Shown here: piece after piece, positions 1 to 64,000 of the stretch | Numbering within the stretch: the first letter of the stretch is position 1 | Layout: the number at the start of each line of letters is the position of its first letter | Source of the DNA: Marinitoga litoralis | GTDB lineage: Bacteria > Thermotogota > Thermotogae > Petrotogales > Petrotogaceae | Direction: 5' to 3' | Length of the DNA stretch: 64,000 bases | NCBI RefSeq assembly: GCF_016908145.1 | Contig: NZ_JAFBDI010000008.1 | Coordinates: 1 to 64,000, forward strand | The notes under the pieces: generated by a model | Database searches by the model: none | Seen by the model: only the letters and a program-made list of their open reading frames with translations | Told to the model about the DNA's origin: nothing | Program-made: the position numbers and the translations under genes

Positions 1-52
1 GTTTCATTCCTATCATCCTTATCATTTCTAGCTGCCTTTTCATTTTTTCCAT
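1..52 (-). CDS. Partial gene of unknown function, 5' end only
   Basis: A minus-strand reading frame starts with ATG at 52 and runs off the window after 17 codons. It is preceded by a strong Shine-Dalgarno sequence (GGGAGG, 9 nt spacer) and by a promoter at 149-177. The visible residues begin MEKMKRQLEM and look like a charged helix. Nothing identifies the family. A second in-frame ATG lies three codons earlier but directly abuts the Shine-Dalgarno, so the start at 52 is preferred. Confidence 0.4.
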   Translation of the reverse strand, partial: MEKMKRQLEMIRMIGMK

Positions 53-148
53 CTTTGGCATCCTCCCTTCCCAGGAAGAATACCATTTTTTCTTTTTTAT
101 CTTTGTACAATTTTGTTCATTTTTATTTTCCTCTTTTCGTTACTTTTT

Positions 149-177
149 ATTTTACCATTTACAAATATTTTCTTCAA
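149..177 (-). promoter_or_regulatory. Sigma-70-type promoter for the partial gene at the left edge
   Basis: On the minus strand TTGAAG (177-172) and TAAAAT (154-149) are separated by exactly 17 bp. The predicted start site lies about 90 nt before the ATG at 52. The -35 overlaps the end of the possible small peptide at 174-260. The 53-148 stretch is otherwise featureless and AT-rich. Confidence 0.45.
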
Positions 178-260
178 TAATAAAATTTTGTGAAGGATAA
201 TAACAAAAATATGTAAGAATAAGTTCCTATAGCTAATGCAATAATTATTTTTTTAACCAT
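174..260 (-). CDS. Possible 28-residue membrane peptide
   Basis: A short minus-strand frame encodes two lysines after MV, then an almost wholly hydrophobic stretch (IIIALAIGTYSYIFLLL) ending FTKFYY. This is the pattern of a single-pass small membrane protein. It lies 45 nt downstream of the 107-residue membrane protein and could be the last gene of the same run. The Shine-Dalgarno is weak and there is no homologue I recognise, so it may be chance. Confidence 0.25.
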   Translation of the reverse strand: MVKKIIIALAIGTYSYIFLLLSFTKFYY

Positions 261-305
261 TCTACAACATCAACTTTAATTACTCATTTTTTTAAGAAAA
301 ATATA

Positions 306-629
306 TTATTTGTTCTTTTCAAAAAATGTTAAAATAGATACCGTTACAAAGGGAATTAGTAAATTAAATGATCCCCATAGTATATAAATGTTATATATAA
401 TAAATAATATAGTTAAACGTTTTCCCAGTAATTTATCATCTATAGAATATTTTTCTTTCAAATCAAACATTATAATTAATGTAGCAATAAATAATATAGT
501 AGCTCCTATAAGCTCCCTTATAGATATTAAATTTTTTAAAAATTTTGAATCTAAAAATTTTATAAGTGTTACCCATGAGGTTACAACAAGAATAGATTTT
601 AATAATCCATATTGATTTCTTTTGTTCAT
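306..629 (-). CDS. Small integral membrane protein, unknown function
   Basis: This 107-residue protein has a basic N-terminus (MNKRNQYG) and about four hydrophobic segments (roughly residues 10-24, 36-54, 66-84 and 86-102), so it should sit in the cytoplasmic membrane. Its ATG lies 1 bp after the stop of the preceding gene (631-960), which suggests translational coupling. No family is recognised. Small multi-pass proteins next to small glycine-rich hydrophobic proteins are sometimes immunity partners, but no motif supports that here. Confidence 0.6.
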   Translation of the reverse strand: MNKRNQYGLLKSILVVTSWVTLIKFLDSKFLKNLISIRELIGATILFIATLIIMFDLKEKYSIDDKLLGKRLTILFIIYNIYILWGSFNLLIPFVTVSILTFFEKNK

Positions 630-630
630 T

Positions 631-960
631 TCATTTCACCCACGATGCTACATCTGTTGATATTGCGCCTGAAATTGCTTCTCCTGCAATACCTAAAGCT
701 AAATTTGTTAAAGTTATAGGATTTGAACTAAATGCAGCTGTAGCAAGGTATCCTGCTCCGCCCATAATACCTCCAACTATTGAAGATTTTTTTGTTTCTT
801 TCCATGCTTCAATACCTTTTTGATTAAATTCTTCAATTTTTTGTGCATTTCTTTGTTGAAGTTTTTCCCACGATTCTGATCCTGTAACATATCTTCCTTG
901 ATTAACTTGCCCATAACCACTAACATTTCCTTCATAAATAGCATCCATTCTAATATTCAC
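631..960 (-). CDS. Glycine-rich amphipathic small protein, unknown function
   Basis: A 109-residue protein that starts with GTG at 960; the Shine-Dalgarno AAGGAGGG with a 6-nt spacer decides this start over the internal ATG. The N-terminal half is polar and helical (SWEKLQQRNAQKIEEF). The C-terminal half (about residues 58-105) is glycine/alanine-rich and hydrophobic, with GxxxG-like spacing (IVGGIMGGAGYLATAAF). Such glycine zippers occur in pore-forming peptides, holins and some bacteriocin precursors. No double-glycine leader is placed convincingly, so the function is unknown. It is tightly coupled to the downstream membrane protein. Confidence 0.6.
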   Translation of the reverse strand: MNIRMDAIYEGNVSGYGQVNQGRYVTGSESWEKLQQRNAQKIEEFNQKGIEAWKETKKSSIVGGIMGGAGYLATAAFSSNPITLTNLALGIAGEAISGAISTDVASWVK

Positions 961-979
961 AAGAAACCCTCCTTGTAAA

Positions 980-1276
980 TCATTTTATATTATATAGTAG
1001 TTTTTTAAATTCAATATTTTTTGAAAAATATCTGACTCCATTTATATAAAAATCAATATAGTAAATTTCTGGAATAAGATGAAGTGAATTTAGTTTAAAA
1101 ATAACATAACCATCTGAAACATTTGTGGTGAATTCAAATATATTAAAATAAGACATAAGAATTATATTTTGCTCATTTTTTAATATAGCAAATACATTAT
1201 AATATGTATTAAAATCATATATTTTATTAAAAGAAAAATTAATAAATATTGTATTATTGACTCCTAAAATACGCAT
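980..1276 (-). CDS. Hypothetical protein, probably beta-rich
   Basis: A 98-residue protein rich in aromatic, Ile and Asn residues in an alternating pattern that suggests a beta-sandwich. It has no signal peptide or clear membrane segment. It overlaps the upstream gene (1264-1563) by 13 nt, which supports co-translation, and is followed after 19 nt by the glycine-rich gene. No family is recognised. Confidence 0.55.
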   Translation of the reverse strand: MRILGVNNTIFINFSFNKIYDFNTYYNVFAILKNEQNIILMSYFNIFEFTTNVSDGYVIFKLNSLHLIPEIYYIDFYINGVRYFSKNIEFKKLLYNIK

Positions 1277-1563
1277 TTTTCTTTTCCGTTAAATGAATTC
1301 GACACATAAATATATTTTAAACGCGGAATTTGCTTTATTAATTCATTTGAACACATTAATTTATTATTTGTTTTGATAATCTTATTGTTTATTATTGGTA
1401 ATGGGATTTCAAGATTATTAGGTGTTTTTATTTTATAAAAATTAACATTTTTCAAATCTTTTTTTGAAATATTTGAAATTGGAATCTCTTTTAACGTATT
1501 TAAATTTTTATCTTTTTGTACAAATATAAATTTGGAAATATATGGAATCTCAATCAAATACAT
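1264..1563 (-). CDS. Hypothetical protein, first gene of the small-gene cluster
   Basis: A 99-residue protein of mixed Lys/Asn/Ile composition with two cysteines near the C-terminus (around residues 71 and 97). A Shine-Dalgarno-like AGGGGT precedes the ATG. It lies about 50 nt downstream of the poly-T-spacer promoter at 1618-1649 and appears to head a four-gene minus-strand operon running to 306. No family is recognised. Confidence 0.55.
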   Translation of the reverse strand: MYLIEIPYISKFIFVQKDKNLNTLKEIPISNISKKDLKNVNFYKIKTPNNLEIPLPIINNKIIKTNNKLMCSNELIKQIPRLKYIYVSNSFNGKEKCVF

Positions 1564-1617
1564 AAAAAATACCCCTTTTAAATTTTAAATAAAACTTGCT
1601 TAATATTAAACATAATT

Positions 1618-1649
1618 ATTATAAATCAAAAAAAAAAAAAAAAAGTCAA
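1618..1649 (-). promoter_or_regulatory. Promoter with a T17 homopolymer in its spacer
   Basis: On the minus strand TTGACT (1649-1644) is followed by a T tract, GATT and TATAAT (1623-1618). The spacer is 20 bp; loss of three T residues would give the optimal 17. The uninterrupted A17 on the plus strand (1628-1644) is the longest homopolymer I see in the window. It drives the small-gene cluster 1563-306. Length-variable homopolymers at this position are an established mechanism of promoter phase variation in other bacteria. Confidence 0.55.
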
Positions 1650-1869
1650 CAAAAAATCAAATATTTACTCTATTATTTTAAATAATCAAATATTGGATTA
1701 ATATATCAAATTATAATTATTTAAAGTAACAAAATTAAAAAAATAAAATTTTTATATAATATGGAAAATATCTAATTTTTCAATCTGGATATCTCAAAAG
1801 AGAGCTTATTGTTTTAAGGATTTTACTATTATTATAAAATTCAACGCCAGAGTGTTAAAAAATGAAAAT
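1650..1869. other. AT-rich intergenic region, nothing recognised
   Basis: This stretch between the small-gene promoter and the patB terminator is very AT-rich, with many short A/T runs. I see no open reading frame with a ribosome binding site, no RNA gene and no clear inverted repeat. Confidence 0.5.
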
Positions 1870-1897
1870 AAAATGCACTCTTATCTAAGTGCATTTT
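1870..1897 (-). terminator. Intrinsic terminator of the patB-like gene
   Basis: AAAATGCACT (1870-1879) pairs with AGTGCATTTT (1888-1897) in a 10-bp stem with an 8-nt loop. On the minus strand it is followed by TTTTATTTTC. The stop codon of the aminotransferase lies in the loop. Confidence 0.8.
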
Positions 1898-3038
1898 TAA
1901 TTCTCTTACACGTTTCTTCTATATTTTCTCTTGATGTTGCAATATTCATTCTCATAAAACCTTTGCCGCCTGGTCCAAAGGTATCACCAGAATTTAAACC
2001 AACCTTAGCCTTTTTTTCTAATAATTCTCTTAACTCATTTTGACTTAAATTTAGTTGTCTAAAATCAAGCCATACTAAAAAAGTCCCTTCAGATTTTATT
2101 ACTTTTACTTCTGGAATATTTTTTTCAAAGTATTCTTTTACATAATAATAATTCTCTTCAATATATTCCATTGTTTTATTTAACCAATTTTTACCATATT
2201 TATATGCTGCGTTTGCAGCTATAATTGAAGTTAAATTGTGCCCATATAAACCGCTTTGAATAATCCATTTTTTAAATATTTTTCGCAATTCTGTATTTTT
2301 AATAATGGTGTATGAATAATGAAGTCCAGCAATATTAAATGTTTTACTTGGAGCCATTAATGTAATAGTGTTTTGTGCTATATCATCTGAAATAGAAGCT
2401 ATTGGTGTGTGATTCACATTTTCAAATGTTAAATCTGCATGTATTTCATCTGATATTATTAATACATCATGTTTCAAACATAATTTACCTATTCTTTCCA
2501 ATTCTTCTTTACTCCAAACTCGCCCAATTGGATTATGTGGGCTACAAAGGATAAACATCTTTGATTCTTTCAATTTTTCCTCAAAATCATCAAAGTCAAT
2601 TTCATATCTATTATCTTTTAATACTAATTCGTTTATAACCAATTCCCTATTATTATTTTTAACAGAACTCATGAAAGGGGGATAAACAGGTGTCTGGATT
2701 AATATTTTATCACCTGGATTTGTATATAATTGAATGGAAAAGTTTAATGCTGGTATTACACCATGTGTGGACAATATCCAGTTTTTATCAACTTTCCAAT
2801 TATGCTTATATTCAAGCCAACTAACAATGTTTTCTTTTAATTTCCTAGGTCTAAATGTATAACCATATGCCCCATGTTCTATTCTTTCCTTTAAAACCTT
2901 TATAACTTTTTCTGGAGCTTCAAAATCCATGTCTGCAACCCACATAGGTAATACATCTTTATCTAAAAATAAATTTTTATTCCACTCATACCAATCCCAT
3001 TTCACGGAATATGTCCCTCTTCTGTCCACATATTTCAT
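1881..3038 (-). CDS. patB: MalY/PatB-family PLP-dependent aminotransferase / C-S lyase
   Basis: This 385-residue fold-type I PLP enzyme matches the MalY/PatB family, whose members cleave cystathionine or cysteine conjugates (C-S beta-lyase) and sometimes act as aminotransferases. Visible family features are the N-terminal MWVADMDF, the GAYGYTFRP segment, SPHNPIGRVW, ISDEIHADL, and the PLP lysine in APSKTFNIAGL (about residue 230). It should be cytoplasmic. ATG at 3038 is preferred to the GTG one codon upstream because GGAGGG then has a 6-nt spacer. It is divergent from oleate hydratase and monocistronic. The exact substrate cannot be read from sequence. Confidence 0.88.
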   Translation of the reverse strand: MKYVDRRGTYSVKWDWYEWNKNLFLDKDVLPMWVADMDFEAPEKVIKVLKERIEHGAYGYTFRPRKLKENIVSWLEYKHNWKVDKNWILSTHGVIPALNFSIQLYTNPGDKILIQTPVYPPFMSSVKNNNRELVINELVLKDNRYEIDFDDFEEKLKESKMFILCSPHNPIGRVWSKEELERIGKLCLKHDVLIISDEIHADLTFENVNHTPIASISDDIAQNTITLMAPSKTFNIAGLHYSYTIIKNTELRKIFKKWIIQSGLYGHNLTSIIAANAAYKYGKNWLNKTMEYIEENYYYVKEYFEKNIPEVKVIKSEGTFLVWLDFRQLNLSQNELRELLEKKAKVGLNSGDTFGPGGKGFMRMNIATSRENIEETCKRIKNALR

Positions 3039-3109
3039 CACTATCCCTCCCTGAATTCATTCTATTTGGTTATATAATAACATATTTTTACACAAATAAT
3101 CAAATATGT

Positions 3110-3121
3110 TGCAAATTTGCA
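3110..3121. promoter_or_regulatory. 12-bp perfect palindrome, possible operator
   Basis: TGCAAATTTGCA lies in the divergent region between patB and ohyA, 20 bp upstream of the ohyA -35 element. Perfect 12-bp symmetry is typical of a dimeric repressor or activator site. The TetR-like gene downstream of ohyA is one candidate regulator. This is inference from position only. Confidence 0.35.
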
Positions 3122-3141
3122 CAAATAAAGGGTTTTGATAA

Positions 3142-3170
3142 TTTACAACCACAAAAAATAAGAGTATACT
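3142..3170 (+). promoter_or_regulatory. Promoter of oleate hydratase
   Basis: TTTACA (3142-3147) and TATACT (3165-3170) are 17 bp apart. The expected start site is near 3177, which gives a short leader to the Shine-Dalgarno AAAGGAGTG at about 3195 and the ATG at 3208. Confidence 0.6.
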
Positions 3171-3207
3171 AAAATTACTTGAAGATTTTAAATAAAGGAG
3201 TGATAAC

Positions 3208-4911
3208 ATGGGCAGCTATCAATTAAAATATCATGCAAAAAAACCTGAAGGAATAGAAAACAAAAAAGCATATCTCGTTGGTTCAGGTATTGCAACATTA
3301 GCAGCAGCTTTTTTCTTAATAAGAGATGGACATATGGATGGAAAAAATATCACTATATTTGAAAGAAAAAACGTAAATGGTGGAGCATTAGATGGTGCAG
3401 GGAACCTTGAAGATGGTTATATAATTCGTGGCGGTAGAGAAATGGAAGAACATTATGAATGTACATGGGACTTATTTGGTGATATCCCAACATTAGAAGA
3501 TCCAGAAAGAACCATTTTAGATGATATGAAAGAAATTAATGATTGGGACCCTAATGTTTCAGCTAATAGAGTTATTCAAAATAGAGGTGAAAGAGTAGAT
3601 GCCTCAACATTAGGTTTAAAAGAGCATCACATAAAGCAATTAACAAAATTATTTTTAGCAAAAGAAGAAGATTTAGGAGATTTAACTGTTGAACAATTCT
3701 TCACACCAGATTATCTTGAAACAAATATGTGGTTATTATGGCGTTCAATGTTTGCTTTCCAACCATGGCATAGTGTTGTCGAAATGAAAAGATATATGGA
3801 AAGATTTATACATTTATTACCTGGAATGACAGAATTAAGAAATATATTATTCTCAAGATACAATCAATATGATTCATTTGTTTTGCCTTTAGTAAAATGG
3901 TTAGAGGATCATGGGGTAAAAATCGAAAATAATACATTAGTTACTGATTTAGATATCGAAATTTCTGGTAAAGAAAAAGTTGTAACTGGAATTCACTTAG
4001 TTCAAAATGGTGAAGAAAAACATATAAAAACTACAAGAAACGATTTGGTATTTGTAATTAATGGTTCAATGACAGAAAATTCAACATTAGGAAGCAATGA
4101 TAAAGCTCCAGAATTAAACACAGAACTTGGTCCAGTATGGAGATTATGGAAAAACATTGCTGCAAAAGATCCATCATTTGGAAGACCTGAAGTATTTTAT
4201 GAAAATATAGATAAAACAAAATGGGAATCATTTACTGTAACCTTTAAAGATCCAAAAATTGCAGATATTATTAGAAAGCTAACAAATAGAGATCCATACT
4301 CAGGAAGAGTTGTTACTGGAGGGATAATTACAATAAAAGATTCAAATTGGGGAATGAGCTTTACATTAAGCAGACAACCACACTTTGCAAATCAACCAAA
4401 AGATGTACTGGTATTATGGGCATATGGTTTATTTGCAGATAATGAAGGCGACTACATTAAGAAAAAGATGAGTGAATGTACTGGAGAAGAATTATTAAGA
4501 GAATTATTGTACCATATGGGTGTAGAAGAAAAATTAATGGAAGAAATTGTTAGTGATGCAATAGTTATTCCAGCAATGATGCCACATATTACAAGTCAAT
4601 TTATGCCACGTGTTAAAGGAGATAGGCCAGAAGTTGTTCCAGAGGGTAGTGTAAATTTAGCATTCCTTGGACAATTTGTTGAAATAGAAGGAGACTGTGT
4701 ATTTACAGTAGAATATTCTGTTCGTTCAGCAATGATGGCTGTATATAAATTATTGAACCTCGACAAAGAGGTACCAGAAATTTATCCAAGTAAATATGAT
4801 ATTAGACATATTGTAAATGCAACCAAAACATTATATGGAAATAAACCATTACCAGGAGAATTTTTCGTAAAAAAATTACTTAAAGATACTTCATTAGATG
4901 GATTACTATAA
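3208..4911 (+). CDS. ohyA: Oleate hydratase (myosin-cross-reactive antigen family)
   Basis: This 567-residue flavoprotein belongs to the oleate hydratase family, FAD-dependent enzymes that add water across the cis-9 double bond of unsaturated fatty acids to give 10-hydroxy fatty acids. The Rossmann dinucleotide-binding motif is in LVGSGIATLAAAFF (about residues 23-36), followed by FERKNVNGGALDGAG. The family signature RGGREMEEHYECTWDLF follows, and the C-terminal region has the expected FLGQFVEIEGDCVFTVEYSVR. Length and motif order are normal for the family. It has its own promoter, a good Shine-Dalgarno (AAAGGAGTG) and a strong terminator. The role is probably detoxification or modification of unsaturated fatty acids. 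Confidence 0.95.
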   Translation: MGSYQLKYHAKKPEGIENKKAYLVGSGIATLAAAFFLIRDGHMDGKNITIFERKNVNGGALDGAGNLEDGYIIRGGREMEEHYECTWDLFGDIPTLEDPERTILDDMKEINDWDPNVSANRVIQNRGERVDASTLGLKEHHIKQLTKLFLAKEEDLGDLTVEQFFTPDYLETNMWLLWRSMFAFQPWHSVVEMKRYMERFIHLLPGMTELRNILFSRYNQYDSFVLPLVKWLEDHGVKIENNTLVTDLDIEISGKEKVVTGIHLVQNGEEKHIKTTRNDLVFVINGSMTENSTLGSNDKAPELNTELGPVWRLWKNIAAKDPSFGRPEVFYENIDKTKWESFTVTFKDPKIADIIRKLTNRDPYSGRVVTGGIITIKDSNWGMSFTLSRQPHFANQPKDVLVLWAYGLFADNEGDYIKKKMSECTGEELLRELLYHMGVEEKLMEEIVSDAIVIPAMMPHITSQFMPRVKGDRPEVVPEGSVNLAFLGQFVEIEGDCVFTVEYSVRSAMMAVYKLLNLDKEVPEIYPSKYDIRHIVNATKTLYGNKPLPGEFFVKKLLKDTSLDGLL

Positions 4912-4916
4912 TTAAA

Positions 4917-4942
4917 GGGCTCATTCATGAGCCCTTTTTTTT
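4917..4942. terminator. Bidirectional terminator between ohyA and the TetR-like gene
   Basis: GGGCTCAT and ATGAGCCC form a compact hairpin (4917-4934) followed by T8 on the plus strand. In the other direction the hairpin is followed by a weaker T-rich stretch. On the minus strand the hairpin is read as codons of the frameshifted regulator. Confidence 0.85.
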
Positions 4943-5482
4943 CAAATTTTTTTAGCGATCTATATATATCTCCTTCTATAATCCTGCTCAGTTTATCTGT
5001 TAAAGTTTTTGGATTTTCTATCATTTTATTTTTTATCCAATCTATAATAACTCCAGTAAGCGCTATTTCATAAAACTTCACAATATCATTTTTTGTTTTA
5101 TCCGGAACTTCTATATTTTTTGAAAGTTCTTCAACCACGTTATATATAAGCTTTGACACATAATCATAAAGATGGTCTTCAAGTCGATTCCTATCTATTG
5201 AATTATATGCATTTAATACTACTTTTTGATTTTATTTAATAATAGAAAATAATAACCTTTTTGCCATGTTTTATATGTTTTATTCTCGCCAATTACCTCT
5301 TTTATTTCTGTAATAAATGTCCATTCAAGTAATTCATAAATATCATGAAAGTAATAGTATAATGTTCTTCTATTTAAACCACAGTCTTTTACAACATCAT
5401 TTACTGTGATTTTTGATAAAGGTTTTTCTTTCATCAATTTTTTCAATGAATTTGAAAGTGCTTTTTTTGTTATTTCAGACAT
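4917..5482 (-). pseudogene. TetR-family regulator split by frameshift
   Basis: The 5' part (5482-5219) encodes a TetR helix-turn-helix (KITVNDVVKDCGLNRRTLYYYFHDI, residues about 23-47) of the DhaS-like subgroup, but stops after 87 residues. The remainder continues in the -1 frame from about 5226 (VVLNAYNSIDRNRLEDHL...), through the segment beginning SKLIYNVVEEL. Adding one A to the A5 run at the junction (AAA AAG TAG) restores one protein of about 185 residues, the normal length. The second part also lacks its own stop and reads through the terminator hairpin to 4782; a one-base change in the A8 run near 4940 would restore a stop there. It may be a decaying gene, a sequencing error in homopolymers, or a recoded gene. 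It converges with ohyA. Confidence 0.7.
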
Positions 5483-5650
5483 AATGGAAACCTCTCTTTT
5501 ATTTCAGCAATTTTGTTTTCAGTTATATAATACACTGTATTCCTTATCAATTATACCATAACTCACTTTTTTTATATTATTATTTGATCACTTGATATAT
5601 TAATTATAAATTTAAATATTGGAAATATAAGGTAAATTTTTTTATTTGTG

Positions 5651-5681
5651 TTGACTTCTTTTTTTTTTTTTTTGATATAAT
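5651..5681 (+). promoter_or_regulatory. Promoter with a T15 homopolymer in its spacer
   Basis: TTGACT (5651-5656), then TC, T15 (5659-5673), GA and TATAAT (5676-5681). The spacer is 19 bp; loss of two T residues would give 17. The next plus-strand gene is the CPBP protease at 5928, with a leader of about 240 nt. The design mirrors the promoter at 1618-1649. Confidence 0.5.
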
Positions 5682-5751
5682 CGAAAAGAATATAAAAATA
5701 CTATAATAACATTTTTTTAATAATCTTTTTGTTACTCTTTATAAAAATATC

Positions 5752-5763
5752 TATGGCGCCATA
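5752..5763. promoter_or_regulatory. TGGCGCCA palindrome, copy 1
   Basis: TATGGCGCCATA is a 12-bp perfect palindrome with a G+C-rich core in an otherwise AT-only region. It lies 6 bp after a -10-like TATAAA. A second palindrome with the same core lies downstream of the CPBP gene at 6541. This is possibly a dimeric regulator site. Confidence 0.35.
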
Positions 5764-5927
5764 AATAAAAATAGTGTCTTCAAAGATTATGATGAAAAAA
5801 TAAAAAAATTCTATAATAGCATTTTTTAATTTTTTTTATTTCTTTTTACAAAATATTATTGAATTATTTATAAATAAAATATAAAAAATAATATTAAATA
5901 AAAGATTGTCAAAAAGGGTGAAAGTTT

Positions 5928-6500
5928 ATGGTAAATGATATAGAAAGTTACTCATTTAAAACAAAAATAATAATATTTTTTCATATTATTGCAATAACCT
6001 ATGTAGAAATTACTTCCAGTATTTCATATTTTTGGGCTATAATGTTTCTTTTATATCTTATAGCAGTTTATATTGAAATAAAAGGCGATAAATCATTAAA
6101 ATTCTATTTTAAATTTAATAATTTCACTATTATATTTAAAAATAAATTGCTTTTATTTATATTGATTTTTTATCTTTTTGGAATATATATAAAGATTAAA
6201 AATTTTGATTTTAATGCTTTTTCTTCAATAGATTTAATGGCTATAACCTGGGCACCTATATACGAAGAAATATTATATAGATTAATAGTGATAGGTTTTT
6301 TGGAAATTATATTTAAAAGTAATAAGATAGTTTGTTTTATTTCAGCATTTATTTTTGCTATTGTTCATCAACAATATACATTGTTAGATGGAAAATTATT
6401 TATCTTTATATTTGCAATAATTAATTATTATTCATTTAAAAAATCTAAAACAATATATTCACCTATGCTTTATCATTTTCTCAATAATTCATTTTTTTAA
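5928..6500 (+). CDS. CPBP (Abi) family intramembrane metalloprotease
   Basis: A 190-residue multi-pass membrane protein with the CPBP glutamic-type/metal-dependent protease signature. The EExxxR motif is EEILYR (about residues 113-118), the second motif is FAIVH (about 143-147) and the third is the HFLNN near the C-terminus (about 183-187). There are roughly five to six hydrophobic segments. Family members process prenylated proteins or peptides and often provide self-immunity to bacteriocins. The start ATG follows AAAAAGGGTG. It is followed, after a second TGGCGCCA palindrome, by a small exported protein. Confidence 0.82.
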   Translation: MVNDIESYSFKTKIIIFFHIIAITYVEITSSISYFWAIMFLLYLIAVYIEIKGDKSLKFYFKFNNFTIIFKNKLLLFILIFYLFGIYIKIKNFDFNAFSSIDLMAITWAPIYEEILYRLIVIGFLEIIFKSNKIVCFISAFIFAIVHQQYTLLDGKLFIFIFAIINYYSFKKSKTIYSPMLYHFLNNSFF

Positions 6501-6540
6501 TAATTTTGTAAAAGATCTTTATAATTAATAATAATTAATT

Positions 6541-6552
6541 TCTGGCGCCAGA
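6541..6552. promoter_or_regulatory. TGGCGCCA palindrome, copy 2
   Basis: TCTGGCGCCAGA is a perfect 12-bp palindrome 15 bp downstream of a TATAAT near 6520 and 29 bp before the ATG of the exported protein. It shares the core TGGCGCCA with the site at 5752. The position just after a -10 element would suit a repressor site. Confidence 0.35.
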
Positions 6553-6580
6553 TAAAAATCTAAAAATCAGGAGAGATTGT

Positions 6581-7000
6581 ATGAATAAACGTATTTTTAT
6601 AGTATTTTTGGTAATTTTTGTAAGTTTAACAATTTTTTCAAATGGTGTAAAGTATTATGAAAATCAAAAAACGATACTCCCAGAAGAACAATTAGTTATA
6701 AAATCAAATATTAATTCATATGGAAAAGTTATATATACATTAGTAAGAGAATTTGCTTATGTAGTTATAGAGGATCAAATGGAAAAAGCTTATCATGAAA
6801 TCATTAGAATTGTTAAAAAAGATTATGAAGCTTATCTTGCCAAGAAAGCTGCTGAAGAAGAATATAACAGAAGAATTAGAGCCATTTTATCTCTTTTACA
6901 ATATCCAGTAAAAAATACTCGTTCTACAACTATTTATGAAAATTATACCAGACTTACAGAGTATGACTCAATTATCAGAAATAATGCAACTGTACAATAA
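6581..7000 (+). CDS. Small exported protein, unknown function
   Basis: A 139-residue protein with a classical signal peptide (MNKRIF followed by IVFLVIFVSLTIFSNG, cleavage probably after residue 20-23). The mature part is mostly helical and charged (EYNRRIRAILSLL near residue 95) and ends in a polar tail. The Shine-Dalgarno is CAGGAGAG before the ATG. It may be co-expressed with the CPBP protease upstream, although it has its own -10-like element. No family is recognised. Confidence 0.65.
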   Translation: MNKRIFIVFLVIFVSLTIFSNGVKYYENQKTILPEEQLVIKSNINSYGKVIYTLVREFAYVVIEDQMEKAYHEIIRIVKKDYEAYLAKKAAEEEYNRRIRAILSLLQYPVKNTRSTTIYENYTRLTEYDSIIRNNATVQ

Positions 7001-7047
7001 AATTCTCGGAGTTTTTTCAGATATTACTGCAAAAACAAGCACAAAAC

Positions 7048-7079
7048 AACCCCTCTACGCTGGGCATAGAGGGGTTTTA
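7048..7079. terminator. Bidirectional terminator between the exported protein and oraE
   Basis: AACCCCTCTA (7048-7057) pairs with TAGAGGGGTT (7067-7076) around a 9-nt loop. TTTT follows on the plus strand, and on the minus strand it follows the oraE stop closely. Confidence 0.85.
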
Positions 7080-7081
7080 TA

Positions 7082-9277
7082 TTATCCTTCCATCTTTTCT
7101 TTTAATTTTTTAGCAATAAATGTTGCAACGTGTGCTCCTTTTGTTCCTCTTCCAAATCCTGCGTCCATTCCGTTTTCTTTTGCTAAATCATCATTTAATT
7201 GAGTACCACCAACGATTAACAATATTTTATCCCTTACACCTTTTTCTATTGCTAATTGATGTAATTTTTTCATATTTTCCACATGGACATCGTTATGGGT
7301 AACAATCATTGAAGCAAGTATCGCCTGTGCTCCATATTCAATTGCAGCATCTATCATTTTTTCTGGTGGAACACTGGTGCCAAGGTATTCATATTTAATT
7401 CCATATTTTTCTATACCGCCGTGTTTAATATCTAATATTTCCCTTATACCTACATTATGTTCATCATTACCTACTGTACCAGCTACAACCTTAACTTTAT
7501 GTTTTGCGAAGAAGTCGAATAATTCATCATCTGACATAACTTCAGGTTTTTTAGGTAATACCAAATCATCTTTCTTTATTGCAAATGGAACTTTAGCTTT
7601 TAATTCAACATATGTTGCTTCTGTTGGATGAAGAACTGTTTTTGAAATAACCTGTGCATCTTCAAGTCCCATTCTTTTACATATTTCAAGTGCTGCAGCT
7701 TCTGCATATTCCTCAGATTCAGGAATTGTCATATCAAGTTGAATATAACCATCATAACTCCATTCAACCTCTGGTTTTATTAAATTATTTTCTCTATATT
7801 CTCTTATTTTATCTAATCTCTTATATACATTATCTTCATCATCTAATTCATCTATGTATTGTATTTTATCTGGATTACATAATGTACATCCATCTATTAA
7901 ATCACATGGCTTTTCTAAACCTTCTGGTAAATTATTATATCCAAAGTGATGACATACAGGAGCCATATAATCCTTATCTCTTGGTACAACAGTTCCTGCA
8001 CCTATACCTCCATCTTTCTTTCTAACAATACCATCACCCATTCTTTCTGGGTATTCCCCATTATCTACAAACATTCCATTTTCAACAGCTTCAAAATATC
8101 CACCCATTTCAATTATTTCTTCTAACATTAAAATAGCTCTCATCTTTAATTCTCTAACTTTTTCTCTTACATTATCCCAATTTACTTGAACCATTTCCTT
8201 AATACCATCAAGAGCTATTAATGTATGTTTAGCTGTTTCAACACCTCTAATTGAGTTAATATGCCATGGAACATTTCTTCCTTCATCAGGTGTAATAGTT
8301 GATTGAATATCTGCTTTTGTTAATCTTGAAATAAGTGTATCTAATACGTGTATTCTAGTAGCATCAAATAAATCTGATTCTATATATCTTGTGTTCATTT
8401 GTGCTCTGAATTTATAATCTTTGAATAATTCTCTAATTGTTAATGCATATACAAAGTTTAATCTAAATTCTGGAGTTGGTGAAACTATTGGTGGAACTGT
8501 AGATAATGCTATATTTTCTTTTTTCATTCCAGCTTTTACTGAATATAATGAATTAATAGCATGTTGTACTAATAATTCTGGCATAACCTTCCATGCAAAT
8601 TTAGCTGATGCATTAGCATTATGAGCACCATCAATTTGTAGCATGTTTGCTGATGCCATTATCTTTTTGGCCACTGCAGCATCAACAAATGACCTAATCA
8701 TGTTTATTCCTCTATACAATACGTTATATTGAGGATCCTGATGAGCACCATTTACCCCTTCTTCCGCAAATAAAACAGCAACTTCAGGACCTGCAACACC
8801 AGAAACATAACTGTGGAAGTTAATTGGTCTTCCTACTTCTTCTTCAATTAAATCCAATGCTTTTCTTGAAGCTCTTAATTGTTTTCTTGTTATTGGTATT
8901 CCACCAATACCTTCTGGTGTCCCCTCTATCAAACCATCCATATGGCTTTGACCCAGAGTTCTAATAACCATAATATGATCGGCACCATGCCAGGCAGCCA
9001 TTCTCATTCTTCTAATATCTTCTTCAAACCTACCGGAAGCAATTTCTGAAGTTATAACCTCCTGAGGTTGAGGATCTATATTTTTAAAGTAATGAGCTGC
9101 AGGTAATGCTACAAAGTTTTTTAAAGGTTTACTTACTTCATAATATTCAAAATCACCTATTTTTGTCTTAGGAGGTAATTTTTCTCTCCATGTCCAACCT
9201 TTTCTTTTTGGTCTATATTTATCTAAATCCTTTAATATTTCTTCAACATTCAATTTTTTGTTTGGCTCTAATTTCAT
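7082..9277 (-). CDS. oraE: D-ornithine 4,5-aminomutase, large (E) subunit
   Basis: This 731-residue protein is the cobalamin- and PLP-binding subunit of ornithine 4,5-aminomutase, which converts D-ornithine to 2,4-diaminopentanoate. The C-terminal quarter carries the B12-binding DxHxxG motif as DEHNVG, followed by the Rossmann-type ILLIVGGTQLND and a GFGRGTKGAHVATF tail. The N-terminal TIM-barrel part includes RTLGQSHMDGLIEGTPEG. Length fits characterised OraE. The start overlaps the end of oraS by 4 nt (ATGA), so the two subunits are translationally coupled. It is last in the ord-ortA-ortB-oraS-oraE operon. Adenosylcobalamin is required, but no cobalamin riboswitch is seen in this operon. 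Confidence 0.96.
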   Translation of the reverse strand: MKLEPNKKLNVEEILKDLDKYRPKRKGWTWREKLPPKTKIGDFEYYEVSKPLKNFVALPAAHYFKNIDPQPQEVITSEIASGRFEEDIRRMRMAAWHGADHIMVIRTLGQSHMDGLIEGTPEGIGGIPITRKQLRASRKALDLIEEEVGRPINFHSYVSGVAGPEVAVLFAEEGVNGAHQDPQYNVLYRGINMIRSFVDAAVAKKIMASANMLQIDGAHNANASAKFAWKVMPELLVQHAINSLYSVKAGMKKENIALSTVPPIVSPTPEFRLNFVYALTIRELFKDYKFRAQMNTRYIESDLFDATRIHVLDTLISRLTKADIQSTITPDEGRNVPWHINSIRGVETAKHTLIALDGIKEMVQVNWDNVREKVRELKMRAILMLEEIIEMGGYFEAVENGMFVDNGEYPERMGDGIVRKKDGGIGAGTVVPRDKDYMAPVCHHFGYNNLPEGLEKPCDLIDGCTLCNPDKIQYIDELDDEDNVYKRLDKIREYRENNLIKPEVEWSYDGYIQLDMTIPESEEYAEAAALEICKRMGLEDAQVISKTVLHPTEATYVELKAKVPFAIKKDDLVLPKKPEVMSDDELFDFFAKHKVKVVAGTVGNDEHNVGIREILDIKHGGIEKYGIKYEYLGTSVPPEKMIDAAIEYGAQAILASMIVTHNDVHVENMKKLHQLAIEKGVRDKILLIVGGTQLNDDLAKENGMDAGFGRGTKGAHVATFIAKKLKEKMEG

Positions 9278-9648
9278 TTGTTATCGCCTCCGTGAACAAA
9301 TATTCTTTCAACATCATCCCAATATTTTCCTGCAATTAAATCTCTTCCAGCTTGTATATAATCTATATTATGTTCTTTAGCTATAGTATATACAATATTA
9401 CCTGCACCTTTTCCTAATATATGTTTTTCAAAGAATTTGTCAACTAATGCTTTAGCTTCCATGCTATTGAATCCCATTCTAAGTAAAACGGATCTTTCAA
9501 CTGATGGAGATGTATGTGTAGAAGCTAAATCAATTAATGGATCTACAATTTTTTCAACTAAATCCCAAAAGTATTTATCTAATTCTTCATCTGTCATATT
9601 CATTAAATGTTTTGCTTTTTCTTCAAAATCAACTTTTCTTGGTTCCAT
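9274..9648 (-). CDS. oraS: D-ornithine 4,5-aminomutase, small (S) subunit
   Basis: A 124-residue protein that matches OraS, the small subunit that pairs with OraE. The sequence is helical, with the segment SPSVERSVLLRMGF and a C-terminal GKYWDDVERIFVHGG. It overlaps oraE by 4 nt and the stop of ortB by 1 nt, which is the tight packing expected for a stoichiometric complex. Confidence 0.94.
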   Translation of the reverse strand: MEPRKVDFEEKAKHLMNMTDEELDKYFWDLVEKIVDPLIDLASTHTSPSVERSVLLRMGFNSMEAKALVDKFFEKHILGKGAGNIVYTIAKEHNIDYIQAGRDLIAGKYWDDVERIFVHGGDNK

Positions 9649-11060
9649 TATAATACCTCCTCAATTAACTTTTTTACATCATCAGTATTAATTCTTAAAT
9701 CTTCAGCAACAAACTCTAATTCTTTTTCAGAAAATTCTGTTTTTCCATATCTTTTTTTCAATTCTTTTATATATGATTTTCTTAATTTTTCTAATGGATA
9801 TTTAATAACGCCAATTTTTGATGGATGATCTGGTAATACTATGTTTTTACCAGGCATATCATCTTTTAAAGGATCACCGAATTTTATTTCAATACCATTT
9901 TCTTTTGCAAATGTAAGTTGCGCAGAAGGTAATTTACCTGCACCAGTATATTCTGTTTCATTAACTACAATTATTTGGTCTTCATTCATTTCCATTGCTA
10001 AAGCAAATGCTGCAGCTAAAGAAGTATTTCCTGCAGGACCTCTTTGCATACCTTCAATATTAGCAAGCATTTCTGTAATATAGAAAACTTCACCTTGTGT
10101 AACTAAAACATATTCATCCATATATCTTAAAGGTCTTGCAGCATTTCTTGGAACATCTGATCTATCAGGGAAAGTAGCAAATGGAATTCCAAATCCAGTA
10201 TGCCCAGTAGTAAATGATTTTTTATTAAAGTCATTATCTGATGCCATATGTAATCCATGTAAATCAACGCTAGCACCTATTATTTTTGTACTTGTTGCAC
10301 CTGCTTTTTTAAGACCTCTAGCAGTTCCTGTTAAATTCCCACCACCAGCATGTGTGATAACTACCGCATCTGGGTATTTTCCGAATTGATTCATAGATTG
10401 TTCTGCAATCTCATATCCTAGTGTTTCTACACCAGCAATACCAAAAGGAGTGTATAATGAAGCATTAAAATAACCTGTTTCTTCAAGTAAAACTAAGAAA
10501 TAGTAGAATAATTCAGGTCCAACACTTAATTGTACAACTTCAGCGCCATATGCTTCACAAGCTCTAGCTTTTTCTAAAATTTCTGGTTGTCCAACACCTT
10601 TACTATCAAAACATTCTTGAACTATAATTGATTTCAAACCCCTTTTAGATGCTTGAGAAGCAACAGCAGCTCCATAATTACCACTAGTTGCTGCCATTAC
10701 ACCCTTATATCCTTGTATTTTTGCTCTATATGCACTTATAGACGCTCTTCTGTCTTTAAATGAACCAGAAGGATTAGTAGCTTCATCTTTTACAAAGATC
10801 CTAGCCCCTTTACCTTTTGGAGCAATTTTTTTAATTAATTTATTTATATTTTTTAATTCAACTAAAGGTGTATTTCCAACACCTGTTTCAAGTTGTATTT
10901 TTCTAATTTCATCTATAGTATATCCAGCATCTTTCATCATTTCTTCATAATCAAAGGCAACGCCTTTAATTTCATATTTAGTATAATCTACACCAACTGA
11001 TTTTTTCATTATTTCATTTTTTCTGGACATTACTGCATCATAACTAATATCTCTTTTCAT
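9648..11060 (-). CDS. ortB: 2-amino-4-oxopentanoate thiolase, beta subunit
   Basis: This 470-residue fold-type II PLP enzyme is OrtB of the AKP thiolase, which cleaves 2-amino-4-ketopentanoate with CoA to acetyl-CoA and D-alanine. The PLP lysine lies in NPSGSFKDRRAS (about residue 103), with the phosphate-binding loop around AGGGNLTGTARG and an ATSGNYGAAVAS segment typical of threonine-synthase-like folds. It overlaps ortA by 4 nt and oraS by 1 nt. Confidence 0.94.
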   Translation of the reverse strand: MKRDISYDAVMSRKNEIMKKSVGVDYTKYEIKGVAFDYEEMMKDAGYTIDEIRKIQLETGVGNTPLVELKNINKLIKKIAPKGKGARIFVKDEATNPSGSFKDRRASISAYRAKIQGYKGVMAATSGNYGAAVASQASKRGLKSIIVQECFDSKGVGQPEILEKARACEAYGAEVVQLSVGPELFYYFLVLLEETGYFNASLYTPFGIAGVETLGYEIAEQSMNQFGKYPDAVVITHAGGGNLTGTARGLKKAGATSTKIIGASVDLHGLHMASDNDFNKKSFTTGHTGFGIPFATFPDRSDVPRNAARPLRYMDEYVLVTQGEVFYITEMLANIEGMQRGPAGNTSLAAAFALAMEMNEDQIIVVNETEYTGAGKLPSAQLTFAKENGIEIKFGDPLKDDMPGKNIVLPDHPSKIGVIKYPLEKLRKSYIKELKKRYGKTEFSEKELEFVAEDLRINTDDVKKLIEEVL

Positions 11061-11362
11061 TCTTGATCACCTTCGATCATTTCTCTTAATTGTTTTCCAA
11101 CTTGAAGTAATTCAATTACTGGTTTACCAAAATTATGTTTGTATTCGGGATAAATTTCTTCTAATTTTCCTTCAACTTCTCTACCTACAGGAGTTTCAAT
11201 TTTTACTATATCTCCAATTTTAGCTTCATCATTTAAAAGAAATCCTTTTATACGAATTTCCAGAGGAACACGTTTTGTGTCCTCTGGAAGAGTTGAAGGT
11301 CTTTGTTCGGGATTTAATCCTACAAAATGTATTTGAACCCAATCACCTTTTTTTGCAATCAT
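11057..11362 (-). CDS. ortA: 2-amino-4-oxopentanoate thiolase, alpha subunit
   Basis: A 101-residue protein matching OrtA, the small subunit of AKP thiolase. It begins with a tryptophan-containing beta-rich segment (KKGDWVQIHFVGL) and includes GDIVKIETPVGREVEGKL. It lies 11 nt after ord and overlaps ortB by 4 nt. On its own the family is weakly recognisable; the operon position makes the call firm. Confidence 0.92.
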   Translation of the reverse strand: MIAKKGDWVQIHFVGLNPEQRPSTLPEDTKRVPLEIRIKGFLLNDEAKIGDIVKIETPVGREVEGKLEEIYPEYKHNFGKPVIELLQVGKQLREMIEGDQE

Positions 11363-11373
11363 ATAATCATCTC

Positions 11374-12387
11374 CTATAATGTTAAATCACCTATTAATGC
11401 TCTTGGAACTGGCAAGTCAGCCATTGATAATAATCCTGGAACAGCTTCTACAACTGATGGTATCATATTTGTAGCAACTGCTATTGTTCCTTTACCGCCA
11501 GGTATTTCAGGTTTAATAGCCAAGTTAAGATTTGGATCCCCTATAATTTCTATATAGTCTCCAGTGTCAACATTTTCTAATTCTGGTCTTACTTGTTGAG
11601 GATGTTTTAATTCAATAACAAGCTTTCCATTCATATATGCTCTTGCAACATGATTACATCCCGCTACCATTCCAGGTTCTACTTTTACATATTTTGTTTC
11701 TCTTAATACATTTGAAACTATTGGTTCTCTTGTTTGTTCAATTTTATCAATGTTCCATCCTAAAGCATCTGCAATCATGTAAATTGATTGTTCAAAACCA
11801 ATATGACCTACAATTTTTCCAGATTTTAATCCTTCTTCAAATTCTTCTACTGTTGTTCCAACACCTTGAGTTTCCATTACAGTTGGTCCAAAAGGAGATA
11901 AGTCATTTATTCTAGCAGCTTTTATTTGTTCAACATTTAATGCAGCGCCTGATAATGCTAATATCAAAGTATCTAATACAAATCCTGGATTGATACCAGT
12001 TCCTAAAATAGATACACCATATCTTCTTGCAATGCTATCCATTTCTTCAGATGCTTCTGGATGAGTATAGAATGGATATGCCATTTCTTCAGCTATAGTA
12101 ATTACATTTATATGTTTTTTAGCAGCCATTATTATTTGTTCTTTAACAACATCAACAAATGAATTTGTTGCTATTACAACTAAATCTGGATTTGTTTCAT
12201 CTAACATTTTTTCTGGAGAATCATATACTTTTAATCCTATTTCTCCAATTTCTAATAATTCACCAACATCTTTGCCTACATATCTTGTATCATAAACCCC
12301 AACTAATTCTAATTCATATTTTGATAAAATGTTTTTTGCTATTCCACTGCCCATCGCACCAAATCCCCATAATGCTATTCTGTACAT
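11374..12387 (-). CDS. ord: 2,4-diaminopentanoate dehydrogenase
   Basis: This 337-residue NAD(P)-dependent amino acid dehydrogenase oxidatively deaminates 2,4-diaminopentanoate to 2-amino-4-oxopentanoate. The N-terminal Rossmann motif is [17 protein letters not shown] (about residues 5-21). Later family segments include [15 protein letters not shown] and [14 protein letters not shown]. The Shine-Dalgarno AAGGAGGCG is strong. It is first in the ornithine operon and probably carries its regulation. Ornithine racemase, which normally supplies D-ornithine to the pathway, is not encoded next to it. Confidence 0.94.
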
Positions 12388-12462
12388 AATAACGCCTCCT
12401 TAAATTGTGATATTAATAACATGTTTATTTTATTTTTTATTATATTTAATTAATACATATTT

Positions 12463-12491
12463 ATTTTATGAAATTTTCTTCATATAGTCAA
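12463..12491 (-). promoter_or_regulatory. Promoter of the ornithine fermentation operon
   Basis: TTGACT (12491-12486) and TAAAAT (12468-12463) on the minus strand are separated by 17 bp. The leader to ord is about 70 nt. Four direct repeats end 5 bp upstream of the -35, a typical location for an activator. Confidence 0.65.
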
Positions 12492-12496
12492 ATTCG

Positions 12497-12536
12497 CATA
12501 CTCAAACATACTCACACATACCCAAGCATACTCAAA
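12497..12536 (-). repeat. Four tandem 10-bp repeats upstream of the ornithine operon promoter
   Basis: On the minus strand the unit TTTGAGTATG occurs four times head to tail (12536-12527, 12526-12517 as CTTGGGTATG, 12516-12507 as TGTGAGTATG, 12506-12497). The 10-bp period places each unit on the same face of the DNA helix. The array sits immediately upstream of the -35 element of ord, so it is probably a cooperative binding site for an activator or repressor. Confidence 0.6.
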
Positions 12537-12583
12537 TTTATTGTGTATAATAATGAATAATCGATAAAAATCAAGATTTATAT

Positions 12584-12611
12584 AAAAAAAATGAGGCTTT
12601 ATTTCGCCTCA
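12584..12611 (-). terminator. Terminator of the diguanylate cyclase gene
   Basis: TGAGGC (12592-12597) pairs with GCCTCA (12606-12611). On the minus strand the hairpin is followed by T8. The stop codon of the upstream gene (TAA at 12601-12599) is inside the loop. Confidence 0.8.
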
Positions 12612-13999
12612 CTTTTATTTGATAATTTCATATTATACATTTCTTTGTCAACCTTTTTCATATTTTCTTTTAAAGATAAATTCTTATCTAACTCTATAAT
12701 TCCAAAAGAAATATCAATGGGATAATCATTGTTTTTTAATTCCTTATTTATTCTATTCATTATTATTTTTGAGTCTGATATAGTTGTGTTTGGAAATATA
12801 ATTATAAATTCATCGCCACCATATCTAGCAAAAATATCAGCTTTTCTAATATTTTTTGATACAATTTCAGAAAATAATATTAAAACCATATCTCCGAAAT
12901 CATGTCCATATGTATCATTAATATATTTAAAGTTATCAACATCAATAAAAGCTAAGTTGAATTTTTCATTGTATCTTTTCATTTTTTCATATGCATTTTT
13001 CAAATATTCATTTAAAAAAGTTCTATTATATATTTTAGTTAATGGATCTTTTATAGATAATTCATAATATTTATTTTTTTCTTTATGAAGTTGCAGATAT
13101 AATCTGTGAAAAGCAATAATAGATTGAATTATATATGTTATTTCATCTAATAATGTTAATTCTAATTTAGAAAATGAATGTGTTTTTGGTCTTTCGTATA
13201 ATATAGCCCCATACGGATTGCCATTATAATCTCTTATCGGAACACCATATACACTATATGGTTTTGGATTATTTAAATGCATAATTTTATATCCATTTGG
13301 CAATTGAAAATTTAAAGAATCATATATATATACCTTCTTATTATTGTCAATAATATATGATAATAAGGATTTGTTTTCTTTAGAAAAATACCTTCCTGTG
13401 ATATCAATACTATCAATAATTCCATATTCAATATACATATTATTATCATTTTCAACTGTGGCAATAGCAATTTCATCTATTATATTATGATCTTTTAATA
13501 AATAATAAATTTTTTCATATATATTTTCTGCCTCAAAATTAGAATTTGTTAAAGCTTTATAACTCAATTCACTAATTTTTTTTGATAATTCTAAATAATT
13601 AGAATATATTAACTTAACATCCTGAGAAACATCATATAATGATATTAAATAATATTTATTATTTTCATATACTAAACCCTCGAAATTTATTTCAATATAC
13701 TTATTATCTATTGCTTTAATATCTTTAAATGAGAGGTTATTATTTGATAATTTGAATATATTAATATAATCAACAAGATTTTTTATATTAATCAAATTAG
13801 GGTTATCTTGAAGAAATTCATTATAATTATGAAATAATTCCATAATATTATATAAACCTAAATCTATTCCTAATATTTTAGAAATAGATTTAAATGAATT
13901 ATTCATATATTCAATTTCATCATTTTCAATTATTAAAAGTCCCATATTTTCATGTTCAAAATAATTTTTGAACAGACTATTTAAGATTTTTTGTTTCAT
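12599..13999 (-). CDS. Diguanylate cyclase with PAS- and GAF-like sensor domains
   Basis: A 466-residue protein that makes the second messenger c-di-GMP. The C-terminal GGDEF domain (about residues 305-460) has the intact active site ARYGGDEFIIIF and an upstream RxxD inhibitory site (RKAD) five residues before GGDEF, so product inhibition is likely. The N-terminal part resembles a PAS domain (NMGLLIIENDEIEYMNNSF, from about residue 18) and then a GAF-like domain (about 150-290). It has no membrane segment. The start at 13999 is chosen because GGGGGGAAAG precedes this ATG; an upstream in-frame start would add a spurious hydrophobic stretch. Its signal is unknown. Confidence 0.88.
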   Translation of the reverse strand: MKQKILNSLFKNYFEHENMGLLIIENDEIEYMNNSFKSISKILGIDLGLYNIMELFHNYNEFLQDNPNLINIKNLVDYINIFKLSNNNLSFKDIKAIDNKYIEINFEGLVYENNKYYLISLYDVSQDVKLIYSNYLELSKKISELSYKALTNSNFEAENIYEKIYYLLKDHNIIDEIAIATVENDNNMYIEYGIIDSIDITGRYFSKENKSLLSYIIDNNKKVYIYDSLNFQLPNGYKIMHLNNPKPYSVYGVPIRDYNGNPYGAILYERPKTHSFSKLELTLLDEITYIIQSIIAFHRLYLQLHKEKNKYYELSIKDPLTKIYNRTFLNEYLKNAYEKMKRYNEKFNLAFIDVDNFKYINDTYGHDFGDMVLILFSEIVSKNIRKADIFARYGGDEFIIIFPNTTISDSKIIMNRINKELKNNDYPIDISFGIIELDKNLSLKENMKKVDKEMYNMKLSNKSEAK

Positions 14000-14087
14000 C
14001 TTTCCCCCCATTAAAAAAACTAAAATAATTTTATCCTTTTTTTGTTTCTTTTTTGTTAATAATAATGAAGAAAATAAAAACAAAAAT

Positions 14088-14108
14088 GCGATTGTCAAAG
14101 ACAATCGC
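14088..14108 (-). terminator. Terminator of the purine-type operon
   Basis: GCGATTGTC (14088-14096) pairs with GACAATCGC (14100-14108) around AAA. On the minus strand it is followed by ATTTTTGTTTTT. It ends the operon whose last gene stops at 14125. Confidence 0.8.
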
Positions 14109-14124
14109 AAAAAAAGAATAAAAA

Positions 14125-15480
14125 TTAAATACTGTTTATAACTCTTTTTGAAATTTCATTATGTTTTTCAATTAATTTTGGTAATTCATCATCTAATATT
14201 TCCCCGTCTTTAACTCTTATTTCCCCATTAATAACATTTAAATCAACTTGTTTTCCATCACACATTAAAACAGCTCCAAGTGGATCATCGAGTCCCCCAG
14301 CAAATTCTAATCTATTTAAATTAAAACCAATAAAATCAGCAGCTTTTCCAATTTCTATGCTTCCAATGTAATCATCCATTCTTAAAACTCTAGCTCCACC
14401 CATTGTTCCCATTCTCAATGCTTCTTTTACAGTTAATGCATCTGCACCGTATTTTACTCTTTGTAATAATAATGCATTCCTAATTTCTGCAATCATATTA
14501 TTAGTATCATTACTTGCACTACCATCTACGGCAATACCTATTCTTATCTTATCTTTCATTTTTGTTACGGGCGCAATTCCAGAACCTAATCTCATATTTG
14601 ATGATGGACAATGTGCCATACCCACATCATTTTTTGCGAGTTTTTCTATATCAGAATCGCTTAACCAAACAAGATGTGCAAACCATGCTCTAGGATTAAG
14701 CCAACCTAATTCTTCCATATAATCAACAGGTTTTTTACCGAATTTTTCTAAACAATACTCATCTTCATCTAATGTTTCAGCTACATGGGTGTGTAATAAC
14801 ACATCATATTCTTCAGCTATTTTTACAGTTTCTTTCATTAATTCTGGAGTAACAGAAAATGGCGAACAAGGAGCGAGTGCAATTCTGAGCATTGAATATT
14901 TTTCTGGATTATGATATTTTTCTATAACTCTAATGCTTTCTTTGATTATTTCTTTTTCTGTTTGAACAACGCTATCGGGAGGAAGACCGCCATCTTTTTT
15001 ACTCATAGACATGCTTCCGCGTGTAGGGTGAAATCTTATTCCAGTACGTATAGCACCTTCAATTTCTGCATCTATTGCTTCATTTAATCCATATGGATAT
15101 AAGTATAGATGATCTGTAGTAGTGGTAACTCCTGTTTTCATCATTTCATAATTAGCAATAATAGAACTAATATAAAATCCTTCTCTATCAATAAACTTCC
15201 ATCTTTCATATAGAAATACTAGCCAATCAAATAATTTTGCATTTTGTGCACCTTTAACATTTCTTGTTAATGATTGGTATAAATGATGGTGAGTATTAAC
15301 AAAGCCAGGCATTATGAGCATATCTTTACAATCATGAATTTCATCTGCTTCTATATCTGGACTCCCGGTACCAATATCTTTAATAACATTATCTTCTATA
15401 TAAATATATGCATTTTCGAGTTCTGTATCATTATTATCAAATGTGGCTAGATAAGAGATGTTTTTAAATAGTTTTTTCAT
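14125..15480 (-). CDS. Amidohydrolase, 8-oxoguanine deaminase-like (SsnA/AtzB-type subgroup)
   Basis: This 451-residue metal-dependent deaminase has the amidohydrolase metal ligands in GFVNTHHHLYQSL (about residues 58-70), HTHVAE (about 229-234), a later AHLVWL and the catalytic aspartate in VDGSASND. The segment TTTTDHLYLYPYG is characteristic of the 8-oxoguanine deaminase subgroup, which converts 8-oxoguanine to urate. The ATG overlaps the preceding PLP-enzyme stop by 4 nt. Together with the molybdenum hydroxylase two genes upstream, the context points to purine catabolism. Guanine or another aminopurine is a possible alternative substrate. Confidence 0.82.
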   Translation of the reverse strand: MKKLFKNISYLATFDNNDTELENAYIYIEDNVIKDIGTGSPDIEADEIHDCKDMLIMPGFVNTHHHLYQSLTRNVKGAQNAKLFDWLVFLYERWKFIDREGFYISSIIANYEMMKTGVTTTTDHLYLYPYGLNEAIDAEIEGAIRTGIRFHPTRGSMSMSKKDGGLPPDSVVQTEKEIIKESIRVIEKYHNPEKYSMLRIALAPCSPFSVTPELMKETVKIAEEYDVLLHTHVAETLDEDEYCLEKFGKKPVDYMEELGWLNPRAWFAHLVWLSDSDIEKLAKNDVGMAHCPSSNMRLGSGIAPVTKMKDKIRIGIAVDGSASNDTNNMIAEIRNALLLQRVKYGADALTVKEALRMGTMGGARVLRMDDYIGSIEIGKAADFIGFNLNRLEFAGGLDDPLGAVLMCDGKQVDLNVINGEIRVKDGEILDDELPKLIEKHNEISKRVINSI

Positions 15481-16892
15481 TCGTCAAACCACACCTTTCT
15501 TAATTCGTCTATATGCTCTTGTCTATATTCTTCTAAAAGCTTATTAGTTTCATGTACTTTTTCTTGATGTTTTATCCAATATGATTGGTCTTTTTGTGCA
15601 TCTAATTCTTCTACAGTTTTACCTTGTTGCTCTACCCATGTGTAATACTTTAAATTATGCCATCTTTCTCTATTATATTTATCGCCTTCAAATATTCCTG
15701 ATGTTTCTTGATATAAGAATATTCTTTCAACTCTTGATTTTGCTTCTGCCCTATCTAATTTACCATATGTTTCTGCCATTTGTTTCATAACTGAGTGATA
15801 TCTATCTATATTATCAGTTGCTACAACAAATATGTTATCGTCTTCATTTAAATTATAGAATTTAGCCATTTTTATAGCTCCTATAACATTAGCAATACCA
15901 GAAATACCAAATTTATCGGAAATATAATCAACCATATCAGGATTTACAAATTCTTTTAAGAATTTTCTTCCTTCTTCTTCATATAATACTTGAAGCATTT
16001 TTTTACTATCTACATCATCAACTAATACAACAGCATCATTATTCATTACATTATGAATCCAAGTAACATGCTTATCACCAATACCTTGAATATCATGTCC
16101 GCCATAACCGTTTAATGCAATAGTTGGACATTGTACAGGTTCCATTGCAACAACCTTAGCTTCTGGGAATTCTTGTTTAACTCTATCTCCACTTGCGATT
16201 GTACCAGCTGAACCTACTCCTAATACAATAGCAGCAATTCTCTCATTACCAATATGATATCTTTTAACGGTTTCTATCATTGTATTTCCAGTTACATAAT
16301 AATGGAATCTATAATTTGCAAATTCTTCAAATTGGTTTAGAACTCTAATATGTTCAGGATCATTTTTCTTTAATTCATTACATTTGTCGTATATTTCTTT
16401 AACATTTGATTCACATCCAGGTGTAGGTATTACATCAGAACCATATTTTCTAATAATATCAAATCTTTCTTGACTCATTTCTTCAGGTAATATAACTAAA
16501 GACTTATAATTCATTCTTGAACTAACAAATGCACCACCAATACCATAATTTCCAGTTGAAGGCCAAACTAGAGTATGTTTTTCAAGATCTACCTCGTTTC
16601 TAATTGTTTTTTCCATTAAAACAGAATATGTTGCTCCTACTTTGTGACTTCCAGAAGGAAAATCCTTTGCATATAAAACTATAATGTTTGCTTTTACACC
16701 TGTTAGTTCTTTTGGTAAAACAAAATGTCTGATTTCATTGTTTTCATCCTTCCAGGATATGTTAAATAAATTTATCGGATGGAGTGGATCTTTCTTTTTC
16801 ATTTCAATAGCTCTTTTTCTAATTTCTGGATCAATTTTTTCTGGATGTAACATTTCTTCAAATGTAGGTCCTACTATAGGTATTTTTTTCAC
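15477..16892 (-). CDS. Fold-type II PLP-dependent enzyme (cysteine-synthase-like), substrate unknown
   Basis: A 471-residue protein of the tryptophan-synthase-beta/cysteine-synthase fold. The PLP lysine is in DFPSGSHKVGATYS (about residue 84), the substrate/asparagine loop is WPSTGNYGIGGAF (about 110-122), and the phosphate-binding turn is LGVGSAGTIASG (about 224-235). A C-terminal extension of about 100 residues is Lys/Glu-rich and helical. It is clearly not close to YgeX (diaminopropionate ammonia-lyase), the PLP enzyme of E. coli-type purine clusters, but it occupies the same position. It overlaps the deaminase by 4 nt and lies 25 nt after the hydroxylase gene. It may be a lyase acting on an amino-acid product of the pathway. 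Confidence 0.75.
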   Translation of the reverse strand: MKKIPIVGPTFEEMLHPEKIDPEIRKRAIEMKKKDPLHPINLFNISWKDENNEIRHFVLPKELTGVKANIIVLYAKDFPSGSHKVGATYSVLMEKTIRNEVDLEKHTLVWPSTGNYGIGGAFVSSRMNYKSLVILPEEMSQERFDIIRKYGSDVIPTPGCESNVKEIYDKCNELKKNDPEHIRVLNQFEEFANYRFHYYVTGNTMIETVKRYHIGNERIAAIVLGVGSAGTIASGDRVKQEFPEAKVVAMEPVQCPTIALNGYGGHDIQGIGDKHVTWIHNVMNNDAVVLVDDVDSKKMLQVLYEEEGRKFLKEFVNPDMVDYISDKFGISGIANVIGAIKMAKFYNLNEDDNIFVVATDNIDRYHSVMKQMAETYGKLDRAEAKSRVERIFLYQETSGIFEGDKYNRERWHNLKYYTWVEQQGKTVEELDAQKDQSYWIKHQEKVHETNKLLEEYRQEHIDELRKVWFDE

Positions 16893-16917
16893 TATATAAC
16901 CCCCCTGAGATAGATTT

Positions 16918-19173
16918 TTATATTATATCTTCCATAGATATTGGAATTTTTAATATTCTTTTTTTAATAGCATTTGAAACAGCATTTGCTATAGAAGGAG
17001 GAGCACTCATTAATGAAGGTTCTCCTATACCTTTTGCGCCAAATGGACCATATGGGAATTCTTCCTCTACTATATCTGGAACAATTTCAGGAATATCTTT
17101 AATAGTAGGAATAACATAATTGTTAAAGTTATCAGTAATAATTTTTCCATCTTTTTGTTTTATTTCTTCCATAATTGCATGTCCCATTCCTTGTACAGCT
17201 CCACCTTGAATTTGTCCTATAACGCCATCATAATTAATAGCTTTACCGATATCATGTGATATCCACATTTTTTTAACATCAACTTTTCCAGTATATATAT
17301 CCACTTCAACTAATGATAATTGAGTGGAATATGTATAAGTTACATAAGCTTCTCCAACACCATTTTCCATATCAAAGTTTAATTTTGGAGATTTAAACCA
17401 TCCAGATTCATGTAACTTCACATTTGCATCATTACACATTTTTGCTATTTCGTCAAAAGTAAATTCCATATCTTTTATCTTATATATTCCTAAATTAATA
17501 TGAATATCTTCAGGTTTTACATCAAATTTACCACATAAAAACTCTATAATATTATTTTTTATTTTTTCAGCAGCATCTTTAGCTGCATTTCCGCTAAAAA
17601 CAGTTGTCCTAGAAGCAACAGTTGGTCCACTATCTTGAACAATAAAAGTGTCAGTTTGAAGTACATTTATTTTTTCTAAATGTTGTCCAAGTATTTCTGA
17701 AACAATCATTGATATTGCTGTTTTTGATCCTTGACCTATTTCTGTTCCGCCAAACATAACGTTTATTGTACCATCAGGAAAAACATGGACTTCGGAATTT
17801 GAAGCATCTAAGTGTTGTCCGCCAGCTCCTAAACTTACTCCATATATAATATGAGACCAACCTAAACCTCTTTTTTTAATAGTATTATTTTTATTAAATT
17901 CTTCAACTTCTTTTTTCAGCTGTTCATAATTAGATAATTTTTTAATATTTTCAAGTGTTTTTTTAGCTCCTACAGAAAATTCTAATTTATGACCTGTAGC
18001 TGTTTCAGCGCCTATTTCTAAAGCATTTATATACCTAATTTCCCAAGGGTCAATATTTAATTTTTCAGCGGCTTCATCCATTATTGATTCTATTGCGAAT
18101 AATACTTGAGGAGATCCAAATCCTCTGAAAGCACCACAAGGTACTTTATTTGTATATACACCATATACATCAACATGAACATTAGGAACCTTATATGCGC
18201 CTGCTGAATGAGTTAAAGTTCTATACATAACAATAGGTGATAATGTTGAATAAGCTCCCATATCTAAATATGTTTTACTTTGTAATCCGATAATAGTACC
18301 ATCTTTTTTAAAGGCTACCTTGTAATATGATTTTGAAGGATGTCTTTTACTTGTTTCTTTAATATCATGCTCCCTATCATATATTAGTTTAACAGGTCTT
18401 TTTGTTAAATAAGATAATAATGCTGCTTTTGATGCAATGTATGAAGGAACGTCTTCTTTTCCTCCGAATCCACCGCCAGTTTCCATTTGAATAACATCAA
18501 CCTTATTAAATGGTATTTTTAGTATTTCTGAAACATCTTCTTGTACATAGAATGGACATTGCATAGAGCCATATATTTTTATTATTTCACCATCATAATA
18601 TGCAACAGCACCTTGTGTTTCAAGATATGCTTGTTCTTGATAATCAGTTTTAAATTCTCTTTCAATTACCAAATCAGCATTTTCGAAAGCTTCATCTACC
18701 TTTCCTCTTCTTATTTTTTTATGAAAAGCAATATTTGTATCTTCATTATTTACTTTTATTTCATCTTTTATAGCTTCATCAATAGTTAATACAGCCGGTA
18801 GTTCTTCTACTTCAAAGTTTACCTTTGAAATAGCTTCTTCCACAGCTTCTTTTGTTTCTCCAGCTATCACAGCTATTGCATCATGTTCAAATCTAATCTT
18901 TTCTCCTACTGGAATAAGAAACCACATATCTTTTGTAACTACGCCAAACTTATTAGTTCCAGGTACATCCTTATACGTAGCAACTTTAACTATACCTGGT
19001 ATTTTTTCAGCTTCAGATATATCTATGTTTTTTAATATTCCATGAGCAATATTAGAATAAACTACACCAGCATATAGCATTCTATCAAAATATAAATCTG
19101 GTGTATATTTAGATTCTCCATATGCTTTTTCTTTAGCTTCTATTCTTTTAGTTTTTTTTCCAATTATTTTCAT
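16918..19173 (-). CDS. Molybdopterin-binding subunit of a xanthine dehydrogenase-family hydroxylase
   Basis: This 751-residue protein is the large catalytic subunit of the xanthine oxidase family (XdhA/XdhD type). Visible motifs are TGGGFGGKED, GAFRGFGSPQ, GGTEIGQGSK and the catalytic glutamate in GAKGIGEPSLMSAPP (about residue 720). The domain order (a/b hammerhead, then Mo-binding) is normal. The usual partner subunits, a 2Fe-2S protein and an FAD protein, are absent from this locus; they may be encoded elsewhere. It heads an operon with the PLP enzyme and the 8-oxoguanine-deaminase-like protein, which suggests hydroxylation of a purine. Confidence 0.88.
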   Translation of the reverse strand: MKIIGKKTKRIEAKEKAYGESKYTPDLYFDRMLYAGVVYSNIAHGILKNIDISEAEKIPGIVKVATYKDVPGTNKFGVVTKDMWFLIPVGEKIRFEHDAIAVIAGETKEAVEEAISKVNFEVEELPAVLTIDEAIKDEIKVNNEDTNIAFHKKIRRGKVDEAFENADLVIEREFKTDYQEQAYLETQGAVAYYDGEIIKIYGSMQCPFYVQEDVSEILKIPFNKVDVIQMETGGGFGGKEDVPSYIASKAALLSYLTKRPVKLIYDREHDIKETSKRHPSKSYYKVAFKKDGTIIGLQSKTYLDMGAYSTLSPIVMYRTLTHSAGAYKVPNVHVDVYGVYTNKVPCGAFRGFGSPQVLFAIESIMDEAAEKLNIDPWEIRYINALEIGAETATGHKLEFSVGAKKTLENIKKLSNYEQLKKEVEEFNKNNTIKKRGLGWSHIIYGVSLGAGGQHLDASNSEVHVFPDGTINVMFGGTEIGQGSKTAISMIVSEILGQHLEKINVLQTDTFIVQDSGPTVASRTTVFSGNAAKDAAEKIKNNIIEFLCGKFDVKPEDIHINLGIYKIKDMEFTFDEIAKMCNDANVKLHESGWFKSPKLNFDMENGVGEAYVTYTYSTQLSLVEVDIYTGKVDVKKMWISHDIGKAINYDGVIGQIQGGAVQGMGHAIMEEIKQKDGKIITDNFNNYVIPTIKDIPEIVPDIVEEEFPYGPFGAKGIGEPSLMSAPPSIANAVSNAIKKRILKIPISMEDII

Positions 19174-19406
19174 TCTATCCCCCCAGAAAACTATAATGAA
19201 ATATTTTTGAATTCTATTTTAAATTTTACCTTATTTTCTCTTTTTTTTAATAATTAGTTTTAAAAAGAAAATGTTGTTTTTTTATTCATAAATATGAGTA
19301 ATTAAACGCAAACATGGTTAATCGACAACATATAATATATTTTTAATGAATAATTAATGTAAAAAATTACTATTCATAAGTAATTATCATTGTTTATTTT
19401 TAATTA

Positions 19407-19435
19407 TTGCAAAAAATCTCTTTTTTTGGTAGAAT
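19407..19435 (+). promoter_or_regulatory. Promoter of the GH13 gene
   Basis: TTGCAA (19407-19412) and TAGAAT (19430-19435) have a 17-bp spacer. The start site would fall just before the Shine-Dalgarno AGGAGGTGG (19447-19455), so the leader is very short. The rest of the 285-bp divergent region (19174-19406) is AT-rich and shows nothing else I can name. Confidence 0.65.
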
Positions 19436-19458
19436 AGTTATGGTATAGGAGGTGGATT

Positions 19459-20835
19459 ATGGAAGCTAAAATAGGATATCAAATATTCCCAGATCGTTTT
19501 TTTTCATATTATAACAGAGGGGATACCCCTTGGAATAAGCCTATAGTTAAAGACTTTCATGCTGGTAAAAGATTATATGGTGGAGATTTAAGAGGTATAG
19601 AAGAAAAGATTGAATATTTAAAAAAATTAAATATTGATTTTATTTATTTAACACCTATTTTTAAGGCAAATAGTAATCACAGATATGATGCTACAGATTA
19701 TTTTGAAATTGATCCTGTTTTAGGTGATGACAGTGATTTAAAATCATTGATTAATAAGTTGCATGAAAACAATATAGAATTATGTTTAGATATAGCATTA
19801 AATCATATGAGTAATGAGAGCGAATGGTTTAAAAAAGCATTAAAAGGTGAAAAAGAAAAATCATTTTTTAGATATGAAAATAATGATTTTACATATTGGA
19901 GAGACCATAAATCTTTAGTAGAACTTAATTTAGAAAATAAGGAATTACAAAAAATATTATGGCAAGATGATAATTCTGTAATGAAAAAATGGACAAAGTT
20001 AGGAGTTGATCATTGGAGATTAGATTGTGCATATGATTTAGGATTTGAAATTTTGGAAGATATTGTAAAAAATATTAAATCATTAGGTGAAAATCATGAA
20101 ATTATTGGAGAGGTATGGGCTTATCCTAAAGAATGGATAGAAGTAATGGACGGTATTATGAATTATTATTATACTATAATTATTATCAATCTTTTAAAAA
20201 ATGAATTAAAAGGTAAAATTGCATCAGAAATACTTAAAAAAACAATATATGATAGTGGAATGAAAATATTAAAATCATGGAATATGTTATCCTCTCATGA
20301 TTCTGCAAGAATAAGAAATATTTTTGGTGATAAGTGGAAATTAGCTGTAGTAATGCAATTTACATTGCCAGGAAGTCCATTAATATATTATGGTGAAGAA
20401 ATAGGTATGGAAGGTGATCATGACCCATTTTGTAGAGGAGTTATGGAATGGGATAAGATAGATGAAAACAATGAAACACTTAAATTTTATATGAATTTAA
20501 TAGATTTATTTAATAATTCAATTGCTTTGAAAAAAGGAAAATATTATGAAGTAATATCAAATGATGAAGATATATTGGCTTATTATAGGAAATATAATAG
20601 TATTAGAGATGGTAAATTAGTAATTATTAATCCAACAAATGAAGAAAAAGAAATACAGTTATATTTTGAAGAATCATTATTACTTGATGCTATGCATTTA
20701 TTTGATCACTTTAGCGATAATGAATTATATATAGAAATGGGAAGTGTAAAAGGTAAAATACCGCCAAATTCATTTGGTATATTTCACATGAAAGAAAAAG
20801 AATATAGAACGTATTCAGCATATAAAAGGTTATAA
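19459..20835 (+). CDS. Cytoplasmic alpha-glucanase of family GH13 (alpha-amylase/cyclomaltodextrinase-like)
   Basis: A 458-residue alpha-amylase-family enzyme. The four conserved regions are visible: DIALNHMSN (about residues 111-119), DHWRLDCAYD with the nucleophile aspartate (about 185-194), IGEVWA with the acid/base glutamate (about 215-220) and MLSSHDSARI (about 276-285). No signal peptide is present, so it acts inside the cell on maltodextrins or related oligosaccharides. It lacks the N-terminal domain of neopullulanases, starting directly with the barrel (IGYQIFPDRFF). Its exact specificity is not readable. It has its own promoter and no sugar transporter beside it. Confidence 0.87.
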   Translation: MEAKIGYQIFPDRFFSYYNRGDTPWNKPIVKDFHAGKRLYGGDLRGIEEKIEYLKKLNIDFIYLTPIFKANSNHRYDATDYFEIDPVLGDDSDLKSLINKLHENNIELCLDIALNHMSNESEWFKKALKGEKEKSFFRYENNDFTYWRDHKSLVELNLENKELQKILWQDDNSVMKKWTKLGVDHWRLDCAYDLGFEILEDIVKNIKSLGENHEIIGEVWAYPKEWIEVMDGIMNYYYTIIIINLLKNELKGKIASEILKKTIYDSGMKILKSWNMLSSHDSARIRNIFGDKWKLAVVMQFTLPGSPLIYYGEEIGMEGDHDPFCRGVMEWDKIDENNETLKFYMNLIDLFNNSIALKKGKYYEVISNDEDILAYYRKYNSIRDGKLVIINPTNEEKEIQLYFEESLLLDAMHLFDHFSDNELYIEMGSVKGKIPPNSFGIFHMKEKEYRTYSAYKRL

Positions 20836-20899
20836 ATTATTGTAAAGCATATGATATAATTTAGTTTGTATTACAATAATTTAAAGAGGGGGAATTATT

Positions 20900-21274
20900 A
20901 TGGAATTATTAAATCCAAAAAGTGCACCAAAAGCAGTTGGCCCATATTCAACTGCAGTAAAAAGTAATGGGTTTATATTTATTTCTGGACAATTACCAGT
21001 TATTCCAGAAACCGGAGAGTTTATAAAAGGGGATATAAAAAAAGCTACAGAGGTTATTTTAACAAATATAAAAAATATACTTGAAGAATCAGGTAGTAGT
21101 TTAAATAAGGTTGTTAAGGTAAATGCATATTTAACAGATTTATCAAAATTTTCTGAATTTAATGAAGTATATGGAAAAATATTTGGAGATCATAAACCGG
21201 CAAGAGCAGCAATTCAAGTTGCAGCTTTGCCAAAAGATTCTGATATAGAAATAGAAGCTATAGCTGAAGCATAA
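20900..21274 (+). CDS. ridA: RidA family enamine/imine deaminase
   Basis: A 124-residue RidA (YjgF/YER057c/UK114) protein, a trimer that hydrolyses reactive 2-aminoacrylate and related imines made by PLP enzymes. The family segments SPKAVGPYSTAV-like (here APKAVGPYSTAV, residues 9-20), FISGQLPV and the C-terminal ARAAIQVAALPKDSDIEIEAIA with the catalytic arginine are all present. It has an AGAGGGGG Shine-Dalgarno and stands alone between GH13 and the convergent udg operon. Confidence 0.95.
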   Translation: MELLNPKSAPKAVGPYSTAVKSNGFIFISGQLPVIPETGEFIKGDIKKATEVILTNIKNILEESGSSLNKVVKVNAYLTDLSKFSEFNEVYGKIFGDHKPARAAIQVAALPKDSDIEIEAIAEA

Positions 21275-21305
21275 AAAGATAGCTCCAAGTTGGAGCTATC
21301 TTTTT
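21273..21305. terminator. Bidirectional terminator between ridA and the ruvB operon
   Basis: GATAGCTCC (21278-21286) pairs with GGAGCTATC (21292-21300), flanked by A5 and T5, so it works in both directions. The uracil-DNA glycosylase stop codon lies within the hairpin. Confidence 0.88.
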
Positions 21306-21961
21306 ATCCTGTTTTCTGCAGCTATTATACCTTTTTCTGTAGTTTCTATTAATTTTTTGATATCCAAATTTGGATTTGATGCTAATTGTTTATACATATA
21401 TCCAATGGCTTGCATATCTAATTTAGCATAAAACAAGGGTGAACCTTCAGTATCACTTCTATTTCTTAAGAGGTAACTAGGATGAAATGTTGGAAAAATA
21501 TACATTCCACCATACCATTCTTTAAATCTTCCCCTATGTTTAGTTATAGGAACAACTTGTTTTAAGAAAAAGTTTAAAGCAGTTGAACCTAAAGCCACTA
21601 TTATTCTAGGTTTAATAACTGAAATCTGACCCATTAAAAAATGGCTACATTTTTCCATTTCTTCAGAAGTTGGGGTTCTATTTTTTGGTGGTCTACATTT
21701 AACTACATTTGTAATATAAAAATTTTCTCTATCAACTTTTGCAACTTCTTTTAATAATTTATCTAATAAATTACCAGCTCTACCTACAAAAGGTCGCCCT
21801 TCCAAATCTTCATTTTCTCCAGGTCCTTCTCCTACAAGCATAATTGGAGAATTTATATTTCCTTCTCCCACAACAACATTATTTCTTGAAAGACTTAAAG
21901 AACAACTATCACAGTTTTTAATCTTACTACTAATTAATTCCAAATCTTCAATTTTTGACAT
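21296..21961 (-). CDS. udg: Uracil-DNA glycosylase, family 4 (4Fe-4S, thermostable type)
   Basis: This 221-residue DNA repair enzyme removes uracil from DNA. The four iron-sulfur cysteines are C17, C20, C89 and C105. The active-site motif is GEGPGENEDLEGRPFVG (about 44-60) and the second motif is FPTFHPSYLLRN. Family 4 enzymes are typical of thermophiles such as Thermotoga. It is the last gene of the ruvB operon, 11 nt after the LptF/LptD fusion. Confidence 0.95.
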   Translation of the reverse strand: MSKIEDLELISSKIKNCDSCSLSLSRNNVVVGEGNINSPIMLVGEGPGENEDLEGRPFVGRAGNLLDKLLKEVAKVDRENFYITNVVKCRPPKNRTPTSEEMEKCSHFLMGQISVIKPRIIVALGSTALNFFLKQVVPITKHRGRFKEWYGGMYIFPTFHPSYLLRNRSDTEGSPLFYAKLDMQAIGYMYKQLASNPNLDIKKLIETTEKGIIAAENRIKR

Positions 21962-21972
21962 AATAAACCTCC

Positions 21973-24900
21973 TTAAAAAATACTTATATCTACACCTTTT
22001 TCTTCAGTATAACCGAATGATTTTTCTGGTATATCGGTAATAAAGAATTTTAATTCAAAACTTTTTAAAGAAAATTCTGGTAATAATTTTAAATCTCCTT
22101 TGAAATATAACGACCAACATATAATTTGTTTATTAATTTCAAATTGAGTAAAGTCCCAAACATTATTTTTAATATCATATATGAATGATATTCTTGCCCA
22201 ATCATATTTTGGAGAAGTATCATATCCTAGTCCTGTTTTTAAATATTCATTTTCTATATCATAATCTAAATTCAAAGTTAAAGATTGTTTAGAACCAGAA
22301 GATTTATATTTTAAATCATAATGAATATTTTTATATTCATTAAATAAATTCAAATTACCATCATATTTTCCGTTATTTTTATCATAAATAGTATATTTTG
22401 TTTTTATTTTAGGAACAGTTTCTTTGAATGTCTCTTTTTTAAAATAGTAATCATAATTTATTTCTATCTTATTTTTTCCAAAGTTTATTTCATCTATATT
22501 ATTAATAACAGATATTGGCAATTCATCATTTTTATGATCATAATCAAACTTATAATTATGTTTTAAAAAATCGTATTTAATATATCCATTAAAATTGGTT
22601 TTAATAAATTCAAATTTTTCTTTTTCTAAATCTGTTCTAGTATTATTTTCTAAAGAAAACTTAGAATAATTAAAAGAATATTTAGAAGTTAAAAAATGCC
22701 CAATAAATTGTTCTTCAGGATCTTTCATAAAATCAAAAGTTCTATTATAACGTATATCTAAACTATTTTTTGATTTAAAGATATTAAAATCAAAAAACAT
22801 ACCTGCAAAATCTGTTAATTTATTGGTATGTGTAGCGGGATTAGAGATCCATTTTGGTTCATTCACTAATACTCTATAATATTGATAATCAGACACACCA
22901 TATTGAAAAACAGATAATGTAGTTCTGAAATTAGCTTTTGTTCCATATGCATAGTAATTATATATCCTATTAGGATAATTATTTCTAAATGCAAATTTTA
23001 ATTCTGGAGTTAATGAAGAATTAAATGAAAAAATATTATTGTTATAATTTAAAGGGGTATATTTATCTGAAATATCATTTTTTATATATAAATTATAATT
23101 TTGGAATTCATTGTTTTCATATAATCCAGAATAACTAATTTTTATAGTATTTTTTTTATTTCCATTAAATATTTCAGAATCAAAAGATGTAGAAATATTT
23201 ATTTTTTTATTATCCCATGAATTGAAAATTTTTGTAGCAGGACCAGTTATATTTATTTTAGTTGAATTAAATTTAAAAAATGTTTTTTTATATTTTTTTG
23301 TTAAAGATGGAGTCGTTAAATTCATAAAATTAACTGATGATAATTTTCTATCTTTCCATGAAAATGAAGATGATACAGAAAAATTTCCTAAATCAGTTTT
23401 GATATCTTTTAAATTAATAGATAGCGAATCAACATTTGATGAGAAATTATGCGAAATAGAGGATGAAAAATTTAAATTATTTAGTTTATTTGATAATGTA
23501 AGGTTTAAATTGTTAATTGAATTATCTTTAATGCTGTTAGAAATAGCTAAAGTTCCTATTATAAATGGAATAGAATATGTATAATTAATTGTTTCGGAAA
23601 GTGTATCTTCTTTTACATTTCTAATGTATTCTTGTGAAAATGATAATTGTGACTTATTTGCAAATGTATGGTTTATTTTTACCGATATGGTTACAGTATC
23701 TTCTTTGAATGCAAATGCAGCGATAAAAGGAGCTTCTTTTTCTCCAGATAAACTTTGAAAATAAAACGGGAAATAAAAAACTGGTATTCCAAAAAATTCT
23801 AAGGTTATATCCCTAGCAACAAGGAATTCTTCTGGATATATTGTTACATGGGAAGCTTTAAAATAATAAGTAATACATTCTTTACATGTTGTCATTTTAA
23901 CTCTTTCAGAAAAAACAACATCTTCATTTGTTTTTTTTTCTGAAATTTCTGACCAAACTCTAACTTTTACGTCTTTTTTATCCTTGTTTTTAAAAGATTC
24001 TATGGAATATGTATTATTTAATATAACATCGTTACTTTCAAAATTAATTTCCATTGAAGAAGCTTCTATGGTTCTTTTTTCATAGGTATAATATACATTA
24101 CCTGTTAAATTCGCTTTGAGTATTTTATTATTTTCATCTAAATAACCAATACCTTTTTCAGCTTTTATAACAGAGTCTTTATAATTTATAGTAGTATTTC
24201 CTTCAAATATTAATTTAGTACCTTCAATACTAATATTAGGTGAATCAATATATACTTTTTCAGAAAAACCTTGAGAACTAAAAATAATTAATATAACAAT
24301 AACACCTAATATTCTTTTTAAAGGTTCAATTAATTTGTAAGCAGCTCTAGTATCTAATAAAATGAATAAAGTAAGTCCAATTAAGCTGAAAATAATATTT
24401 GGTATCCACGGAGCTAAATAAGGGTTTAATATTTTTTCTTTTCCTAATGCACTTAACCAAGCACCAGAACCTTGGTATAATACAACTAATACAAAGGTTG
24501 AAATAACGCTCCAAGATTTACTTCTTAAATTAATAAATAGTGATAATGCAACACCTAATAATGAAATAACTATTGGAGCTACTGAATTAGAAAATTTTTC
24601 TTGATATCCAACAATTAATGCTGATGCATCTCCACCCAACTTTTGCGTTATTTGAATCTTGTTTTTTAATTCTTTTGTAGTCATATCATTTGGACTTTTA
24701 GAAAAACGCAAATATTCCTCAACATCTTTAGAAATATCTAATTCCAGTTTTTTAAATGTAATATCTAATTTTAATAAACCATCATCAGACAGTCTAAAAA
24801 TTCTCCCATTTTCCATATACCATTTATCATTATCTTTAAAAGCTTTTTCTGCATGGAAAACAGTAGTTTTAGAATAATCAACATCGTATAACAATATTCC

Positions 24901-25419
24901 ATATAACAATCCAGAATCTTTATCAATTTTTCTTACGTATAAATACTTTTTATTTTTTTCTACCTCTACAAATTTATTCATTTCTATATTAGCTTCCACA
25001 TTTTTATACACATATTTAGAAATAGCTTCTTTTGCCTTCATGTTTGATTTTGGAACTATTGTATCATATAATGAAAATGTAACTAAGGATAATATCATTG
25101 ATAATACTAAAAAAGGAATGACAATTCTTTTTGAAGGAATTCCTAATGATTGAAGAGCTATAATTTCATTATCATTGGATAATCTCGATAAAACCCAGAA
25201 TATAGAAAAAAGTATTCCAACTGGAATACCCATTACTAAGAAATAAGGTATATGATATGAAATTAAAATGAAGAGTTTATCAATTCCAACTTTATTTCTT
25301 ACTATTATATCAGACAATTGATATAACAACTCTACACTAACAAAAACGATAAACCCAACTAAACCCATTAAAAATGGAGAGATAAATTCTTTTGATATAT
25401 ATTTTAGTAACTTTATCAT
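21973..25419 (-). CDS. Fusion of an LptF/LptG permease with an LptA/LptD-like assembly protein
   Basis: A single 1148-residue frame. Residues 1 to about 365 are an LptF/LptG (YjgP/YjgQ) permease: three N-terminal membrane helices, a periplasmic beta domain (about 115-265) and three more helices ending near RAAYKLIEPLKR. Residues about 370-390 form a seventh hydrophobic segment that looks like a signal peptide (ILGVIVILIIFSSQGFS). Then comes an OstA/LptA-like beta-jellyroll (about 390-480). Next is an LptD-like region with TTCKECITYYFKASHV and FFGIPVFYFPFYF, and a long C-terminal stretch of alternating aromatic/polar beta strands to residue 1148. In diderms these parts export lipopolysaccharide and insert it in the outer membrane. 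Topology is consistent: six helices leave the C-end in the cytoplasm and the seventh delivers the rest outside. It lies between phoU and udg. Confidence 0.8.
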   Translation of the reverse strand: MIKLLKYISKEFISPFLMGLVGFIVFVSVELLYQLSDIIVRNKVGIDKLFILISYHIPYFLVMGIPVGILFSIFWVLSRLSNDNEIIALQSLGIPSKRIVIPFLVLSMILSLVTFSLYDTIVPKSNMKAKEAISKYVYKNVEANIEMNKFVEVEKNKKYLYVRKIDKDSGLLYGILLYDVDYSKTTVFHAEKAFKDNDKWYMENGRIFRLSDDGLLKLDITFKKLELDISKDVEEYLRFSKSPNDMTTKELKNKIQITQKLGGDASALIVGYQEKFSNSVAPIVISLLGVALSLFINLRSKSWSVISTFVLVVLYQGSGAWLSALGKEKILNPYLAPWIPNIIFSLIGLTLFILLDTRAAYKLIEPLKRILGVIVILIIFSSQGFSEKVYIDSPNISIEGTKLIFEGNTTINYKDSVIKAEKGIGYLDENNKILKANLTGNVYYTYEKRTIEASSMEINFESNDVILNNTYSIESFKNKDKKDVKVRVWSEISEKKTNEDVVFSERVKMTTCKECITYYFKASHVTIYPEEFLVARDITLEFFGIPVFYFPFYFQSLSGEKEAPFIAAFAFKEDTVTISVKINHTFANKSQLSFSQEYIRNVKEDTLSETINYTYSIPFIIGTLAISNSIKDNSINNLNLTLSNKLNNLNFSSSISHNFSSNVDSLSINLKDIKTDLGNFSVSSSFSWKDRKLSSVNFMNLTTPSLTKKYKKTFFKFNSTKINITGPATKIFNSWDNKKINISTSFDSEIFNGNKKNTIKISYSGLYENNEFQNYNLYIKNDISDKYTPLNYNNNIFSFNSSLTPELKFAFRNNYPNRIYNYYAYGTKANFRTTLSVFQYGVSDYQYYRVLVNEPKWISNPATHTNKLTDFAGMFFDFNIFKSKNSLDIRYNRTFDFMKDPEEQFIGHFLTSKYSFNYSKFSLENNTRTDLEKEKFEFIKTNFNGYIKYDFLKHNYKFDYDHKNDELPISVINNIDEINFGKNKIEINYDYYFKKETFKETVPKIKTKYTIYDKNNGKYDGNLNLFNEYKNIHYDLKYKSSGSKQSLTLNLDYDIENEYLKTGLGYDTSPKYDWARISFIYDIKNNVWDFTQFEINKQIICWSLYFKGDLKLLPEFSLKSFELKFFITDIPEKSFGYTEEKGVDISIF

Positions 25420-25422
25420 TAA

Positions 25423-26142
25423 TTATTCCTCCATAGTATAAAAAATCTCAAATCCATCCTTAGTACATTTATACTTATCCCCAGTAATTATATATATTGA
25501 ATATTCAGAAATATTTGTTGTTAAGTCAGCAAACTTCTCTATATTAGATAAAATTTCAATATTTGCCATTATGGATCTAAAATTTTCTTTAGAAGCCCTG
25601 CTCATTAAATTTTTTTTAAAAGCCTTATACAAACTATCAACTTCTAAATCTGTTTTACAAATCCATTTAGCTATATCCAATAATTCTTTTTCAGAATGAG
25701 TATTATCTATAATTAAAGAAAATAACTTTAAAGTTTCTCCTAACATATCTTGTGCAATTTCAAATAAATCTTCAAATTGATAAGGATTAATAGAATTAGG
25801 ATAAGAAAGAAGATCTACATTGTTTTTTGCCATTGTTTCACACATATCAGCCATACTTTCCATTACACCAATAATTTTATTACCTAAAAAAACTAATTTA
25901 TATGATTTACCAAATAAATTGTGAATAGCCAATATTTCCATAGCTTTAAATTCTAATCTCGATTCAATAAAATCCACTCTTGTATCTTGTTGAATTATTT
26001 CTTTTGAGAGATTTACATTTTTTTCAAAAAATGCATCTTTGAATTTTAAAAACATGCCTTGGACTATACGTCCCATTTTTAATATTTCATTATGATATGA
26101 AAGCACTGTTTTTTTAGTTTCTTCAGGTAGTAAGTCTATCAT
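25423..26142 (-). CDS. PhoU-domain protein
   Basis: A 239-residue all-helical protein with two PhoU repeats. The family segment is recognisable in NIEILSNIEKFADLTTNISEYSIYIITG near the C-terminus, and a weaker version (FLGNKIIGVMESMADMCETMAKNNV) is in the first half. PhoU proteins damp phosphate uptake and Pho signalling and bind metals. No phosphate transporter is beside it. It overlaps nadK by 4 nt (ATGA) and lies 3 nt before the LptF/LptD fusion, so it is part of the housekeeping operon. Confidence 0.85.
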   Translation of the reverse strand: MIDLLPEETKKTVLSYHNEILKMGRIVQGMFLKFKDAFFEKNVNLSKEIIQQDTRVDFIESRLEFKAMEILAIHNLFGKSYKLVFLGNKIIGVMESMADMCETMAKNNVDLLSYPNSINPYQFEDLFEIAQDMLGETLKLFSLIIDNTHSEKELLDIAKWICKTDLEVDSLYKAFKKNLMSRASKENFRSIMANIEILSNIEKFADLTTNISEYSIYIITGDKYKCTKDGFEIFYTMEE

Positions 26143-26966
26143 ATAATTCTCCTTCCAAAACCGAGCTTACTATTTAACACTTTATAAAATGAATAGTCGT
26201 TTTTTTGAGCTAAAGTTACTTTTTTTTCAGAAGAAGTAACAACAACAGCCATTCCAGCTTCAATCCTATGAACAATATCACCATCTACAGTAACATATGC
26301 ATTTCCAGCGTCTATATGGTTAATTATAATCTCAATATAATTATCAGGTGAGATAATGAGCGGTCTAATGTTTAGAGAATGTGAAGCTAGAGGGTTTATT
26401 GATATTAAATTTAAAGCAGGATCTACAATAGGTCCTCCCATAGACAACGCATAACCCGTTGAACCTGTAGGTGTAGATAATATAACCCCATCTCCAGAAT
26501 AATTTAAAACACTTTCACCTTTAATTAAAATTTCCAAGTCTACTGTACCTATTGGTTGACTTTTTTGAACAGTAATATCATTTAAGGAAATTAATTTTTT
26601 CCCACCAACATAACATTCTAATAGGAATCTATCAGAATAATGTAAATTATTTGATGATATATCTATAGCAGCTTGTTCAATTTCTGTACTATCATATGCC
26701 GTTAAAAATCCTAAAGTACCTAAATTAATACCAATGATAGGCACTGAATATTCTGCTGATAATTCGGCAACTCTTAATACAGTACCGTCTCCACCTAAGA
26801 CAATAAAAATATCTGCTTCATTGTATAATGAATTATCAGCTAAAGCAGATCCTGCGGGCATTATTTTTAAAATTTCAATGCCATTTTTTTGAAAAATATC
26901 TATAAATTGTTCTTCTATTTCATCTTTTTTGGCTTTAATAGGATTAAAAAATAATATAGTTTTCAA
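26139..26966 (-). CDS. nadK: NAD kinase
   Basis: A 275-residue kinase that phosphorylates NAD to NADP. The diacylglycerol-kinase-like signature GGDGTVLRVAE (about residues 57-67) and the second motif TPTGSTGYALSMGGPIV (about 164-180) are intact. TTG at 26966 is preferred as start because GAGGTGAT gives it a normal spacer and the protein then begins MKTILFFNP; GTG at 26975 abuts the Shine-Dalgarno and adds three residues. It lies 5 nt after yggT and overlaps phoU by 4 nt. Confidence 0.93.
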   Translation of the reverse strand: MKTILFFNPIKAKKDEIEEQFIDIFQKNGIEILKIMPAGSALADNSLYNEADIFIVLGGDGTVLRVAELSAEYSVPIIGINLGTLGFLTAYDSTEIEQAAIDISSNNLHYSDRFLLECYVGGKKLISLNDITVQKSQPIGTVDLEILIKGESVLNYSGDGVILSTPTGSTGYALSMGGPIVDPALNLISINPLASHSLNIRPLIISPDNYIEIIINHIDAGNAYVTVDGDIVHRIEAGMAVVVTSSEKKVTLAQKNDYSFYKVLNSKLGFGRRII

Positions 26967-26971
26967 ATCAA

Positions 26972-27271
26972 TCACCTCAGTATTCTTGCTAAATCAAATA
27001 ATGTCGCAACTAGGAAATTATCTAATAATATTAATAATAATATAGCAACAAATGGTGTAAAGTCAAACATTCCAAAAGTTAAATTTAAATATCTTCTTAT
27101 AGGTCTTTCTACAATTTCAGCAATAGAATCGAAGAAATGTCTAATAGGATGATGATAATTAAAAGAAATAAAGCTAAAAATTGCTGATATAATAATAGAT
27201 ATTTCAAAAAAATTAATAACTATTCTTAATACAACTGCTAATGAGTAGAATAAATTTGCTAAAATAAACAT
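26972..27271 (-). CDS. yggT: YggT-family membrane protein
   Basis: A 99-residue protein with a hydrophobic segment at each end (about residues 8-38 and 70-95) and the family's HHPIRHF...IVERPIRRYL between them. YggT proteins sit next to yggS in many bacteria; their role in envelope or division is not settled. The start at 27271 is chosen because CAGGAGGT precedes this ATG at a normal distance; an upstream in-frame start would overlap yggS by 32 nt. It lies 4 nt after yggS. Confidence 0.88.
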   Translation of the reverse strand: MFILANLFYSLAVVLRIVINFFEISIIISAIFSFISFNYHHPIRHFFDSIAEIVERPIRRYLNLTFGMFDFTPFVAILLLILLDNFLVATLFDLARILR

Positions 27272-27275
27272 TTTA

Positions 27276-27962
27276 TCAACCTCCTGTACTATAATTTCTA
27301 TTTCCAAAAATACTAGATCCTATTCTCAACATAGTAGAACCAGCTTCAATAGCTATATGATAATCATTACTCATTCCCATAGAAAGTTCTTTTAAATTTG
27401 GATAATATTTTATATATTCGTCTCTTAAACTTTTAAGTTTTAAAAAAACATTTCTAATTATTTCTTCATTATCAGTATATGGAGCCATAGTCATTAACCC
27501 AACCACTTGTACATTTTCAAATTGCTTTGAAAATTCCAATAAATCTTTTAATTCATTTTCTGTAATTCCACCCTTTGATTCTTCGCCTGATACATTTAAT
27601 TCAATTAATATTTTTTGTATTTTATTATACTTTTTTGCTACCTTATCTATTTCTTCAATTTCCTTTTCTCTATAAACAGAATGAATATATTTCGCAACAG
27701 GAACTATATATTTTATTTTATTTGTTTGTATTCTTCCAATAAAATGCCAATTAATATCTAAATCGCTTAACTCTTGAGCTTTATATCTTAATTCTTGAGC
27801 TTTATTTTCAGCAAAATCTCTTATACCAAAATCATATGCTTCTTTTATATATTCAATAGGGAATGTTTTTGATACAGCTATTAAAAGTATATCGTTTCTA
27901 TTAGATGCATATAATTTAATTTTATTCTGTATTTCAGAAAGATTTTTCTTGATAAAATCCAT
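27276..27962 (-). CDS. yggS: PLP homeostasis protein (YggS/PROSC family)
   Basis: A 228-residue fold-type III PLP-binding barrel with no known catalytic reaction that balances vitamin B6 and amino/keto-acid pools. The PLP lysine is in LIAVSKTFP (about residue 32). Further family segments are FAENKAQEL, WHFIGRIQTNK and LSMGMSNDYHIAIEAGSTMLRIG. It lies 1 nt after ruvB and 4 nt before yggT. Confidence 0.94.
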   Translation of the reverse strand: MDFIKKNLSEIQNKIKLYASNRNDILLIAVSKTFPIEYIKEAYDFGIRDFAENKAQELRYKAQELSDLDINWHFIGRIQTNKIKYIVPVAKYIHSVYREKEIEEIDKVAKKYNKIQKILIELNVSGEESKGGITENELKDLLEFSKQFENVQVVGLMTMAPYTDNEEIIRNVFLKLKSLRDEYIKYYPNLKELSMGMSNDYHIAIEAGSTMLRIGSSIFGNRNYSTGG

Positions 27963-27963
27963 T

Positions 27964-28989
27964 TTAATTCCCCCATAATGAATATAATTTCTTATTATCC
28001 TCTTTAGAAATACCTAAATGTTTTAATGCTTTTTCCGTTATCAGTCTTCCTCTATGAGTTCTAACAATAAACCCATTTTGGAGTAAATAAGGTTCATATA
28101 CTTCGCTTATACTATCAGCTTCTATTCCTAATGAAGCTGCTAATGCTTTTAAACCAACAGGACCACCATTATAATAATCTATAATAGTATTTAATATCCT
28201 TCTATCCATTTCATCTAAACCTTCATTGTCTATTTCAAGTAATTCCATGGTTTTTTTTGCAGAATCTAAATCAATAACACCATTATTGTTTATTTGTGCA
28301 TAATCTCTAACTCTTTTTAACAATCTATTAGCAATTCTTGGAGTGCCTCTTGAACGTTCAGCTATTAATAATGCAGCATCATCAGTAATTTCAACATTTA
28401 ACAATTTAGCGCTTCTAGAAATAATTTCTTTTAATTCTTCTGGTGGATAAAAATTCATTTCCATTATAATTCCAAATCTACTTCTTAGCGGAGCGGCAAT
28501 TAAACCTGTTCTAGTGGTCGCCCCTATTAATGTAAAATGATTTAAATCAATTCTAATAGATCTAGCTCCGGGACCTTTTCCGATGACAATATCAAGTTGA
28601 AAATCTTCCATAGCAGAATATAGTATTTCCTCAACAGATCTATTTATTCTATGAATTTCATCAATAAATAATACGTCTCCATTTTGTAAATTAGTCAAAA
28701 TAGCAGCTAAATCTCCCGCTCTTTCAAGTACAGGACCGCTAGTTACTTGTATATTTGCTCCCATTTCATTTGCTATAACATTTGCTAATGTGGTTTTACC
28801 CAAACCAGGAGGTCCTGCTAATAATATATGATCAAGCGGCTCTTTTCTTTTTTTAGCCGCATCAATAGTTATTTTTAATTTTTCTTTTACCTTTTCTTGA
28901 CCTATATATTCTTTTAAATATTGTGGTCTTAGATTAATTATTGTACTTTCTTCACTTTTTTCAGTAGGGTCTAATATTCTATCGTCCAT
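27964..28989 (-). CDS. ruvB: Holliday junction branch migration helicase RuvB
   Basis: A 341-residue AAA+ ATPase that drives branch migration with RuvA. Walker A is [11 protein letters not shown] (about residues 58-68), Walker B is LFIDEIHR (about 107-114), sensor I lies in [12 protein letters not shown], and the C-terminal winged helix ([28 protein letters not shown]) is complete. The start at 28989 follows GGAGG with a 6-nt spacer; an upstream in-frame start would add 21 unlikely residues. It heads the operon ruvB-yggS-yggT-nadK-phoU-lptFD-udg. Confidence 0.97.
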
Positions 28990-29118
28990 ATAATACCTCC
29001 ATTCTACTGATATATTATAACATATAATTATTAGGTAATTATTAAATGACAAAAAAAATTAAAATTTAAAAGAATTTGATGTATAATAAATAATAATATT
29101 ATAGTTCGGAGGAAAATA

Positions 29119-30036
29119 ATGATAAGAACGGTTACTTTAAATCCAGCATTTGATATTACAATTACAGTAGAAAAATTTAAATATGGTACTATTAACAATA
29201 TTTTGGACAAAAAAAGAAGGTTAGGTGGAAAAGGTATAAATGTTTCTAAAATGCTTAATATATTGAATATTCCTAATATTGCTTATATAATAGCAGGAGA
29301 AAAAAATATTGAAGAATTAGAAAAAGAAATAGAAAGATTAAATTTAAATTCAAAGATTATTCTTAATAGAAATCATTATACAAGAGAAAATATAAAAATA
29401 ATAAATAACAAAACAAAAAAAGTTACAGAAATAAATGAAAAAGGCTTTGTTGAAAATGAAACAATAAATATGTTTTTAGATATGTTTATTAATGATATTT
29501 CAAGTGGCGATATTTTAGTGCTTTCAGGCTCTTTGCCAGAAGGACTAGAAAAAGATTTTTATGGAAAATTAATAAGAATAGCAAAATCTAAAAAAGCATA
29601 TGTTATTTTAGATACATCTGGAGAACCATTTGAATTAGCAATTAATGAAAAACCAAATTTGGTAAAACCAAATGAAAATGAACTAAAAGAAATACTTTTT
29701 AAAGATTTAGATAAAAATATTAAATACCTTTTAAATAATGATATAGAAGTATTATTGTCATTAGGTGAAAAAGGATTTAAATACTTTTCAAAAGAAAAAG
29801 AATATAATATAAATAGTATTAATGTGGATGTAAAAACTACAGTTGGAGCTGGCGATTCTTTATTAGCCGGATTTATATCAAAACATAATATAGAAGATAA
29901 GCTTATGTTTGCTAGAGCCTGTGCAACTGCAAGGGTTAGTAAAGGCGATGAAATAAAAATTGAAGATATAAATAAGTTTTTAAATGAGATTGGAGGTATT
30001 ATATGTCAAAGGATACAAAAGGAACATTATTATTAA
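29119..30036 (+). CDS. 1-phosphofructokinase-type PfkB-family sugar kinase
   Basis: A 305-residue PfkB/ribokinase-fold kinase closest to the FruK/LacC group. Features are the N-terminal TVTLNPAFDITITVEKF, the substrate-binding GGKGINVSKMLN (about residues 37-48), and the C-terminal anion hole TVGAGDSLLAGF (about 249-260) with the catalytic aspartate. FruK phosphorylates fructose-1-phosphate; LacC phosphorylates tagatose-6-phosphate. No PTS gene is nearby, so the substrate is uncertain. Its end overlaps the MATE gene start by 34 nt, which implies co-expression. Confidence 0.85.
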   Translation: MIRTVTLNPAFDITITVEKFKYGTINNILDKKRRLGGKGINVSKMLNILNIPNIAYIIAGEKNIEELEKEIERLNLNSKIILNRNHYTRENIKIINNKTKKVTEINEKGFVENETINMFLDMFINDISSGDILVLSGSLPEGLEKDFYGKLIRIAKSKKAYVILDTSGEPFELAINEKPNLVKPNENELKEILFKDLDKNIKYLLNNDIEVLLSLGEKGFKYFSKEKEYNINSINVDVKTTVGAGDSLLAGFISKHNIEDKLMFARACATARVSKGDEIKIEDINKFLNEIGGIICQRIQKEHYY

Positions 30037-31373
30037 AAGGTGATCCAAAAATTGCTATAAGAAAATTATCATTACCCATGATTTTAGCTATGTTGGTTCA
30101 AACGATGTATAACTTAGTTGATGGTATATGGGTTGCAGGTTTAGGTTCAAATGCGTTAGCGGCTATAGGATTATTTTTCCCTATATTTATGATAATTATA
30201 TCGTTATCTGCAGGTCTTGGAGTTGGAGCAAGTTCGGAAATTTCTAGAAAAATAGGAGAAAAAAATAAAATAGGGGCAGATACTGCTGCAGTTATTTCAT
30301 TATTTTTAGCAGTAGGATTGGGGTTATTAACAGCAGTTATATTATTATTTACTATTAAACCTATTTTAGAATCTATAGGTTCTGGTGGAGAAACTCTTCA
30401 ATTAACTTTGGACTATGCATATATATTAATAATATTTTCTCCATTATTAATGTTTAATAATACATCAAATGGCATATTAAGAGGAGAAGGTGATGCTAAA
30501 AAAGCTATGTATGCTATTGCAGCGGGATCATTGTTAAATATAGCTCTTGATCCATTATTTATATATGGATTTAAACTAGGTATTAAAGGAGCAGCATATG
30601 CTACAGTGATATCTTTTAGTATATCATCACTTCTAATAATATATTGGATGTTTATAAAAAGGAATACATATTTAACTATTACATTTAAAGATTATAAATA
30701 TGATTCGAAAATATTAAAAAATATATTAAAAGTTGGTATTCCAGCATCATTATCACAAATTTCAATGTCTATTGCAATTTTTGTACTTAATGTTTTTGCT
30801 GTAAAAGCTGGCGGAGATTTAGGAGTTGCAGTTTTTACCAGTAGCTGGAGAATTATCAACTTTGGTACTGTTCCATTAATAGGTATTGCTACAGCAGTAA
30901 CAACTGTTACTGGTGCGGCATATGGTCAAAAAAACGGAGAAAAATTATCTACAGCCCATTTATATGCTATAAAATTCGGATTAATGATAAGCTTTTTTGT
31001 TTTGATAACTATTTTTATATTTGCACCCCAAATTGCAAAAATATTTACTTATTCAAAAGATGGTTCTATTATATATGATGATTTAGTTACAGCATTAAGA
31101 GTTATGAGTTTATTTTTACCAGGTGTTCCTTTTGGAATGTTCACATCTTCAATGTTTCAAGGGATAGGACATGGAGTAAAAAGTCTTATAGTTTCCATTA
31201 ATAGAACAATAATAATGCAAGTATTGTTTTCTTGGTTATATGTTTTTGTATTTAAAATAGGACTTTCTGGTGTCTGGTGGGGAATAGTTACAGGAAATGC
31301 AGTATCAGCTGTTATAACCTTTAGTTGGGGAAGATTTACAATAAAAAAATTAAGACAAATAGAAGGAATATAA
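30003..31373 (+). CDS. MATE-family multidrug/sodium efflux transporter
   Basis: A 456-residue transporter with about 12 membrane helices in two similar halves (PMILAMLVQTMYNLVDGIWVAGLG in the first and GIPASLSQISMSIAIFVLN in the second). MATE proteins export organic cations by sodium or proton antiport. The start has GGAGGTATTAT before ATG and lies inside the end of the kinase gene. A bidirectional terminator follows. Confidence 0.92.
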   Translation: MSKDTKGTLLLKGDPKIAIRKLSLPMILAMLVQTMYNLVDGIWVAGLGSNALAAIGLFFPIFMIIISLSAGLGVGASSEISRKIGEKNKIGADTAAVISLFLAVGLGLLTAVILLFTIKPILESIGSGGETLQLTLDYAYILIIFSPLLMFNNTSNGILRGEGDAKKAMYAIAAGSLLNIALDPLFIYGFKLGIKGAAYATVISFSISSLLIIYWMFIKRNTYLTITFKDYKYDSKILKNILKVGIPASLSQISMSIAIFVLNVFAVKAGGDLGVAVFTSSWRIINFGTVPLIGIATAVTTVTGAAYGQKNGEKLSTAHLYAIKFGLMISFFVLITIFIFAPQIAKIFTYSKDGSIIYDDLVTALRVMSLFLPGVPFGMFTSSMFQGIGHGVKSLIVSINRTIIMQVLFSWLYVFVFKIGLSGVWWGIVTGNAVSAVITFSWGRFTIKKLRQIEGI

Positions 31374-31394
31374 ATTTATTTGGTTATTAATAAT

Positions 31395-31430
31395 ATAAAA
31401 AGTACGTGCTTTTTTGCACGCACTTTTTAT
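31395..31430. terminator. Bidirectional terminator between MATE and asnS
   Basis: ATAAAAAGT-A-CGTGC pairs with GCACG-C-ACTTTTTAT around TTTTTT, with one mismatch. The A/T-rich ends supply T-runs in both directions. Confidence 0.85.
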
Positions 31431-31444
31431 ATTATGGATAAAAT

Positions 31445-32743
31445 TTATGGATATACTCTATATAATGTTCTTGCAAATGGAATTGCTTCCCTAATATGTT
31501 TTAAACCACAAATCCATGCAACAGTTCTTTCTATACCAAGACCAAATCCACTATGAGGAACAGAACCAAATTTTCTTAAATCAAGATACCATTGGTATTC
31601 TTCAACTGGTAAATTATTTTCTTTTAATCTTTCTATTAATACATCTTCTTGCCAAATTCTTTCTGAAGCTCCTATAATTTCACCATAACCTTCTGGAGCA
31701 ATCATATCATCACATAATACGACATCTGGATTTTCTGGATCTGGTTGCATGTAAAATGCTTTTACTGCTCTTGGGTACTTTTCTATAATTACAGGTTTAT
31801 CAAATTCTTCAGAGATTAATGTTTCATCATCAGCGCCTAAATCGTCTCCCCATTTAATATCGGATCCTTTTTTATTTAATAATTTAATTGCTTCTGTATA
31901 TGTAATTCTTGGGAATGGTGCTTCTATTTTTTCTAATTTTGAAATATCTCTATCTAAAGCAATTAAATTTTCTGATGCATTTTCTAATACTTTCTTTACA
32001 ATATATGATACTAATTGTTCTTGTAATTTCATATTATCTTCGTGTGTATAATATGCAACTTCAGCTTCATTCATCCAAAATTCTATTAAATGTCTTCTTG
32101 TTTTTGATTTTTCTGCTCTAAATGTAGGTCCTAAATTATATACTTTTCCAAGTGCTAAAGCTGCTGCTTCTAAATATAATTGTCCTGTTTGAGCTAAATA
32201 CACTTTTCCATAATCAAAATAGTCTATTTCAAATGTATTACCAGCACTTTCTCCTATAGATCCTGTAAATATTGGAGTATCAACTAAAGTGAATCCGTTG
32301 TTATTATAAAATTCTCTGATAGCTTTTAAAATTTCATGTCTAACTCTTAAAATATGGAATTGTCTTCTAGATCTTATCCATAAGTGTCTATGTTCCATTA
32401 AAAAATCAATTCCATGTTCTTTATTTGATATAGGATAATCTTCATTTGGATTATGAACAATTTCTACATCATCAATATGCAATTCAAAACCAACAGGAGA
32501 TCTTTGATCTTCTACAACAGTACCTCTAACAATTAAAGAACTTTCCATTTTTAATTTTTTAACTTCTTTATATTTTTCTTCACCTAATGTGCTTTTTTCA
32601 ACAATACCTTGTACAAAACCTGTTCCGTCTCTTAATTGTAAAAACGCAATTTTTCCACTAGCTCTTTTATTCCATAGCCAGCCTCTAAATTCAACTTTTT
32701 GTCCTAAATATTTCTTCATATCTTTGATATATACCCATTCCAT
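31445..32743 (-). CDS. asnS: Asparaginyl-tRNA synthetase
   Basis: A 432-residue class IIb aminoacyl-tRNA synthetase. The N-terminal OB-fold anticodon domain (VEFRGWLWNKRASGKIAFLQLRDG, about residues 18-41) is followed by the catalytic core, with motif 2 in FRAEKSKTRRHLIEFWMNEAE and motif 3 in GFGLGIERTVAW near the C-terminus. The start at 32743 follows GGGAGGGAG and matches the family N-terminus MEWVYI. A separate AsnRS-like protein without the anticodon domain is encoded at 61754-62707. Confidence 0.96.
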   Translation of the reverse strand: MEWVYIKDMKKYLGQKVEFRGWLWNKRASGKIAFLQLRDGTGFVQGIVEKSTLGEEKYKEVKKLKMESSLIVRGTVVEDQRSPVGFELHIDDVEIVHNPNEDYPISNKEHGIDFLMEHRHLWIRSRRQFHILRVRHEILKAIREFYNNNGFTLVDTPIFTGSIGESAGNTFEIDYFDYGKVYLAQTGQLYLEAAALALGKVYNLGPTFRAEKSKTRRHLIEFWMNEAEVAYYTHEDNMKLQEQLVSYIVKKVLENASENLIALDRDISKLEKIEAPFPRITYTEAIKLLNKKGSDIKWGDDLGADDETLISEEFDKPVIIEKYPRAVKAFYMQPDPENPDVVLCDDMIAPEGYGEIIGASERIWQEDVLIERLKENNLPVEEYQWYLDLRKFGSVPHSGFGLGIERTVAWICGLKHIREAIPFARTLYRVYP

Positions 32744-32776
32744 GCTTTCTCCCTCCCAAAATTTCAATTTTTATAT

Positions 32777-32801
32777 ATTATAACATATTATATGTTATAA
32801 T
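32777..32801. promoter_or_regulatory. Palindrome with back-to-back -10 elements between asnS and the ADP-ribosylglycohydrolase gene
   Basis: ATTATAACATA (32777-32787) and TATGTTATAAT (32791-32801) form an 11-bp inverted repeat around TTA. TATAAT occurs on each strand at its outer ends (32796-32801 plus, 32782-32777 minus), so the palindrome may be two face-to-face promoters or an operator covering both. No good -35 is seen for either. Confidence 0.4.
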
Positions 32802-32834
32802 TAAATTAAATAAACGTTGAAAGGGGGGCTTTTA

Positions 32835-33716
32835 ATGGAAAAATTAAAGGATCGATTTATAGGTGCATTGTATGGGTTGATTGTAGGAAATGCTTTAGGT
32901 GCTCCCTATATGAATATTGAATTTGATAAAATAAAAGATTTTTCCAGTGGGGGGATTTTTAATTTAAACTTAGGAGAATGGACAGATGTATCTTCAATGG
33001 CATTATGTTTAGCAGAAAGTTTAATAGAAGATGGATTTGATTTAAATAGCCAAATGAAAAAATATATAAAATGGGTTGAAGAAGGTTACATGTCATCAAA
33101 AGAAAAATCATTTGGTATAGATAACCAAACATTAGAATCTATAATTTATTATGAAAAAAATAATAAATTTGTTGAAATAACTAAAAATGATTCATGTAAA
33201 CCATTAGCAAGGTTGGCTCCGGTTCCTATGTATTTTAAAAGTTCATTTAAAGATGCTGTTTATTATTCTGGTCAAAGTGCATATACAACACACAATAATA
33301 TGTATACAATTCATGCATGCAAATATTTAGGCGGGTTAATTCAACAATCTATTAATGGAACAAATAAAAAGATATTATTAAGCGAAGTTCATAAACATAT
33401 GGATTTAATATATGATGTTAAGTTAAGAATTGTTGATATACCTTATAAAACTAAAAATGAATTAAATATATCAGATTCTGTATTAGATATTTTAGAAATT
33501 GTTCTTTGGTCTTTTTATAATACCGATAATTTCAAAGATGCGGTTTTAACAGCTGTTAATTTTGGAGGTAGTACAGATGTAATAGGAGCTATTATAGGAC
33601 AAATTGCAGGAGCGTATTATGGATTTGATAGTATTCCAAAATTGTGGACATTAAAAATTGTAAAAAGAGATAAAATAATGCAAATAATTGAAAAATTGTA
33701 TGAAGTATCAAAATAA
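32835..33716 (+). CDS. ADP-ribosylglycohydrolase-like protein with altered metal ligands
   Basis: A 293-residue protein of the ADP-ribosylglycohydrolase (DraG/ARH) fold: it begins FIGALYGLIVGNALGAPY and ends with GGSTDVIGAIIGQIAGAYYGF. In active enzymes the two magnesium ions are held by T-D-D near the first third and D-x-D-T near the end. Here these read TDVSS and STDV, so several ligands are replaced. It may bind ADP-ribose or a related ligand without hydrolysing it, or use another metal scheme. The ATG at 32835 follows AAGGGGGG; the upstream in-frame start overlaps that site. It is monocistronic. Confidence 0.75.
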   Translation: MEKLKDRFIGALYGLIVGNALGAPYMNIEFDKIKDFSSGGIFNLNLGEWTDVSSMALCLAESLIEDGFDLNSQMKKYIKWVEEGYMSSKEKSFGIDNQTLESIIYYEKNNKFVEITKNDSCKPLARLAPVPMYFKSSFKDAVYYSGQSAYTTHNNMYTIHACKYLGGLIQQSINGTNKKILLSEVHKHMDLIYDVKLRIVDIPYKTKNELNISDSVLDILEIVLWSFYNTDNFKDAVLTAVNFGGSTDVIGAIIGQIAGAYYGFDSIPKLWTLKIVKRDKIMQIIEKLYEVSK

Positions 33717-33725
33717 TAAAATATT

Positions 33726-33752
33726 AAGGACCTCGTTGAGGTTCTTTTTTTA
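33726..33752 (+). terminator. Terminator of the ADP-ribosylglycohydrolase-like gene
   Basis: AAGGACCTC (33726-33734) pairs with GAGGTTCTT (33738-33746) around GTT, with one G-T pair, followed by a T-run. Confidence 0.75.
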
Positions 33753-33850
33753 TACTTATATAATAAAAAATATTTTTTTTTGTAATCTAAAAAAAGAAAT
33801 TTTATTATATAATATAGTATATATAATTTCAAAAAAAGGAGAGGAATTAT

Positions 33851-35176
33851 ATGAAAATAGGATTATTGCATTTTAGGGTAGGAGAAACAGATGGTGTTTC
33901 TTTGGAAATGAGAAAATGGAAAATAACATTAGAAAAACAAGGACATCAAGTACATTTTATAGCGGGTACTTTAGGCAAAGAAGAAGGTATTAAAGTTCCA
34001 TTATTAGCATATGAAGAACCAAGAAATTTAGAAATAAGAGAAAGAGCATTTCAATCTTTAAGTGACTGGTCAAAAGAAAGATTAAAGCAAGAGATAGATA
34101 CATTAGCAGAAGAGATATATAATGATTTAAAAGAAAAAATGGAAGAATTTGATATTGTTGTTGTTAATAATATTTTTTCCTTAGCTCATAATTTATCTGC
34201 TGCAATTGCATTAAATAGATATTTTAAGGAAAAAAATATTAAAGTTATAGGGCATCATCATGATTTTTATTGGGAAAGAGAATATTATTCTAATCCAACA
34301 TCAGAATATGTGGAAGAAATACTGGAAAATATTATGCCGCCAAGAGATATAAAACATGTAGTTATTAATTCTATAGCTCAAGAAAGTATAAAAGAATTTA
34401 AAGGAGTAGATAGTGTTATAGTTCCTAATGTATTTGATTTTGAAGCTCATCTATGGGAAATAGATTCATATAATACAAAAATATTAGAAAAAACTGGAAT
34501 AAAAGAAAATGATATTGTATTTTTACAAGCAACAAGAGTAGTTAGAAGAAAAGCTATAGAATTAGCAATAGATACATTATCGGAGTTACAAAAAGACATA
34601 AAAAAATATATAGGAAAAGAAATATATACTGGTAAAAAAATAACTGAAAATTCTAGAATTATATTATTAATGCCAGGATTAGATGAAGAACCTTCATATA
34701 AGGAATTATTGATTGAACACGCAAAAGAAAAACAAGTTAATACTATTTTTTGTAATGAATTATTAGAAGAAATTAGAGATGAAGAAAAAGGTACATTTTC
34801 ATTATGGGATTTCTATGCAATTTCTGATTTTATTACTTATCCAAGTGTTTTAGAGGGGTTTGGGAACCAATTATTAGAAGGAATATTTGCTAAAAAACCA
34901 ATATTAGTATATGAATATCCAGTATATGAAAAAGATATTAAATTAAGTGGTCTTGAAATAGTAAGTTTAGGAAATAAAGCTAAAAAAATAAATGGGAAAT
35001 ATGAAGTTGAAAAAGAAGTAATTGAAAAATGTTCAAAGGAAATTTTAGAAATATTGTTTGATAATAACAAAGCTAAAAAAGTGGTAGAAAAAAATTTTGA
35101 AATAGGTAAAAAATTCTATTCATATGAAACATTAGATTTGATATTAAAAAGTATATTTTCAATTTATAATGATTAG
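33851..35176 (+). CDS. GT4-type retaining glycosyltransferase
   Basis: This 441-residue GT-B fold glycosyltransferase has an N-terminal MKIGLLHFRVGETDGVSLEM and a C-terminal donor-site motif EGFGNQLLE (E-x7-E, about residues 335-343). It has no signal peptide or membrane anchor. It precedes a sugar ABC transporter, an RpiR regulator and a GH13_18 phosphorylase. In Petrotoga a GT4 enzyme makes the compatible solute mannosylglucosylglycerate, and GH13_18 includes glucosylglycerate phosphorylase, so a role in glycosylglycerate metabolism is a reasonable guess. Donor and acceptor cannot be read from the sequence. Confidence 0.78.
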   Translation: MKIGLLHFRVGETDGVSLEMRKWKITLEKQGHQVHFIAGTLGKEEGIKVPLLAYEEPRNLEIRERAFQSLSDWSKERLKQEIDTLAEEIYNDLKEKMEEFDIVVVNNIFSLAHNLSAAIALNRYFKEKNIKVIGHHHDFYWEREYYSNPTSEYVEEILENIMPPRDIKHVVINSIAQESIKEFKGVDSVIVPNVFDFEAHLWEIDSYNTKILEKTGIKENDIVFLQATRVVRRKAIELAIDTLSELQKDIKKYIGKEIYTGKKITENSRIILLMPGLDEEPSYKELLIEHAKEKQVNTIFCNELLEEIRDEEKGTFSLWDFYAISDFITYPSVLEGFGNQLLEGIFAKKPILVYEYPVYEKDIKLSGLEIVSLGNKAKKINGKYEVEKEVIEKCSKEILEILFDNNKAKKVVEKNFEIGKKFYSYETLDLILKSIFSIYND

Positions 35177-35245
35177 ATTTTAATTTTTAATCATGATTAT
35201 TTTTTCGATACTAAACATAATTAAAAATAATTCGTATTTTCAAAA

Positions 35246-35274
35246 TTGATAAAATATTTTTTTTGATGTATAAT
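35246..35274 (+). promoter_or_regulatory. Promoter of the sugar ABC transporter operon
   Basis: TTGATA (35246-35251) and TATAAT (35269-35274) are 17 bp apart, about 60 nt before the ATG of the binding protein. A 12-bp palindrome TAATCATGATTA lies upstream, just after the GT4 stop, and could be an operator or part of a weak terminator. Confidence 0.65.
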
Positions 35275-35335
35275 AAAAAAGAAAATTTTCTTTTTTTCTC
35301 GCCTAAAAAAATAATTCTCAAAAGGGGGTATTCAT

Positions 35336-36616
35336 ATGAAAAAATTGTTAGTATTAATGTTGGTAGTTATTTTAGTATCATCAGTATTTGCTAAAATTAC
35401 ATTCTGGACTACAGAGGTAGAATCAAACAGAATGCAAAGAATTAGAGCATTGGCAACTATTTTTAAGGCACAAACAGGTATTGAAGTTGAAGTTGTTCCT
35501 GTAGAAGAAAATGATCTTTTAAAACAAATTCCTATAGCTAAAAATGCAGGAACATTACCTGACTTATTAGAAGGTGGAATTGAACCAATGTTATTATTAG
35601 GTTCAGAAAACTTCTTAGATGAAGATTTAGCAACAAAAATCATTATGGATTTTGGCGATGTATATGATGGTGCTGCTAGAATGTTAAGCAATGGGGAAGG
35701 AAAATACTATGGAATTCCATTCCATGCTTGGGTACAAGGTATATGGTATAGAAAAGATATGTTTGCTTCTCAAGATTTAGGAGATCCAATTACATGGTAC
35801 AATATTGCTTTAGCAGCAAAAGTTTTAAATGATCCAGCAAAAGGCGTATATGGTATAATTTTACCTAAAAAAGCTGATGCATATGCTGAACAAGTATTTA
35901 CAGAAGTTGCTTTAGCAAATGGTGCTAGACCTATAGATGAAATGGGAAACATTACATTCAATACACCAGAAATGATTGAAGCATTTAGATTCTATAAAGA
36001 ATTAGGTAAATATTCTAAACCAGGATTTACAACTGTTTTAGATGCATTAAAAGGTTATTTAAATGGTGAAGCAGCAATGATTTTCTATTCAACATATATA
36101 ATGGATGATATTGCTGTTGAAGAAGTTCAAAAAGGAAGAATTAATAAATTCAACCCTGAATTAGTTAAAAACACAGGTTTTGCTAATAAAATGATTAATA
36201 TAAGACCAACATCATATGGACAAGTAGTAGCTTTAGGTATTACAAAGAATGCTAACAAAGAAGAAGTAGAAAAATTTGTTAAATTCTTAATGACAGATAA
36301 GAACTATGTATACTGGGTACATATGGCACCTGGTGGAATGAATCCAACAAGAAAATCAGTAGCTGAAAGTGATGCATTCTTAGACAACCCTGTATTAGAA
36401 AGATATGGAAAAGCTAAAATTGCTGAAATCGTAGCAGCATTAGATTCAGTAGAAAGATTTGAATTCTTAAACGGAAAAGTTATTACAGATATGAGTAAAT
36501 TAAGTGCAAACTTTGTTATAGGAAAAGCTATAAACTACATGTTTGCAAATGATTGGACACCACAACAAACAGCAATGTGGGCACAAAAAGAAGCAGAAAA
36601 AATCTTAGGTAAATAA
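35336..36616 (+). CDS. Sugar ABC transporter, substrate-binding protein (family 1)
   Basis: A 426-residue periplasmic binding protein with a clear signal peptide (MKKLLVLMLVVILVSSVFA, cleavage after about residue 19). The mature start KITFWTTEVESNRMQRIRALATIF is typical of the MalE-like family 1 cluster. There is no lipobox cysteine, so the protein is probably soluble or peripherally bound in the periplasm. An internal terminator follows, then the two permease genes. The order and family match E. coli ycjN, part of a glucosylglycerate-type locus. Confidence 0.92.
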   Translation: MKKLLVLMLVVILVSSVFAKITFWTTEVESNRMQRIRALATIFKAQTGIEVEVVPVEENDLLKQIPIAKNAGTLPDLLEGGIEPMLLLGSENFLDEDLATKIIMDFGDVYDGAARMLSNGEGKYYGIPFHAWVQGIWYRKDMFASQDLGDPITWYNIALAAKVLNDPAKGVYGIILPKKADAYAEQVFTEVALANGARPIDEMGNITFNTPEMIEAFRFYKELGKYSKPGFTTVLDALKGYLNGEAAMIFYSTYIMDDIAVEEVQKGRINKFNPELVKNTGFANKMINIRPTSYGQVVALGITKNANKEEVEKFVKFLMTDKNYVYWVHMAPGGMNPTRKSVAESDAFLDNPVLERYGKAKIAEIVAALDSVERFEFLNGKVITDMSKLSANFVIGKAINYMFANDWTPQQTAMWAQKEAEKILGK

Positions 36617-36633
36617 TAATTCTTTTTCATAAA

Positions 36634-36659
36634 GGGGGGAAAACATTCCCCCTTTTTTT
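36634..36659 (+). terminator. Terminator between the binding protein and permease genes
   Basis: GGGGGAA (36635-36641) pairs with TTCCCCC (36646-36652) and is followed by T7. Partial termination here would give more binding protein than permease, a usual feature of such operons. No new promoter is obvious before the permease at 36677. Confidence 0.75.
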
Positions 36660-36676
36660 AAAAAGGAGGTTTATGT

Positions 36677-37534
36677 ATGTCGTTAAAGGAAAAAGAAGCA
36701 AAATTTGGTTGGAAACTAGTGCTGCCAACAGTAATATTAATTTCATTATTAATCCTATACCCCGTAATATATAATATTTATTTAAGTTTTTTTGAGGTAT
36801 CAATATCAGATGCCCCAAATAAGTTTGTAGGATTAGGAAATTATAGGGAAATTTTAACAGATGCATCTTTCTGGAAATCTTTTGGAATAACTATTTTGTT
36901 TACTTTTACAACAGTTGTAGGAAGTATTTTATTAGGTTTAGGTGTTGCACTATTAATGAATAGAGAATTTCCAGGAAGAAATATTGTTAGAGCATTGTTG
37001 TTATTACCATATGTAACTCCATTGATAGCAATAGTGTTTGCTTGGAAATACATTTTTTTGCCTATAGATGGTCCTTTAATGCAATTTTTGGCTATTTTTG
37101 GCATGAATCCAGGTAATGATTTTGTAAATAATCCAAATAATGCTTTTTGGGTTGTTTCGGTTTTTAATATATGGAGAAATTTCCCTTTTGTATATTTAAT
37201 GATATTATCTAGATTACAATCAATTAATTCAGATTATTATGAAGCAGCAGAAATAGATGGAGCTAGCGATTGGCAAAAATTTGTTCATATTACTTTACCA
37301 GAATTATATTTTGTTATTGCTTCTGTTGCATTATTAAGAGGAATATGGAACTTCTATAAATTTGATGAAGTTTATCTTATGTCAAAATTTGCTAATACTT
37401 TACCAGTTTATATTTACGAAAAAGCATTTTCAGGAATCCCAGAACAAGGAGTTGCAGCTGCTATAGCAACTATTTTATTTGTTATTATGATTTCATTAAT
37501 AGGTTTATACGTAAAGAAGGTGTTAAAATGGTAA
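36677..37534 (+). CDS. Sugar ABC transporter permease (MalF-like)
   Basis: A 285-residue inner-membrane permease with six hydrophobic segments. The EAA loop that docks the ATPase is EAAEIDGASDWQKFVHITLPEL (about residues 191-212). It follows the binding protein and overlaps the second permease by 7 nt. AAAAAGGAGG precedes the ATG. No ATPase gene is present in the locus; a shared MsmX-like ATPase elsewhere is probable. Confidence 0.93.
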   Translation: MSLKEKEAKFGWKLVLPTVILISLLILYPVIYNIYLSFFEVSISDAPNKFVGLGNYREILTDASFWKSFGITILFTFTTVVGSILLGLGVALLMNREFPGRNIVRALLLLPYVTPLIAIVFAWKYIFLPIDGPLMQFLAIFGMNPGNDFVNNPNNAFWVVSVFNIWRNFPFVYLMILSRLQSINSDYYEAAEIDGASDWQKFVHITLPELYFVIASVALLRGIWNFYKFDEVYLMSKFANTLPVYIYEKAFSGIPEQGVAAAIATILFVIMISLIGLYVKKVLKW

Positions 37535-38499
37535 AGAAAAAATCATTCTTAAGATCATTTATATTTTGGTCATTAATTGTAATTTTAGTAGTATTTATTA
37601 CGTATCCATTTGTATGGATGTTGTCGGTTTCTTTTAGATATGATACAGATGCTTTTGAACCTGGTATAATTCCTGAAAGACCAACATTAGATACTTATGC
37701 TATTTTACTTGGGTTTAAGAAATCAGTTAGAGAAGAATTGAGTAATGAGCAACAGCAATTATTAGAAATTATAGATTTATTACCAGAAGATCAACAAGAA
37801 GCAGTTTTAGCAGAAATAGAAGCACAGAGGAAAAAAGAGTCATTCCCATTTTTGAGATTTTTTAGAAATAGTTTATTATTAGCAGGGTTAAGTGCTTTAG
37901 TAAGTTTAATATTATCAGTATTTGGAGCATATGCATTTAGTAGAATTGAATTTAAAGGAAGAGGTACAATACAAAGAGGGGTATTGATTGTATATCTCTT
38001 TGGTGGTACAATATTAGCTGTTCCGTTATATCAAATATTTGTAAAAATAGGCTTAACATCAACAGGTTTTTCATCCGCAATTGCATTATTTATAATTTAT
38101 ATTGTTCAAACTATCCCTGTTTCATTATATATGTTAGGAAATTATTTTAGAACAATTCCTAGATCAATAGAAGAAGCTGCTATAATAGATGGAACAACTA
38201 GAATGGGAGTAATAACAAAAATAATTATTCCATTATCATTACCAGCTATTATTACAGTATATATATATGCATTTATGATAGCCTGGAATGAATTTTTATT
38301 TGCATCAATATTTGTAAGACCATTTCCGGAATTCTATACATTACCATTAGGGTTAAATGAAATATTCAATTCTGAACACGCAATATGGGCTAAAATGATG
38401 GCAGCATCTGTGGTTACTGCTGTTCCAGTAGTTGTAATGTTTATGATGATGGAAAAATATTTAACAGGTGGATTAACTGCAGGTGGTGTAAAAGAATAA
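37528..38499 (+). CDS. Sugar ABC transporter permease (MalG-like) with a charged insertion
   Basis: A 323-residue permease with six membrane segments and the EAA loop EEAAIIDGTTRMGVITKIIIP (about residues 216-236). Between the first and second helices (about residues 65-112) it has a charged, helical insertion (LSNEQQQLLEIIDLLPEDQQ), about 45 residues beyond ordinary MalG-family permeases. Given the topology this insertion should be periplasmic. It overlaps the first permease by 7 nt and lies 12 nt before the regulator's ATG. Confidence 0.92.
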   Translation: MVKKKSFLRSFIFWSLIVILVVFITYPFVWMLSVSFRYDTDAFEPGIIPERPTLDTYAILLGFKKSVREELSNEQQQLLEIIDLLPEDQQEAVLAEIEAQRKKESFPFLRFFRNSLLLAGLSALVSLILSVFGAYAFSRIEFKGRGTIQRGVLIVYLFGGTILAVPLYQIFVKIGLTSTGFSSAIALFIIYIVQTIPVSLYMLGNYFRTIPRSIEEAAIIDGTTRMGVITKIIIPLSLPAIITVYIYAFMIAWNEFLFASIFVRPFPEFYTLPLGLNEIFNSEHAIWAKMMAASVVTAVPVVVMFMMMEKYLTGGLTAGGVKE

Positions 38500-38511
38500 G
38501 AGGTGGATTAT

Positions 38512-39315
38512 ATGATTCTCAATAAAATTAAAGGGATTTATAATTCTTTAACTAAAAGAGAAAAGAAGGTTGCTGATTATATTTTGCAAAGAGCTTCAGA
38601 CGTTATTCATTATAGTATAACTGAATTGGCTAATTGGTCTGAAGTAAGCGAAACTACTGTTTATAGGGTGATTAAAAAGATTGGATTTTCTGGTTATCAA
38701 GAGTTTAAAATTACCTTAGCAAAAGAATTATCAGAGCCCGTAATAGAAGTTAAAGATGAAGATATTTTTTCAAGCGTACATAACAAAATATGTAATAGCT
38801 TAAATGTAATATATCAAAACTTAAATAAAGAGTTATTAAATAAAGTTGCTGAAAAAATCTTAAATTCAAGAAAAATAATATTTTATGCAGTTGGAAGGTC
38901 TTTTCCAGTTGCTTTAGATAGCTCTTTAAAACTTTCAGCCCTAGGTTTGTCTGCTACAGCATATTCTGATCCACATATGCAAGTAATAGTAGGAGCTAAT
39001 TTAACAAATGAAGATATGGTTATATCAATAAGTCACTCTGGATATATTAGAGATGTATTTAAATCTACACAAATAGCAAAGGATGCAGGTGCTTATACTG
39101 TTGCAATAACATCTGGAGTTGATTCTCCATTAAGCATGGTTGTACATGATGTTATATATACAACACCAAGCGATCCATCAGAAAACGAATTTACACATGA
39201 TCGTATAGGAGAGATGTATATTATAGAATTGTTGTATAATCTTGTGGTTTCAAAAAGGTTTACGGAAGAACATTTTAATAAACTAAAAGACGTTATTGAA
39301 CCAAAGAAATTTTAA
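38512..39315 (+). CDS. RpiR-family transcriptional regulator with SIS domain
   Basis: A 267-residue regulator. Residues 1-77 are an RpiR helix-turn-helix (ITELANWSEVSETTVYRVIKKIGFSGYQEFKI), and about 105-245 form a sugar-isomerase (SIS) domain that senses a phosphosugar (IIFYAVGRSFPVALDSSLKL, VISISHSGYIRDVF). ATG at 38512 follows AGAGGTGG at a proper distance; the upstream GTG falls inside that site. It is placed between the permeases and the GH13_18 gene, so it probably controls this operon in response to a phosphorylated product. Confidence 0.9.
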   Translation: MILNKIKGIYNSLTKREKKVADYILQRASDVIHYSITELANWSEVSETTVYRVIKKIGFSGYQEFKITLAKELSEPVIEVKDEDIFSSVHNKICNSLNVIYQNLNKELLNKVAEKILNSRKIIFYAVGRSFPVALDSSLKLSALGLSATAYSDPHMQVIVGANLTNEDMVISISHSGYIRDVFKSTQIAKDAGAYTVAITSGVDSPLSMVVHDVIYTTPSDPSENEFTHDRIGEMYIIELLYNLVVSKRFTEEHFNKLKDVIEPKKF

Positions 39316-39330
39316 AAGAGGTGTAATTAC

Positions 39331-41001
39331 ATGATTCAAAAAATATATGACAAATTGAAGTTTTTATATCCAGAAAAAGCAGAGGAAGTATATAATAGAT
39401 TAATGAATTTAATTGAAAAGTATAAATTATCAAATAATGAAATAGAATTAACAGAGAAAGATGTAATTTTAATTACATATGGAGATTCTATAAAAAAAGA
39501 AGGGGAAAAACCTCTTCATACTTTACATAAATTTTTAAATGATCATGTAAAAGGTATTATAAATACAGTTCATATTTTACCATTTTTCCCTTATTCATCA
39601 GATGATGGTTTTTCTGTTATAGATTATAAAAAGGTAAATCCTGAATTAGGTGATTGGGAAGATGTAGAAAAATTATCCAAAGATTATAATTTAATGTTTG
39701 ATGCAGTTATTAATCATATATCTAAAAAAAGTGAATGGTTTCAAGAATATTTAAAAGGTAATCCAAAATACAAAGATTATTTTATTGAACAAGAACCAGT
39801 GGATGAATTAAAGAATGTCACCAGACCTAGAACATTACCATTGTTGCATGTATATGAAACAAATGAAGGGAAAAAACATATTTGGACTACATTTAGTGAG
39901 GACCAAATTGATTTAAATTATAAGTCAATAGATTTATTTTTAGAAATAGTGGAAATATTATTATTTTATGCAAAAAAAGGAGCAAAATTAATTAGATTAG
40001 ATGCTATTGGATATTTATGGAAAGAAGTAGGTACTTCATGTATTCATTTAGAACAAACACATAAAATGATTCAATTATTTAGAGACATATTAGACTTAAC
40101 AGCTAAAGATGTTATTTTAATTACAGAAACAAATGTTCCACATAAGGAAAATATCTCTTATTTTGGTGATGGATATAATGAAGCACAAATGGTATATAAT
40201 TTTTCATTACCTCCTTTAGTATTGCATTCATTCTTATCTAAAAATGCATATCATATTTCCCATTGGGCAGATACTTTAGAAACACCAAGTGATAAAACGA
40301 CATTTTTTAACTTTTTAGCATCTCATGATGGTATTGGTGTAATGCCAGCAAAAGGAATTTTAAAAGATGAAGAAATTGATTATTTAGTAGAACATACTTT
40401 AAAAAATAAAGGTTTGGTGTCATATAAAAATAATCCTGATGGAAGCAAATCGCCGTATGAATTAAATATTAATTATTTTGATGCTCTATATGAAGAAAAT
40501 GAAGATATAGAATTAAATATTAGGAAATTTGTATCAGCATATGCTATAGTATCTTCATTAAAAGGTGTTCCAGGAATATATATTCATAGTCTGCTTGGTT
40601 CAAGAAATTATTATGAAGGTGTAAAAATAACAGGAATGAATAGAACAATAAACAGAGAAAAATTAAATTATGATCAACTAGAAAAAGAAATAAATGATCC
40701 AAATTCATTGAGATATAAAATATTTAATGCTATGAAAAATATGTTGAAAATAAGAACTACTCATAAGGTGTTTAATCCTAAAGCAAAACAAAAAGTATTA
40801 TTCTTAGATGATAGAGTATTTTCATTTATCAGAGAATTTGAAGATGAAAAGGTTTTAGTTTTAACTAATGTATCAAATGAAGAAATAAAACTTGAGTTAA
40901 ATTTTTCAGAAAATCCAATAGATTTATTATCTAATAAAAATATAGAAGTAGAGAATAATAAAATAAAATTAAAACCATATGAAACGCTGTGGATTAAATA
41001 A
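39331..41001 (+). CDS. GH13_18 glycoside phosphorylase (sucrose phosphorylase-like; probably glucosylglycerate phosphorylase)
   Basis: A 556-residue enzyme of the sucrose-phosphorylase subfamily of GH13, cytoplasmic. Active-site regions are VINHISKKSEW (about residues 129-139), LIRLDAIGYLWKE with the nucleophile aspartate (about 220-232), LITETNVPH with the acid/base glutamate (about 264-272) and FLASHDGIGV (about 329-338). The following GTSCIHLEQTHKMIQLFR is diagnostic of GH13_18. These enzymes split alpha-glucosides with phosphate to glucose-1-phosphate. The neighbourhood (binding protein, two permeases, GT4 gene) resembles the ycjM locus, whose phosphorylase acts on glucosylglycerate, so that substrate is favoured over sucrose. 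This is inference. Confidence 0.85.
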   Translation: MIQKIYDKLKFLYPEKAEEVYNRLMNLIEKYKLSNNEIELTEKDVILITYGDSIKKEGEKPLHTLHKFLNDHVKGIINTVHILPFFPYSSDDGFSVIDYKKVNPELGDWEDVEKLSKDYNLMFDAVINHISKKSEWFQEYLKGNPKYKDYFIEQEPVDELKNVTRPRTLPLLHVYETNEGKKHIWTTFSEDQIDLNYKSIDLFLEIVEILLFYAKKGAKLIRLDAIGYLWKEVGTSCIHLEQTHKMIQLFRDILDLTAKDVILITETNVPHKENISYFGDGYNEAQMVYNFSLPPLVLHSFLSKNAYHISHWADTLETPSDKTTFFNFLASHDGIGVMPAKGILKDEEIDYLVEHTLKNKGLVSYKNNPDGSKSPYELNINYFDALYEENEDIELNIRKFVSAYAIVSSLKGVPGIYIHSLLGSRNYYEGVKITGMNRTINREKLNYDQLEKEINDPNSLRYKIFNAMKNMLKIRTTHKVFNPKAKQKVLFLDDRVFSFIREFEDEKVLVLTNVSNEEIKLELNFSENPIDLLSNKNIEVENNKIKLKPYETLWIK

Positions 41002-41024
41002 TAGGCCCAAGAGGGCCTATTTTG
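41001..41024 (+). terminator. Terminator of the glycoside operon
   Basis: ATAGGCCC (41001-41008) pairs with GGGCCTAT (41013-41020) around AAGA, followed by TTTTG. It overlaps the stop codon of the phosphorylase gene. Confidence 0.82.
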
Positions 41025-41086
41025 TTTGTATACGAATAAAATTATGGTAAAATATAATTAATAAATAATATTGAAAGGATGTTTGT

Positions 41087-42169
41087 ATGTATTATGGAGA
41101 TAGTTTATTAAGAAAGTTTTTAACTTCAATTATTTCACCATATATAAGAAAAAAATATAATATCAAAGTTGTTGGAGAAATTCCTAAACCACCATTTTTA
41201 TTTATAGCAAATCATACACATATACTGGATGGTTTATTTGTTCAATCTATAATTCCTTATCCTATTAGTTTTGTAATGGCAGGAGGAACTTATTATAATA
41301 AATTGGCTAATCCTTTTTTTAAACATTTCAAATTTATTCCAAAACAAAAAGGTGTTCCTGATATAAAAACGGTCAGAGATATTTATAGAGTGTTGAAAAA
41401 TGGAGGGATAGTAGGACTTTTTCCAGAAGGTTCTACTACATGGTCTGGAAATTATCAACCTGTACCGTCTGGAACGGATAAGTTATTAGATAAAATAAAA
41501 GTCCCCATTTTGGCAGCAAAAGTTCATGGAGGTTATTTATCCAAACCAAGATGGGCAAAAAAAGAAAGAAAAGGAAGTATTATCATAGAATTAAAAACAT
41601 TTAGTGATTCAACAGCTTTAGAATATATTAAATATAACGAATGGGATTGGCAAGAAAAACATAAAGTTAAATATTATGGAGATAAAAAAGCAGAAGGTTT
41701 AGAAAGAATTATGTGGTTTTGTGATAAATGCAATTCATTTAATTCAATAAAAGCTAAAGATAATATAGCTAAATGTACTAACTGTTCTAGTGAATATGTA
41801 GTTGATGATTATGGATATATAAATGGAAAAAGAATTGATGATATTATATATAACCAAAAAGAAAAATTGAAAGAATATAATAGCAAATATATGGTTTTAG
41901 ATATAGGAATTTTAGAAGAAAGAGAATTATTTAAACCAAAATTATTGAATAAAGAAAAGGGTAATATAGAAATTTTTGATTATGGAATAAAATTTAATAA
42001 AAATATATTCGAATTTGAAAAAATAAAAAATGGCGTATGTTTTGTATCAACTATTTTTGAGTTTATATATGAAGATAAGGATTATAGAATTAAGTCAGAA
42101 AATTATAGTTATCTATTGTATAATATCTATAAAATAAGGAGTGGAAAAAATGTACATATCGATGGTTGA
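41087..42169 (+). CDS. Phospholipid/glycerol acyltransferase with a C-terminal zinc ribbon
   Basis: A 360-residue protein. The N-terminal part (about residues 1-200) is a PlsC-type acyltransferase with the catalytic HX4D motif in NHTHILDG (about 44-51) and the second motif FPEGSTT (about 113-119); such enzymes acylate lysophosphatidate or related glycerides at the membrane. A four-cysteine zinc ribbon follows (FCDKCNS then KCTNCSS, about 205-231), then an unrecognised C-terminal part. The ribbon is unusual for the family. It overlaps the start of the gltS-type gene by 20 nt. Confidence 0.85.
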   Translation: MYYGDSLLRKFLTSIISPYIRKKYNIKVVGEIPKPPFLFIANHTHILDGLFVQSIIPYPISFVMAGGTYYNKLANPFFKHFKFIPKQKGVPDIKTVRDIYRVLKNGGIVGLFPEGSTTWSGNYQPVPSGTDKLLDKIKVPILAAKVHGGYLSKPRWAKKERKGSIIIELKTFSDSTALEYIKYNEWDWQEKHKVKYYGDKKAEGLERIMWFCDKCNSFNSIKAKDNIAKCTNCSSEYVVDDYGYINGKRIDDIIYNQKEKLKEYNSKYMVLDIGILEERELFKPKLLNKEKGNIEIFDYGIKFNKNIFEFEKIKNGVCFVSTIFEFIYEDKDYRIKSENYSYLLYNIYKIRSGKNVHIDG

Positions 42170-43475
42170 TGATTTCTTTTGGATCTCTATCTTTTTTGGC
42201 ATTGCAATATTATTAAAAAGATTTATTCCAGCCCTACAAAAATTTGTTATTCCAAATTCAATACTAGCAGGGTTTATTGGGTTTTTAATGGGACCTAACC
42301 TCCTTCATTTAATTGATTTAGATATAGATGGATTAGGGAGAATAATTTATCATCTAATGGCTATTGGGTTTATAGCTTTAGCATTGAGAAATGTTGAAAG
42401 TAGAGGTAAGTATGGTAAAGCAGGATTTATAATAGTTTCTACATATTTATTTCAAGGTATATTAGGAGTATCTATAGCTAGTTTGTTTTACTTATTTGAT
42501 AAAAAAACTCCAATTCCAATTGGATATATAGTTCCATTAGGGTTTGGTCAAGGTCCCGGGCAAGCATTTTCTATAGGTTCTCAATGGCAATTATTAGGAT
42601 TACATAATGGTAGTGCTGTTGGACTAGCTATTGCAGCAGCAGGATTTGGTTGGGCGACAATTGGAGGTTTGATAATATTAAATATATTATTAGCTAAATG
42701 GAAAAAAGATAAATCAAAGGTAGTAGTTCATAAGAAAGAATTAGTTGTAAAGGATTATGAATTTTCTGATATGGATGGATTAACTATTCAATTTGTTTTA
42801 ATAGGGGTAGTTTATGCTATTACATATTTTTTAATAAAAATGCTTACAGAGTATTTGAATACATTAGGTAATATAGGACACACATTTGGTACAGTTTTAT
42901 GGGGATTTCATTTTGTTTTTGGTGCAATTGTTGCAATGATTTTTAGAAGTGTATATGTTAAATTAAGAGAGAAAAATATAGCTAAAGAAAATTATATAAA
43001 TAACTTTTTATTACAAAGAATATCTGGTGCAGTTTTTGATTTTATGGTTGCAGCATCTATTAGTGCAGTATCTTTAGCACGAATTAGGGAATATTTCTGG
43101 CCTATCTTTTTTATTACATTAACTGCAGGTATTTTAACTTATTTCTATGTAATGCTTTTAACAAAAAAGGTAATTGTAAAAAATGAAGTGGAGAATAGAA
43201 TTGCATTTTTTGGAATGTTAACAGGAACAATTTCTACAGCTATGGCATTATTAAGAGAAGTTGATCCAGCTTTAGAAACAGGAGCTGCAGAAAATTTAAT
43301 TTTTGGAAGTGGAATTTCTCTAATGATAGGATTTCCATTAATAGCTATATTAAATTTACCTGCACTATATTTAACTTCAGGAAAGATTATATATAATTTC
43401 TATGGTTTAGGATTAATGATAGCCTATAATTTTTTATTATTCTTTATTTTCTTTAGAAAACCAAAAAATGCTTGA
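42150..43475 (+). CDS. gltS: Sodium:glutamate symporter family (GltS/ESS) transporter
   Basis: A 441-residue membrane protein with 10-12 helices. The two inverted halves and the re-entrant glycine-rich loops of GltS are visible (GFGQGPGQAFSIGSQW, about residues 130-145, and GMLTGTISTAMALLREVDP in the second half). Known members take up glutamate with sodium. The loop sequences differ from E. coli GltS, so another anion substrate is possible. ATG at 42150 follows AAGGAGTGG; the upstream GTG lies inside this site. The promoter of the next operon overlaps its end. Confidence 0.82.
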   Translation: MYISMVDDFFWISIFFGIAILLKRFIPALQKFVIPNSILAGFIGFLMGPNLLHLIDLDIDGLGRIIYHLMAIGFIALALRNVESRGKYGKAGFIIVSTYLFQGILGVSIASLFYLFDKKTPIPIGYIVPLGFGQGPGQAFSIGSQWQLLGLHNGSAVGLAIAAAGFGWATIGGLIILNILLAKWKKDKSKVVVHKKELVVKDYEFSDMDGLTIQFVLIGVVYAITYFLIKMLTEYLNTLGNIGHTFGTVLWGFHFVFGAIVAMIFRSVYVKLREKNIAKENYINNFLLQRISGAVFDFMVAASISAVSLARIREYFWPIFFITLTAGILTYFYVMLLTKKVIVKNEVENRIAFFGMLTGTISTAMALLREVDPALETGAAENLIFGSGISLMIGFPLIAILNLPALYLTSGKIIYNFYGLGLMIAYNFLLFFIFFRKPKNA

Positions 43476-43500
43476 CTTTTTAAATAAAATATGATACAAT
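43472..43500 (+). promoter_or_regulatory. Promoter of the aromatic leader peptide and ABC transporter
   Basis: TTGACT (43472-43477) and TACAAT (43495-43500) with a 17-bp spacer, overlapping the gltS stop codon. The transcript would begin near 43507, some 20 nt before the leader ATG. Confidence 0.75.
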
Positions 43501-43529
43501 AACTTAAAATTTATTACGAGGTGTTTAAA

Positions 43530-43658
43530 ATGGTAACTCAAAGATTAATAAAAAATGTAAAATTAAATGAATTAATAAATTTAAATAGCTATTATTATTG
43601 GTATGGAAAGGGCATCCACAAGATGACCTCCATACCTGTTTTGTCATATGCTAGGTAA
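43530..43658 (+). CDS. Leader peptide with Tyr-Tyr-Tyr-Trp-Tyr (attenuator control peptide)
   Basis: A 42-codon frame with Shine-Dalgarno GAGGTG (43518-43523) and ATG at 43530. Residues 20-28 read SYYYWYGKG, with three Tyr codons, one Trp and a further Tyr in a row (43590-43604); the peptide ends SYAR and a TAA stop at 43656. It is followed by an intrinsic terminator and an ABC transporter of a family that includes tryptophan importers. This is the design of a trp- or phe-type leader: a ribosome starved for charged tRNA-Tyr or tRNA-Trp stalls at residues 21-25 and changes RNA folding downstream. The peptide itself need not have a function. Confidence 0.8.
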   Translation: MVTQRLIKNVKLNELINLNSYYYWYGKGIHKMTSIPVLSYAR

Positions 43659-43705
43659 GGAAAGGTCAATTAAGGTGGATGCCATTAAGGCATCCACCTT
43701 TTTTT
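43600..43705 (+). promoter_or_regulatory. Transcription attenuator with competing antiterminator and terminator
   Basis: Terminator: AAGGTGGATGCC (43672-43683) pairs with GGCATCCACCTT (43689-43700), then T7 to 43705. Antiterminator: GGCATCCAC (43611-43619) pairs with GTGGATGCC (43675-43683), enclosing an inner stem of GACCT/AGGTC (43625-43629/43663-43667), CC/GG and TACCT/AGGTA (43633-43637/43653-43657). Pause-like stem: GGTATGGA (43600-43607) pairs with TCCATACC (43629-43636) and competes with the inner stem. A ribosome stalled on the Tyr/Trp codons covers GGTATGGA and so favours the antiterminator. A ribosome at the stop codon covers the inner stem and lets the terminator form. Confidence 0.78.
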
Positions 43706-43775
43706 ATTATCTTTTTTATTTCAATTTTATTATTATATTTCAAAATAAATACATAAAAATCTTGGAGGTGTTATT

Positions 43776-44711
43776 ATGAAAAAGGCATTATTTGTATTAT
43801 TTGTATTATTTGTATCTTTAAGTTTTGCTTTAACAGTAGGTATTACACAAATTGTAGATCATCCAGCATTAAATCAAGTTAAAGATGCAATTATTAAAAC
43901 AGTTAAAGATGAAAATCCTGATGTAGAAATATTATTTCAAAATGCACAAGGTTCATATCAAAATGCCGTATCTATAGCCCAAGAATTTAAAAATTCAGTG
44001 GATATAGTAGTTGCAATTACTACTCCAAGTGCTCAAGCAGCTGTTAATACAATAAAAGATAAACCAGTTGTTTTTTCCGCAGTAACAGATCCAATAAGTG
44101 CAGGATTAATAAAGAAGTTTGGAAAAAATGATGGAAATGTTGTAGGGTTAAGCGATTTATTGCCTGTTAATGTACATTTGTCATTATTAAAAAAGATATT
44201 TCCAAATGCAAAAAACGTGGGAATTATATTTAATCCAGGAGAACAAAATTCAATAACATTATTAGAATTATCCAAGAAATTTTCAAAAGATTTAAATTTG
44301 AATATTGTAGAAATACCAGGTACAACTTCCTCTGAAATGATTACATCATTGAATACAAAAATAAACAGCATAGATGTAGTATATATTTTTACAGATAATT
44401 TATTAGCTTCAACTATGGAAAGTGTAGCAGCTATTTTAAATGAAAATAATATTCCATCAATTTCAGGAGATATAGAATTATCTAAACAAGCAGATAGTGT
44501 AATAGGTTTTGGATTTGATTATTATTCTTTAGGACTTGAAACCGGGAAAATGGTTAATGAAATTATTAAAGGTAAGAAAACTTCTGAATTAGAATCAAAA
44601 ACTATGGATATGGATGCATTAGATTTATTAATAAATTTAAAATCTGCTAAAAAGTTTAATATAGTAATACCAGAATCATTGTTGGATATTGCAGATATAG
44701 TTTTGAGGTGA
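43776..44711 (+). CDS. ABC transporter substrate-binding protein, TrpX/ABC_sub_bind family (probable aromatic amino acids)
   Basis: A 311-residue exported binding protein with signal peptide MKKALFVLFVLFVSLSFA. The mature part starts TVGITQIVDHPALNQVKDAI, the typical opening of the ABC_sub_bind family, which includes the tryptophan-binding TrpX of streptococci. Further family segments are PVVFSAVTDPISAGLI, NVVGLSD and IPSISGDIELSKQADSVIGFGFDYYSLG. No lipobox is present. Substrate: family plus the Tyr/Trp-coding leader upstream favour tyrosine and/or tryptophan. It lies 4 nt before the permease gene. Confidence 0.87.
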   Translation: MKKALFVLFVLFVSLSFALTVGITQIVDHPALNQVKDAIIKTVKDENPDVEILFQNAQGSYQNAVSIAQEFKNSVDIVVAITTPSAQAAVNTIKDKPVVFSAVTDPISAGLIKKFGKNDGNVVGLSDLLPVNVHLSLLKKIFPNAKNVGIIFNPGEQNSITLLELSKKFSKDLNLNIVEIPGTTSSEMITSLNTKINSIDVVYIFTDNLLASTMESVAAILNENNIPSISGDIELSKQADSVIGFGFDYYSLGLETGKMVNEIIKGKKTSELESKTMDMDALDLLINLKSAKKFNIVIPESLLDIADIVLR

Positions 44712-44715
44712 TTTT

Positions 44716-45708
44716 ATGGAAGAAATAATAAAGCAAGGATTAATACTATCAATATTATCATTAGGGGTTTTTACATCATTTAAAATAATTGATATTCCAG
44801 ATTTAACAACAGATGGTTCATATGTAATTGGAGGAGCAGTTACAGTATTGTTATTACATAATAATGTATATTGGTTATTTGCTTTAATAATAGGTGGTTT
44901 AATAGCGGGTTTTTCAGGGTTTATCACGGGATTAATACATACAAAAACTAAAATAAACCCTTTACTTGCAAGTATATTAGTAATGATAATGCTATATTCT
45001 ATAAATATTAGAATAATGAATGGTCCTAATATGTCCTTGCCTAAAGTTTCTGAAGAATCATCAGTTAGTTTATCAGGTACAAAATTAGATTTTCTTTTAG
45101 ATAATAATCAAAATGATGTCCTTTTAGGTGAAAATTCAAAAAATATTTTTATTAACCCATTTGAAGAAAATGCATTATTAAAATTATCAATCTTTGTATT
45201 TATAGTCTTTTTATTGTATTACCTATTTTTAAAAACAGAATTGGGAACATTATTAAGAGCTTTTGGTTCAAATAAGCATGGGGTGTTGTCATTAGGGATA
45301 AATCCAAACATTCTAAGTATTTTAGGGTTAACTATAGGGAATTTTTTATCAGGAATTAGTGGTGGATTATTTTCTATGTATGCAGGATTTGTAGATGTAA
45401 ATATGGGCCAAGGTATGTTAGTAACAGGGTTAGCTGCAGTTATTTTGGGAGAAATAATATTTAAAAAAGACTTTCTTTTTAAAATTCCAGCACCATTAAT
45501 TGGTGGAATATTATATCAAATAGTTATTAGCTTAGTTATTAAATATGGATATAACATAGGATTTAAAGCTAGTGATTTGAAAATGGCAACTGCATTATTT
45601 ATTATCATTGTTATAGCTACAAGAAATATGGAGGTGAAAAAATGGTTGAACTCAAAGATATCACTGTCATTTACAACAAAGGAGAAAGTAATGAAAAAAT
45701 TGGCTTAA
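44716..45708 (+). CDS. ABC transporter permease (TrpY-like)
   Basis: A 330-residue permease of the branched-chain-type (LivH/RbsC-like) fold with 8-9 helices. Family features are IPDLTTDGSYVIGGAV (about residues 29-44) and GNFLSGISGGLFSMYAGFVDVNMGQGM (about 209-235). An unusual polar loop lies at about residues 105-150. Its C-terminal 67 nt overlap the start of the ATPase gene in another frame. It belongs with the binding protein 4 nt upstream. Confidence 0.88.
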   Translation: MEEIIKQGLILSILSLGVFTSFKIIDIPDLTTDGSYVIGGAVTVLLLHNNVYWLFALIIGGLIAGFSGFITGLIHTKTKINPLLASILVMIMLYSINIRIMNGPNMSLPKVSEESSVSLSGTKLDFLLDNNQNDVLLGENSKNIFINPFEENALLKLSIFVFIVFLLYYLFLKTELGTLLRAFGSNKHGVLSLGINPNILSILGLTIGNFLSGISGGLFSMYAGFVDVNMGQGMLVTGLAAVILGEIIFKKDFLFKIPAPLIGGILYQIVISLVIKYGYNIGFKASDLKMATALFIIIVIATRNMEVKKWLNSKISLSFTTKEKVMKKLA

Positions 45709-46313
45709 ATAATTTTAGTTTAAAAATAAATGATGGAGATTTTATTACTATTATAGGATCAAATGGTGCAGGTAAAACGACATTGTTTAAAGTGTTGATG
45801 GGTTTAGTAAAACCTATTAGAGGAAAATATTATATTAATAATAATGATGTTACAAATGCAACTCCTTTTCAATTATCAAAAATAATAAGTATAGTTTATC
45901 AAAACCCTGATATGGGAGTTTTCCCTGATTTAACTATAAAAGAAAATCTTATACTAGGTTCAAAAAAAGGCATGAGGTTTTTAAAATTTGGGAGATTACC
46001 TTCTTTAGAATTATTAAAATCTTTAAATATGGGATTAGAAAATAGGTTGAATACAAAAGTAAAAGAGTTATCAGGAGGTCAAAAGCAAGCATTAGCTTTA
46101 ATTTTAGCTACAATATCAAAACCAAAACTGTTATTATTAGATGAACATACAGCAGCATTAGATCCAAAAGCTACAGAAAAGATTATGGAGTTAACTTTGA
46201 GAATAAATAAAGAATTTAATATAACAACATTGATGATATCACATAATACTTTAGTAGTTTCTAAATTTTCTGAAAAAATAGTGAGAATAGAAAATGGATG
46301 TATAGCCGCCTAA
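45642..46313 (+). CDS. ABC transporter ATP-binding protein (TrpZ-like)
   Basis: A 223-residue ATPase. Walker A is GSNGAGKTT (about residues 40-48), the signature is LSGGQKQALAL (about 143-153) and Walker B is LLLLDEHTAALDP (about 164-176) with the H-loop in MISHNT. The ATG follows GGAGGTGAAAAA and lies 67 nt inside the permease gene. It completes the three-gene importer under control of the attenuator at 43600. Confidence 0.9.
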   Translation: MVELKDITVIYNKGESNEKIGLNNFSLKINDGDFITIIGSNGAGKTTLFKVLMGLVKPIRGKYYINNNDVTNATPFQLSKIISIVYQNPDMGVFPDLTIKENLILGSKKGMRFLKFGRLPSLELLKSLNMGLENRLNTKVKELSGGQKQALALILATISKPKLLLLDEHTAALDPKATEKIMELTLRINKEFNITTLMISHNTLVVSKFSEKIVRIENGCIAA

Positions 46314-46345
46314 TATGATAAAATATATTGAAAGGCGGTGTTAAA

Positions 46346-46885
46346 ATGAATAACATAAAAAGATTTTTTGAAAATGAAAACTTGGATTTCGATATAAGCA
46401 AGTTGTTTAAAAATCATAATCAGAAAATAGCAGTAATTTGTTATGCAGAAAATGAAGAAAAAGAAATTTTAATGCTTGAAAGAATTAAAGAGCCTTTTTC
46501 TGGGAAATTAGTTCCACCGGGTGGAAAGGTTGAAAAGGATGAAGATATAATACAAGCAATTAAAAGGGAATTTTTCGAGGAAACGGGTTTTGAACTAAAA
46601 GATTTAAAACTTAAAGTATTTACATCCGAAGAAGGTCCCGAACACTATAATTGGATATTATTCGTATTTTTAGGTAAAGTAAAAAAACAAGAATTGGGGT
46701 ATTGTAATGAAGGGATTTTAAAATGGGTAAAAAAGGATAAGTTGCTTGAAGAAAATTTGACAAATATTGATAAGAAAATTATCCCATATTTATATGAAAA
46801 AGATGGAATATATTATATTGAAATAAATTATGATGAAAATAAAAATGCAGAGATAATAAATATAGAAAATGTAGAGACTAAATAA
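46346..46885 (+). CDS. NUDIX hydrolase (MutT/8-oxo-dGTPase-like)
   Basis: A 179-residue NUDIX protein. The box GX5EX7REUXEEXGU is intact as GKVEKDE...REFFEETGF (about residues 60-82). NUDIX enzymes hydrolyse nucleoside diphosphate derivatives; the arrangement resembles MutT-type 8-oxo-dGTP diphosphatases (ILMLERIKEPFSGKLVPPGG). ATG at 46346 follows AAAGGCGGTG, preferable to the earlier in-frame start inside that site. It could be co-transcribed with the transporter 32 nt upstream. Confidence 0.9.
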   Translation: MNNIKRFFENENLDFDISKLFKNHNQKIAVICYAENEEKEILMLERIKEPFSGKLVPPGGKVEKDEDIIQAIKREFFEETGFELKDLKLKVFTSEEGPEHYNWILFVFLGKVKKQELGYCNEGILKWVKKDKLLEENLTNIDKKIIPYLYEKDGIYYIEINYDENKNAEIINIENVETK

Positions 46886-46897
46886 GTCTCTACATTT
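46867..46897. terminator. Bidirectional terminator between the NUDIX and DMT genes
   Basis: AAATGTAGAGACT (46867-46879) pairs with AGTCTCTACATTT (46885-46897), a 13-bp stem around AAATA. It covers both stop codons. Confidence 0.82.
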
Positions 46898-47720
46898 CTC
46901 TGACTTCTTTAATTCCAAATCTAACAGATGCAATAATTAAAGCGGATAACAATACTAAAGCTCCTATTATTTGTTTTGTTGTCATTGTTTCACCTAAGAA
47001 AATATAAGCTGATAACATTGCAAATATTGGTTCTCCGACAAAAATAAAGGCTGTTGTATTTGTAGAAACTACTTTTTGGTATTTTAATTGAATCAATGTA
47101 GCTAATGTTGAAGCAAATGCTGCTGTAAATATCGCTGTTCCAACCATTGGTAATGTAATATGTATTGGCTTAGTAAATGCTAAAGCGCCATTTAAAACCG
47201 CTACAACTAAAAATTGGTATCCTAATAATGAAGTTTCTTCAACTACTTTTGAGTATTTAGTAATATATACCATTGATAATGCAAATGCTACTGCACATAT
47301 AAACGTTAAAATATCTCCTAAATTTATTCCTTCAATTCCACCAGATAAAAAATAAGAACCTATAGCTGCTAAAGGTAATGCAATTATATGGTTTATATGA
47401 GGTTTTTCTTTTTCAACTAAGTATGAAAAAAGTGGAGTTAATATTATATATAAAGAAGTTATAAAACCACTTTTTGATGCTGTAGTTAAAGTTAAACCAA
47501 TAGTTTGAGTAATAAAACCTAATGCGATGAATACGCCAATTATTGCTCCATATTTGAAGTTTTGTTTTTTCCAAATAAGAAATGATAATAATGAAGCAAT
47601 TGCAAATCTTATTGTAAGAAATATGTATACATCATCTCCGCCAACTGTTGATTTAACTAATGGAAATGTACTTCCCCATATAAATGTTACAAATAATAGC
47701 AAGAAATACGCCTTAAACAT
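46890..47720 (-). CDS. EamA/DMT-family metabolite transporter
   Basis: A 276-residue protein with ten membrane helices in two EamA repeats (LLFVTFIWGSTFPLVKS at the N-terminus; TAFIFVGEPIFAMLSAYIFLGE in the second repeat). These proteins export or exchange small metabolites, often amino acids. The substrate is unknown. It is monocistronic with a Shine-Dalgarno GGGGGGAA before the ATG. Confidence 0.9.
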   Translation of the reverse strand: MFKAYFLLLFVTFIWGSTFPLVKSTVGGDDVYIFLTIRFAIASLLSFLIWKKQNFKYGAIIGVFIALGFITQTIGLTLTTASKSGFITSLYIILTPLFSYLVEKEKPHINHIIALPLAAIGSYFLSGGIEGINLGDILTFICAVAFALSMVYITKYSKVVEETSLLGYQFLVVAVLNGALAFTKPIHITLPMVGTAIFTAAFASTLATLIQLKYQKVVSTNTTAFIFVGEPIFAMLSAYIFLGETMTTKQIIGALVLLSALIIASVRFGIKEVREM

Positions 47721-47828
47721 TTAAATTCCCCCCTATCTTTTTTTCTTTCTTGCTTATTTTATCACATTTTTTTTATTTAGTAAATATGATATAATTAGTA
47801 AAGAGAACTTTTTAAGGGAGGAAATATT

Positions 47829-48941
47829 ATGCCATCAAAAGTTTACTTTACAAACCTAAGAACAAGACCTGGTATGAATTTATTGGATAAATTAGAAAGA
47901 TTAGTAAAAAAAGCTGGTATTGAAAACATTGATTTTAAGGATAAATACGTAGCGATAAAAATTCATTTTGGAGAGCCGGGTAATTTAGCATATATTAGAC
48001 CAAATTATGCTGCAAGAATAGTGAAAATAATAAAAGAATTAGGTGGGAAACCATTTTTAACTGATTCAAATACATTATATTCTGGTAGACGTCATAATGC
48101 ATTAGATCACTTACAAAGTGCATATGAAAATGGATTTAATCCATTGGCAACAGGTTGTCATGTTATTATAGCAGATGGTTTAAAAGGTACGGACTATACC
48201 GAAATACCAATTAATTTAGAGTATTGTAAAACAGCAAAAATAGGTACTGCTGTTGCTGATAGTGATGTTGTTATTGCTATGTCACATTTTAAAGGGCATG
48301 AACAAGCGGGCTTTGGCGGAACTTTGAAAAATTTAGGAATGGGCGCAGCATCTAGAGGAGGAAAATTAGAATTACACTCCACATCACAACCAAAAATTGT
48401 AGAAAAAAATTGTGTAGGATGTGGGATTTGTGTTAAAAACTGTGCTCATGATGCAATTCATTTAAATGAGAATAAAATTGCATATATTGATTATGACAAA
48501 TGTGTGGGTTGTGGTCAATGTGTTGCTGTTTGTCAATATAATGCAGCACAGGTTGTTTGGAATGAATCTTCTGAGATAATGAATAAAAAAATAGCTGAAT
48601 ATACATATGCAATTGTTAAAGATAAACCTGCATTTTATATTAATTTTATTATGAATGTATCACCAGACTGTGATTGTTGGTCAAATAATGATTATCCAAT
48701 AGTTCCTGATATAGGAATAGCAGCATCATTTGATCCAGTCGCTCTAGATATGGCAAGTGTTGATTTAGTAAAAAATGCACCTATTTTACCTGGAAGTAAA
48801 ATATATAAGGATCATTCGCATGATTTTGTTGGAGAAGATAAATTTAAATTTGTACATCCAAATGCAGATTGGGAAGCAGGGTTAAATCATGCAGAGAAAA
48901 TAGGCCTTGGTACAAAAGAATATGAATTAATTGAAGTATAA
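47829..48941 (+). CDS. DUF362 protein with two 4Fe-4S clusters
   Basis: A 370-residue cytoplasmic protein. The DUF362 domain covers most of it (KIHFGEPGNLAYIRP, then HFKGHEQAGFGGTLKNLGMG), with a two-cluster ferredoxin insert at about residues 190-240: CVGCGICVKNCAHDA and CVGCGQCVAVCQYNA. The late SPDCDCWSNND may bind a further ligand. DUF362 proteins are electron carriers of unknown partner, common in anaerobes. It is preceded by GGGAGG and stands alone. Confidence 0.9.
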   Translation: MPSKVYFTNLRTRPGMNLLDKLERLVKKAGIENIDFKDKYVAIKIHFGEPGNLAYIRPNYAARIVKIIKELGGKPFLTDSNTLYSGRRHNALDHLQSAYENGFNPLATGCHVIIADGLKGTDYTEIPINLEYCKTAKIGTAVADSDVVIAMSHFKGHEQAGFGGTLKNLGMGAASRGGKLELHSTSQPKIVEKNCVGCGICVKNCAHDAIHLNENKIAYIDYDKCVGCGQCVAVCQYNAAQVVWNESSEIMNKKIAEYTYAIVKDKPAFYINFIMNVSPDCDCWSNNDYPIVPDIGIAASFDPVALDMASVDLVKNAPILPGSKIYKDHSHDFVGEDKFKFVHPNADWEAGLNHAEKIGLGTKEYELIEV

Positions 48942-48945
48942 TAAA

Positions 48946-48978
48946 AACCCCATCCTAGGAATGTTTAAGGATGGGGTT
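48946..48978. terminator. Bidirectional terminator between the DUF362 and GH57 genes
   Basis: AACCCCATCCT (48946-48956) pairs with AGGATGGGGTT (48968-48978) around an 11-nt loop. A- and T-rich flanks are present on both sides. Confidence 0.82.
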
Positions 48979-48984
48979 AAATAA

Positions 48985-51900
48985 TTAAAATTCAATTTCT
49001 ACAGGTACTAAGGTTGCATATTTTTCATTTGCGGCATCATAAGAAGATAATACATCGTATTGACTATAACCTTCAGGAACAATAATATCTAATACATATG
49101 GTCCATAATCTCCAGCATCTTCTGGATATCCTCCAAGTGTCCATTGAGATTCTTCTGGAGTTACTGCTCTATAATGATCTGCTCCATATCCATCTTGTGA
49201 GCCTACCATGAAATAAGCATAAAATTTATTGCTATCTAAGTCAATGAATTTTTTCATAACAATAACTGTTATTATTTTTTCACCTGGATCTGCTTCTACT
49301 TGAACGCCTTCTGGTAATTCTTGTCCGTCAGCAGTTGCTAATAATTGCCCATAACTTGGCCATCCAGCAACTTTTACGAAATAATCCCAAGGATGATTAT
49401 TATCAAATTGAACTCTAGCTCCTTCATTATATGTTTTAGTTAAGCCACCATCTTTTGTATCTAAATAAATATTAATTAATTGATGTGAAAATCCTTTAGG
49501 TGAGCCCCATGGATTTGTCATTTCTCCGAATTTAAATTTAAATACAAATGAGTCATCAGCATCAAATACTTTTACCCATTCAATATCCCATAACCCTTTA
49601 TATGGTTCAAATGCGCCATCTTTAGGATATGTATAACCTCCAGGTCCATTTTCATCTCCTATAGGATCTTCAAATGTTTTTACTAATTTCCCACCAATTT
49701 CTTTTGGAATCAATATATGAACTGGTCCTGCATTTGGAGCAAAATCAACATCACCTGAATTATTTTTTTCTGTATAAGCCATAACAACAGCTAAATTGAA
49801 TTCATCACCGCTTTTTATTCCAATTAAATCAAAAGGAATTTTAAATTCAACAATATTGCCTTTTGTTTCTATAAGATCTGGTAATTTTGTAGAAATCATC
49901 CATCTTTCTGTACCGCTAGCATTGTAATAATATAATTCTTTGCTATTTGGATATTTTTCTATATTGAAACTAAATCTTTTTGCTAAAGCAAAACCGAGAT
50001 CAGTAATTTCTTCTCCAGTTTTAGAATATGCAGTTCTTGTATTTAATTTATTTGCGCCAGGTGCATCAGTATAAATTTCTAATTTATATGGTTTTCCAGA
50101 TAATTCGTCAATAGATTTTTTCAATTCAACAGCAACATATATATTTGAATTATCTCTTCCAACATAAAATCCGGATATTAAATCTCCTTCTTTATACATA
50201 ACGCCAGAATCGTCATCTGCAAAGTATCCACTTTTTTCCATTTCAATATCATCAACAATTCCATCTAATGTAATTTCTACTTTTCCAATATTTCCCTTAG
50301 ATGCTGATGATGGTTTTTTGTTTGCTATGAATAAATATCCAGGTATTTTATCTTCAGGGATACCAGATATTCTATACAATTGAACTAATAATTTTTTGAA
50401 ATGCATATCAAATAATACTTCATTATTTCCAGCATCTTGATCTGAACCATACCACCAGAACCAGTCACTACCTTCTGCTGCGTATAATATATCTAATGCC
50501 TTTTTAAACTCTTCTTCTGATAATTTATCCTTATTATCCATTAATATTTTTCTTGCTTGAGCTAATCTTTCCCAAGCTTCATTTTCTTCTTTTTCTCCAT
50601 ACCAAGTATCTAAACTTCCGCCAACCCATGAACCTTTTGGTAATTGATTTAATTCACCAGCAACACCATAACTTTCAATATACTCATTTGGAGTAATTAA
50701 TTCAATATATGGGTCGTTTGATAATGCTTGATAAAATAATTTTCTGAAATCATTTCCATTATTTGGATAATGTTCCCAAGCATTTTCTCCATCAAGAGCA
50801 ACAGTAACAACCATATTTCCTTCATCGTTCATTTTTTGAATATTATGTAATGTAGATAAGAAATCTTTAACAGCATTTTCTTTAGACATAGTGGAGTATT
50901 TGAAACCTATTCTATCTGATAAATCGGTATCTCTAAAGAATACTACAACGCTTTTTCCATCTACATTTACCTTATATGGTTTGTATAATTGATGAGGATC
51001 ACCTGTATTAATACCAGCTTTTTGAAGTATTTGTTTATCTGTAATAATCCATTTTACATCATTTTCCGCAAACATTGGAACTAATGGTGTGCTAACTGCT
51101 TGTTCAGAAGGCCACATTCCTAAAGGTTTTCTGTCAAAAATCGATGTGAAATATTCAAGTCCTCTTCTAATTTGAGCTTCAGCATCTTCTGGCCAACCCA
51201 TATCAACTAATAATGGTAAAATTGGATGATAATATGGAGTTGTAGTTAATTCGATTTTACCTTCATCCCATAATTTTTTGTATTTTTCTACAATTTCTGA
51301 CATAAGTTTATAGTGTACAGAAATAACATATTCTAAGTCTTCTTTAGTGTAATTTTCATCTTTTTCTACTAATTCTTTTAATTTAGAATCAGCATTTATA
51401 TATTCAATATTAATCCAATATAGATTCCATGAAACTTTTAAATCTAACCAGTCTTGATCTGTAAATTCAATGTTTTTATCTCTTTTTTCTCTTAGTTCAG
51501 CATATCTTGGATGTGAATCAACAAATTGTGGGTTTATATCAAAAAAATGCCATTTTACAAATTCTTTTTCTTCATCTGTTAAGTTATCTTTTAATGATAA
51601 TTCCAAATATTTATCTTTTGCGTTGTTATTTACATAATCCATTAATTGAATTAATAATACTGGAGTTATATTGAAAGTTACACTTCCAGATGTTAAATAT
51701 TTATCTACTAAATCTGCCATATATGGGTAATCATTTATTGCATGAGCTCTAACCCAAGGCATTTCTGCGTTTAAATCTCCAGGTATTTTATATGATGGTT
51801 GATGATGATGCCACACTATAGCAACCTTTAAAGGTTCTTTATTATCATCACCTCTAGGAATTTTTGCTAAAAAAGATTCTATCTCATTTTCATCAATGTT

Positions 51901-52746
51901 TTTTACTTCTGGAGCATTTTCTTCAGTAGATTGTGGTGGGATATCTCTCCATGAAGCAACAGTATCATTTTGAGTTTGTTCAATATCTTCTACTATCACA
52001 ACTCTATTAGGTATTTCCTCACCATTTTCATCTTTTTCTACTGTATCCCAATTACCTCTAGTATATTTATATTCTAAACGTTTTCCAACTTCAGTTTCTA
52101 AAATAAAGGTAGCTTTATTACCTTTTCTTGACATAGTTAGTTGGCCAGGATCCCACGCATTAAAGTTTCCAACTATATATATATTATCAGAAGAAGGAGT
52201 GTTATTTGGTAAAGTAACGACAAAGGTAACTTTAGCTTTTTCGCCAGGTTGTGCCTTTGTTTTTATTTCAGCTGGTATATCAGCCCAGCTTTTTACTTCA
52301 TCTTCTATAATTTTATTTTCATCAGCAACAACCTTTCTATTGCTAATTTCTCCACCATTTTCATCTTTTTCTACAGTTCCCCAATTACCTCTAGTATATT
52401 TATATTCTATTTCAGTACCTTTTTCTACTGATAATTTTACTTCCCATATATTGCCTGTTCTTTCTAAAACATAATTCTCATCACCCGGATTCCAATCATT
52501 AAAAGAACCTACAATATATACGCTTTCATCTTCAGGAGTATTTGTAGGTAAAGTAACCTTGAAGGTTAATGTTATTAAAGATACTTCAGGTTCTTCTACA
52601 GTTGTTTCTTCTGAAGGTGCTGTTTCAGAAGGAGTAACTTCTGAAACAATAGGTATTTCATCATTTGCAGAAGTTTTTTGTGCTCCACAACTGATCAAAA
52701 AAATAGATAAAAGTGACATTAAAACAATAATAGCTAACTTACGCAT
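48985..52746 (-). CDS. Multidomain GH57 amylolytic lipoprotein (amylopullulanase/alpha-amylase type)
   Basis: This 1253-residue enzyme degrades alpha-glucans outside the cell. The lipoprotein signal ends with the lipobox LISC (about residue 20). It is followed by two tandem CBM20-type starch-binding domains (about 55-160 and 170-275), each with YIVGSFNDWNPG or YIVGNFNAWDPG and YKYTRGNW. The GH57 domain starts at VAIVWHHHQPSY (about 305) and holds the nucleophile glutamate in GMWPSEQAVS and the acid/base aspartate in VALDGENAWEHYP. After about residue 850 there is one beta domain and then a glucodextranase-C-like domain (FEDPIGDENGPGGYTYP). It should be surface-anchored. The 5' leader and promoter are not clear. 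Confidence 0.9.
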   Translation of the reverse strand: MRKLAIIVLMSLLSIFLISCGAQKTSANDEIPIVSEVTPSETAPSEETTVEEPEVSLITLTFKVTLPTNTPEDESVYIVGSFNDWNPGDENYVLERTGNIWEVKLSVEKGTEIEYKYTRGNWGTVEKDENGGEISNRKVVADENKIIEDEVKSWADIPAEIKTKAQPGEKAKVTFVVTLPNNTPSSDNIYIVGNFNAWDPGQLTMSRKGNKATFILETEVGKRLEYKYTRGNWDTVEKDENGEEIPNRVVIVEDIEQTQNDTVASWRDIPPQSTEENAPEVKNIDENEIESFLAKIPRGDDNKEPLKVAIVWHHHQPSYKIPGDLNAEMPWVRAHAINDYPYMADLVDKYLTSGSVTFNITPVLLIQLMDYVNNNAKDKYLELSLKDNLTDEEKEFVKWHFFDINPQFVDSHPRYAELREKRDKNIEFTDQDWLDLKVSWNLYWINIEYINADSKLKELVEKDENYTKEDLEYVISVHYKLMSEIVEKYKKLWDEGKIELTTTPYYHPILPLLVDMGWPEDAEAQIRRGLEYFTSIFDRKPLGMWPSEQAVSTPLVPMFAENDVKWIITDKQILQKAGINTGDPHQLYKPYKVNVDGKSVVVFFRDTDLSDRIGFKYSTMSKENAVKDFLSTLHNIQKMNDEGNMVVTVALDGENAWEHYPNNGNDFRKLFYQALSNDPYIELITPNEYIESYGVAGELNQLPKGSWVGGSLDTWYGEKEENEAWERLAQARKILMDNKDKLSEEEFKKALDILYAAEGSDWFWWYGSDQDAGNNEVLFDMHFKKLLVQLYRISGIPEDKIPGYLFIANKKPSSASKGNIGKVEITLDGIVDDIEMEKSGYFADDDSGVMYKEGDLISGFYVGRDNSNIYVAVELKKSIDELSGKPYKLEIYTDAPGANKLNTRTAYSKTGEEITDLGFALAKRFSFNIEKYPNSKELYYYNASGTERWMISTKLPDLIETKGNIVEFKIPFDLIGIKSGDEFNLAVVMAYTEKNNSGDVDFAPNAGPVHILIPKEIGGKLVKTFEDPIGDENGPGGYTYPKDGAFEPYKGLWDIEWVKVFDADDSFVFKFKFGEMTNPWGSPKGFSHQLINIYLDTKDGGLTKTYNEGARVQFDNNHPWDYFVKVAGWPSYGQLLATADGQELPEGVQVEADPGEKIITVIVMKKFIDLDSNKFYAYFMVGSQDGYGADHYRAVTPEESQWTLGGYPEDAGDYGPYVLDIIVPEGYSQYDVLSSYDAANEKYATLVPVEIEF
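52020..52075. repeat. Near-identical DNA copy inside the second CBM of the GH57 gene
   Basis: The stretch 52020-52075 closely matches 52353-52408 at the DNA level (shared runs such as CATCTTTTTCTAC and CAATTACCTCTAGTATATTT). The two copies encode the YKYTRGNW-xTVEKDENG segments of the tandem starch-binding domains. This suggests recent duplication or gene conversion between the two modules. Confidence 0.6.
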
Positions 52747-52906
52747 ACTTTTTGTAACCCCCTTTTAAAAATTTGGTATTTATGTATTTATTACATTATA
52801 ATTTCAAACATATTTAATTATACCTCATTATTAAATAAAATTTCAAATTATTAACTGATTAATATTTAAAATTATTTATTCATATTTAAGTTTAAATGCA
52901 TTTGTT

Positions 52907-52934
52907 TTGAAAAGAATGAATAATATGATAAAAT
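52907..52934 (+). promoter_or_regulatory. Promoter of panC
   Basis: TTGAAA (52907-52912) and TAAAAT (52929-52934) with a 16-bp spacer, about 30 nt before the ATG of panC. The preceding 52747-52906 is AT-rich and holds the unidentified start region of the divergent GH57 gene. Confidence 0.5.
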
Positions 52935-52966
52935 TCATTTAGAAAATTAGAAATGGAGGGAGAAGT

Positions 52967-53803
52967 ATGGAATTAATAAGAACAATTTCTGAAATGAAAG
53001 AAATTAGAAATAAAAAAGAAGGAAAAACTATAGGTTTTGTACCTACTATGGGATATTTGCACAAAGGGCATTTGTCTTTGGTTGAACAAGCAAGAAAAGA
53101 TAATGATATTGTTGTTGTTAGTATATTTGTAAATCCAACTCAATTTGGTCCTAACGAAGATTTTGATAGGTATCCAAGAGATTTAAATAGAGATATGGAA
53201 TTATTAAGGCCATTTAATGTAGACTATATATTCAACCCAGATGTAGAAGAAATGTATCCAAAGAATTATTCCACATATGTTGAAGAAATTAAGTTAACGA
53301 AGGTATTATGTGGTAAATCTAGACCAGGCCATTTTAAAGGTGTAACAACAATTGTTAGTAAATTATTTAATATCGTAAGACCAACAAAAGCTTATTTTGG
53401 TCAAAAAGATGCTCAACAATTTAGAGTGTTAAGGAAAATAGTTGATGATTTAAATATGGATGTAGAAATGGTAGAAATGCCTATAATTCGTGAAGAAGAT
53501 GGATTGGCAATGAGTTCTAGAAATATATATTTAAATGAAGAAGAAAGAAAACAAGCATTAGCTTTAAGTAAATCTTTGAAAAAAGCAAAAGAATTATTTG
53601 AAAATGGTGAAAGAGACACAAAAAAGATCAAAGAAGAGATGAAAAAAATATTTGACGAAAACCCATTAGTAAAAATTGATTATATAGAAATAGTTGATGA
53701 ATACACTTTAGAAAATGTTGAAAAAATTGAAAATAAGGTTTTAGTTGCTGTAGCTGCTTTTGTTGGGAAAGCACGATTAATAGACAATATAATATTAGGG
53801 TGA
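52967..53803 (+). CDS. panC: Pantothenate synthetase
   Basis: A 278-residue enzyme that joins pantoate and beta-alanine with ATP, the last step to pantothenate. The HxGH motif is in [14 protein letters not shown] (about residues 29-42) and the KMSKS-like loop in [12 protein letters not shown] (about 179-190). Other family segments are [13 protein letters not shown] and [10 protein letters not shown]-like ([12 protein letters not shown]). It lies 4 nt before an unrelated chemoreceptor-like gene, with which it may share a transcript. Confidence 0.97.
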
Positions 53804-53807
53804 TAGT

Positions 53808-55691
53808 ATGTTTAAAATATCTATGAGGGGGATAATAAATATATTTTCAATATTAATATTAGCCATATCTGTATTTTTAGTAATATACTTTATTGATATA
53901 AATATGGATAATAGTTATTTTAATCCGATTTCCGACAGTATTTTAAATGGATTAAATGAAAAAGGAAAATATATTTCACTATATTTTGAAAGTGAAATAG
54001 ATAGATTGAAATTAATTCCAAAAGATTTTTCATATAGTTCAACAGAAACTGGAGAAATTTTGCAAAAATTAAAAGATCAATTAAAAAAATATCCAGAATT
54101 TGAAGAATTTTTTATAGCAAATTCTGATGGTGAAAGTATATCAAGTTCTAATATTTTTACAAATATATCAAGGTATAGATATTTCAAAGAGATTTTTACA
54201 GATAATAAGGAATGGGCAATTAGTGATATTTTTACATCAAAGATCTCTGGAGATACAGCTATAGTTTTAGCTGTATCTTATTATAATGGAAATAATAAGT
54301 ACTTATTTGGGGGAGCTTTGAATTTAAAAAATTTATTTTTAGAAAATAATTCTTTTAAGTTTAACGAAGTAGGTGAAATTTTTTATATAGATAATCTGGG
54401 AAGTTATTTCGGAGTAAATAATGATGGTACAATAAACTCTGGAACATTTGCTAAAAACTTTAGAGATAGTATTATTAGAGATTTAAATGGTTCAAGAGGA
54501 TATCTTGAAATAACAAAAGATAAAACGGATTATTTTGTGTTTTTAAGTCCAATTGAATTTATTGATTGGAAATTAGGATTTTTTATTGAAAAAAATTATA
54601 TATTCCCAAGTTTTATTACATATTACTCATATGGATTAATATTTTTAGTTATAATTGCATTCATAACTATTTTAATAAATTATGCAATATTTAAAAGACG
54701 TTTAATAATACCTTTAGATAAAATGAAAATCGAATTAAAAAAGTTTAATGAATTAAGATTTAATGATGTAAATATAGAAATTACAGAACCAATGCTTATA
54801 GATATTTCTGATAATTTGCAATTAACTGCGATGAACTTAAAAGAAACATTTAATAATTTTTCAAATCAAATATATAAACTAGAAGAAAATATTAATAGAA
54901 CAGAAGTTTTAATTAATGAAGAATTGAAAAGAATAAATGAAGAAAATGATACAATAGAAAAATTATCAAATACTTTTGAGGCTATTACAAAATCAATAAA
55001 TGATTCGAAAAATCTTTCTGAAAACTTTAAAAATAAGCTAAATTCATTTGATGATGAATTAGATAAATTAAGGCAAAGTACATTAAAGTCTAAATCAAAA
55101 ATATCATTTTTAAATGAAATAATTTCCAAAGTTACTAATATTTCAGAAAAAGTTAGTGATTTATCATTTAGAGCTGAGATACTATCTTTAAATGCAGCTT
55201 TAGAAGCTTCTAAAGAAAATACTAATTTATCATTTGCAGTTATAGCAGCTGATATGAGAGATATGTCCTATGTATTAAAAGACTATAATTCAAAAACAAA
55301 TTCTGAAATTAATCATATAATTGAGAATTTAAGTAGTTATAAAAATGATTTAGATGAATTATTTAAAACAATAGATTTAAATATATCAGAAATAAGGAAA
55401 GTTACAGCAAATTATAAAGATTTAGAGAATTTTATAAAAGAATATTCAATATCCACTACACAAGTAAAGAATGCTCTAAATATTCTTAAATTAATAATTA
55501 ATAAAAATAAGAATATTATGGATAATATAGTTGAAGATTTTAATGAAATTAAAAGAAACTATGGAGAATTGAAAAAAATATTTGTTTCTAAAAAATCTCC
55601 CAAAAATTTAGAGGAAATATTTAGAAAATTAGATGAATTAGAAAGTAAAGATGAAAATGCAGGAAGTGAATCAGATGAAGAACCCATTTGA
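53808..55691 (+). CDS. Divergent methyl-accepting chemotaxis-type receptor with dCache-like sensor
   Basis: A 627-residue receptor. An N-terminal membrane helix (about residues 12-28) and a second one (about 265-290) bracket an extracellular dCache-like domain (SNIFTNISRYRYFKEIFTD, VLAVSYYNGNNKYLFGGAL). A long cytoplasmic coiled coil follows. The hairpin tip is only partly conserved: EILSLNAALEASKENTNLSFAVIAAD replaces the usual [16 protein letters not shown]...GFAVVADE. A clear HAMP is not visible. It overlaps a cheW-like gene by 17 nt and lies 4 nt after panC. It may signal through that CheW instead of joining the general array. Confidence 0.82.
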   Translation: MFKISMRGIINIFSILILAISVFLVIYFIDINMDNSYFNPISDSILNGLNEKGKYISLYFESEIDRLKLIPKDFSYSSTETGEILQKLKDQLKKYPEFEEFFIANSDGESISSSNIFTNISRYRYFKEIFTDNKEWAISDIFTSKISGDTAIVLAVSYYNGNNKYLFGGALNLKNLFLENNSFKFNEVGEIFYIDNLGSYFGVNNDGTINSGTFAKNFRDSIIRDLNGSRGYLEITKDKTDYFVFLSPIEFIDWKLGFFIEKNYIFPSFITYYSYGLIFLVIIAFITILINYAIFKRRLIIPLDKMKIELKKFNELRFNDVNIEITEPMLIDISDNLQLTAMNLKETFNNFSNQIYKLEENINRTEVLINEELKRINEENDTIEKLSNTFEAITKSINDSKNLSENFKNKLNSFDDELDKLRQSTLKSKSKISFLNEIISKVTNISEKVSDLSFRAEILSLNAALEASKENTNLSFAVIAADMRDMSYVLKDYNSKTNSEINHIIENLSSYKNDLDELFKTIDLNISEIRKVTANYKDLENFIKEYSISTTQVKNALNILKLIINKNKNIMDNIVEDFNEIKRNYGELKKIFVSKKSPKNLEEIFRKLDELESKDENAGSESDEEPI

Positions 55692-56148
55692 AAACCTCAA
55701 AAAGATGATTCTATTAAAAGATAAAATTCTTCATTATGTTGTATTTAAAATCGATGATATATACTATGCACTGAATACTAGATATATAAAAGAAATATTA
55801 AGATCAAAAGAAAAGAAAGAGTTACCCAATACTCCAAATTACATGGTTGGGGTAATAAATAACAATTATCCAATTACACTAATAGATTTAAAATATATAT
55901 TAAAAAAACAACATCAGGATTATACAAATAAAATGTTTGTTATATCATTTTTGTATGAAAAAAATTATTATGGATTTTTTACTAAAGAAATAATAGATGT
56001 TGTTCCCATAGAAGAATATAATTTAGTTGATAAAAGTGAAGGTTTGGAAGAGTACTTTTTTGTCGATAAAACATTTTCATATGATGGGAACATTGTTTTT
56101 ATAATAAATATAGAAAAAATGTTTAAAAAAGGAACCAACGATTATTAG
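55675..56148 (+). CDS. cheW: CheW-domain adaptor protein
   Basis: A 157-residue CheW-domain protein (HYVVFKIDDIYYALNTRYIKEILR, VGVINNNYPITLIDLKYIL). The typical invariant 'NlRG-vipv-dLr' loop reads GVINNNYPITLIDL, so the Arg-Gly that contacts CheA and receptors is replaced. ATG at 55675 is chosen because AGGAAGTG precedes it. It overlaps the divergent receptor by 17 nt. The pair may form a dedicated receptor/adaptor unit. Confidence 0.85.
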   Translation: MKNPFENLKKMILLKDKILHYVVFKIDDIYYALNTRYIKEILRSKEKKELPNTPNYMVGVINNNYPITLIDLKYILKKQHQDYTNKMFVISFLYEKNYYGFFTKEIIDVVPIEEYNLVDKSEGLEEYFFVDKTFSYDGNIVFIINIEKMFKKGTNDY

Positions 56149-56166
56149 TCGTTGGTTCCTTTTTTT
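56127..56166. terminator. Bidirectional terminator between the cheW and flagellin genes
   Basis: AAAAGGAACCAACGA (56127-56141) pairs with TCGTTGGTTCCTTTT (56149-56163), a 15-bp stem with a 7-nt loop, and T-runs on both sides. Confidence 0.9.
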
Positions 56167-56182
56167 ATTATCTAATTTATTA

Positions 56183-57388
56183 TTATCTAAATAATTGAGT
56201 AATTTGTTGAGGTAATTGATTTGCTTGTGCAAGCATTGCAGTACCAGATTGCATAAGTATTTGTTGTTTAGTAAATTCAGCCATTTCTTTAGCCATATCA
56301 GCATCTCTAATACGTGATTCAGCTGCTGTTAAGTTTTCTTGAGCAACACCTAAGTTTTTAATTGTATGTTCAAGTCTATTTTGTGCGGCCCCCAATTTAG
56401 CCCTAAAAGCGGAGACTCTATATATAGCAGCATCAATTGCACTTATAGCAAATTCTGAGTCAGATGCTGTTGTAATTTTTATAGCAGTAGTTAACCCTAA
56501 GTCAGATGATTTCATACTTTCAAATCCCATTGAAATAACTTGACCTTCATTAGCTCCGATATGGAAATTTAATGGTTTAACTCCATCAGACCCGGCAGTA
56601 ACCTGACCGTATACAGCAATAGCTGCTCCATCTACTTTTGTTCCGCTTGCTAATGTTCCACCAAAGTCATTAATATTTGCTATTTGATTAGTATCCCATT
56701 TTATTCCGATGGAACCACCACCAACTCCAACAATAGCTGAACCGTTGGAGGCAAGAGTGGTAACGCTATTAGTACCGCCAGCTGTTACAATTGTTATTTT
56801 TACATCAATACCAGAGGTAGCAGCACCTTGGAATTGTCCAACTTCAATAATAACATTAGCATCTTTAGTTATAGTATGTAATAATCCATTTGAACTTACA
56901 GATGTATCAATTTCAAAATGCGCTGTTCCTGGTGCGACTAATTTAGCGTCTTGTTTTCTTGTTTCTCTAATAGATCCGTCTAACAAATTTTTTGTATTAA
57001 ATTGAGTGGTTTTAGCTATTCTATCAATTTCATCTCTTAATTCGCTAAACTCATTTTGTAATTGAGTTCTATCTGCATCTGTATTTGAATCTGTTGTAGA
57101 TTGAACTGCTAATTCCCTCATACGTTTTAAAATTGAGTGAACTTCATCCAAACCACCTTCTGCTGTTTGTATCATTGATACCGCATCCTGAGCATTTCTG
57201 ATAGCTGTTTCTAAACCTTTAATTTGATTTCTCATTTTTTCAGAAATTGCTAATCCAGCAGCATCATCAGCAGCTCTGTTAATTCTTAAACCAGAAGATA
57301 ACTTTTCTAAAGTTTTACCCATACTGCCTTTTACGTTACTTAAAGTTCGCCAAGCATTTAATGCTTCCATGTTGTGATAAATTCGCAT
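56183..57388 (-). CDS. fliC: Flagellin
   Basis: A 401-residue flagellin. The N-terminal D0/D1 domain is typical (LEKLSSGLRINRAADDAAGLAISEKMR, about residues 27-53, and QTAEGGLDEVHSILKRMRELAVQ). So is the C-terminal domain (RAKLGAAQNRLEHTIKNL through QANQLPQQITQLFR). The central region (about 145-330) is variable and glycine/threonine-rich and forms the exposed part. Its DNA is less AT-rich than the surroundings. It lies 20 nt after the lipoprotein gene on the same strand, so it may share its transcript or have a promoter inside that gene. Confidence 0.96.
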   Translation of the reverse strand: MRIYHNMEALNAWRTLSNVKGSMGKTLEKLSSGLRINRAADDAAGLAISEKMRNQIKGLETAIRNAQDAVSMIQTAEGGLDEVHSILKRMRELAVQSTTDSNTDADRTQLQNEFSELRDEIDRIAKTTQFNTKNLLDGSIRETRKQDAKLVAPGTAHFEIDTSVSSNGLLHTITKDANVIIEVGQFQGAATSGIDVKITIVTAGGTNSVTTLASNGSAIVGVGGGSIGIKWDTNQIANINDFGGTLASGTKVDGAAIAVYGQVTAGSDGVKPLNFHIGANEGQVISMGFESMKSSDLGLTTAIKITTASDSEFAISAIDAAIYRVSAFRAKLGAAQNRLEHTIKNLGVAQENLTAAESRIRDADMAKEMAEFTKQQILMQSGTAMLAQANQLPQQITQLFR

Positions 57389-57408
57389 AAAAACACCTCC
57401 GTGTATGT

Positions 57409-59517
57409 TTATTTGGTTTTAAAATATATTGTATAATTAATGTTTTCAAATTGATCAGAATAAGAATTTCCAAATTCATCAACTATTTGAGAAGGGTCAA
57501 TTTTTATTTCCCATGTTTGATTTGAATCTAAAGTAATATATTCCAATGCTCCCCAATATTTTATAGATTTGTTTGCTTGAGTGGAATATAAAGATAAAGT
57601 TTTAGTTTCATTTGTATTTGATTCATATATTTTAATTTCAATGTTAATAGAATTTTTTTCAATAATTTCTGATTCATCAATAAAATATATAGTAATAATT
57701 GGTGAGATTACAGGTGTTGATACTGTTAAATCATAGTATTCTTTATTGCTTTCGATATTATATACTGTTGTTCCTGCCATTGTAACCTTAAACAACTTTG
57801 GTGGATTATCCTCTTTTACTAAAACTTCAAAAGTTTTTATTACTTCATAATTGCTATCTAAATCTTTAGCATATAATTGAACATAATTGTGACCAATTGG
57901 AAACTCATATGAAGTATATTTAAATGAACGCGACTGAACAGGATTTGATTTAAATAGTTCATTTCCATTAACATTAATTGCATATATGTATGTAGCTGGG
58001 TATGAATAATTTGAGTTAATATCAAAAACGATATCAAAGTCATTTAAAGAAGTAGAATCAGGATCAACATTAATTTTTTCTGGTAAATAATATAATTTAG
58101 TACTTTGATCAGATCTTTTTTGTATTAATGAGAAATTTAAATTAAAATTATTTATAGCTTTAGAAACTTTAAAGGTTATATATTTTTTTTCTAAATAATT
58201 TGTATCGCTTTTTTTGATTGAAACTATTAATTCATAATTTCCAGTTTCTAAATACATAGTATCTGTTTCTAAAGATGTACTGTTAGTAGAAATATTTATT
58301 TTCTTATAATCTATCCCATTCTTTTTTAATAAAATATCATAATTCAAATTATTTGAAAAATCATAATTTTTGTTTATATTAATTTTAAAGAATAATGGGT
58401 CTCTATTAGTTATCTCAGAATTATCATTAATTTTAATGTTATTATTTAAATAATCCTTTTTATATATTTCCACATTTGCAGTAAATTCAATAAATTTCTC
58501 AACGTTTAACGTAATACTGGTACTTGTAGAATAATTGGTAACAAGATTTTTTGCGTTTAAAACTATATTGTTTATCCCTTCCTTTAGATAAATAGGACTA
58601 TATTCAAATACCTTTTTATCAGATACAAACTCTTTTATTATTTCATTACCATTTGATACAGTATACAAATATGATGCTGGTAATGAGTATTTTTCATTAA
58701 TTTTCATATTAATATATACAGGATCAATCGTAGTTAAAGTTGAATTATTGGTTAGCATGCTTCCATCAGCAAGTTTTAATTCAGAGTTCAAGTTAAAAGA
58801 TGTATCTATATTTTTAGGACTTAAATCAACTGTAGTTCTTCCAAATCCATTATTAGCATTATCAAAAACTTCAACAGATACAACATATATCTTATTTTCT
58901 AAAAATACAGGGGTTGATTCAAAAGATTTATTTTGAACATTACCTTCTTCAAGCAAACCGTTATTAACATAAATTTTATATGAAAAATCGCTGTTATATA
59001 TAATATTTGAATCAATTGTTACTAATATAGAATGGTTTCTATATGGATCATATGTGTTATTTTCAACAAAATTATTGTTAACTAAATTTTTAAATTTTAA
59101 TACAGGTTCTAATTCCTTTTTATAATCATATACATTTATATATAATTTATTTTCACTTACATAATCGATTCCACCAATTGTAAATATTCCAATTATTTCA
59201 AATCTACCAGATTCATTTAATTGGAATAAGCCTGAAAATGTTTTATCATTTATATTTTTTAACTCAACACTTTTTACATTATTATTATTTTCAGTATCAA
59301 CAATTTTTAAATAAGCTTGTCCAAAATTTGCTAAAGGGGAATCTATTCTTAAAATAACATCACCCTTAGCTTCATTAATATCCTTATTAACTTCACCTTT
59401 GGTTTCTGTAGAAAAAGAAATATCAACTTTTATATTATAATTTGCTTTTTGTGGTCTTAAACAGGATGATAATAAAAATATTGATAATATAAGAATTAAA
59501 TAAATAATTTTTTTCAT
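57409..59517 (-). CDS. Repeat-containing surface lipoprotein, unknown function
   Basis: A 702-residue lipoprotein. The signal ends in the lipobox LSSC (about residue 19). The body carries at least four Ig-like/beta-sandwich repeats of about 110-140 residues; a core of each reads NMKINEKYSLPASYLYTV, NININKNYDFSNNLNYDI-like (KININKNYDFSNNLNYDI), DINSNYSYPATYIYAI and TIDSNIIYNSDFSYKIYV. The C-terminal domain differs. No enzyme motif is seen. It is directly upstream of flagellin and divergent from a chemoreceptor, so a role in the envelope or adhesion near the motility system is possible. Confidence 0.75.
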   Translation of the reverse strand: MKKIIYLILILSIFLLSSCLRPQKANYNIKVDISFSTETKGEVNKDINEAKGDVILRIDSPLANFGQAYLKIVDTENNNNVKSVELKNINDKTFSGLFQLNESGRFEIIGIFTIGGIDYVSENKLYINVYDYKKELEPVLKFKNLVNNNFVENNTYDPYRNHSILVTIDSNIIYNSDFSYKIYVNNGLLEEGNVQNKSFESTPVFLENKIYVVSVEVFDNANNGFGRTTVDLSPKNIDTSFNLNSELKLADGSMLTNNSTLTTIDPVYINMKINEKYSLPASYLYTVSNGNEIIKEFVSDKKVFEYSPIYLKEGINNIVLNAKNLVTNYSTSTSITLNVEKFIEFTANVEIYKKDYLNNNIKINDNSEITNRDPLFFKININKNYDFSNNLNYDILLKKNGIDYKKINISTNSTSLETDTMYLETGNYELIVSIKKSDTNYLEKKYITFKVSKAINNFNLNFSLIQKRSDQSTKLYYLPEKINVDPDSTSLNDFDIVFDINSNYSYPATYIYAINVNGNELFKSNPVQSRSFKYTSYEFPIGHNYVQLYAKDLDSNYEVIKTFEVLVKEDNPPKLFKVTMAGTTVYNIESNKEYYDLTVSTPVISPIITIYFIDESEIIEKNSINIEIKIYESNTNETKTLSLYSTQANKSIKYWGALEYITLDSNQTWEIKIDPSQIVDEFGNSYSDQFENINYTIYFKTK

Positions 59518-59625
59518 AATATCCCTCCATGGAATAATCTTTCAGTTTATCATTCTTTAAAAATAAAGAAAATCCTAAATATATTTTTAACCATATAGGT
59601 GTATAATAATTCAGGAGGTGAAAGA

Positions 59626-61713
59626 ATGAGTTTGAAAATAAAAATATTTTTAGGTTTTATTATTATTTTGACAATATCTATTATTATTGGCGTATTTGGG
59701 GTTATAAACACTAATAATTTGAAGTCACATATTGTGGAAATATCAAACGAAAACTTACCCAAAGTTCAAAAAATATTAACGATATATCAACTACAAACAT
59801 CAATTGAAAAATCAGAAATGGCATTATTAGGTCTTACTGATAAAAATTTAAGAGAAGAAGAATATAGAAGAATAGAAAATTCATGGGAATCAATAAATAG
59901 ATTAATAAATGAGTATGAACTATTTGATTTAAATGAAGATGAATTAAAATATTGGAAAGATTATAAAGAAAAACTAAAAATGTGGGAAACTGGACATGCT
60001 AGTTTTATGGAAATCTCTAAAAAAATAGATGAAACAAATATATTAGATCCAAAAACATTGAAATTAGATGTAAAAACATATGAAAGTGAATTGTATAGAT
60101 TAGCTTGGTTAATAGAAAAAGCTATTTTGGATAAAGAACCCTTTAATGAAGATTTAAATCCGAGAAATAGTCCATTTGGAAAGTGGCTTGAAAATTATCA
60201 AACAGAAAACGATTATCTAGCGGATATGATAAATGAAATGAAAAAATACAATGAAGGATTTTTAAAAACTGCAAAAACAATAAATACTGTTGTAAAAAGT
60301 AAAAACGAAAAGCAGATAGAACTTATGCAAAGAATATATAATAATTCAATAATTCCTAATTTAGAAAACATATTTGACACTTTTGCAATAATTAATCAAA
60401 TAGCAGATGAGTCTTTGAAATTAAAAAATCAAATGTTAGAACAAAGTTTAAATCTAAATTTGCCATTATTTGAAGAAAGTGCAAGTATATTAAAAACTAT
60501 TGTAGAATATAATAAGAACGAAGCAGCTCAAAAAGCTAATAATACAATAGAAAAAGTGAGAGAAGCTATAATTACAATATTAACTGTAATTGTTATAGGA
60601 ATTATTATAGCGATTATATTCGCAACTTTAACTATAAGAAGTATTGTAAATTCAATAAATATATTAATGAAAAAAATACAAGCATTTGGAAAAGGTGATT
60701 TAACAGTTAACTTTAAAGTTAAAGGAAATGATGAGATATCAAAAATGGCTAATGCTTTAGAAGAAATGGCTAATGAATTAAGAAGCTCAATGAAATTAAT
60801 TCATGAAGCTTCTAATAAGTTATCTGTTTCATCAAGTACTTTAGCGTCAATTTCTGAAGAACAAAATGCCATTTCTGAGGAATTAACAAATCAATCGAAA
60901 ATAATAGAATCAAATACTATAGATGCTTCTGCTTCAGTGGAAGAAGTTTTATCAGGTGTTGAAGAAATAGCAAGTTCCGCACAAATGATATCTAATAATG
61001 CAGATGAATTAAATTATAAAGCTAATGAAGCATCTGAAGCTGCTATAAATGGAGAAAAACATGTAAATGAGATAGCTAATATAGTTGAAATAGCTGTAAA
61101 AGAGTCGGATTATACACAAAACGTAGTTAATGAACTTTCTGAAAAAGTTCAAAATATTGGAGACATAGTAGATACTATAAATAAAATTACAGAACAAACT
61201 AATTTATTAGCATTAAATGCAGCAATAGAAGCAGCAAGAGCAGGAGAGGCTGGAAAAGGTTTTGCTGTTGTAGCAGATGAAATAAGGAAATTAGCAGAAC
61301 AAAGTAAAAATTCAACTGAAGAAATATCAAAAATTTTATTATCTGTAAAAGAAGGAGCATATAGCGCAAACGAAGCAACGAATAAAATTGTAAATATAAT
61401 TAGAGATATAGACAAAGAATCTGAAAAAATAGTTTCTCAATTTAGAAATATTAACGGTAGAATTGATGATATGGTATCTAAAGTACATGAATTATCCTCA
61501 GCTTCTGAGGAACAAAGTGCATCAACAGAAGAAATGGCAGCAGCAATGGACAGAATTTCAAAGGTAATTGATGAAATATCAGATCAAGTAAAATACATGG
61601 TAAGCGCTATTGAGCAACAAAATGAAAGTTCTAAGCAAGTAAATAATTCTGCTGAAGAAGGTAATAATCTATCCAAATCATTATCAGAATTAATTAATAA
61701 GTTTAAAATATAA
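59626..61713 (+). CDS. Methyl-accepting chemotaxis protein
   Basis: A 695-residue receptor with N-terminal membrane helix ([20 protein letters not shown]), a helical periplasmic sensor (about residues 30-315), and a second helix ([21 protein letters not shown], about 320-342). A HAMP follows (about 345-395), then the standard signalling domain with the intact tip [20 protein letters not shown]. The sensor contains [13 protein letters not shown], similar to the CxxGKW part of CZB zinc-binding domains but with Ser in place of Cys. ATG at 59626 follows CAGGAGGTG. A terminator follows. Confidence 0.93.
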
Positions 61714-61742
61714 TAAATAGGGCATTTTGCCCTATTTATTAT
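61712..61742. terminator. Bidirectional terminator between the chemoreceptor and AsnRS-like gene
   Basis: AATAAATAGGGC (61712-61723) pairs with GCCCTATTTATT (61729-61740) around ATTTT. The A/T-rich stem ends provide T-rich tails in both directions. Confidence 0.8.
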
Positions 61743-61753
61743 TATATGGTATT

Positions 61754-62707
61754 TTATATAGAATGTTTTCCTGGAGTTTTAGCAAATAAACGAGTATTTT
61801 CTACATGATCTAATCCTAGTATCCATCTAGTAAATCTTTCCACACCAATTCCGCAACCAGCAGAATGTTTTAATAATCCAGCTTTAGCAACTTTTAAATA
61901 TTCTTCAAATTCTTCAGGTGGAGTATTTTTTAATTTCATCCTTTTTATTATTTGTTCGTATTCATGTTCTCTTTCACCACCGGAAATAGCTTCTTCAAAA
62001 CCCTCTGGATATATTAAATCGAAATCAAGCAAAACTTCAGGTCTTTCTGGGTCTTGTTTGTCATAAAATTCCCTTTCCATTAAAGGAATATCTATCATCC
62101 AAAATGGTTCATCAACATCTAAAGAAGCTTTTTTTTCGTAATCATCACCATATTTCTCTTTTAATTCTTTTACAGTATATCTTTTAAATGGTTTTGAAGG
62201 AGTTTTTAATGTAGGATGATACTTTTCTATAATATCAGGATATTTTTCTTTAATTTTTTCAACGGTATAAATTATAGCATCTTCCATAACATCAAATACC
62301 TCTTCTCTTGAAGCTTCTAGCATTTCCATATCAATTTGTACAAAATCAAATAAATGTCTTCCGGTATTCATTTTATCCTCTGTTTCTAATCTAACATTAG
62401 GAGATACAATATAAATTTTTTTATGAACCAATACGGCTACTTGCTTATGTAATATCATAGATTTTGTAACAGAATACTTTTGTCCATAGTATTCAAATTC
62501 AGTTCCAAAATGTGGATGATTCAATGGATCAGTAATTGGTGAAACGGTAACTGGTAGCAATTCAACAAAGCCCTTTTCATCTAATACTTTTCTAATGCTT
62601 CTTAATATTTCTGCTTGAACAATAGTTGCCTCTTTATAAACTGGGTTTTCCAAATACTCTTTAACTAATTCTACAGTATCAACTTTTCTACTTTCTACAG
62701 ATTTCAT
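61754..62707 (-). CDS. AsnRS-like class II core protein, probable asparagine synthetase (AS-AR type)
   Basis: A 317-residue protein that resembles the catalytic core of AsnRS/AspRS but has no anticodon-binding OB domain. Motif 2 is in NVRLETEDKMNTGRHLFDFVQIDME (about residues 118-142) and motif 3 in GIGVERFTRWILGLDHV near the C-terminus. In archaea such an AsnRS paralogue (AS-AR, studied in Pyrococcus abyssi) makes free asparagine from aspartate and ammonia. A leader peptide with eight Asn codons and an attenuator immediately upstream supports that role. ATG at 62707 follows GGGAGAGGG; the earlier in-frame TTG lies inside this site. A true AsnRS is encoded at 31445-32743. Confidence 0.82.
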   Translation of the reverse strand: MKSVESRKVDTVELVKEYLENPVYKEATIVQAEILRSIRKVLDEKGFVELLPVTVSPITDPLNHPHFGTEFEYYGQKYSVTKSMILHKQVAVLVHKKIYIVSPNVRLETEDKMNTGRHLFDFVQIDMEMLEASREEVFDVMEDAIIYTVEKIKEKYPDIIEKYHPTLKTPSKPFKRYTVKELKEKYGDDYEKKASLDVDEPFWMIDIPLMEREFYDKQDPERPEVLLDFDLIYPEGFEEAISGGEREHEYEQIIKRMKLKNTPPEEFEEYLKVAKAGLLKHSAGCGIGVERFTRWILGLDHVENTRLFAKTPGKHSI

Positions 62708-62785
62708 AATACCCTCTCCCTTCAAAAATATTAAAATAATAATCTCTCCCTCTCCGAAAATAATATTTTTTTAATTATAAGATAA

Positions 62786-62864
62786 TAAAAAAACCGGCGC
62801 TGAAATAAAATCCAGCGCCGGTGTAATTATAAACGACAAATTACCTCGCGTTACACCAACGCTG
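62786..62864 (-). promoter_or_regulatory. Asparagine attenuator: competing antiterminator and terminator
   Basis: On the minus strand the terminator pairs ACCGGCGCTG (62822-62813) with CAGCGCCGGT (62802-62793), then a T-run to about 62787. The antiterminator pairs CAGCGTTGGTGT (62864-62853) with ACACCGGCGCTG (62824-62813): 12 consecutive pairs, two of them G-T. A third hairpin, GCGTT/AACGC, can sequester the antiterminator strand. A ribosome stalled in the Asn codons leaves the antiterminator strand free; a ribosome at the leader stop covers it and the terminator forms. About 80 nt separate the terminator from the gene. Confidence 0.85.
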
Positions 62865-62927
62865 TATGTTATTATTATTATTATTATTATTTAAATTTTC
62901 AATTTTTATGAATTTTATATTTAACAT
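62841..62927 (-). CDS. Leader peptide with eight consecutive Asn codons
   Basis: A 28-residue frame: ATG at 62927-62925 with Shine-Dalgarno AGGTGG, then residues 13-20 are eight Asn in a row (seven AAT and one AAC), followed by IQRWCNAR and TAA at 62843. Outwardly the run looks like an ATT microsatellite, but reading frame, ribosome binding site, a consensus promoter upstream and an attenuator downstream show a control peptide that senses charged tRNA-Asn. It ends in Ala-Arg-stop like the leader at 43530-43658. Confidence 0.88.
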   Translation of the reverse strand: MLNIKFIKIENLNNNNNNNNIQRWCNAR

Positions 62928-62956
62928 ATGTAACACCACCTAAATATTTTTTTCTT

Positions 62957-62985
62957 ATTATACAACAAAATGAATATATTGTCAA
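62957..62985 (-). promoter_or_regulatory. Consensus sigma-70 promoter of the asparagine leader
   Basis: TTGACA (62985-62980) and TATAAT (62962-62957) are both perfect consensus hexamers with a 17-bp spacer. The start site would be near 62950, about 23 nt before the leader ATG. The -35 overlaps the stop codon of mutL. Confidence 0.85.
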
Positions 62986-64000
62986 GTGCGTTCAAAAAAA
63001 TCATCCAATTTTTTTAATGGTAATTCCATTGAAATTGGCCTTCCATGAGGACAAGTAAGAATATTATATTCAAAAATCTTTTTTATTAGAGTTTCCAAAC
63101 CTACAGGTGAATCTCCGGTTTTAACGGCAGCTCTACAGGACATTGTAGCAATTGCATTATCAAAAACCTTTTCGGGTGATTCAATTCCTTCAAGCCTTAA
63201 TTCATCTAATATTTCTATAATAGTACTTTGTGGATCTATTATTTTTATATTTGAAGGTGTACCAATAACATAATATTCATTATTGTTTTTTTCAATTTCA
63301 AATCCTAAGTTTCTTATTTTACTTATATTATTTTCTAAAATTTCTTTTCTAGAATTATCAATATTTAATTTTATAGGCAACATCATCATTTGTGTTGTAA
63401 TATTACCATTTTCAAAAAATTCTTTTTTTAAATCTTCATATATAATTCTTTCATGTGCTGCATGAAAATCAATGAATTGAATAGAATCTTCTAATTCAAT
63501 TACAATATATCTATTAGCAACTAATCCCAAAACATTATAATTGTTTTTTTCAAATTTTTCTTCCTTTTTCATTTCTGGTTTAATATTTAATTTATCAATG
63601 TTTAATTTATTAATAGTAGATTGATTTAAAGAATGAGAATTTATTTGATGATTGTTATAACGATTATTTGAATATTCATTAGGCTTGTGTTCTTTTTTCT
63701 TTATGATAAAAGTATCTTCAGACGATTTGTTTGGAGCATTATAGATTTCATTATTTTCTGATATAGTATTAACTTCTTCTAATTTAATAGTATCAGATTT
63801 TTCATAAATATTATTAGAGGCATTATTGTCACTGCTAATTGTCATTTTAAATTTTGTACTATTAATTAAGGTTTCTCTAATAATCCTCTTAAACTTATTG
63901 TATATTATCCTAGATTCAGATATTTTTACCTCTAATTTTTGCGGATGAACATTAACATCTACTTCCTTTGGATCTATATCAAAAAATATAATACCATACG
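62982..64000 (-). CDS. mutL: DNA mismatch repair protein MutL, C-terminal part (5' end outside window)
   Basis: The last 339 residues of MutL. At the truncated edge the N-terminal ATPase part ends with FDIDPKEVDVNVHPQKLEV, the classic MutL segment; a low-complexity Asn/Lys/Ser linker follows. The dimerisation/endonuclease domain follows, with DFHAAHERIIYE (variant of DQHAxxExxxxE), SCRAAVKTGDSP and CPHGRPISM. The nicking endonuclease motif is therefore probably active despite F for Q. The frame extends without a break from 64000 to the stop at 62982; the ATG at 63845 is internal. Confidence 0.94.
   Translation of the reverse strand, partial: YGIIFFDIDPKEVDVNVHPQKLEVKISESRIIYNKFKRIIRETLINSTKFKMTISSDNNASNNIYEKSDTIKLEEVNTISENNEIYNAPNKSSEDTFIIKKKEHKPNEYSNNRYNNHQINSHSLNQSTINKLNIDKLNIKPEMKKEEKFEKNNYNVLGLVANRYIVIELEDSIQFIDFHAAHERIIYEDLKKEFFENGNITTQMMMLPIKLNIDNSRKEILENNISKIRNLGFEIEKNNNEYYVIGTPSNIKIIDPQSTIIEILDELRLEGIESPEKVFDNAIATMSCRAAVKTGDSPVGLETLIKKIFEYNILTCPHGRPISMELPLKKLDDFFERT

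Follow-up and report, generated by a model that had tools for sequence, protein, structure and literature searches.

Organization and conservation of the lptFG-lptD locus

The window, by which the whole stretch of 64,000 nucleotides of Marinitoga litoralis DNA analysed here is meant, carries a single gene in which an LptF/LptG-type permease is joined in frame to an LptD-type protein (Table 1). The fused frame is confirmed as real, and one uninterrupted frame crosses the junction between the two moieties in 94 distinct Thermotogota genomes, single-contig genomes included, when the orthologous frames of the fetched loci are counted after removal of duplicate loci. Since this identical, intact junction recurs across the phylum, the probability that the fusion is a frameshift or an artefact of sequencing or assembly is negligible, even if certain single copies are damaged, one by a stop (L005) and another by indels (L031). 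The first of these copies, from genome G043, has one in-frame TAA at about residue 755, and the second, from Marinitoga lauensis (L031/L107), is split into five frames, likely by sequencing indels. When other Thermotogota were searched for the fusion, as the first-pass annotation had proposed, it proved to be a phylum-wide feature, and the frameshift or assembly error which that annotation had considered for the junction did not come to light.

The fusion was sought in Thermotogota genomes, in a set of 103, of which 101 gave a protein match and 100 an LptF/G match; the nearest named relative is M. lauensis. The gene order ruvB-yggS-yggT-nadK-phoU-lptFGD is retained across many families of the phylum.

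Table 1. Features of the lptFG-lptD locus, in window coordinates
Feature	Position	Strand	Basis or remark
lptFG-lptD fused gene	21973..25419	-	single ORF, 1148 aa, ATG start, 0 internal stops
LptF/LptG permease moiety, residues 6-352	24364..25404	-	Pfam PF03739, 2e-79; TM segments 1-3, periplasmic domain, TM segments 4-6
internal signal-peptide-like segment, residues 368-386, KR-ILGVIVILIIFSSQGFS	24262..24318	-	cut by signal peptidase predicted between Ser386 and Glu387
LptD N-terminal beta-taco (OstA) domain and TTC...Y...P.FY.P motif leading into the barrel, residues 387-590	23650..24261	-	hhalign, PDB profile, Foldseek
codon of invariant Cys512	23884..23886	-	equivalent of E. coli LptD Cys173; FTSC motif alignment
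predicted outer-membrane beta-barrel of LptD, residues 597-1148, C-terminal Phe	21976..23631	-	hydrophobic alternation
codon of Cys1101, [L/I][H/I]CW motif	22117..22119	-	probable equivalent of E. coli LptD Cys725
upstream operon genes ruvB-yggS-yggT-nadK-phoU-like	25423..29052	-	conserved order with lptFG-lptD

The permease moiety

The N-terminal moiety aligns with practically the full length of the PF03739 profile (LptF_LptG; profile positions 1-351) at 267.6 bits against a gathering threshold of 27.9, with an E-value of 4.6e-81 in the genome-wide search, and it also matches solved LptG and LptF chains. It nevertheless falls below the cut-offs of both equivalog models, with 158 of the 230 bits demanded by TIGR04407 and 146 of the 240 demanded by TIGR04408, and is thus neither LptF nor LptG. 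This LptF/G match is unique in its own genome, and nearly every Thermotogota genome in the set (n = 103) has a single one. The topology of LptF/G proteins is established, and after six membrane segments the chain is cytoplasmic; the six segments of the moiety therefore place the chain in the cytoplasm ahead of a seventh one, which agrees with a signal peptide at that point.

Evidence that the C-terminal part is LptD

The single Marinitoga sequence matches the Pfam LptD_N model weakly (E 0.016), whereas 30 of 55 relatives match it, the best at 2e-8 and many over the cut-off. When a profile of the C-terminal part was aligned by hhalign with seven proteobacterial LptD proteins, a probability of 98.5 (E 4e-15) was obtained over the N-terminal domain and into the start of the barrel; 20 column-shuffled controls reached at most 0.2 and a reversed alignment 2.2. 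All 11 matches with E < 1 in a search of the PDB with the profile of 55 C-terminal parts are Lpt proteins (LptA and LptD), the LptD structures including 7omm (8.2e-5, over residues 90-288) and 8h1r (2.5e-4). In addition, the stretch TTC-x4-PHY...A...PxFYxPxYF aligns with FTSC...W...VPIFYSP of E. coli LptD, and the pre-barrel motif C...W/HY...A...vPvfY.P could be aligned to both the E. coli and the Neisseria proteins. An AF2 model of the 211-residue N-terminal domain is confident over the first ~75 residues; LptD, LptA and LptC head its list of Foldseek matches, although no E-value falls below 0.001. Taken together, these data demonstrate that the N-terminal domain of the C-terminal part is that of LptD. 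In families f6, f11 and part of f10 the taco is longer by about 50-90 residues.

The first-pass annotation had placed LptF/G, LptA and LptD regions in one frame. LptF/G and LptD are there, but the LptA-like region is LptD's own N-terminal domain and the chain contains no extra LptA, which is encoded as a separate secreted protein of 213 aa (G000:C29 in this genome).

The C-terminal barrel of LptD consists of about 26 strands. The last 550 residues of the fused protein show barrel-like alternation in a fraction of 0.235 of the windows, as compared with a maximum of 0.149 after shuffling, with about 31 peaks, and this pattern as well as the C-terminal Phe fit such a barrel. Barrel-only hhalign gave no significant alignment to known LptD barrels, the sequence being too diverged, the LptD barrel Pfam models found no match in the C-terminal part, and AlphaFold predictions of this part from four sequences (mean pLDDT 35) did not resolve the barrel. 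Two cysteines deserve mention. Cys512 is conserved in 55 of 55 sequences, while Cys1101, within an LHCW motif, is kept in 44 of 55; the best alignment of the barrels alone, in itself non-significant, pairs it with E. coli Cys725, to which it probably corresponds. In members of the related family f2 (L050, L061, L062 and L075), the LptD part is extended by about 300 residues in the region bounded by the conserved cysteines.

The diverged barrel sequence and its failure to match the barrel models could also point to a generic outer membrane protein with an OstA domain that is not LptD. This is very unlikely, given that the profile match spans the whole LptD N-terminal domain, that the pre-barrel C...P.FY.P motif is specific to LptD as opposed to LptA, and that both the conserved cysteine and the C-terminal one are present.

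Segment 7 at the junction

The seventh hydrophobic segment, located between the two moieties, has a core (Ile370-Phe380) that follows Lys368-Arg369 and is found in every aligned relative. The proposed -1 position is occupied by Ser, Ala or Gly in 49 of 55 non-redundant relatives, against a background of 19%, and the proposed cut follows the last Lys or Arg at a distance of 15-23 residues, with a median of 17 among the 55 relatives, meaning that the length of the core is tightly constrained. The -3 position is sometimes Phe or Leu, a departure from the ideal A-x-A. The n-, h- and c-regions of a signal peptide as well as a small -1 residue can thus be recognized at the junction, and the signal peptides of the secreted LptA proteins of the phylum, such as MKK-IILIAFATLLSIIIFSS and MKK-SLIAFFILVSLFAFS-K, share the same geometry. 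Judged by its residues, the segment has signal peptide character, in line with what the first-pass annotation had noticed. In most members, the first strand of the taco begins only a few residues behind segment 7.

Natural splits of the fusion

Two genomes encode the moieties as separate proteins. In G053, LptFG terminates at a TGA just a few bases ahead of the start codon (ATG) for an independent LptD of 848 aa, which starts with a new n-region, MHLRYKSFSP, and has a complete signal peptide; this split is known from one genome, which is 80% complete, and the sequence of its sister G054 does not extend over the junction. That the fused relatives lack anything corresponding to the new n-region speaks against a shift in base calling. 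In G005, two adjacent LptF/G paralogs are found, whereas an LptD of 849 aa with its own signal peptide is encoded on another contig. The LptF/LptG-like pair (L099:4992-6173 and 6195-7322) represents a lineage-specific duplication of LptFG after loss of the fusion, by which a heteromeric permease apparently re-evolved. In phylogenetic trees both genomes nest inside fused clades, so they are most simply explained as secondary splits. It follows that the covalent link is dispensable in these lineages and that the C-terminal part needs just a signal peptide.

A secreted OstA protein of 603 aa in G005 (L167:4297-6105, C50) was considered as its LptD and rejected, being an LptA-like repeat protein, with the real LptD on the other contig. 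It looks like three tandem LptA-like units of ~190 aa: three LptD_N stretches were detected, the repeats being too diverged for self-BLAST. The sequence has the appearance of a ready-joined LptA chain.

Other components of the Lpt machine

The first-pass annotation had advised a search for lptB, lptC and lipid A genes, of which the first was found and the others were not. LptB is encoded at equivalog level in 98 of 103 genomes, with 282.9 bits against the TIGR04406 cut-off of 240 in the genome of M. litoralis. No separate LptC protein was recognized in these genomes, and the motor therefore differs from that of E. coli; LptC Pfam matches over the cut-off were rejected as LptC since those that were checked lie within the LptA-like ORF. 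None of the 103 Thermotogota genomes has LpxC, and LpxK gave no match over the cut-off in Thermotogota genomes, in agreement with an earlier report of Thermotogae without LPS genes (PMC5007114). BamA is encoded elsewhere in the genome.

The lptB gene directly adjoins a gene for an OmpH/Skp-like periplasmic chaperone (L166:6733-7945, L169:6881-8085). The lptA gene is preceded by genes for patatin-like phospholipases and by a large secreted gene (L165:706-4987, L168:3938-7285), which in the second genome, G090 (L168), encodes an SLH-coiled-coil protein resembling Omp-alpha. This neighbourhood suggests an envelope biogenesis cluster.

Proposed pathway

The reading that is considered likely as a whole is that of a two-protein precursor which would be cut by signal peptidase into a homodimeric LptB2(FG)2 motor and a free LptD, together exporting a non-LPS lipid to the toga. 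Cleavage, homodimer, LptA bridge and cargo are what we infer here. LptF/G would be made first, its sixth membrane segment leaving the chain in the cytoplasm; segment 7 would then act as an internal signal peptide and re-enter Sec, and signal peptidase I would cut at about Ser386|Glu387. The permease would stay in the inner membrane and, with no other LptF/G protein encoded in the genome, presumably form a homodimer driven by LptB, the product of a separate gene. Once released, the C-terminal part would constitute a full LptD, with taco and barrel, to be inserted by BamA into the outer membrane, that is, the toga. There, LptD would insert the lipid which the homodimeric permease and LptB had extracted and the secreted LptA, bridging the periplasm, had carried. 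With no lipid A synthesis, the machine should carry another amphiphile, probably a glycolipid.

Of the two mechanisms envisaged in the first-pass annotation, a cleaved polyprotein and a chain spanning the periplasm, the former is clearly favoured by these sequence-based arguments. If the chain stayed uncut, segment 7 would be a permanent anchor that replaces the LptC helix, and a single polypeptide would link the two membranes. A separate LptC has indeed not been recognized, and the hydrophobicity of segment 7 over 19 residues (KD 2.09) is similar to that of the other membrane segments, but this arrangement is improbable. The small -1 residue and the short constrained core at the junction speak against it, as do the two lineages that live with separate proteins (G053 and G005) and the fact that a homodimer would carry two barrels. 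Moreover, the taco follows so closely behind segment 7 in most members that no room is left for LptA within the chain, and the coiled-coil spacer of T. maritima Omp-alpha, with a predicted length of 45 nm (PMC9388160), by far exceeds the estimated length of a taco of ~200 residues. There is likewise a slim chance that the precursor remains uncut or that its cleavage follows assembly; an inner-membrane-anchored chain with its LptD barrel in the outer membrane would then join the membranes at Lpt sites.

Comparison with known systems

When compared with the LptB2FGC-LptA-LptDE machine of E. coli and Pseudomonas, the Thermotogota system shares the LptF/G fold, the N-terminal domain of LptD with its motif and the Cys173 equivalent, LptB and LptA. 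It differs in that a single ORF encodes both LptF/G and LptD, that there is one LptF/G gene, that no LptC was recognized and that lipid A synthesis is absent. A precursor in which a polytopic inner membrane protein is joined through an internal signal peptide to an exported protein is known from Bradyrhizobium, where FbcH gives rise to cytochromes b and c1 and both products remain at the inner membrane; the second product of the Thermotogota precursor, in contrast, is predicted to reach the outer membrane. Borrelia burgdorferi also has an Lpt-like system including LptD, without LPS and without LptE, but its LptF, LptG and LptD genes are separate (PMC10353723). The Lpt cluster of Negativicutes and Halanaerobiales resembles the Thermotogota system in its single LptF/G homologue, accompanied by small OstA proteins, yet these bacteria make LPS and no LptD was found in them (PMC5007114), whereas in Thermotogota LptD is present and fused to LptF/G.

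The Lpt parts themselves are of known kinds; what is new is the phylum-wide LptFG-LptD precursor and the presence of an Lpt machine including LptD in Thermotogota. A search of the open-access literature did not turn up any account of the fusion. The precursor would represent a bacterial polyprotein with one half serving the inner and the other the outer membrane. The relevance of the fusion to toga biogenesis, as initially suggested, is supported, and both the construction of the toga and the lipid of its outer leaflet become testable questions; the findings are also relevant to the question of whether an outer membrane dependent on Lpt was present in the bacterial ancestor. In a gene survey, Thermotogae appeared to lack nearly all tested outer membrane genes save bamA, and lptD was confined to LPS-making diderms (PMC8871954). 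Against this picture, LptF/G, LptD, LptA and LptB occur throughout Thermotogota, and it is plausible that the fusion, together with sequence divergence, caused these genes to be missed.

What the first reader, a model, noticed from the sequence alone, without database searches (positions are those of the whole stretch)
43472..43705. Tyr/Trp leader-peptide attenuator controlling an amino-acid ABC importer
A 42-codon leader with Tyr-Tyr-Tyr-Trp-Tyr is followed by three mutually exclusive RNA pairings and a 12-bp terminator with T7, then a TrpXYZ-type importer. The inner stem nests exactly between the arms of the antiterminator, giving a long alternative hairpin. In streptococci the related importer is controlled by a T-box, so a leader peptide that reads both Tyr and Trp would be a different solution.
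Basis: partly seen in the sequence, partly recalled or inferred. Interest (0 to 1): 0.92.

Follow-up and report, generated by a model that had tools for sequence, protein, structure and literature searches.

The report
Aromatic leader-peptide attenuator for amino-acid importer
A short peptide gene packed with tyrosine and tryptophan codons sits in front of an aromatic amino-acid importer and very probably lets the cell switch the importer on only when those amino acids run short; the same kind of switch occurs before related importers and biosynthesis genes across a whole group of heat-loving bacteria.

Summary
A 42-codon leader ORF (43530-43658) with Tyr-Tyr-Tyr-Trp-Tyr codons overlaps a hairpin, a two-part antiterminator and a 12-bp terminator with T7, followed by trpX-, trpY- and trpZ-like genes. 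All 47 trpX genes found in 40 of 103 Thermotogota genomes carry an aromatic leader ORF and a terminator. Cognate antiterminator pairing is far stronger than cross-species pairing. Nascent-RNA folding gives antiterminator with a ribosome stalled on the codons, terminator with one at the stop codon. Where trpX is duplicated, some leaders read only Phe, Tyr or Trp (5 of 11 genes; 0 of 36 in single-copy genomes), hinting that codons track importer specificity. No expression data exist here. The mechanism is classical ribosome-mediated attenuation. I found neither attenuator control of trpXYZ nor such a phylum-wide regulon in print; a subscription paper that I recall reported Thermotogales attenuators.

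The parts
43472..43500 (+). candidate sigma-70-type promoter TTGACT-N17-TACAAT with extended TG; the -35 overlaps the stop of the upstream gene
   Evidence: 10 of 12 matches; number of such sites in the region is not above shuffles, so position is the argument
43517..43524 (+). ribosome-binding site (ACGAGGTG)
   Evidence: a purine-rich SD stretch precedes the leader start in most relatives, and is off the contig in L037
43530..43658 (+). 42-codon leader peptide ORF MVTQRLIKNVKLNELINLNSYYYWYGKGIHKMTSIPVLSYAR, stop TAA 43656-43658
   Evidence: aromatic leader ORF present at 47 of 47 trpX genes
43590..43604 (+). regulatory codons Tyr-Tyr-Tyr-Trp-Tyr
   Evidence: composition across relatives
43600..43607 (+). 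stem 1, 5' arm (overlaps the Trp and last Tyr codon)
43629..43636 (+). stem 1, 3' arm
43611..43619 (+). antiterminator outer helix, 5' arm, inside the loop of stem 1
   Evidence: cross-species control
43625..43636 (+). antiterminator inner helix, 5' arm (overlaps the 3' arm of stem 1)
43654..43667 (+). antiterminator inner helix, 3' arm (contains the leader stop codon)
43675..43683 (+). antiterminator outer helix, 3' arm = part of the terminator 5' arm
43672..43705 (+). intrinsic terminator: 12-bp stem 43672-43683/43689-43700, loop ATTAA, T7 at 43699-43705
   Evidence: terminator present at 47 of 47 trpX genes
43776..44711 (+). trpX-like substrate-binding protein (311 aa)
   Evidence: NF041285 ABC_SBP_TrpX 1e-62 but 212 bits against a cut-off of 390; PF04392 4e-64; PDB 3lkv, 6hni, 3lft
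44716..45708 (+). trpY-like permease (330 aa)
   Evidence: PF02653 1e-30
45642..46313 (+). trpZ-like ATP-binding protein (223 aa), overlaps trpY by 67 nt
   Evidence: PF00005 6e-30; no family names a substrate

Best explanation
This is a ribosome-mediated transcription attenuator that couples charging of tRNA-Tyr and tRNA-Trp to expression of a TrpXYZ-type aromatic amino-acid importer. RNA polymerase starts at 43472-43500 and a ribosome begins the 42-codon leader. If Tyr- or Trp-tRNA is short, the ribosome stops on codons 21-25 and covers the 5' arm of stem 1. The following RNA then folds into the inner and outer antiterminator helices before the terminator's 3' arm has emerged, and transcription reads into trpXYZ. 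If both tRNAs are charged, the ribosome runs to the stop codon at 43656-43658 and blocks the inner antiterminator arm; stem 1 re-forms behind it and the terminator forms. Shown by computation: anatomy, conservation, cognate pairing, and the predicted fold for each ribosome position. Inferred: stalling, termination, and the importer's substrates. Similar leader attenuators with other aromatic codons control trp and aro operons in related genomes.
For: (1) 47 of 47 trpX genes in 40 Thermotogota genomes have a short ORF with an aromatic run, SD-led as a rule (for L037 the SD is off the contig), and a terminator. (2) Antiterminator duplex z below -2 in 42 of 47, mean z -4.5; cognate mean -21.1 against -14.2 kcal/mol across genera, 0 of 20000 permutations. 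(3) Nascent folding to 43696: outer antiterminator 0.99 with a stalled ribosome; 0.00, and terminator 0.95, with a ribosome at the stop codon. (4) Codon identity fits the downstream genes: trpE leaders Trp-only in 12 of 13, DAHP-synthase leaders Trp-only in 0 of 37. (5) Controls: 0 of 24 terminators on the antisense strand of the 60 fetched trpE/DAHPS upstream regions have such an ORF. (6) Solved TrpX relatives bind Trp, Tyr or Phe (PMC6816091, passages). (7) The genome (99.89% complete) has no TrpA, prephenate dehydrogenase or prephenate dehydratase match, with 14 of 14 control genomes positive, so it probably must import aromatics.
Against: No expression, termination or translation data. At equilibrium the full-length RNA prefers the terminator in every ribosome state, so the switch has to be kinetic; without any ribosome the nascent RNA also favours the antiterminator between 43680 and 43692, so behaviour of an untranslated leader is not predicted. 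Stem 1 in the window is no more stable than shuffles (z -1.4), and 11 of 47 stem 1 folds miss z -2. RNAalifold on the MAFFT alignment recovered only the terminator. The promoter motif is not above chance by count.
Confidence: 0.9

Rival explanations
1. An aptamer-type riboswitch or protein-bound attenuator in which the short ORF is incidental.
For: Some nucleotides in the Thermotogaceae-type leaders are almost invariant, which could mean a binding site.
Against: No Rfam family matches the window. The nucleotide sequence differs strongly between families while the aromatic codons and cognate pairing stay. Codon composition changes with the downstream gene, which an aptamer would not require.
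Confidence: 0.04
2. A T-box that reads uncharged tRNA directly, as at trpXYZ of Streptococcus suis.
For: Same importer family and same signal; T-box control shown in S. suis (PMC9382623, passages).
Against: No Rfam match at gathering score anywhere in the window. The whole leader from promoter to terminator is about 200 nt, against 461 bp for the S. suis T-box, and is largely filled by the ORF.
Confidence: 0.01
3. An ordinary 5' terminator or small ORF with no regulatory role, such as the 3' terminator of the upstream gene.
For: The upstream gene ends at 43475 and the leader promoter is not above chance by count.
Against: Conservation at 47 of 47 trpX genes, cognate antiterminator pairing, and absence of such ORFs at control terminators.
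Confidence: 0.03

Closest known systems
trp, ilv, thr, his and phe leader-peptide attenuators of enterobacteria (recalled; classical Yanofsky-type attenuation)
   Same: Short leader ORF with codons of the end product; pause hairpin, antiterminator and terminator; read-through when the ribosome stalls. Leaders reading more than one amino acid are known (ilv, thr; recalled).
   Different: Here the controlled gene is an ABC importer, the codons are Tyr and Trp (Phe in many relatives), and the antiterminator's outer 5' arm lies in the loop of stem 1, with a second helix nested inside.
T-box of Streptococcus suis trpXYZ (PMC9382623, passages)
   Same: Same importer family, same aim (induction on Trp limitation), same output (premature termination).
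   Different: There a structured RNA reads uncharged tRNA-Trp directly through one UGG specifier; here a translated leader reads two tRNAs. No Rfam T-box match.
uORFC-13-1 motif before aroF in Acholeplasma (PMC8632094, section 26 read)
   Same: Aromatic (Phe) codons in a short ORF before a terminator and a DAHP-synthase gene.
   Different: Found only in Acholeplasma and environmental sequences; that section names no trpXYZ or trpE target; no tie to this element tested.
Solute-binding proteins SP1069 (Trp), CD0873 (Tyr), VC_1101 (Phe) (PMC6816091, passages; PDB matches)
   Same: Homologues of the controlled TrpX.
   Different: Window TrpX has Asp where CD0873 has Glu-263 and Tyr at the second position, nearer to the Tyr binder than to the Trp binder by that rule; untested for Asp.

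Membership tests
ribosome-mediated leader-peptide transcription attenuator | translatable leader ORF with SD | tested here: met
   ORF with SD in window; ORF at 47 of 47 trpX genes (SD of L037 off contig). Translation itself not measured.
ribosome-mediated leader-peptide transcription attenuator | conserved run of codons for the relevant amino acids | tested here: met
   Tyr in 42, Trp in 41, Phe in 41 of 47 trpX leaders; 12 of 13 trpE leaders Trp-only
ribosome-mediated leader-peptide transcription attenuator | intrinsic terminator between leader and first gene | tested here: met
   47 of 47
ribosome-mediated leader-peptide transcription attenuator | antiterminator exclusive with terminator, and its formation dependent on ribosome position | tested here: met
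   by prediction only, and kinetic rather than at equilibrium
ribosome-mediated leader-peptide transcription attenuator | read-through responds to charging of the cognate tRNA | not testable with these tools
   needs RNA-seq or reporters
[quoted passage not shown]
   no Rfam match in the window at gathering score
TrpXYZ tryptophan importer (NCBIfam NF041285) | substrate-binding protein above the curated equivalog cut-off | tested here: not met
   212.1 bits against 390; relative, not assigned as the tryptophan-specific equivalog
TrpX-like aromatic amino-acid importer | ABC_sub_bind protein homologous to solved Trp/Tyr/Phe binders, with BPD_transp_2 permease and ATPase in one gene cluster | tested here: met
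TrpX-like aromatic amino-acid importer | binds aromatic amino acids | not testable with these tools
   pocket residues only

The most novel reading that the evidence does not exclude
Thermotogota run much of their aromatic amino-acid economy (trpXYZ import, trp operon, common aro pathway) through a shared type of leader-peptide attenuator in which the codon run is an exchangeable sensor cassette. When the importer gene is duplicated, each copy's leader is re-coded to the amino acid that the copy now carries, so leader codons can be read as a record of transporter specificity.
Probability: 0.55. Interest if true: 0.75.

Novelty: new member of a known kind. Interest (0 to 1): 0.62.

Why it matters
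It shows a leader-peptide solution, present at every trpX gene found in the phylum, for an importer that Streptococcus suis controls with a T-box. It suggests that amino-acid attenuators are not mainly a proteobacterial trait; a 2013 survey with Rfam models (PMC3766115, passages) proposed a gamma-proteobacterial origin with few transfers. It also gives a cheap way to predict transporter substrates: in genomes with several trpX copies, leaders reading only Phe, only Tyr or only Trp make testable predictions about each importer, and a Trp-only leader before an aldehyde:ferredoxin oxidoreductase cluster predicts a tryptophan-linked role for it.

Tried and rejected
Rfam at gathering threshold: no match. 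A MAFFT alignment of 37 leaders folded by RNAalifold gave only the terminator; I replaced it by a cross-species mispairing control and a covariance model built from 11 well-aligned leaders. That model also scored many plain terminators: L080-L086 were read and rejected as ordinary; most of its weaker genome matches were not read. Synonymous-change test of the codons: too few variable columns to be informative. Four apparent leaders before DAHP synthase in the window's genus (L162, L166, L169, L170) were rejected as tails of longer ORFs. Two weak trpX matches (G039; G040:C36) were dropped before counting. The L014 antiterminator looked weak because my window cut it; with a better window it is -17.3 kcal/mol. 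My notebook says 14 trpE leaders; the correct count is 13. Idea that leader codons simply mirror auxotrophy: rejected, since the genome lacks TrpA, PDH and PDT but its leader reads no Phe, and genomes that keep these enzymes have mixed leaders.

Full report
What is there. A promoter-like site at 43472-43500 is followed by an SD sequence, a 42-codon ORF at 43530-43658 and five consecutive aromatic codons (Tyr-Tyr-Tyr-Trp-Tyr, 43590-43604). Three RNA features overlap: stem 1 (43600-43607/43629-43636), an antiterminator of two nested helices (outer 43611-43619/43675-43683, inner 43625-43636/43654-43667), and a terminator (43672-43683/43689-43700) with seven T. Then come a substrate-binding protein, a permease and an ATPase of the TrpXYZ kind. 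The binding protein is homologous to solved proteins 3lkv, 6hni and 3lft, whose ligands are Phe, Tyr and Trp (PMC6816091, passages). It stays below the curated cut-off for the tryptophan-specific family (212 of 390 bits). The antiterminator duplex is reached by 0 of 200 shuffles. The promoter motif and stem 1 of the window sequence taken alone are not above chance.

Conservation. A protein search over the 103 held Thermotogota genomes found matches in 41; dropping two weak matches leaves 47 trpX genes in 40 genomes. I read the upstream DNA of all 47. Each has a short ORF with a run of aromatic codons, and an intrinsic terminator lies between it and trpX. Nucleotide sequences differ widely, yet each leader's antiterminator arms match each other: over 21 representatives the cognate pairing averages -21.1 kcal/mol against -14.2 between genera, and none of 20000 random re-pairings does as well. 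Not every single cognate pair ranks first; ranks run from 1 to 13 of 21. Antiterminator duplexes reach z below -2 in 42 of 47 and stem 1 folds in 36 of 47. Controls: none of 24 terminators on the antisense strand of the 60 trpE and DAHP-synthase upstream regions has such an ORF, and in the window only this one of 20 terminators has a strong aromatic ORF.

How it would work. I folded the growing transcript with different parts covered by a ribosome. With the ribosome on the aromatic codons, stem 1 cannot form; the inner antiterminator is in place by 43670 and the outer helix by 43680, and it holds (0.99) until 43696. With the ribosome at the stop codon, the inner arm is blocked, stem 1 stands at 0.95 and the terminator is at 0.95 by 43696. 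With no ribosome, stem 1 dominates to 43676, then the antiterminator is favoured to 43692, then the terminator. At full length and equilibrium the terminator wins in all cases, so the decision must be kinetic, as I recall it to be in the classical E. coli systems. What an untranslated leader does is not settled by these calculations.

Beyond the importer. A covariance model from 11 Thermotogaceae-type trpX leaders, run on all 103 genomes, also hit the DNA before other genes. In genome G056 a leader with Phe, Tyr and Trp codons precedes a DAHP-synthase, EPSP-synthase and further aro genes, and a Trp-only leader precedes a trpE-like and trpG-like operon. In G002, Trp-only leaders precede trpE and, separately, a ferredoxin/aldehyde:ferredoxin oxidoreductase cluster, and a Tyr/Phe leader precedes DAHP synthase and prephenate dehydrogenase (families). 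Direct searches for trpE and DAHP synthase followed. Of 30 fetched trpE loci 13 have an aromatic leader plus terminator; of 30 fetched DAHP-synthase loci 29 do. A second set of 19 DAHP-synthase loci gave 8 more, after rejecting four tails of longer ORFs; 13 further DAHP-synthase matches were not read. The codons fit the genes: 12 of 13 trpE leaders read only Trp, 0 of 37 DAHP-synthase leaders do (Fisher 1e-10, though the genomes are related). In the window's own genome the DAHP-synthase gene has no such leader.

Paralogues. Four genomes have two or three trpX copies, and the tree places these as lineage-specific duplications in three lineages (supports 0.99, 0.993, 0.997). By the strict script, leaders that read a single aromatic amino acid occur in 5 of these 11 genes and in 0 of 36 single-copy genes (p about 3e-4 by hand). 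Calling the contiguous core by eye adds two more (G045a, G006c), 7 of 11. The binding pocket gives a weak second sign. At the position where CD0873 uses Glu-263 to hold the tyrosine hydroxyl, 44 of 47 proteins have Asp. The three with Phe instead (G006a, G007a, G018b) all have leaders without Tyr codons, while two others without Tyr codons keep Asp (p 6e-4, but G006a and G007a are orthologues, so two independent events).

Physiology. The window genome, 99.89% complete, has no match for tryptophan synthase alpha, prephenate dehydrogenase or prephenate dehydratase, while 14 of 14 control genomes do. It probably cannot make the three amino acids, so this importer may be a main supply. That the leader reads Tyr and Trp but not Phe is not explained by this.

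Names. That the window is a Marinitoga-like member of Petrotogaceae is my inference.

Prior work. Full-text searches of the held open-access library found no description of an attenuator at trpXYZ or of an aromatic attenuator regulon in Thermotogota. PMC9382623 (passages) shows a T-box at S. suis trpXYZ. PMC3766115 (passages) used only Rfam attenuator models and suggested a gamma-proteobacterial origin. PMC4833913 (passages) names Thermotogae only as a group with too few genomes for its distance plots. PMC2965389 (passages) describes leader-peptide/T-box swaps in other families. I recall, without having seen it here, that Vitreschak and colleagues (FEMS Microbiol Lett 2004) predicted some amino-acid attenuators in Thermotogales; I did not look that paper up, and the T-box survey of 2008 is not held, so part of this may already be in print.

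Verdict. The surprise lies in its breadth and in leader codons that change with the gene they serve.

Noticed in passing
L078 (G002:C43:300-4800), leader at about 205-310: A Trp-only leader (SAWWWHRS) and terminator precede two 4Fe-4S proteins and an aldehyde:ferredoxin oxidoreductase, with a LIV-type substrate-binding protein further on (named by eye); predicts a tryptophan-linked role for this cluster.
   Followed up: partly
L033 (G007) and L036 (G006): Three tandem trpX genes, each with its own leader: Phe-only, mixed, and Tyr-type.
   Followed up: partly
window 42141-43475: 444-aa membrane-like protein directly upstream with no Pfam or NCBIfam match at 1e-3; looks like a glutamate/sodium symporter by eye (recalled).
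   Followed up: no
L014 (G045) about 1390-1480: Two terminators in tandem between the Trp-only leader and trpX.
   Followed up: no
G000 whole genome: No match to TrpA, prephenate dehydrogenase or prephenate dehydratase although a DAHP-synthase gene is kept.
   Followed up: partly
window 31476, minus strand: A weak second hit of the leader scan (MQEHYIEYIHKFYP) before a terminator; probably chance.
   Followed up: no

Follow-up and report, generated by a model that had tools for sequence, protein, structure and literature searches.

A candidate asparagine-responsive attenuator upstream of an AS-AR-type asparagine synthetase gene in Marinitoga litoralis and other Thermotogota

Background

Classic attenuation of the E. 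coli type operates through leader peptides in the trp, his, leu, thr, phe and ilv operons. T-boxes also regulate amino acid genes by a choice between terminator and antiterminator. Class II aminoacyl-tRNA synthetase paralogues have been taken into other roles, HisZ and EpmA being examples, and AsnRS itself requires free asparagine. The closest described enzyme is the archaeal asparagine synthetase A (AsnA, here AS-AR). According to PMC3532385, which cites Blaise and others, this enzyme originated from AspRS, anchors aspartate by two arginines and activates its beta-carboxylate. A comparative study of attenuation by Lopatovskaya and others (2010) is cited in PMC4833913.

We analysed a 64,000-nucleotide stretch of a Marinitoga litoralis contig, below called the window. 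A sequence-only reading had pointed there to an AsnRS paralogue lacking the anticodon domain, preceded by a leader with asparagine codons, as a probable synthetase of free asparagine in a bacterium.

Results and discussion

The synthetase gene and its family

The gene and its ribosome-binding site are located as follows.

61754..62707, minus strand: predicted AS-AR-type asparagine synthetase, 317 amino acids, class II core only (ORF, Pfam, NCBIfam, tree and residues)
62712..62722, minus strand: ribosome-binding site AAGGGAGAGGG upstream of the ATG at 62707

The open reading frame starts with the ATG at 62707, and an in-frame TTG is also present at 62725. The sole Pfam domain is tRNA-synt_2, with no match to an OB or anticodon-binding domain, which bears out the description of the protein as a bare class II core. 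The normal AsnRS said to lie elsewhere in the window is a full-length gene of 441 residues (31445-32767, minus strand). Three full-length relatives are encoded in the genome, namely AspRS (592 residues), LysRS (505) and AsnRS (441).

The nearest named relative of this genome is Marinitoga lauensis (86%), and scans of genome and viral contigs for close relatives yielded M. lauensis and, apart from it, a single weak match from Clostridia. The AS-AR frame of M. lauensis (L038 / L057) is broken by two stops, due either to an assembly error or to decay of the gene.

Among solved structures the best match was archaeal asparagine synthetase A of Pyrococcus abyssi (3p8t; 198.6 bits, residues 17-314), compared to 113.5 bits for the best AsnRS structure. 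The NCBIfam equivalog NF005054, "asparagine synthetase A", was clearly passed (424.5 bits, cut-off 309). In a maximum likelihood tree of 71 proteins, a branch with 100/100 support sets 45 Thermotogota AS-AR proteins and two from Pyrococcus (47 rows) apart from all AsnRS, AspRS and LysRS proteins; the phylogeny that had been proposed as a check thus places the protein with AS-AR. Since archaeal-type AspRS was left out of this tree, the parent synthetase of AS-AR is not readable from it.

Numbering from the ATG at 62707, K88 and Q89 are kept in AS-AR and correspond to K and Q in AspRS and mostly to L and E in AsnRS. Similarly, Q124 and D126 correspond to Q and D in AspRS and mostly to M and E in AsnRS. 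In the position-by-position comparison, the segment S242-G-G-E-R246 is conserved with AS-AR, as are R106/E108 of motif 2 and E290/R291 of motif 3 (E290-R291). In AspRS, aspartate is bound by the K, Q, D and R of the corresponding pocket positions. Loss of such residues had been named as a ground for giving up the assignment; they are present, the pocket being judged from the alignment alone (the single-sequence AlphaFold model has pLDDT of 43.7).

The assignment of the paralogue to AS-AR is upheld by the best structure, the equivalog, the 100/100 clade and the AspRS-type pocket. Its presentation as an unusual case was right as to the family and overstated as to rarity, since an NCBIfam equivalog already names such proteins asparagine synthetase A. 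The family name is already in NCBI annotation models and is not new. By its family, the gene product is predicted to be an ammonia-dependent asparagine synthetase.

Other routes to asparagine

Absence of asnA and asnB from the genome had been proposed as a check. No asnA was found; one asnB-type gene is present (G000:C10), in an NRPS-type cluster. Its neighbours (L101 6589-14886), named by reading and not by a family search, are an MFS transporter, an adenylation/condensation NRPS-like protein, a short-chain dehydrogenase and a radical-SAM-like protein. A regulated asnB doing the job would have spoken against the synthetase. This sole asnB has no Asn leader; it could contribute to asparagine supply.

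Across the phylum, AS-AR scores above the model cut-off in 45/103 genomes. The asnB-type genes are patchy (27/103). Neither asnA nor asnB was found in 25 of the 45 AS-AR genomes, 17 of which are at least 99% complete, and all these 17 also have an AsnRS match. AS-AR would thus fill the asparagine pathway in genomes without asnA and asnB.

In families f8 and f9, and in most of f10, many Thermotogota encode AsnRS and lack AS-AR, with asnA and asnB mostly absent as well. Two proteins with weak AsnRS matches, L116 (473 residues, G006) and L118 (460 residues, G053), are placed by the tree outside the clade of AsnRS.

One might suppose that the leader is real and ties the gene to asparagine supply, and the enzyme makes another product, be it an activated form of aspartate or asparagine that feeds a side reaction, or the amide of some other substrate. 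The activity ascribed to this particular protein is a prediction, and class II paralogues have been recruited elsewhere, as in HisZ and EpmA (PMC3532385). However, the protein sits in a characterised clade and has the AspRS-type pocket, and no asparagine synthetase besides AS-AR was detected in the 17 nearly complete genomes with AsnRS. We consider another product very improbable. The specific reading as an EpmA-type EF-P lysine ligase, previously listed among possible refutations, was rejected, as the protein scored 22.2 bits with the NCBIfam model (cut-off 264) and groups with AS-AR.

The leader region and its alternative hairpins

The region between mutL and the synthetase gene contains the following elements, all on the same strand as the gene.

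62957..62985, minus strand: sigma-70 promoter TTGACA-17-TATAAT with 12/12 matches, overlapping the end of mutL
62936..62940, minus strand: GGTGG, likely serving the leader as ribosome-binding site, from the sequence
62841..62927, minus strand: leader peptide ORF of 28 codons, MLNIKFIKIENLNNNNNNNNIQRWCNAR followed by a stop, from the ORF reading
62868..62891, minus strand: control codons, eight Asn in a row, 7 AAT and 1 AAC
62851..62864, minus strand: 5' arm of the antiterminator, CAGCGTTGGTGTAA, within the last codons of the leader
62813..62826, minus strand: 3' arm of the antiterminator, TTACACCGGCGCTG, overlapping the 5' arm of the terminator
62793..62822, minus strand: intrinsic terminator of -22.7 kcal/mol, with a 12-bp stem ACCGGCGCTGGA/TTCAGCGCCGGT and then TTTTTT

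The antiterminator arms (62851-62864 with 62813-62826) pair over 14 bp with an energy of -24.5 kcal/mol, compared to -22.7 kcal/mol for the terminator. The two helices are mutually exclusive, as the same stretch serves as the 5' arm of the terminator. The fold of the leader region is more stable than those of shuffled sequences (z -4.09). When the 3' half of the terminator is withheld, the predicted fold is the antiterminator; when the end of the leader is covered, or the whole stretch is free, it is the terminator.

The Asn-codon leader of the sequence-only reading thus exists, with eight Asn codons and a terminator after it. Its use as regulatory evidence for the function of the enzyme is upheld: the Asn run is combined with a promoter and two exclusive helices, and the leader and helices recur in relatives. 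By its layout, the upstream region would follow the logic of a ribosome-mediated attenuator of the trp type, read by asparagine.

Among 49 genes of the window, only the synthetase is preceded by a short Asn-rich ORF and a terminator. An Asn-rich leader was seen neither before 16 AsnRS genes nor before 20 AsnA/AsnB genes, some of which were read with an approximate start codon and a short upstream stretch.

Conservation in Thermotogota

The DNA upstream of AS-AR could be read at 46 loci, and 41 of these have an Asn-rich leader, in families f1, f2, f4, f7 and f11. The threshold for a leader was three Asn or more within nine residues, and four to nine is usual; the counts combine script calls and reading by eye. 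Four further loci (L040, L044, L049, L050) retain an eroded leader in which two Asn are left at the corresponding position. In one, L017, the Asn run is absent.

In L017 (G035) both leader and terminator are gone, and the upstream region carries a duplication as well as an insert rich in GC.

The leader peptides have diverged except for the Asn run and the codons of the antiterminator arm (QRR, QRW, GPGSVG, DIGR). Start, stop and usually a recognisable ribosome site are in frame with the run, and AAT and AAC are mixed in many of the runs. Pairing between the end of the leader and the 5' arm of the terminator is better than in shuffled sequences at p<=0.02 in 40/43 loci. In 17 sequences of family f1, four pairs of the terminator (14 cells) and four pairs of the antiterminator (13 cells) are changed on both sides, above shuffles and slid controls; as these sequences are related, the covariation is support rather than proof. 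Scanning the phylum for one rigid DNA pattern of leader and terminator gave no match; the spacing in the pattern was too short for this negative to be informative.

The AS-AR protein of L008 (G019, family f2) falls inside family f1 with support 99/97, which suggests that the gene and its leader moved together by transfer.

The upstream element might alternatively be an Asn T-box or another riboswitch sensing uncharged tRNA, with the Asn-rich ORF incidental, since T-boxes too govern amino acid genes by terminator/antiterminator choice. However, neither the window nor 12 related loci gave a match to a T-box or other Rfam regulatory family, T-box stems would not fit into so short a leader, and the conserved part is an in-frame run of Asn codons with a start, a stop and synonymous mixing of AAT and AAC. 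We rejected this reading, whose probability we put at very little. Nor is there much to be said for the AAT run as a simple repeat of an AT-rich genome, with the terminator belonging to the upstream mutL and no regulation at all: the run is indeed mostly AAT in this genus, and the genome has five other runs of at least six Asn codons, but these are located within genes or in unremarkable intergenic DNA and have neither leader nor terminator, mixed AAC/AAT runs stand at the same place in other families, the neighbour is not conserved (mutL here, riboflavin genes in G042), and the terminator is downstream of both the leader and a perfect promoter. This explanation was likewise rejected as scarcely credible.

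Proposed mechanism

We consider it highly probable that an AS-AR asparagine synthetase gene is controlled here by ribosome-mediated attenuation read by asparagine, with the activity, the stalling and the change of expression as predicted components; this confidence derives from the family, residues, leader, promoter, exclusive helices and conservation computed here. RNA polymerase would begin at the promoter at 62957-62985, with a ribosome trailing on the leader. When Asn-tRNA is ample, the ribosome would clear the eight Asn codons, reach the stop codon and mask the 5' arm of the antiterminator, so that the terminator hairpin forms and transcription ends ahead of the synthetase gene. If charged Asn-tRNA runs short, stalling of the ribosome at the Asn run would leave this arm exposed, the 14-bp antiterminator would form first, and transcription would enter the gene. 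The enzyme, judging by the chemistry of its family, would use ATP to activate the beta-carboxylate of aspartate, and ammonia would then free asparagine.

The open-access literature searched contained no report of an Asn leader peptide or attenuator and none of attenuation in Thermotogota, with older attenuation papers thinly covered; as many of these are outside the search, this absence is weak evidence. We lean, with some reserve, towards an undescribed class of Asn-sensing attenuators, of sufficient age for five families of Thermotogota to share it and acting on AS-AR as the sole source of newly synthesised free asparagine in many of these bacteria. Asparagine would apparently be a further amino acid to which attenuation by a leader peptide responds; for this phylum, the papers searched describe little such control. 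The recurring switch provides independent, phylum-wide regulatory evidence that bacterial AS-AR paralogues make free asparagine. The newer part is the Asn attenuator, its anatomy and its spread in the phylum, not the identity of the enzyme.

Comparison with known systems

AsnA (PF03590) and AsnB (PF00733) are expected to give the same product as AS-AR. AsnA of this type forms a branch separate from the AS-AR described here and is absent from the genome, and AsnB has a different fold and uses glutamine. The model NF005054 (PRK06462.1-4), which the protein passes, is an annotation only and is silent on regulation.

The AS-AR of P. abyssi (3p8t/3p8v/3p8y; Blaise et al. 2011, cited in PMC3532385) has the same length, core and pocket and belongs to the same 100/100 clade. 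The gene described here differs in being bacterial, from Thermotogota, and in lying behind a candidate Asn leader attenuator, its asparagine synthetase activity being predicted.

The trp, his, leu, thr, phe and ilv attenuators likewise have a short leader with control codons, an antiterminator arm at the 3' end of the leader and a terminator before the gene. In contrast to these attenuators of the E. coli type, the control codon here is that of asparagine, and the region precedes just one target gene, for an asparagine synthetase, in a member of Thermotogota.

Follow-up and report, generated by a model that had tools for sequence, protein, structure and literature searches.

A run of eight consecutive asparagine (Asn) codons lies between mutL and a gene resembling that of asparaginyl-tRNA synthetase (AsnRS) on the minus strand of the window, i.e., the whole stretch of 64,000 nucleotides of Marinitoga litoralis DNA that was analysed, and it raises the question whether such a run is a mere trinucleotide repeat or the sensor of a regulatory device. 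A previous interpretation of this DNA (hereafter the sequence-only reading) had proposed an asparagine-sensing leader-peptide attenuator. Our comparisons of sequences, together with modelling, argue strongly for ribosome-mediated transcription attenuation at this locus, with asparagine as the amino acid that is read and asnA as the gene that is controlled.

On the minus strand from 62985 to 62787, a promoter, a Shine-Dalgarno (SD) sequence, an open reading frame (ORF) with Asn codons, an antiterminator and a terminator were all found between mutL and asnA. The distance from the mutL stop codon to the asnA ATG (62707) was measured as 274 bp, the same length as had been reported, and the promoter, which is of the sigma-70 type, does show the perfect consensus claimed for it, with a -35 box TTGACA (62980..62985), which overlaps the end of mutL, and a -10 box TATAAT (62957..62962) separated by a 17-bp spacer. 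The same TTGACA-17-TATAAT arrangement was found again 5' of the leader in every genus member checked (the genus also includes Marinitoga lauensis). An SD sequence AGGTGG (62936..62941) is located 8 nt 5' of the ATG of a leader ORF with 28 codons (MLNIKFIKIENLNNNNNNNNIQRWCNAR; 62841..62927, ATG at 62927, stop codon TAA at 62843-62841), which ends in NNNNNNNNIQRWCNAR and carries the eight consecutive Asn codons previously described (AAT seven times and AAC once; 62868..62891).

Directly 3' of the Asn run, and still within the leader ORF, region 2 (CAGCGTTGGTGTAA; 62851..62864) is complementary to region 3 (TTACACCGGCGCTG; 62813..62826). An antiterminator, as proposed by the sequence-only reading, is hence present, but it consists of 14 contiguous pairs (G-U pairs included) rather than 12 bp. 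Region 3 is common to this antiterminator and to an intrinsic terminator, in agreement with the earlier claim that both use the same strand; the terminator hairpin (ACCGGCGCTGGA/TTCAGCGCCGGT, loop TTTTAT; 62793..62822) was placed by folding and comparison and continues into a U run (T7; 62787..62793). The locus thus presents a leader ORF with a ribosome binding site 3' of a promoter, Asn codons that fit the controlled gene, a terminator and a competing antiterminator, which are the elements of an attenuator. The folding z-score of the entire 161-nt leader was -2.7, and as a candidate for a protector hairpin of regions 1 and 2, only a pairing between the SD region and region 2 was predicted in the window's own sequence. 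A TATAAT-like sequence was also observed just 3' of the terminator (62731-62782, minus strand) and could allow weak constitutive expression of asnA.

The gene behind the leader (61754..62707, minus strand; ATG at 62707, SD GGGAGAGGG) encodes 323 amino acids and had been described as AsnRS-like. This description holds for the catalytic core, but judging from its length and alignment the product appears too short to include the anticodon-binding domain that a tRNA synthetase would carry at its N-terminus and is better named asparagine synthetase A (AsnA), as it scored 424 bits against NF005054, the NCBIfam equivalog for asparagine synthetase A (cut-off 309). Its closest solved structure is the archaeal asparagine synthetase A (PDB 3p8t), a likeness that lies in the catalytic core of the enzyme and concerns the gene product, not the switch. 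This assignment improves the case for an attenuator, as the amino acid sensed is the product of the controlled gene. A true asparaginyl-tRNA synthetase gene, asnS, is located elsewhere in the window (31451..32728, minus strand; NF003037, 574 bits, and TIGR00457, 486 bits, both above cut-off), so that asparagine made by AsnA can be charged onto tRNA-Asn. GatB is also present in the genome, as is one AsnB-type gene above cut-off, and AsnA may therefore not be the sole source of asparagine.

Under the proposed mechanism, RNA polymerase would start at the promoter and a ribosome would begin to translate the leader. With ample Asn-tRNA, this ribosome would reach the stop codon and cover region 2, regions 3 and 4 would form the terminator, and asnA would be off. 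Conversely, if Asn-tRNA is short, the ribosome would stall in the Asn run just 5' of region 2, region 2 would pair with region 3, no terminator would form, and asnA would be transcribed until asparagine is restored; the AsnRS of the same genome would couple free asparagine to tRNA charging.

Genes for asnA of this type were found in 49 of 103 Thermotogota genomes, two of which were set aside as they contained too little upstream sequence. In all 47 checkable genomes (47/47) an Asn-run leader ORF followed by a terminator was present 5' of asnA (the terminators in about nine loci were placed by hand); one leader (L017) was sited farther upstream. The prediction that the Asn run, the leader frame and both pairings would be kept with compensatory changes in homologous gaps was thus borne out in these 47 genomes. 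The run ranges from nine Asn codons to Asp-Asn-Asn, the latter in several members of genus g12, a lineage with just two to four Asn codons per leader, and it reads DNDN in one genome. Among 53 leaders, 38 mix AAC and AAT within the run, which indicates that the run is not a microsatellite and is kept as amino acid sequence; the sequence-only reading had noted that the run could easily be dismissed as a trinucleotide repeat. Across lineages only the Asn run is common, while N-terminal sequences and tails vary (e.g., QRWCNAR, QRR, GPGSVG, WPGSVS and IDIGRLG).

Covariation was assessed in three alignments, designated A1 (11 sequences), A2 (19 sequences, the window's family) and A3 (17 sequences), with 500 shuffles each. 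In A2, the observed covariation score exceeded those of all 500 shuffles, both for the antiterminator and for the terminator, and the same held for the antiterminator in A3. In A1, 83% of the antiterminator was paired and its covariation was not beyond that of the shuffles (110/500); in this alignment, which represents lineage f7, a further hairpin, in which region 2 is sequestered, does covary. Moving the partners by 1-3 columns strongly lowered the paired fraction in every case. The effect of relatedness is not entirely eliminated by any of these controls. The promoter, the ORF with its Asn run and the mutually exclusive antiterminator and terminator are, at the level of sequence comparison, conserved and covarying.

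We also modelled occlusion by the ribosome in 53 leaders, folding the RNA between the ribosome edge and an RNA polymerase that had just cleared region 3. The mean number of expected antiterminator pairs was 14.2 when the A site was placed at the first Asn codon, 11.0 at the last Asn codon and 1.5 at the stop codon. In this model, a stalled ribosome allowed the antiterminator in all 53 leaders, and a ribosome at the stop codon left fewer than 3 expected antiterminator pairs in 42 of them. When region 2 was shuffled, 9.0 expected pairs still formed on average (as compared to 14.3), and only 24 of the 53 loci exceeded all 20 shuffles of region 2. The model also predicts that the antiterminator forms in many leaders when no ribosome is present; untranslated leaders may therefore read through, and a strict state of superattenuation would not be general.

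The Marinitoga genome is AT-rich and has about ten further sites at which at least five Asn codons follow one another, and the hairpin lies downstream of mutL; one could hence hypothesize that the run before asnA is a microsatellite of AAT units in a gap rich in A and T, that the hairpin is the mutL terminator and that the module is coincidental. None of the other Asn runs of this genome that were inspected was leader-like, however, and a blind scan of 416 kb of the genome (the window plus 352 kb more) for a codon run with stop codon, antiterminator and terminator returned the leader site with a score of 33 and one other weak site with a score of 22; the same scan of reversed sequence returned no sites. 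Coincidence is also at odds with the 47/47 conservation, which includes less AT-rich lineages where Asn runs are rare (one five-Asn-codon match each in the genomes G012 and G023), with the mixed AAC and AAT codons, with a consensus promoter placed between mutL and the leader, and with the covarying pairings. We thus consider this explanation extremely improbable. No more credit is due to the hypothesis that the leader ORF is the gene of a small functional protein, with a terminator that acts on its own; the position of the ORF is conserved and its SD sequence is good, but the Asn run alone is common across lineages while the N-terminus and the tails differ, and the covarying antiterminator strand falls on the codons of the tail.

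An explanation that keeps the attenuation but changes the signal, i.e., that the leader senses mainly a general slowdown of translation or another regulator rather than asparagine, is somewhat less improbable than these two, yet still unlikely. There are leaders whose response is to translation in general, and a response to asparagine is predicted here from sequence; on the other hand, the codons in every lineage encode the very amino acid that the controlled enzyme makes, and related genomes pair Trp codons with a trpB-like gene, Thr codons with thrS and Asp codons with aspS (see below). An attenuator that reads asparagine thus remains by far the preferred explanation.

In a second phylum, asnA was found in 11 of 54 genomes, and a leader was present in 5 of the 10 cases with upstream sequence. 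In the tree, the five leaderless asnA genes of this phylum form one group (support 93/100). The leader-bearing ones cluster with the Thermotogota family f7, and one of them (L078) falls inside it; this placement fits a joint transfer of gene and leader. We also observed that three leaderless asnA genes of the second phylum (L067, L070 and L073, in G115, G405 and G404) are located last in an amino-acid ABC transporter operon. No Asn leader was found before the first gene of this operon in G115; the contigs of G405 and G404 start at or inside the operon. In the genome G019, both asnA and its leader belong to the type of the Marinitoga family, where the tree also places this asnA. The same genome carries an orphan Asn leader (MSEEMKVRKVFVLVETSKDNNNNNRPGSVGYCFI; L166, G019:C1:791985-792082) with a terminator and no asnA behind it. 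This orphan is of the type found in G019's own order and was probably left over after replacement of asnA, which makes G019 a clear case of a regulatory module that travels with its gene.

The trp, his, leu, ilv, thr and pheA attenuators of Proteobacteria resemble the Marinitoga leader in that a short ORF repeats codons for the product of the pathway, antiterminator and terminator overlap, and a biosynthetic gene lies downstream; they differ from it in that the Marinitoga leader reads asparagine, occurs in Thermotogota and targets a single AsnRS-like asparagine synthetase. In Firmicutes, asparagine genes are under the control of the T-box riboswitch (RF00230), which likewise monitors whether a particular tRNA is charged and acts through a terminator, but does so by direct binding of the tRNA and independently of leader translation. 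Searches for the T-box gave no match in the leader region or in any of the 103 Thermotogota genomes (0/103), while control genomes were positive. Among the families of Rfam 15, none matched the leader at gathering score, the best being L10_leader (E 0.11, below gathering score). Leader attenuators with codon runs and a terminator are described for actinobacterial trp, ilvB, leuS and trpS, i.e., also 5' of tRNA synthetase genes (PMC1262725); no Asn case is named there, and both the phylum and the genes are different. According to Naville and Gautheret (2010), leader-peptide systems had, to their knowledge, been demonstrated only in Proteobacteria and Actinobacteria until they described one in Firmicutes. 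The claim that no Asn-reading attenuator was previously known, nor one in Thermotogota, agrees with our survey, in which no Asn leader was found; as this survey covered the open-access literature, priority is not certain.

Covariance models of the leaders were also run over the Thermotogota phylum. In two genomes (L134 in G008 and L165 in G010), an Asn-run leader with a terminator is located directly 5' of the glutamine synthetase gene glnA. In genus g6 (L193 and L183-L185), the Asn run is the C-terminal tail of GltD, the small subunit of glutamate synthase (...SSNNNNNKQRRLKTL), and the order is the gltD Asn tail, an antiterminator-like sequence, a terminator, and then the ammonium transporter gene amt and a P-II-like gene. 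This arrangement occurs in five g6 genomes (seen in detail in G046, G048 and G049, and as model matches in G047 and G050). In G048, the glutamate synthase model stops at residue 493 of 506 and the tail NNNNNKQRRLKTL extends past it. The gltD tail is a candidate intercistronic attenuator, and, if confirmed, it would represent an attenuator whose sensor belongs to a real enzyme.

All of these additional Asn leaders are located at nitrogen assimilation genes (glnA, gltBD-amt-glnB). We tend to favor, if only by a modest measure, the broader hypothesis that Thermotogota, which lack T-boxes, use leader-peptide attenuation as their tRNA-charging layer and that Asn-tRNA signals to an ammonia-assimilation regulon (asnA, glnA and amt-glnB), with the gltD tail as sensor in one genus, so that completing one protein would decide the transcription of the rest of the operon. 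These data suggest that leader attenuation in Thermotogota does what T-boxes do in Firmicutes. The mechanism itself is a familiar one; within the limits of our survey, what is new is the amino acid that is read, the phylum, the set of targets and the version with the gltD tail. Asparagine would be added to the amino acids sensed through leader translation, and the range of such leaders would gain a phylum.

Leaders with other codons were also observed, with pairings judged by eye only. A leader MKENMEFRRSSEINAWWWYDRYFGRT with a terminator lies 5' of a TrpB-like gene (L167, G016:C8 near 46478-46597) and is a candidate Trp attenuator. The leader MLKYKLSITTTTNSAGKRRCKF, with four Thr codons, is followed by a terminator and then thrS (L187, G054:C342), and the leader MSVLSFKKVDDDIIAP, with three Asp codons, by a long antiterminator-like pairing, a terminator and then an aspS of the non-discriminating type (L188, G053:C222). 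Lastly, a leader-like ORF (VMVIINSAGSRCVF) with a terminator was observed 5' of an ABC transporter ATPase gene (L186, G054:C395).
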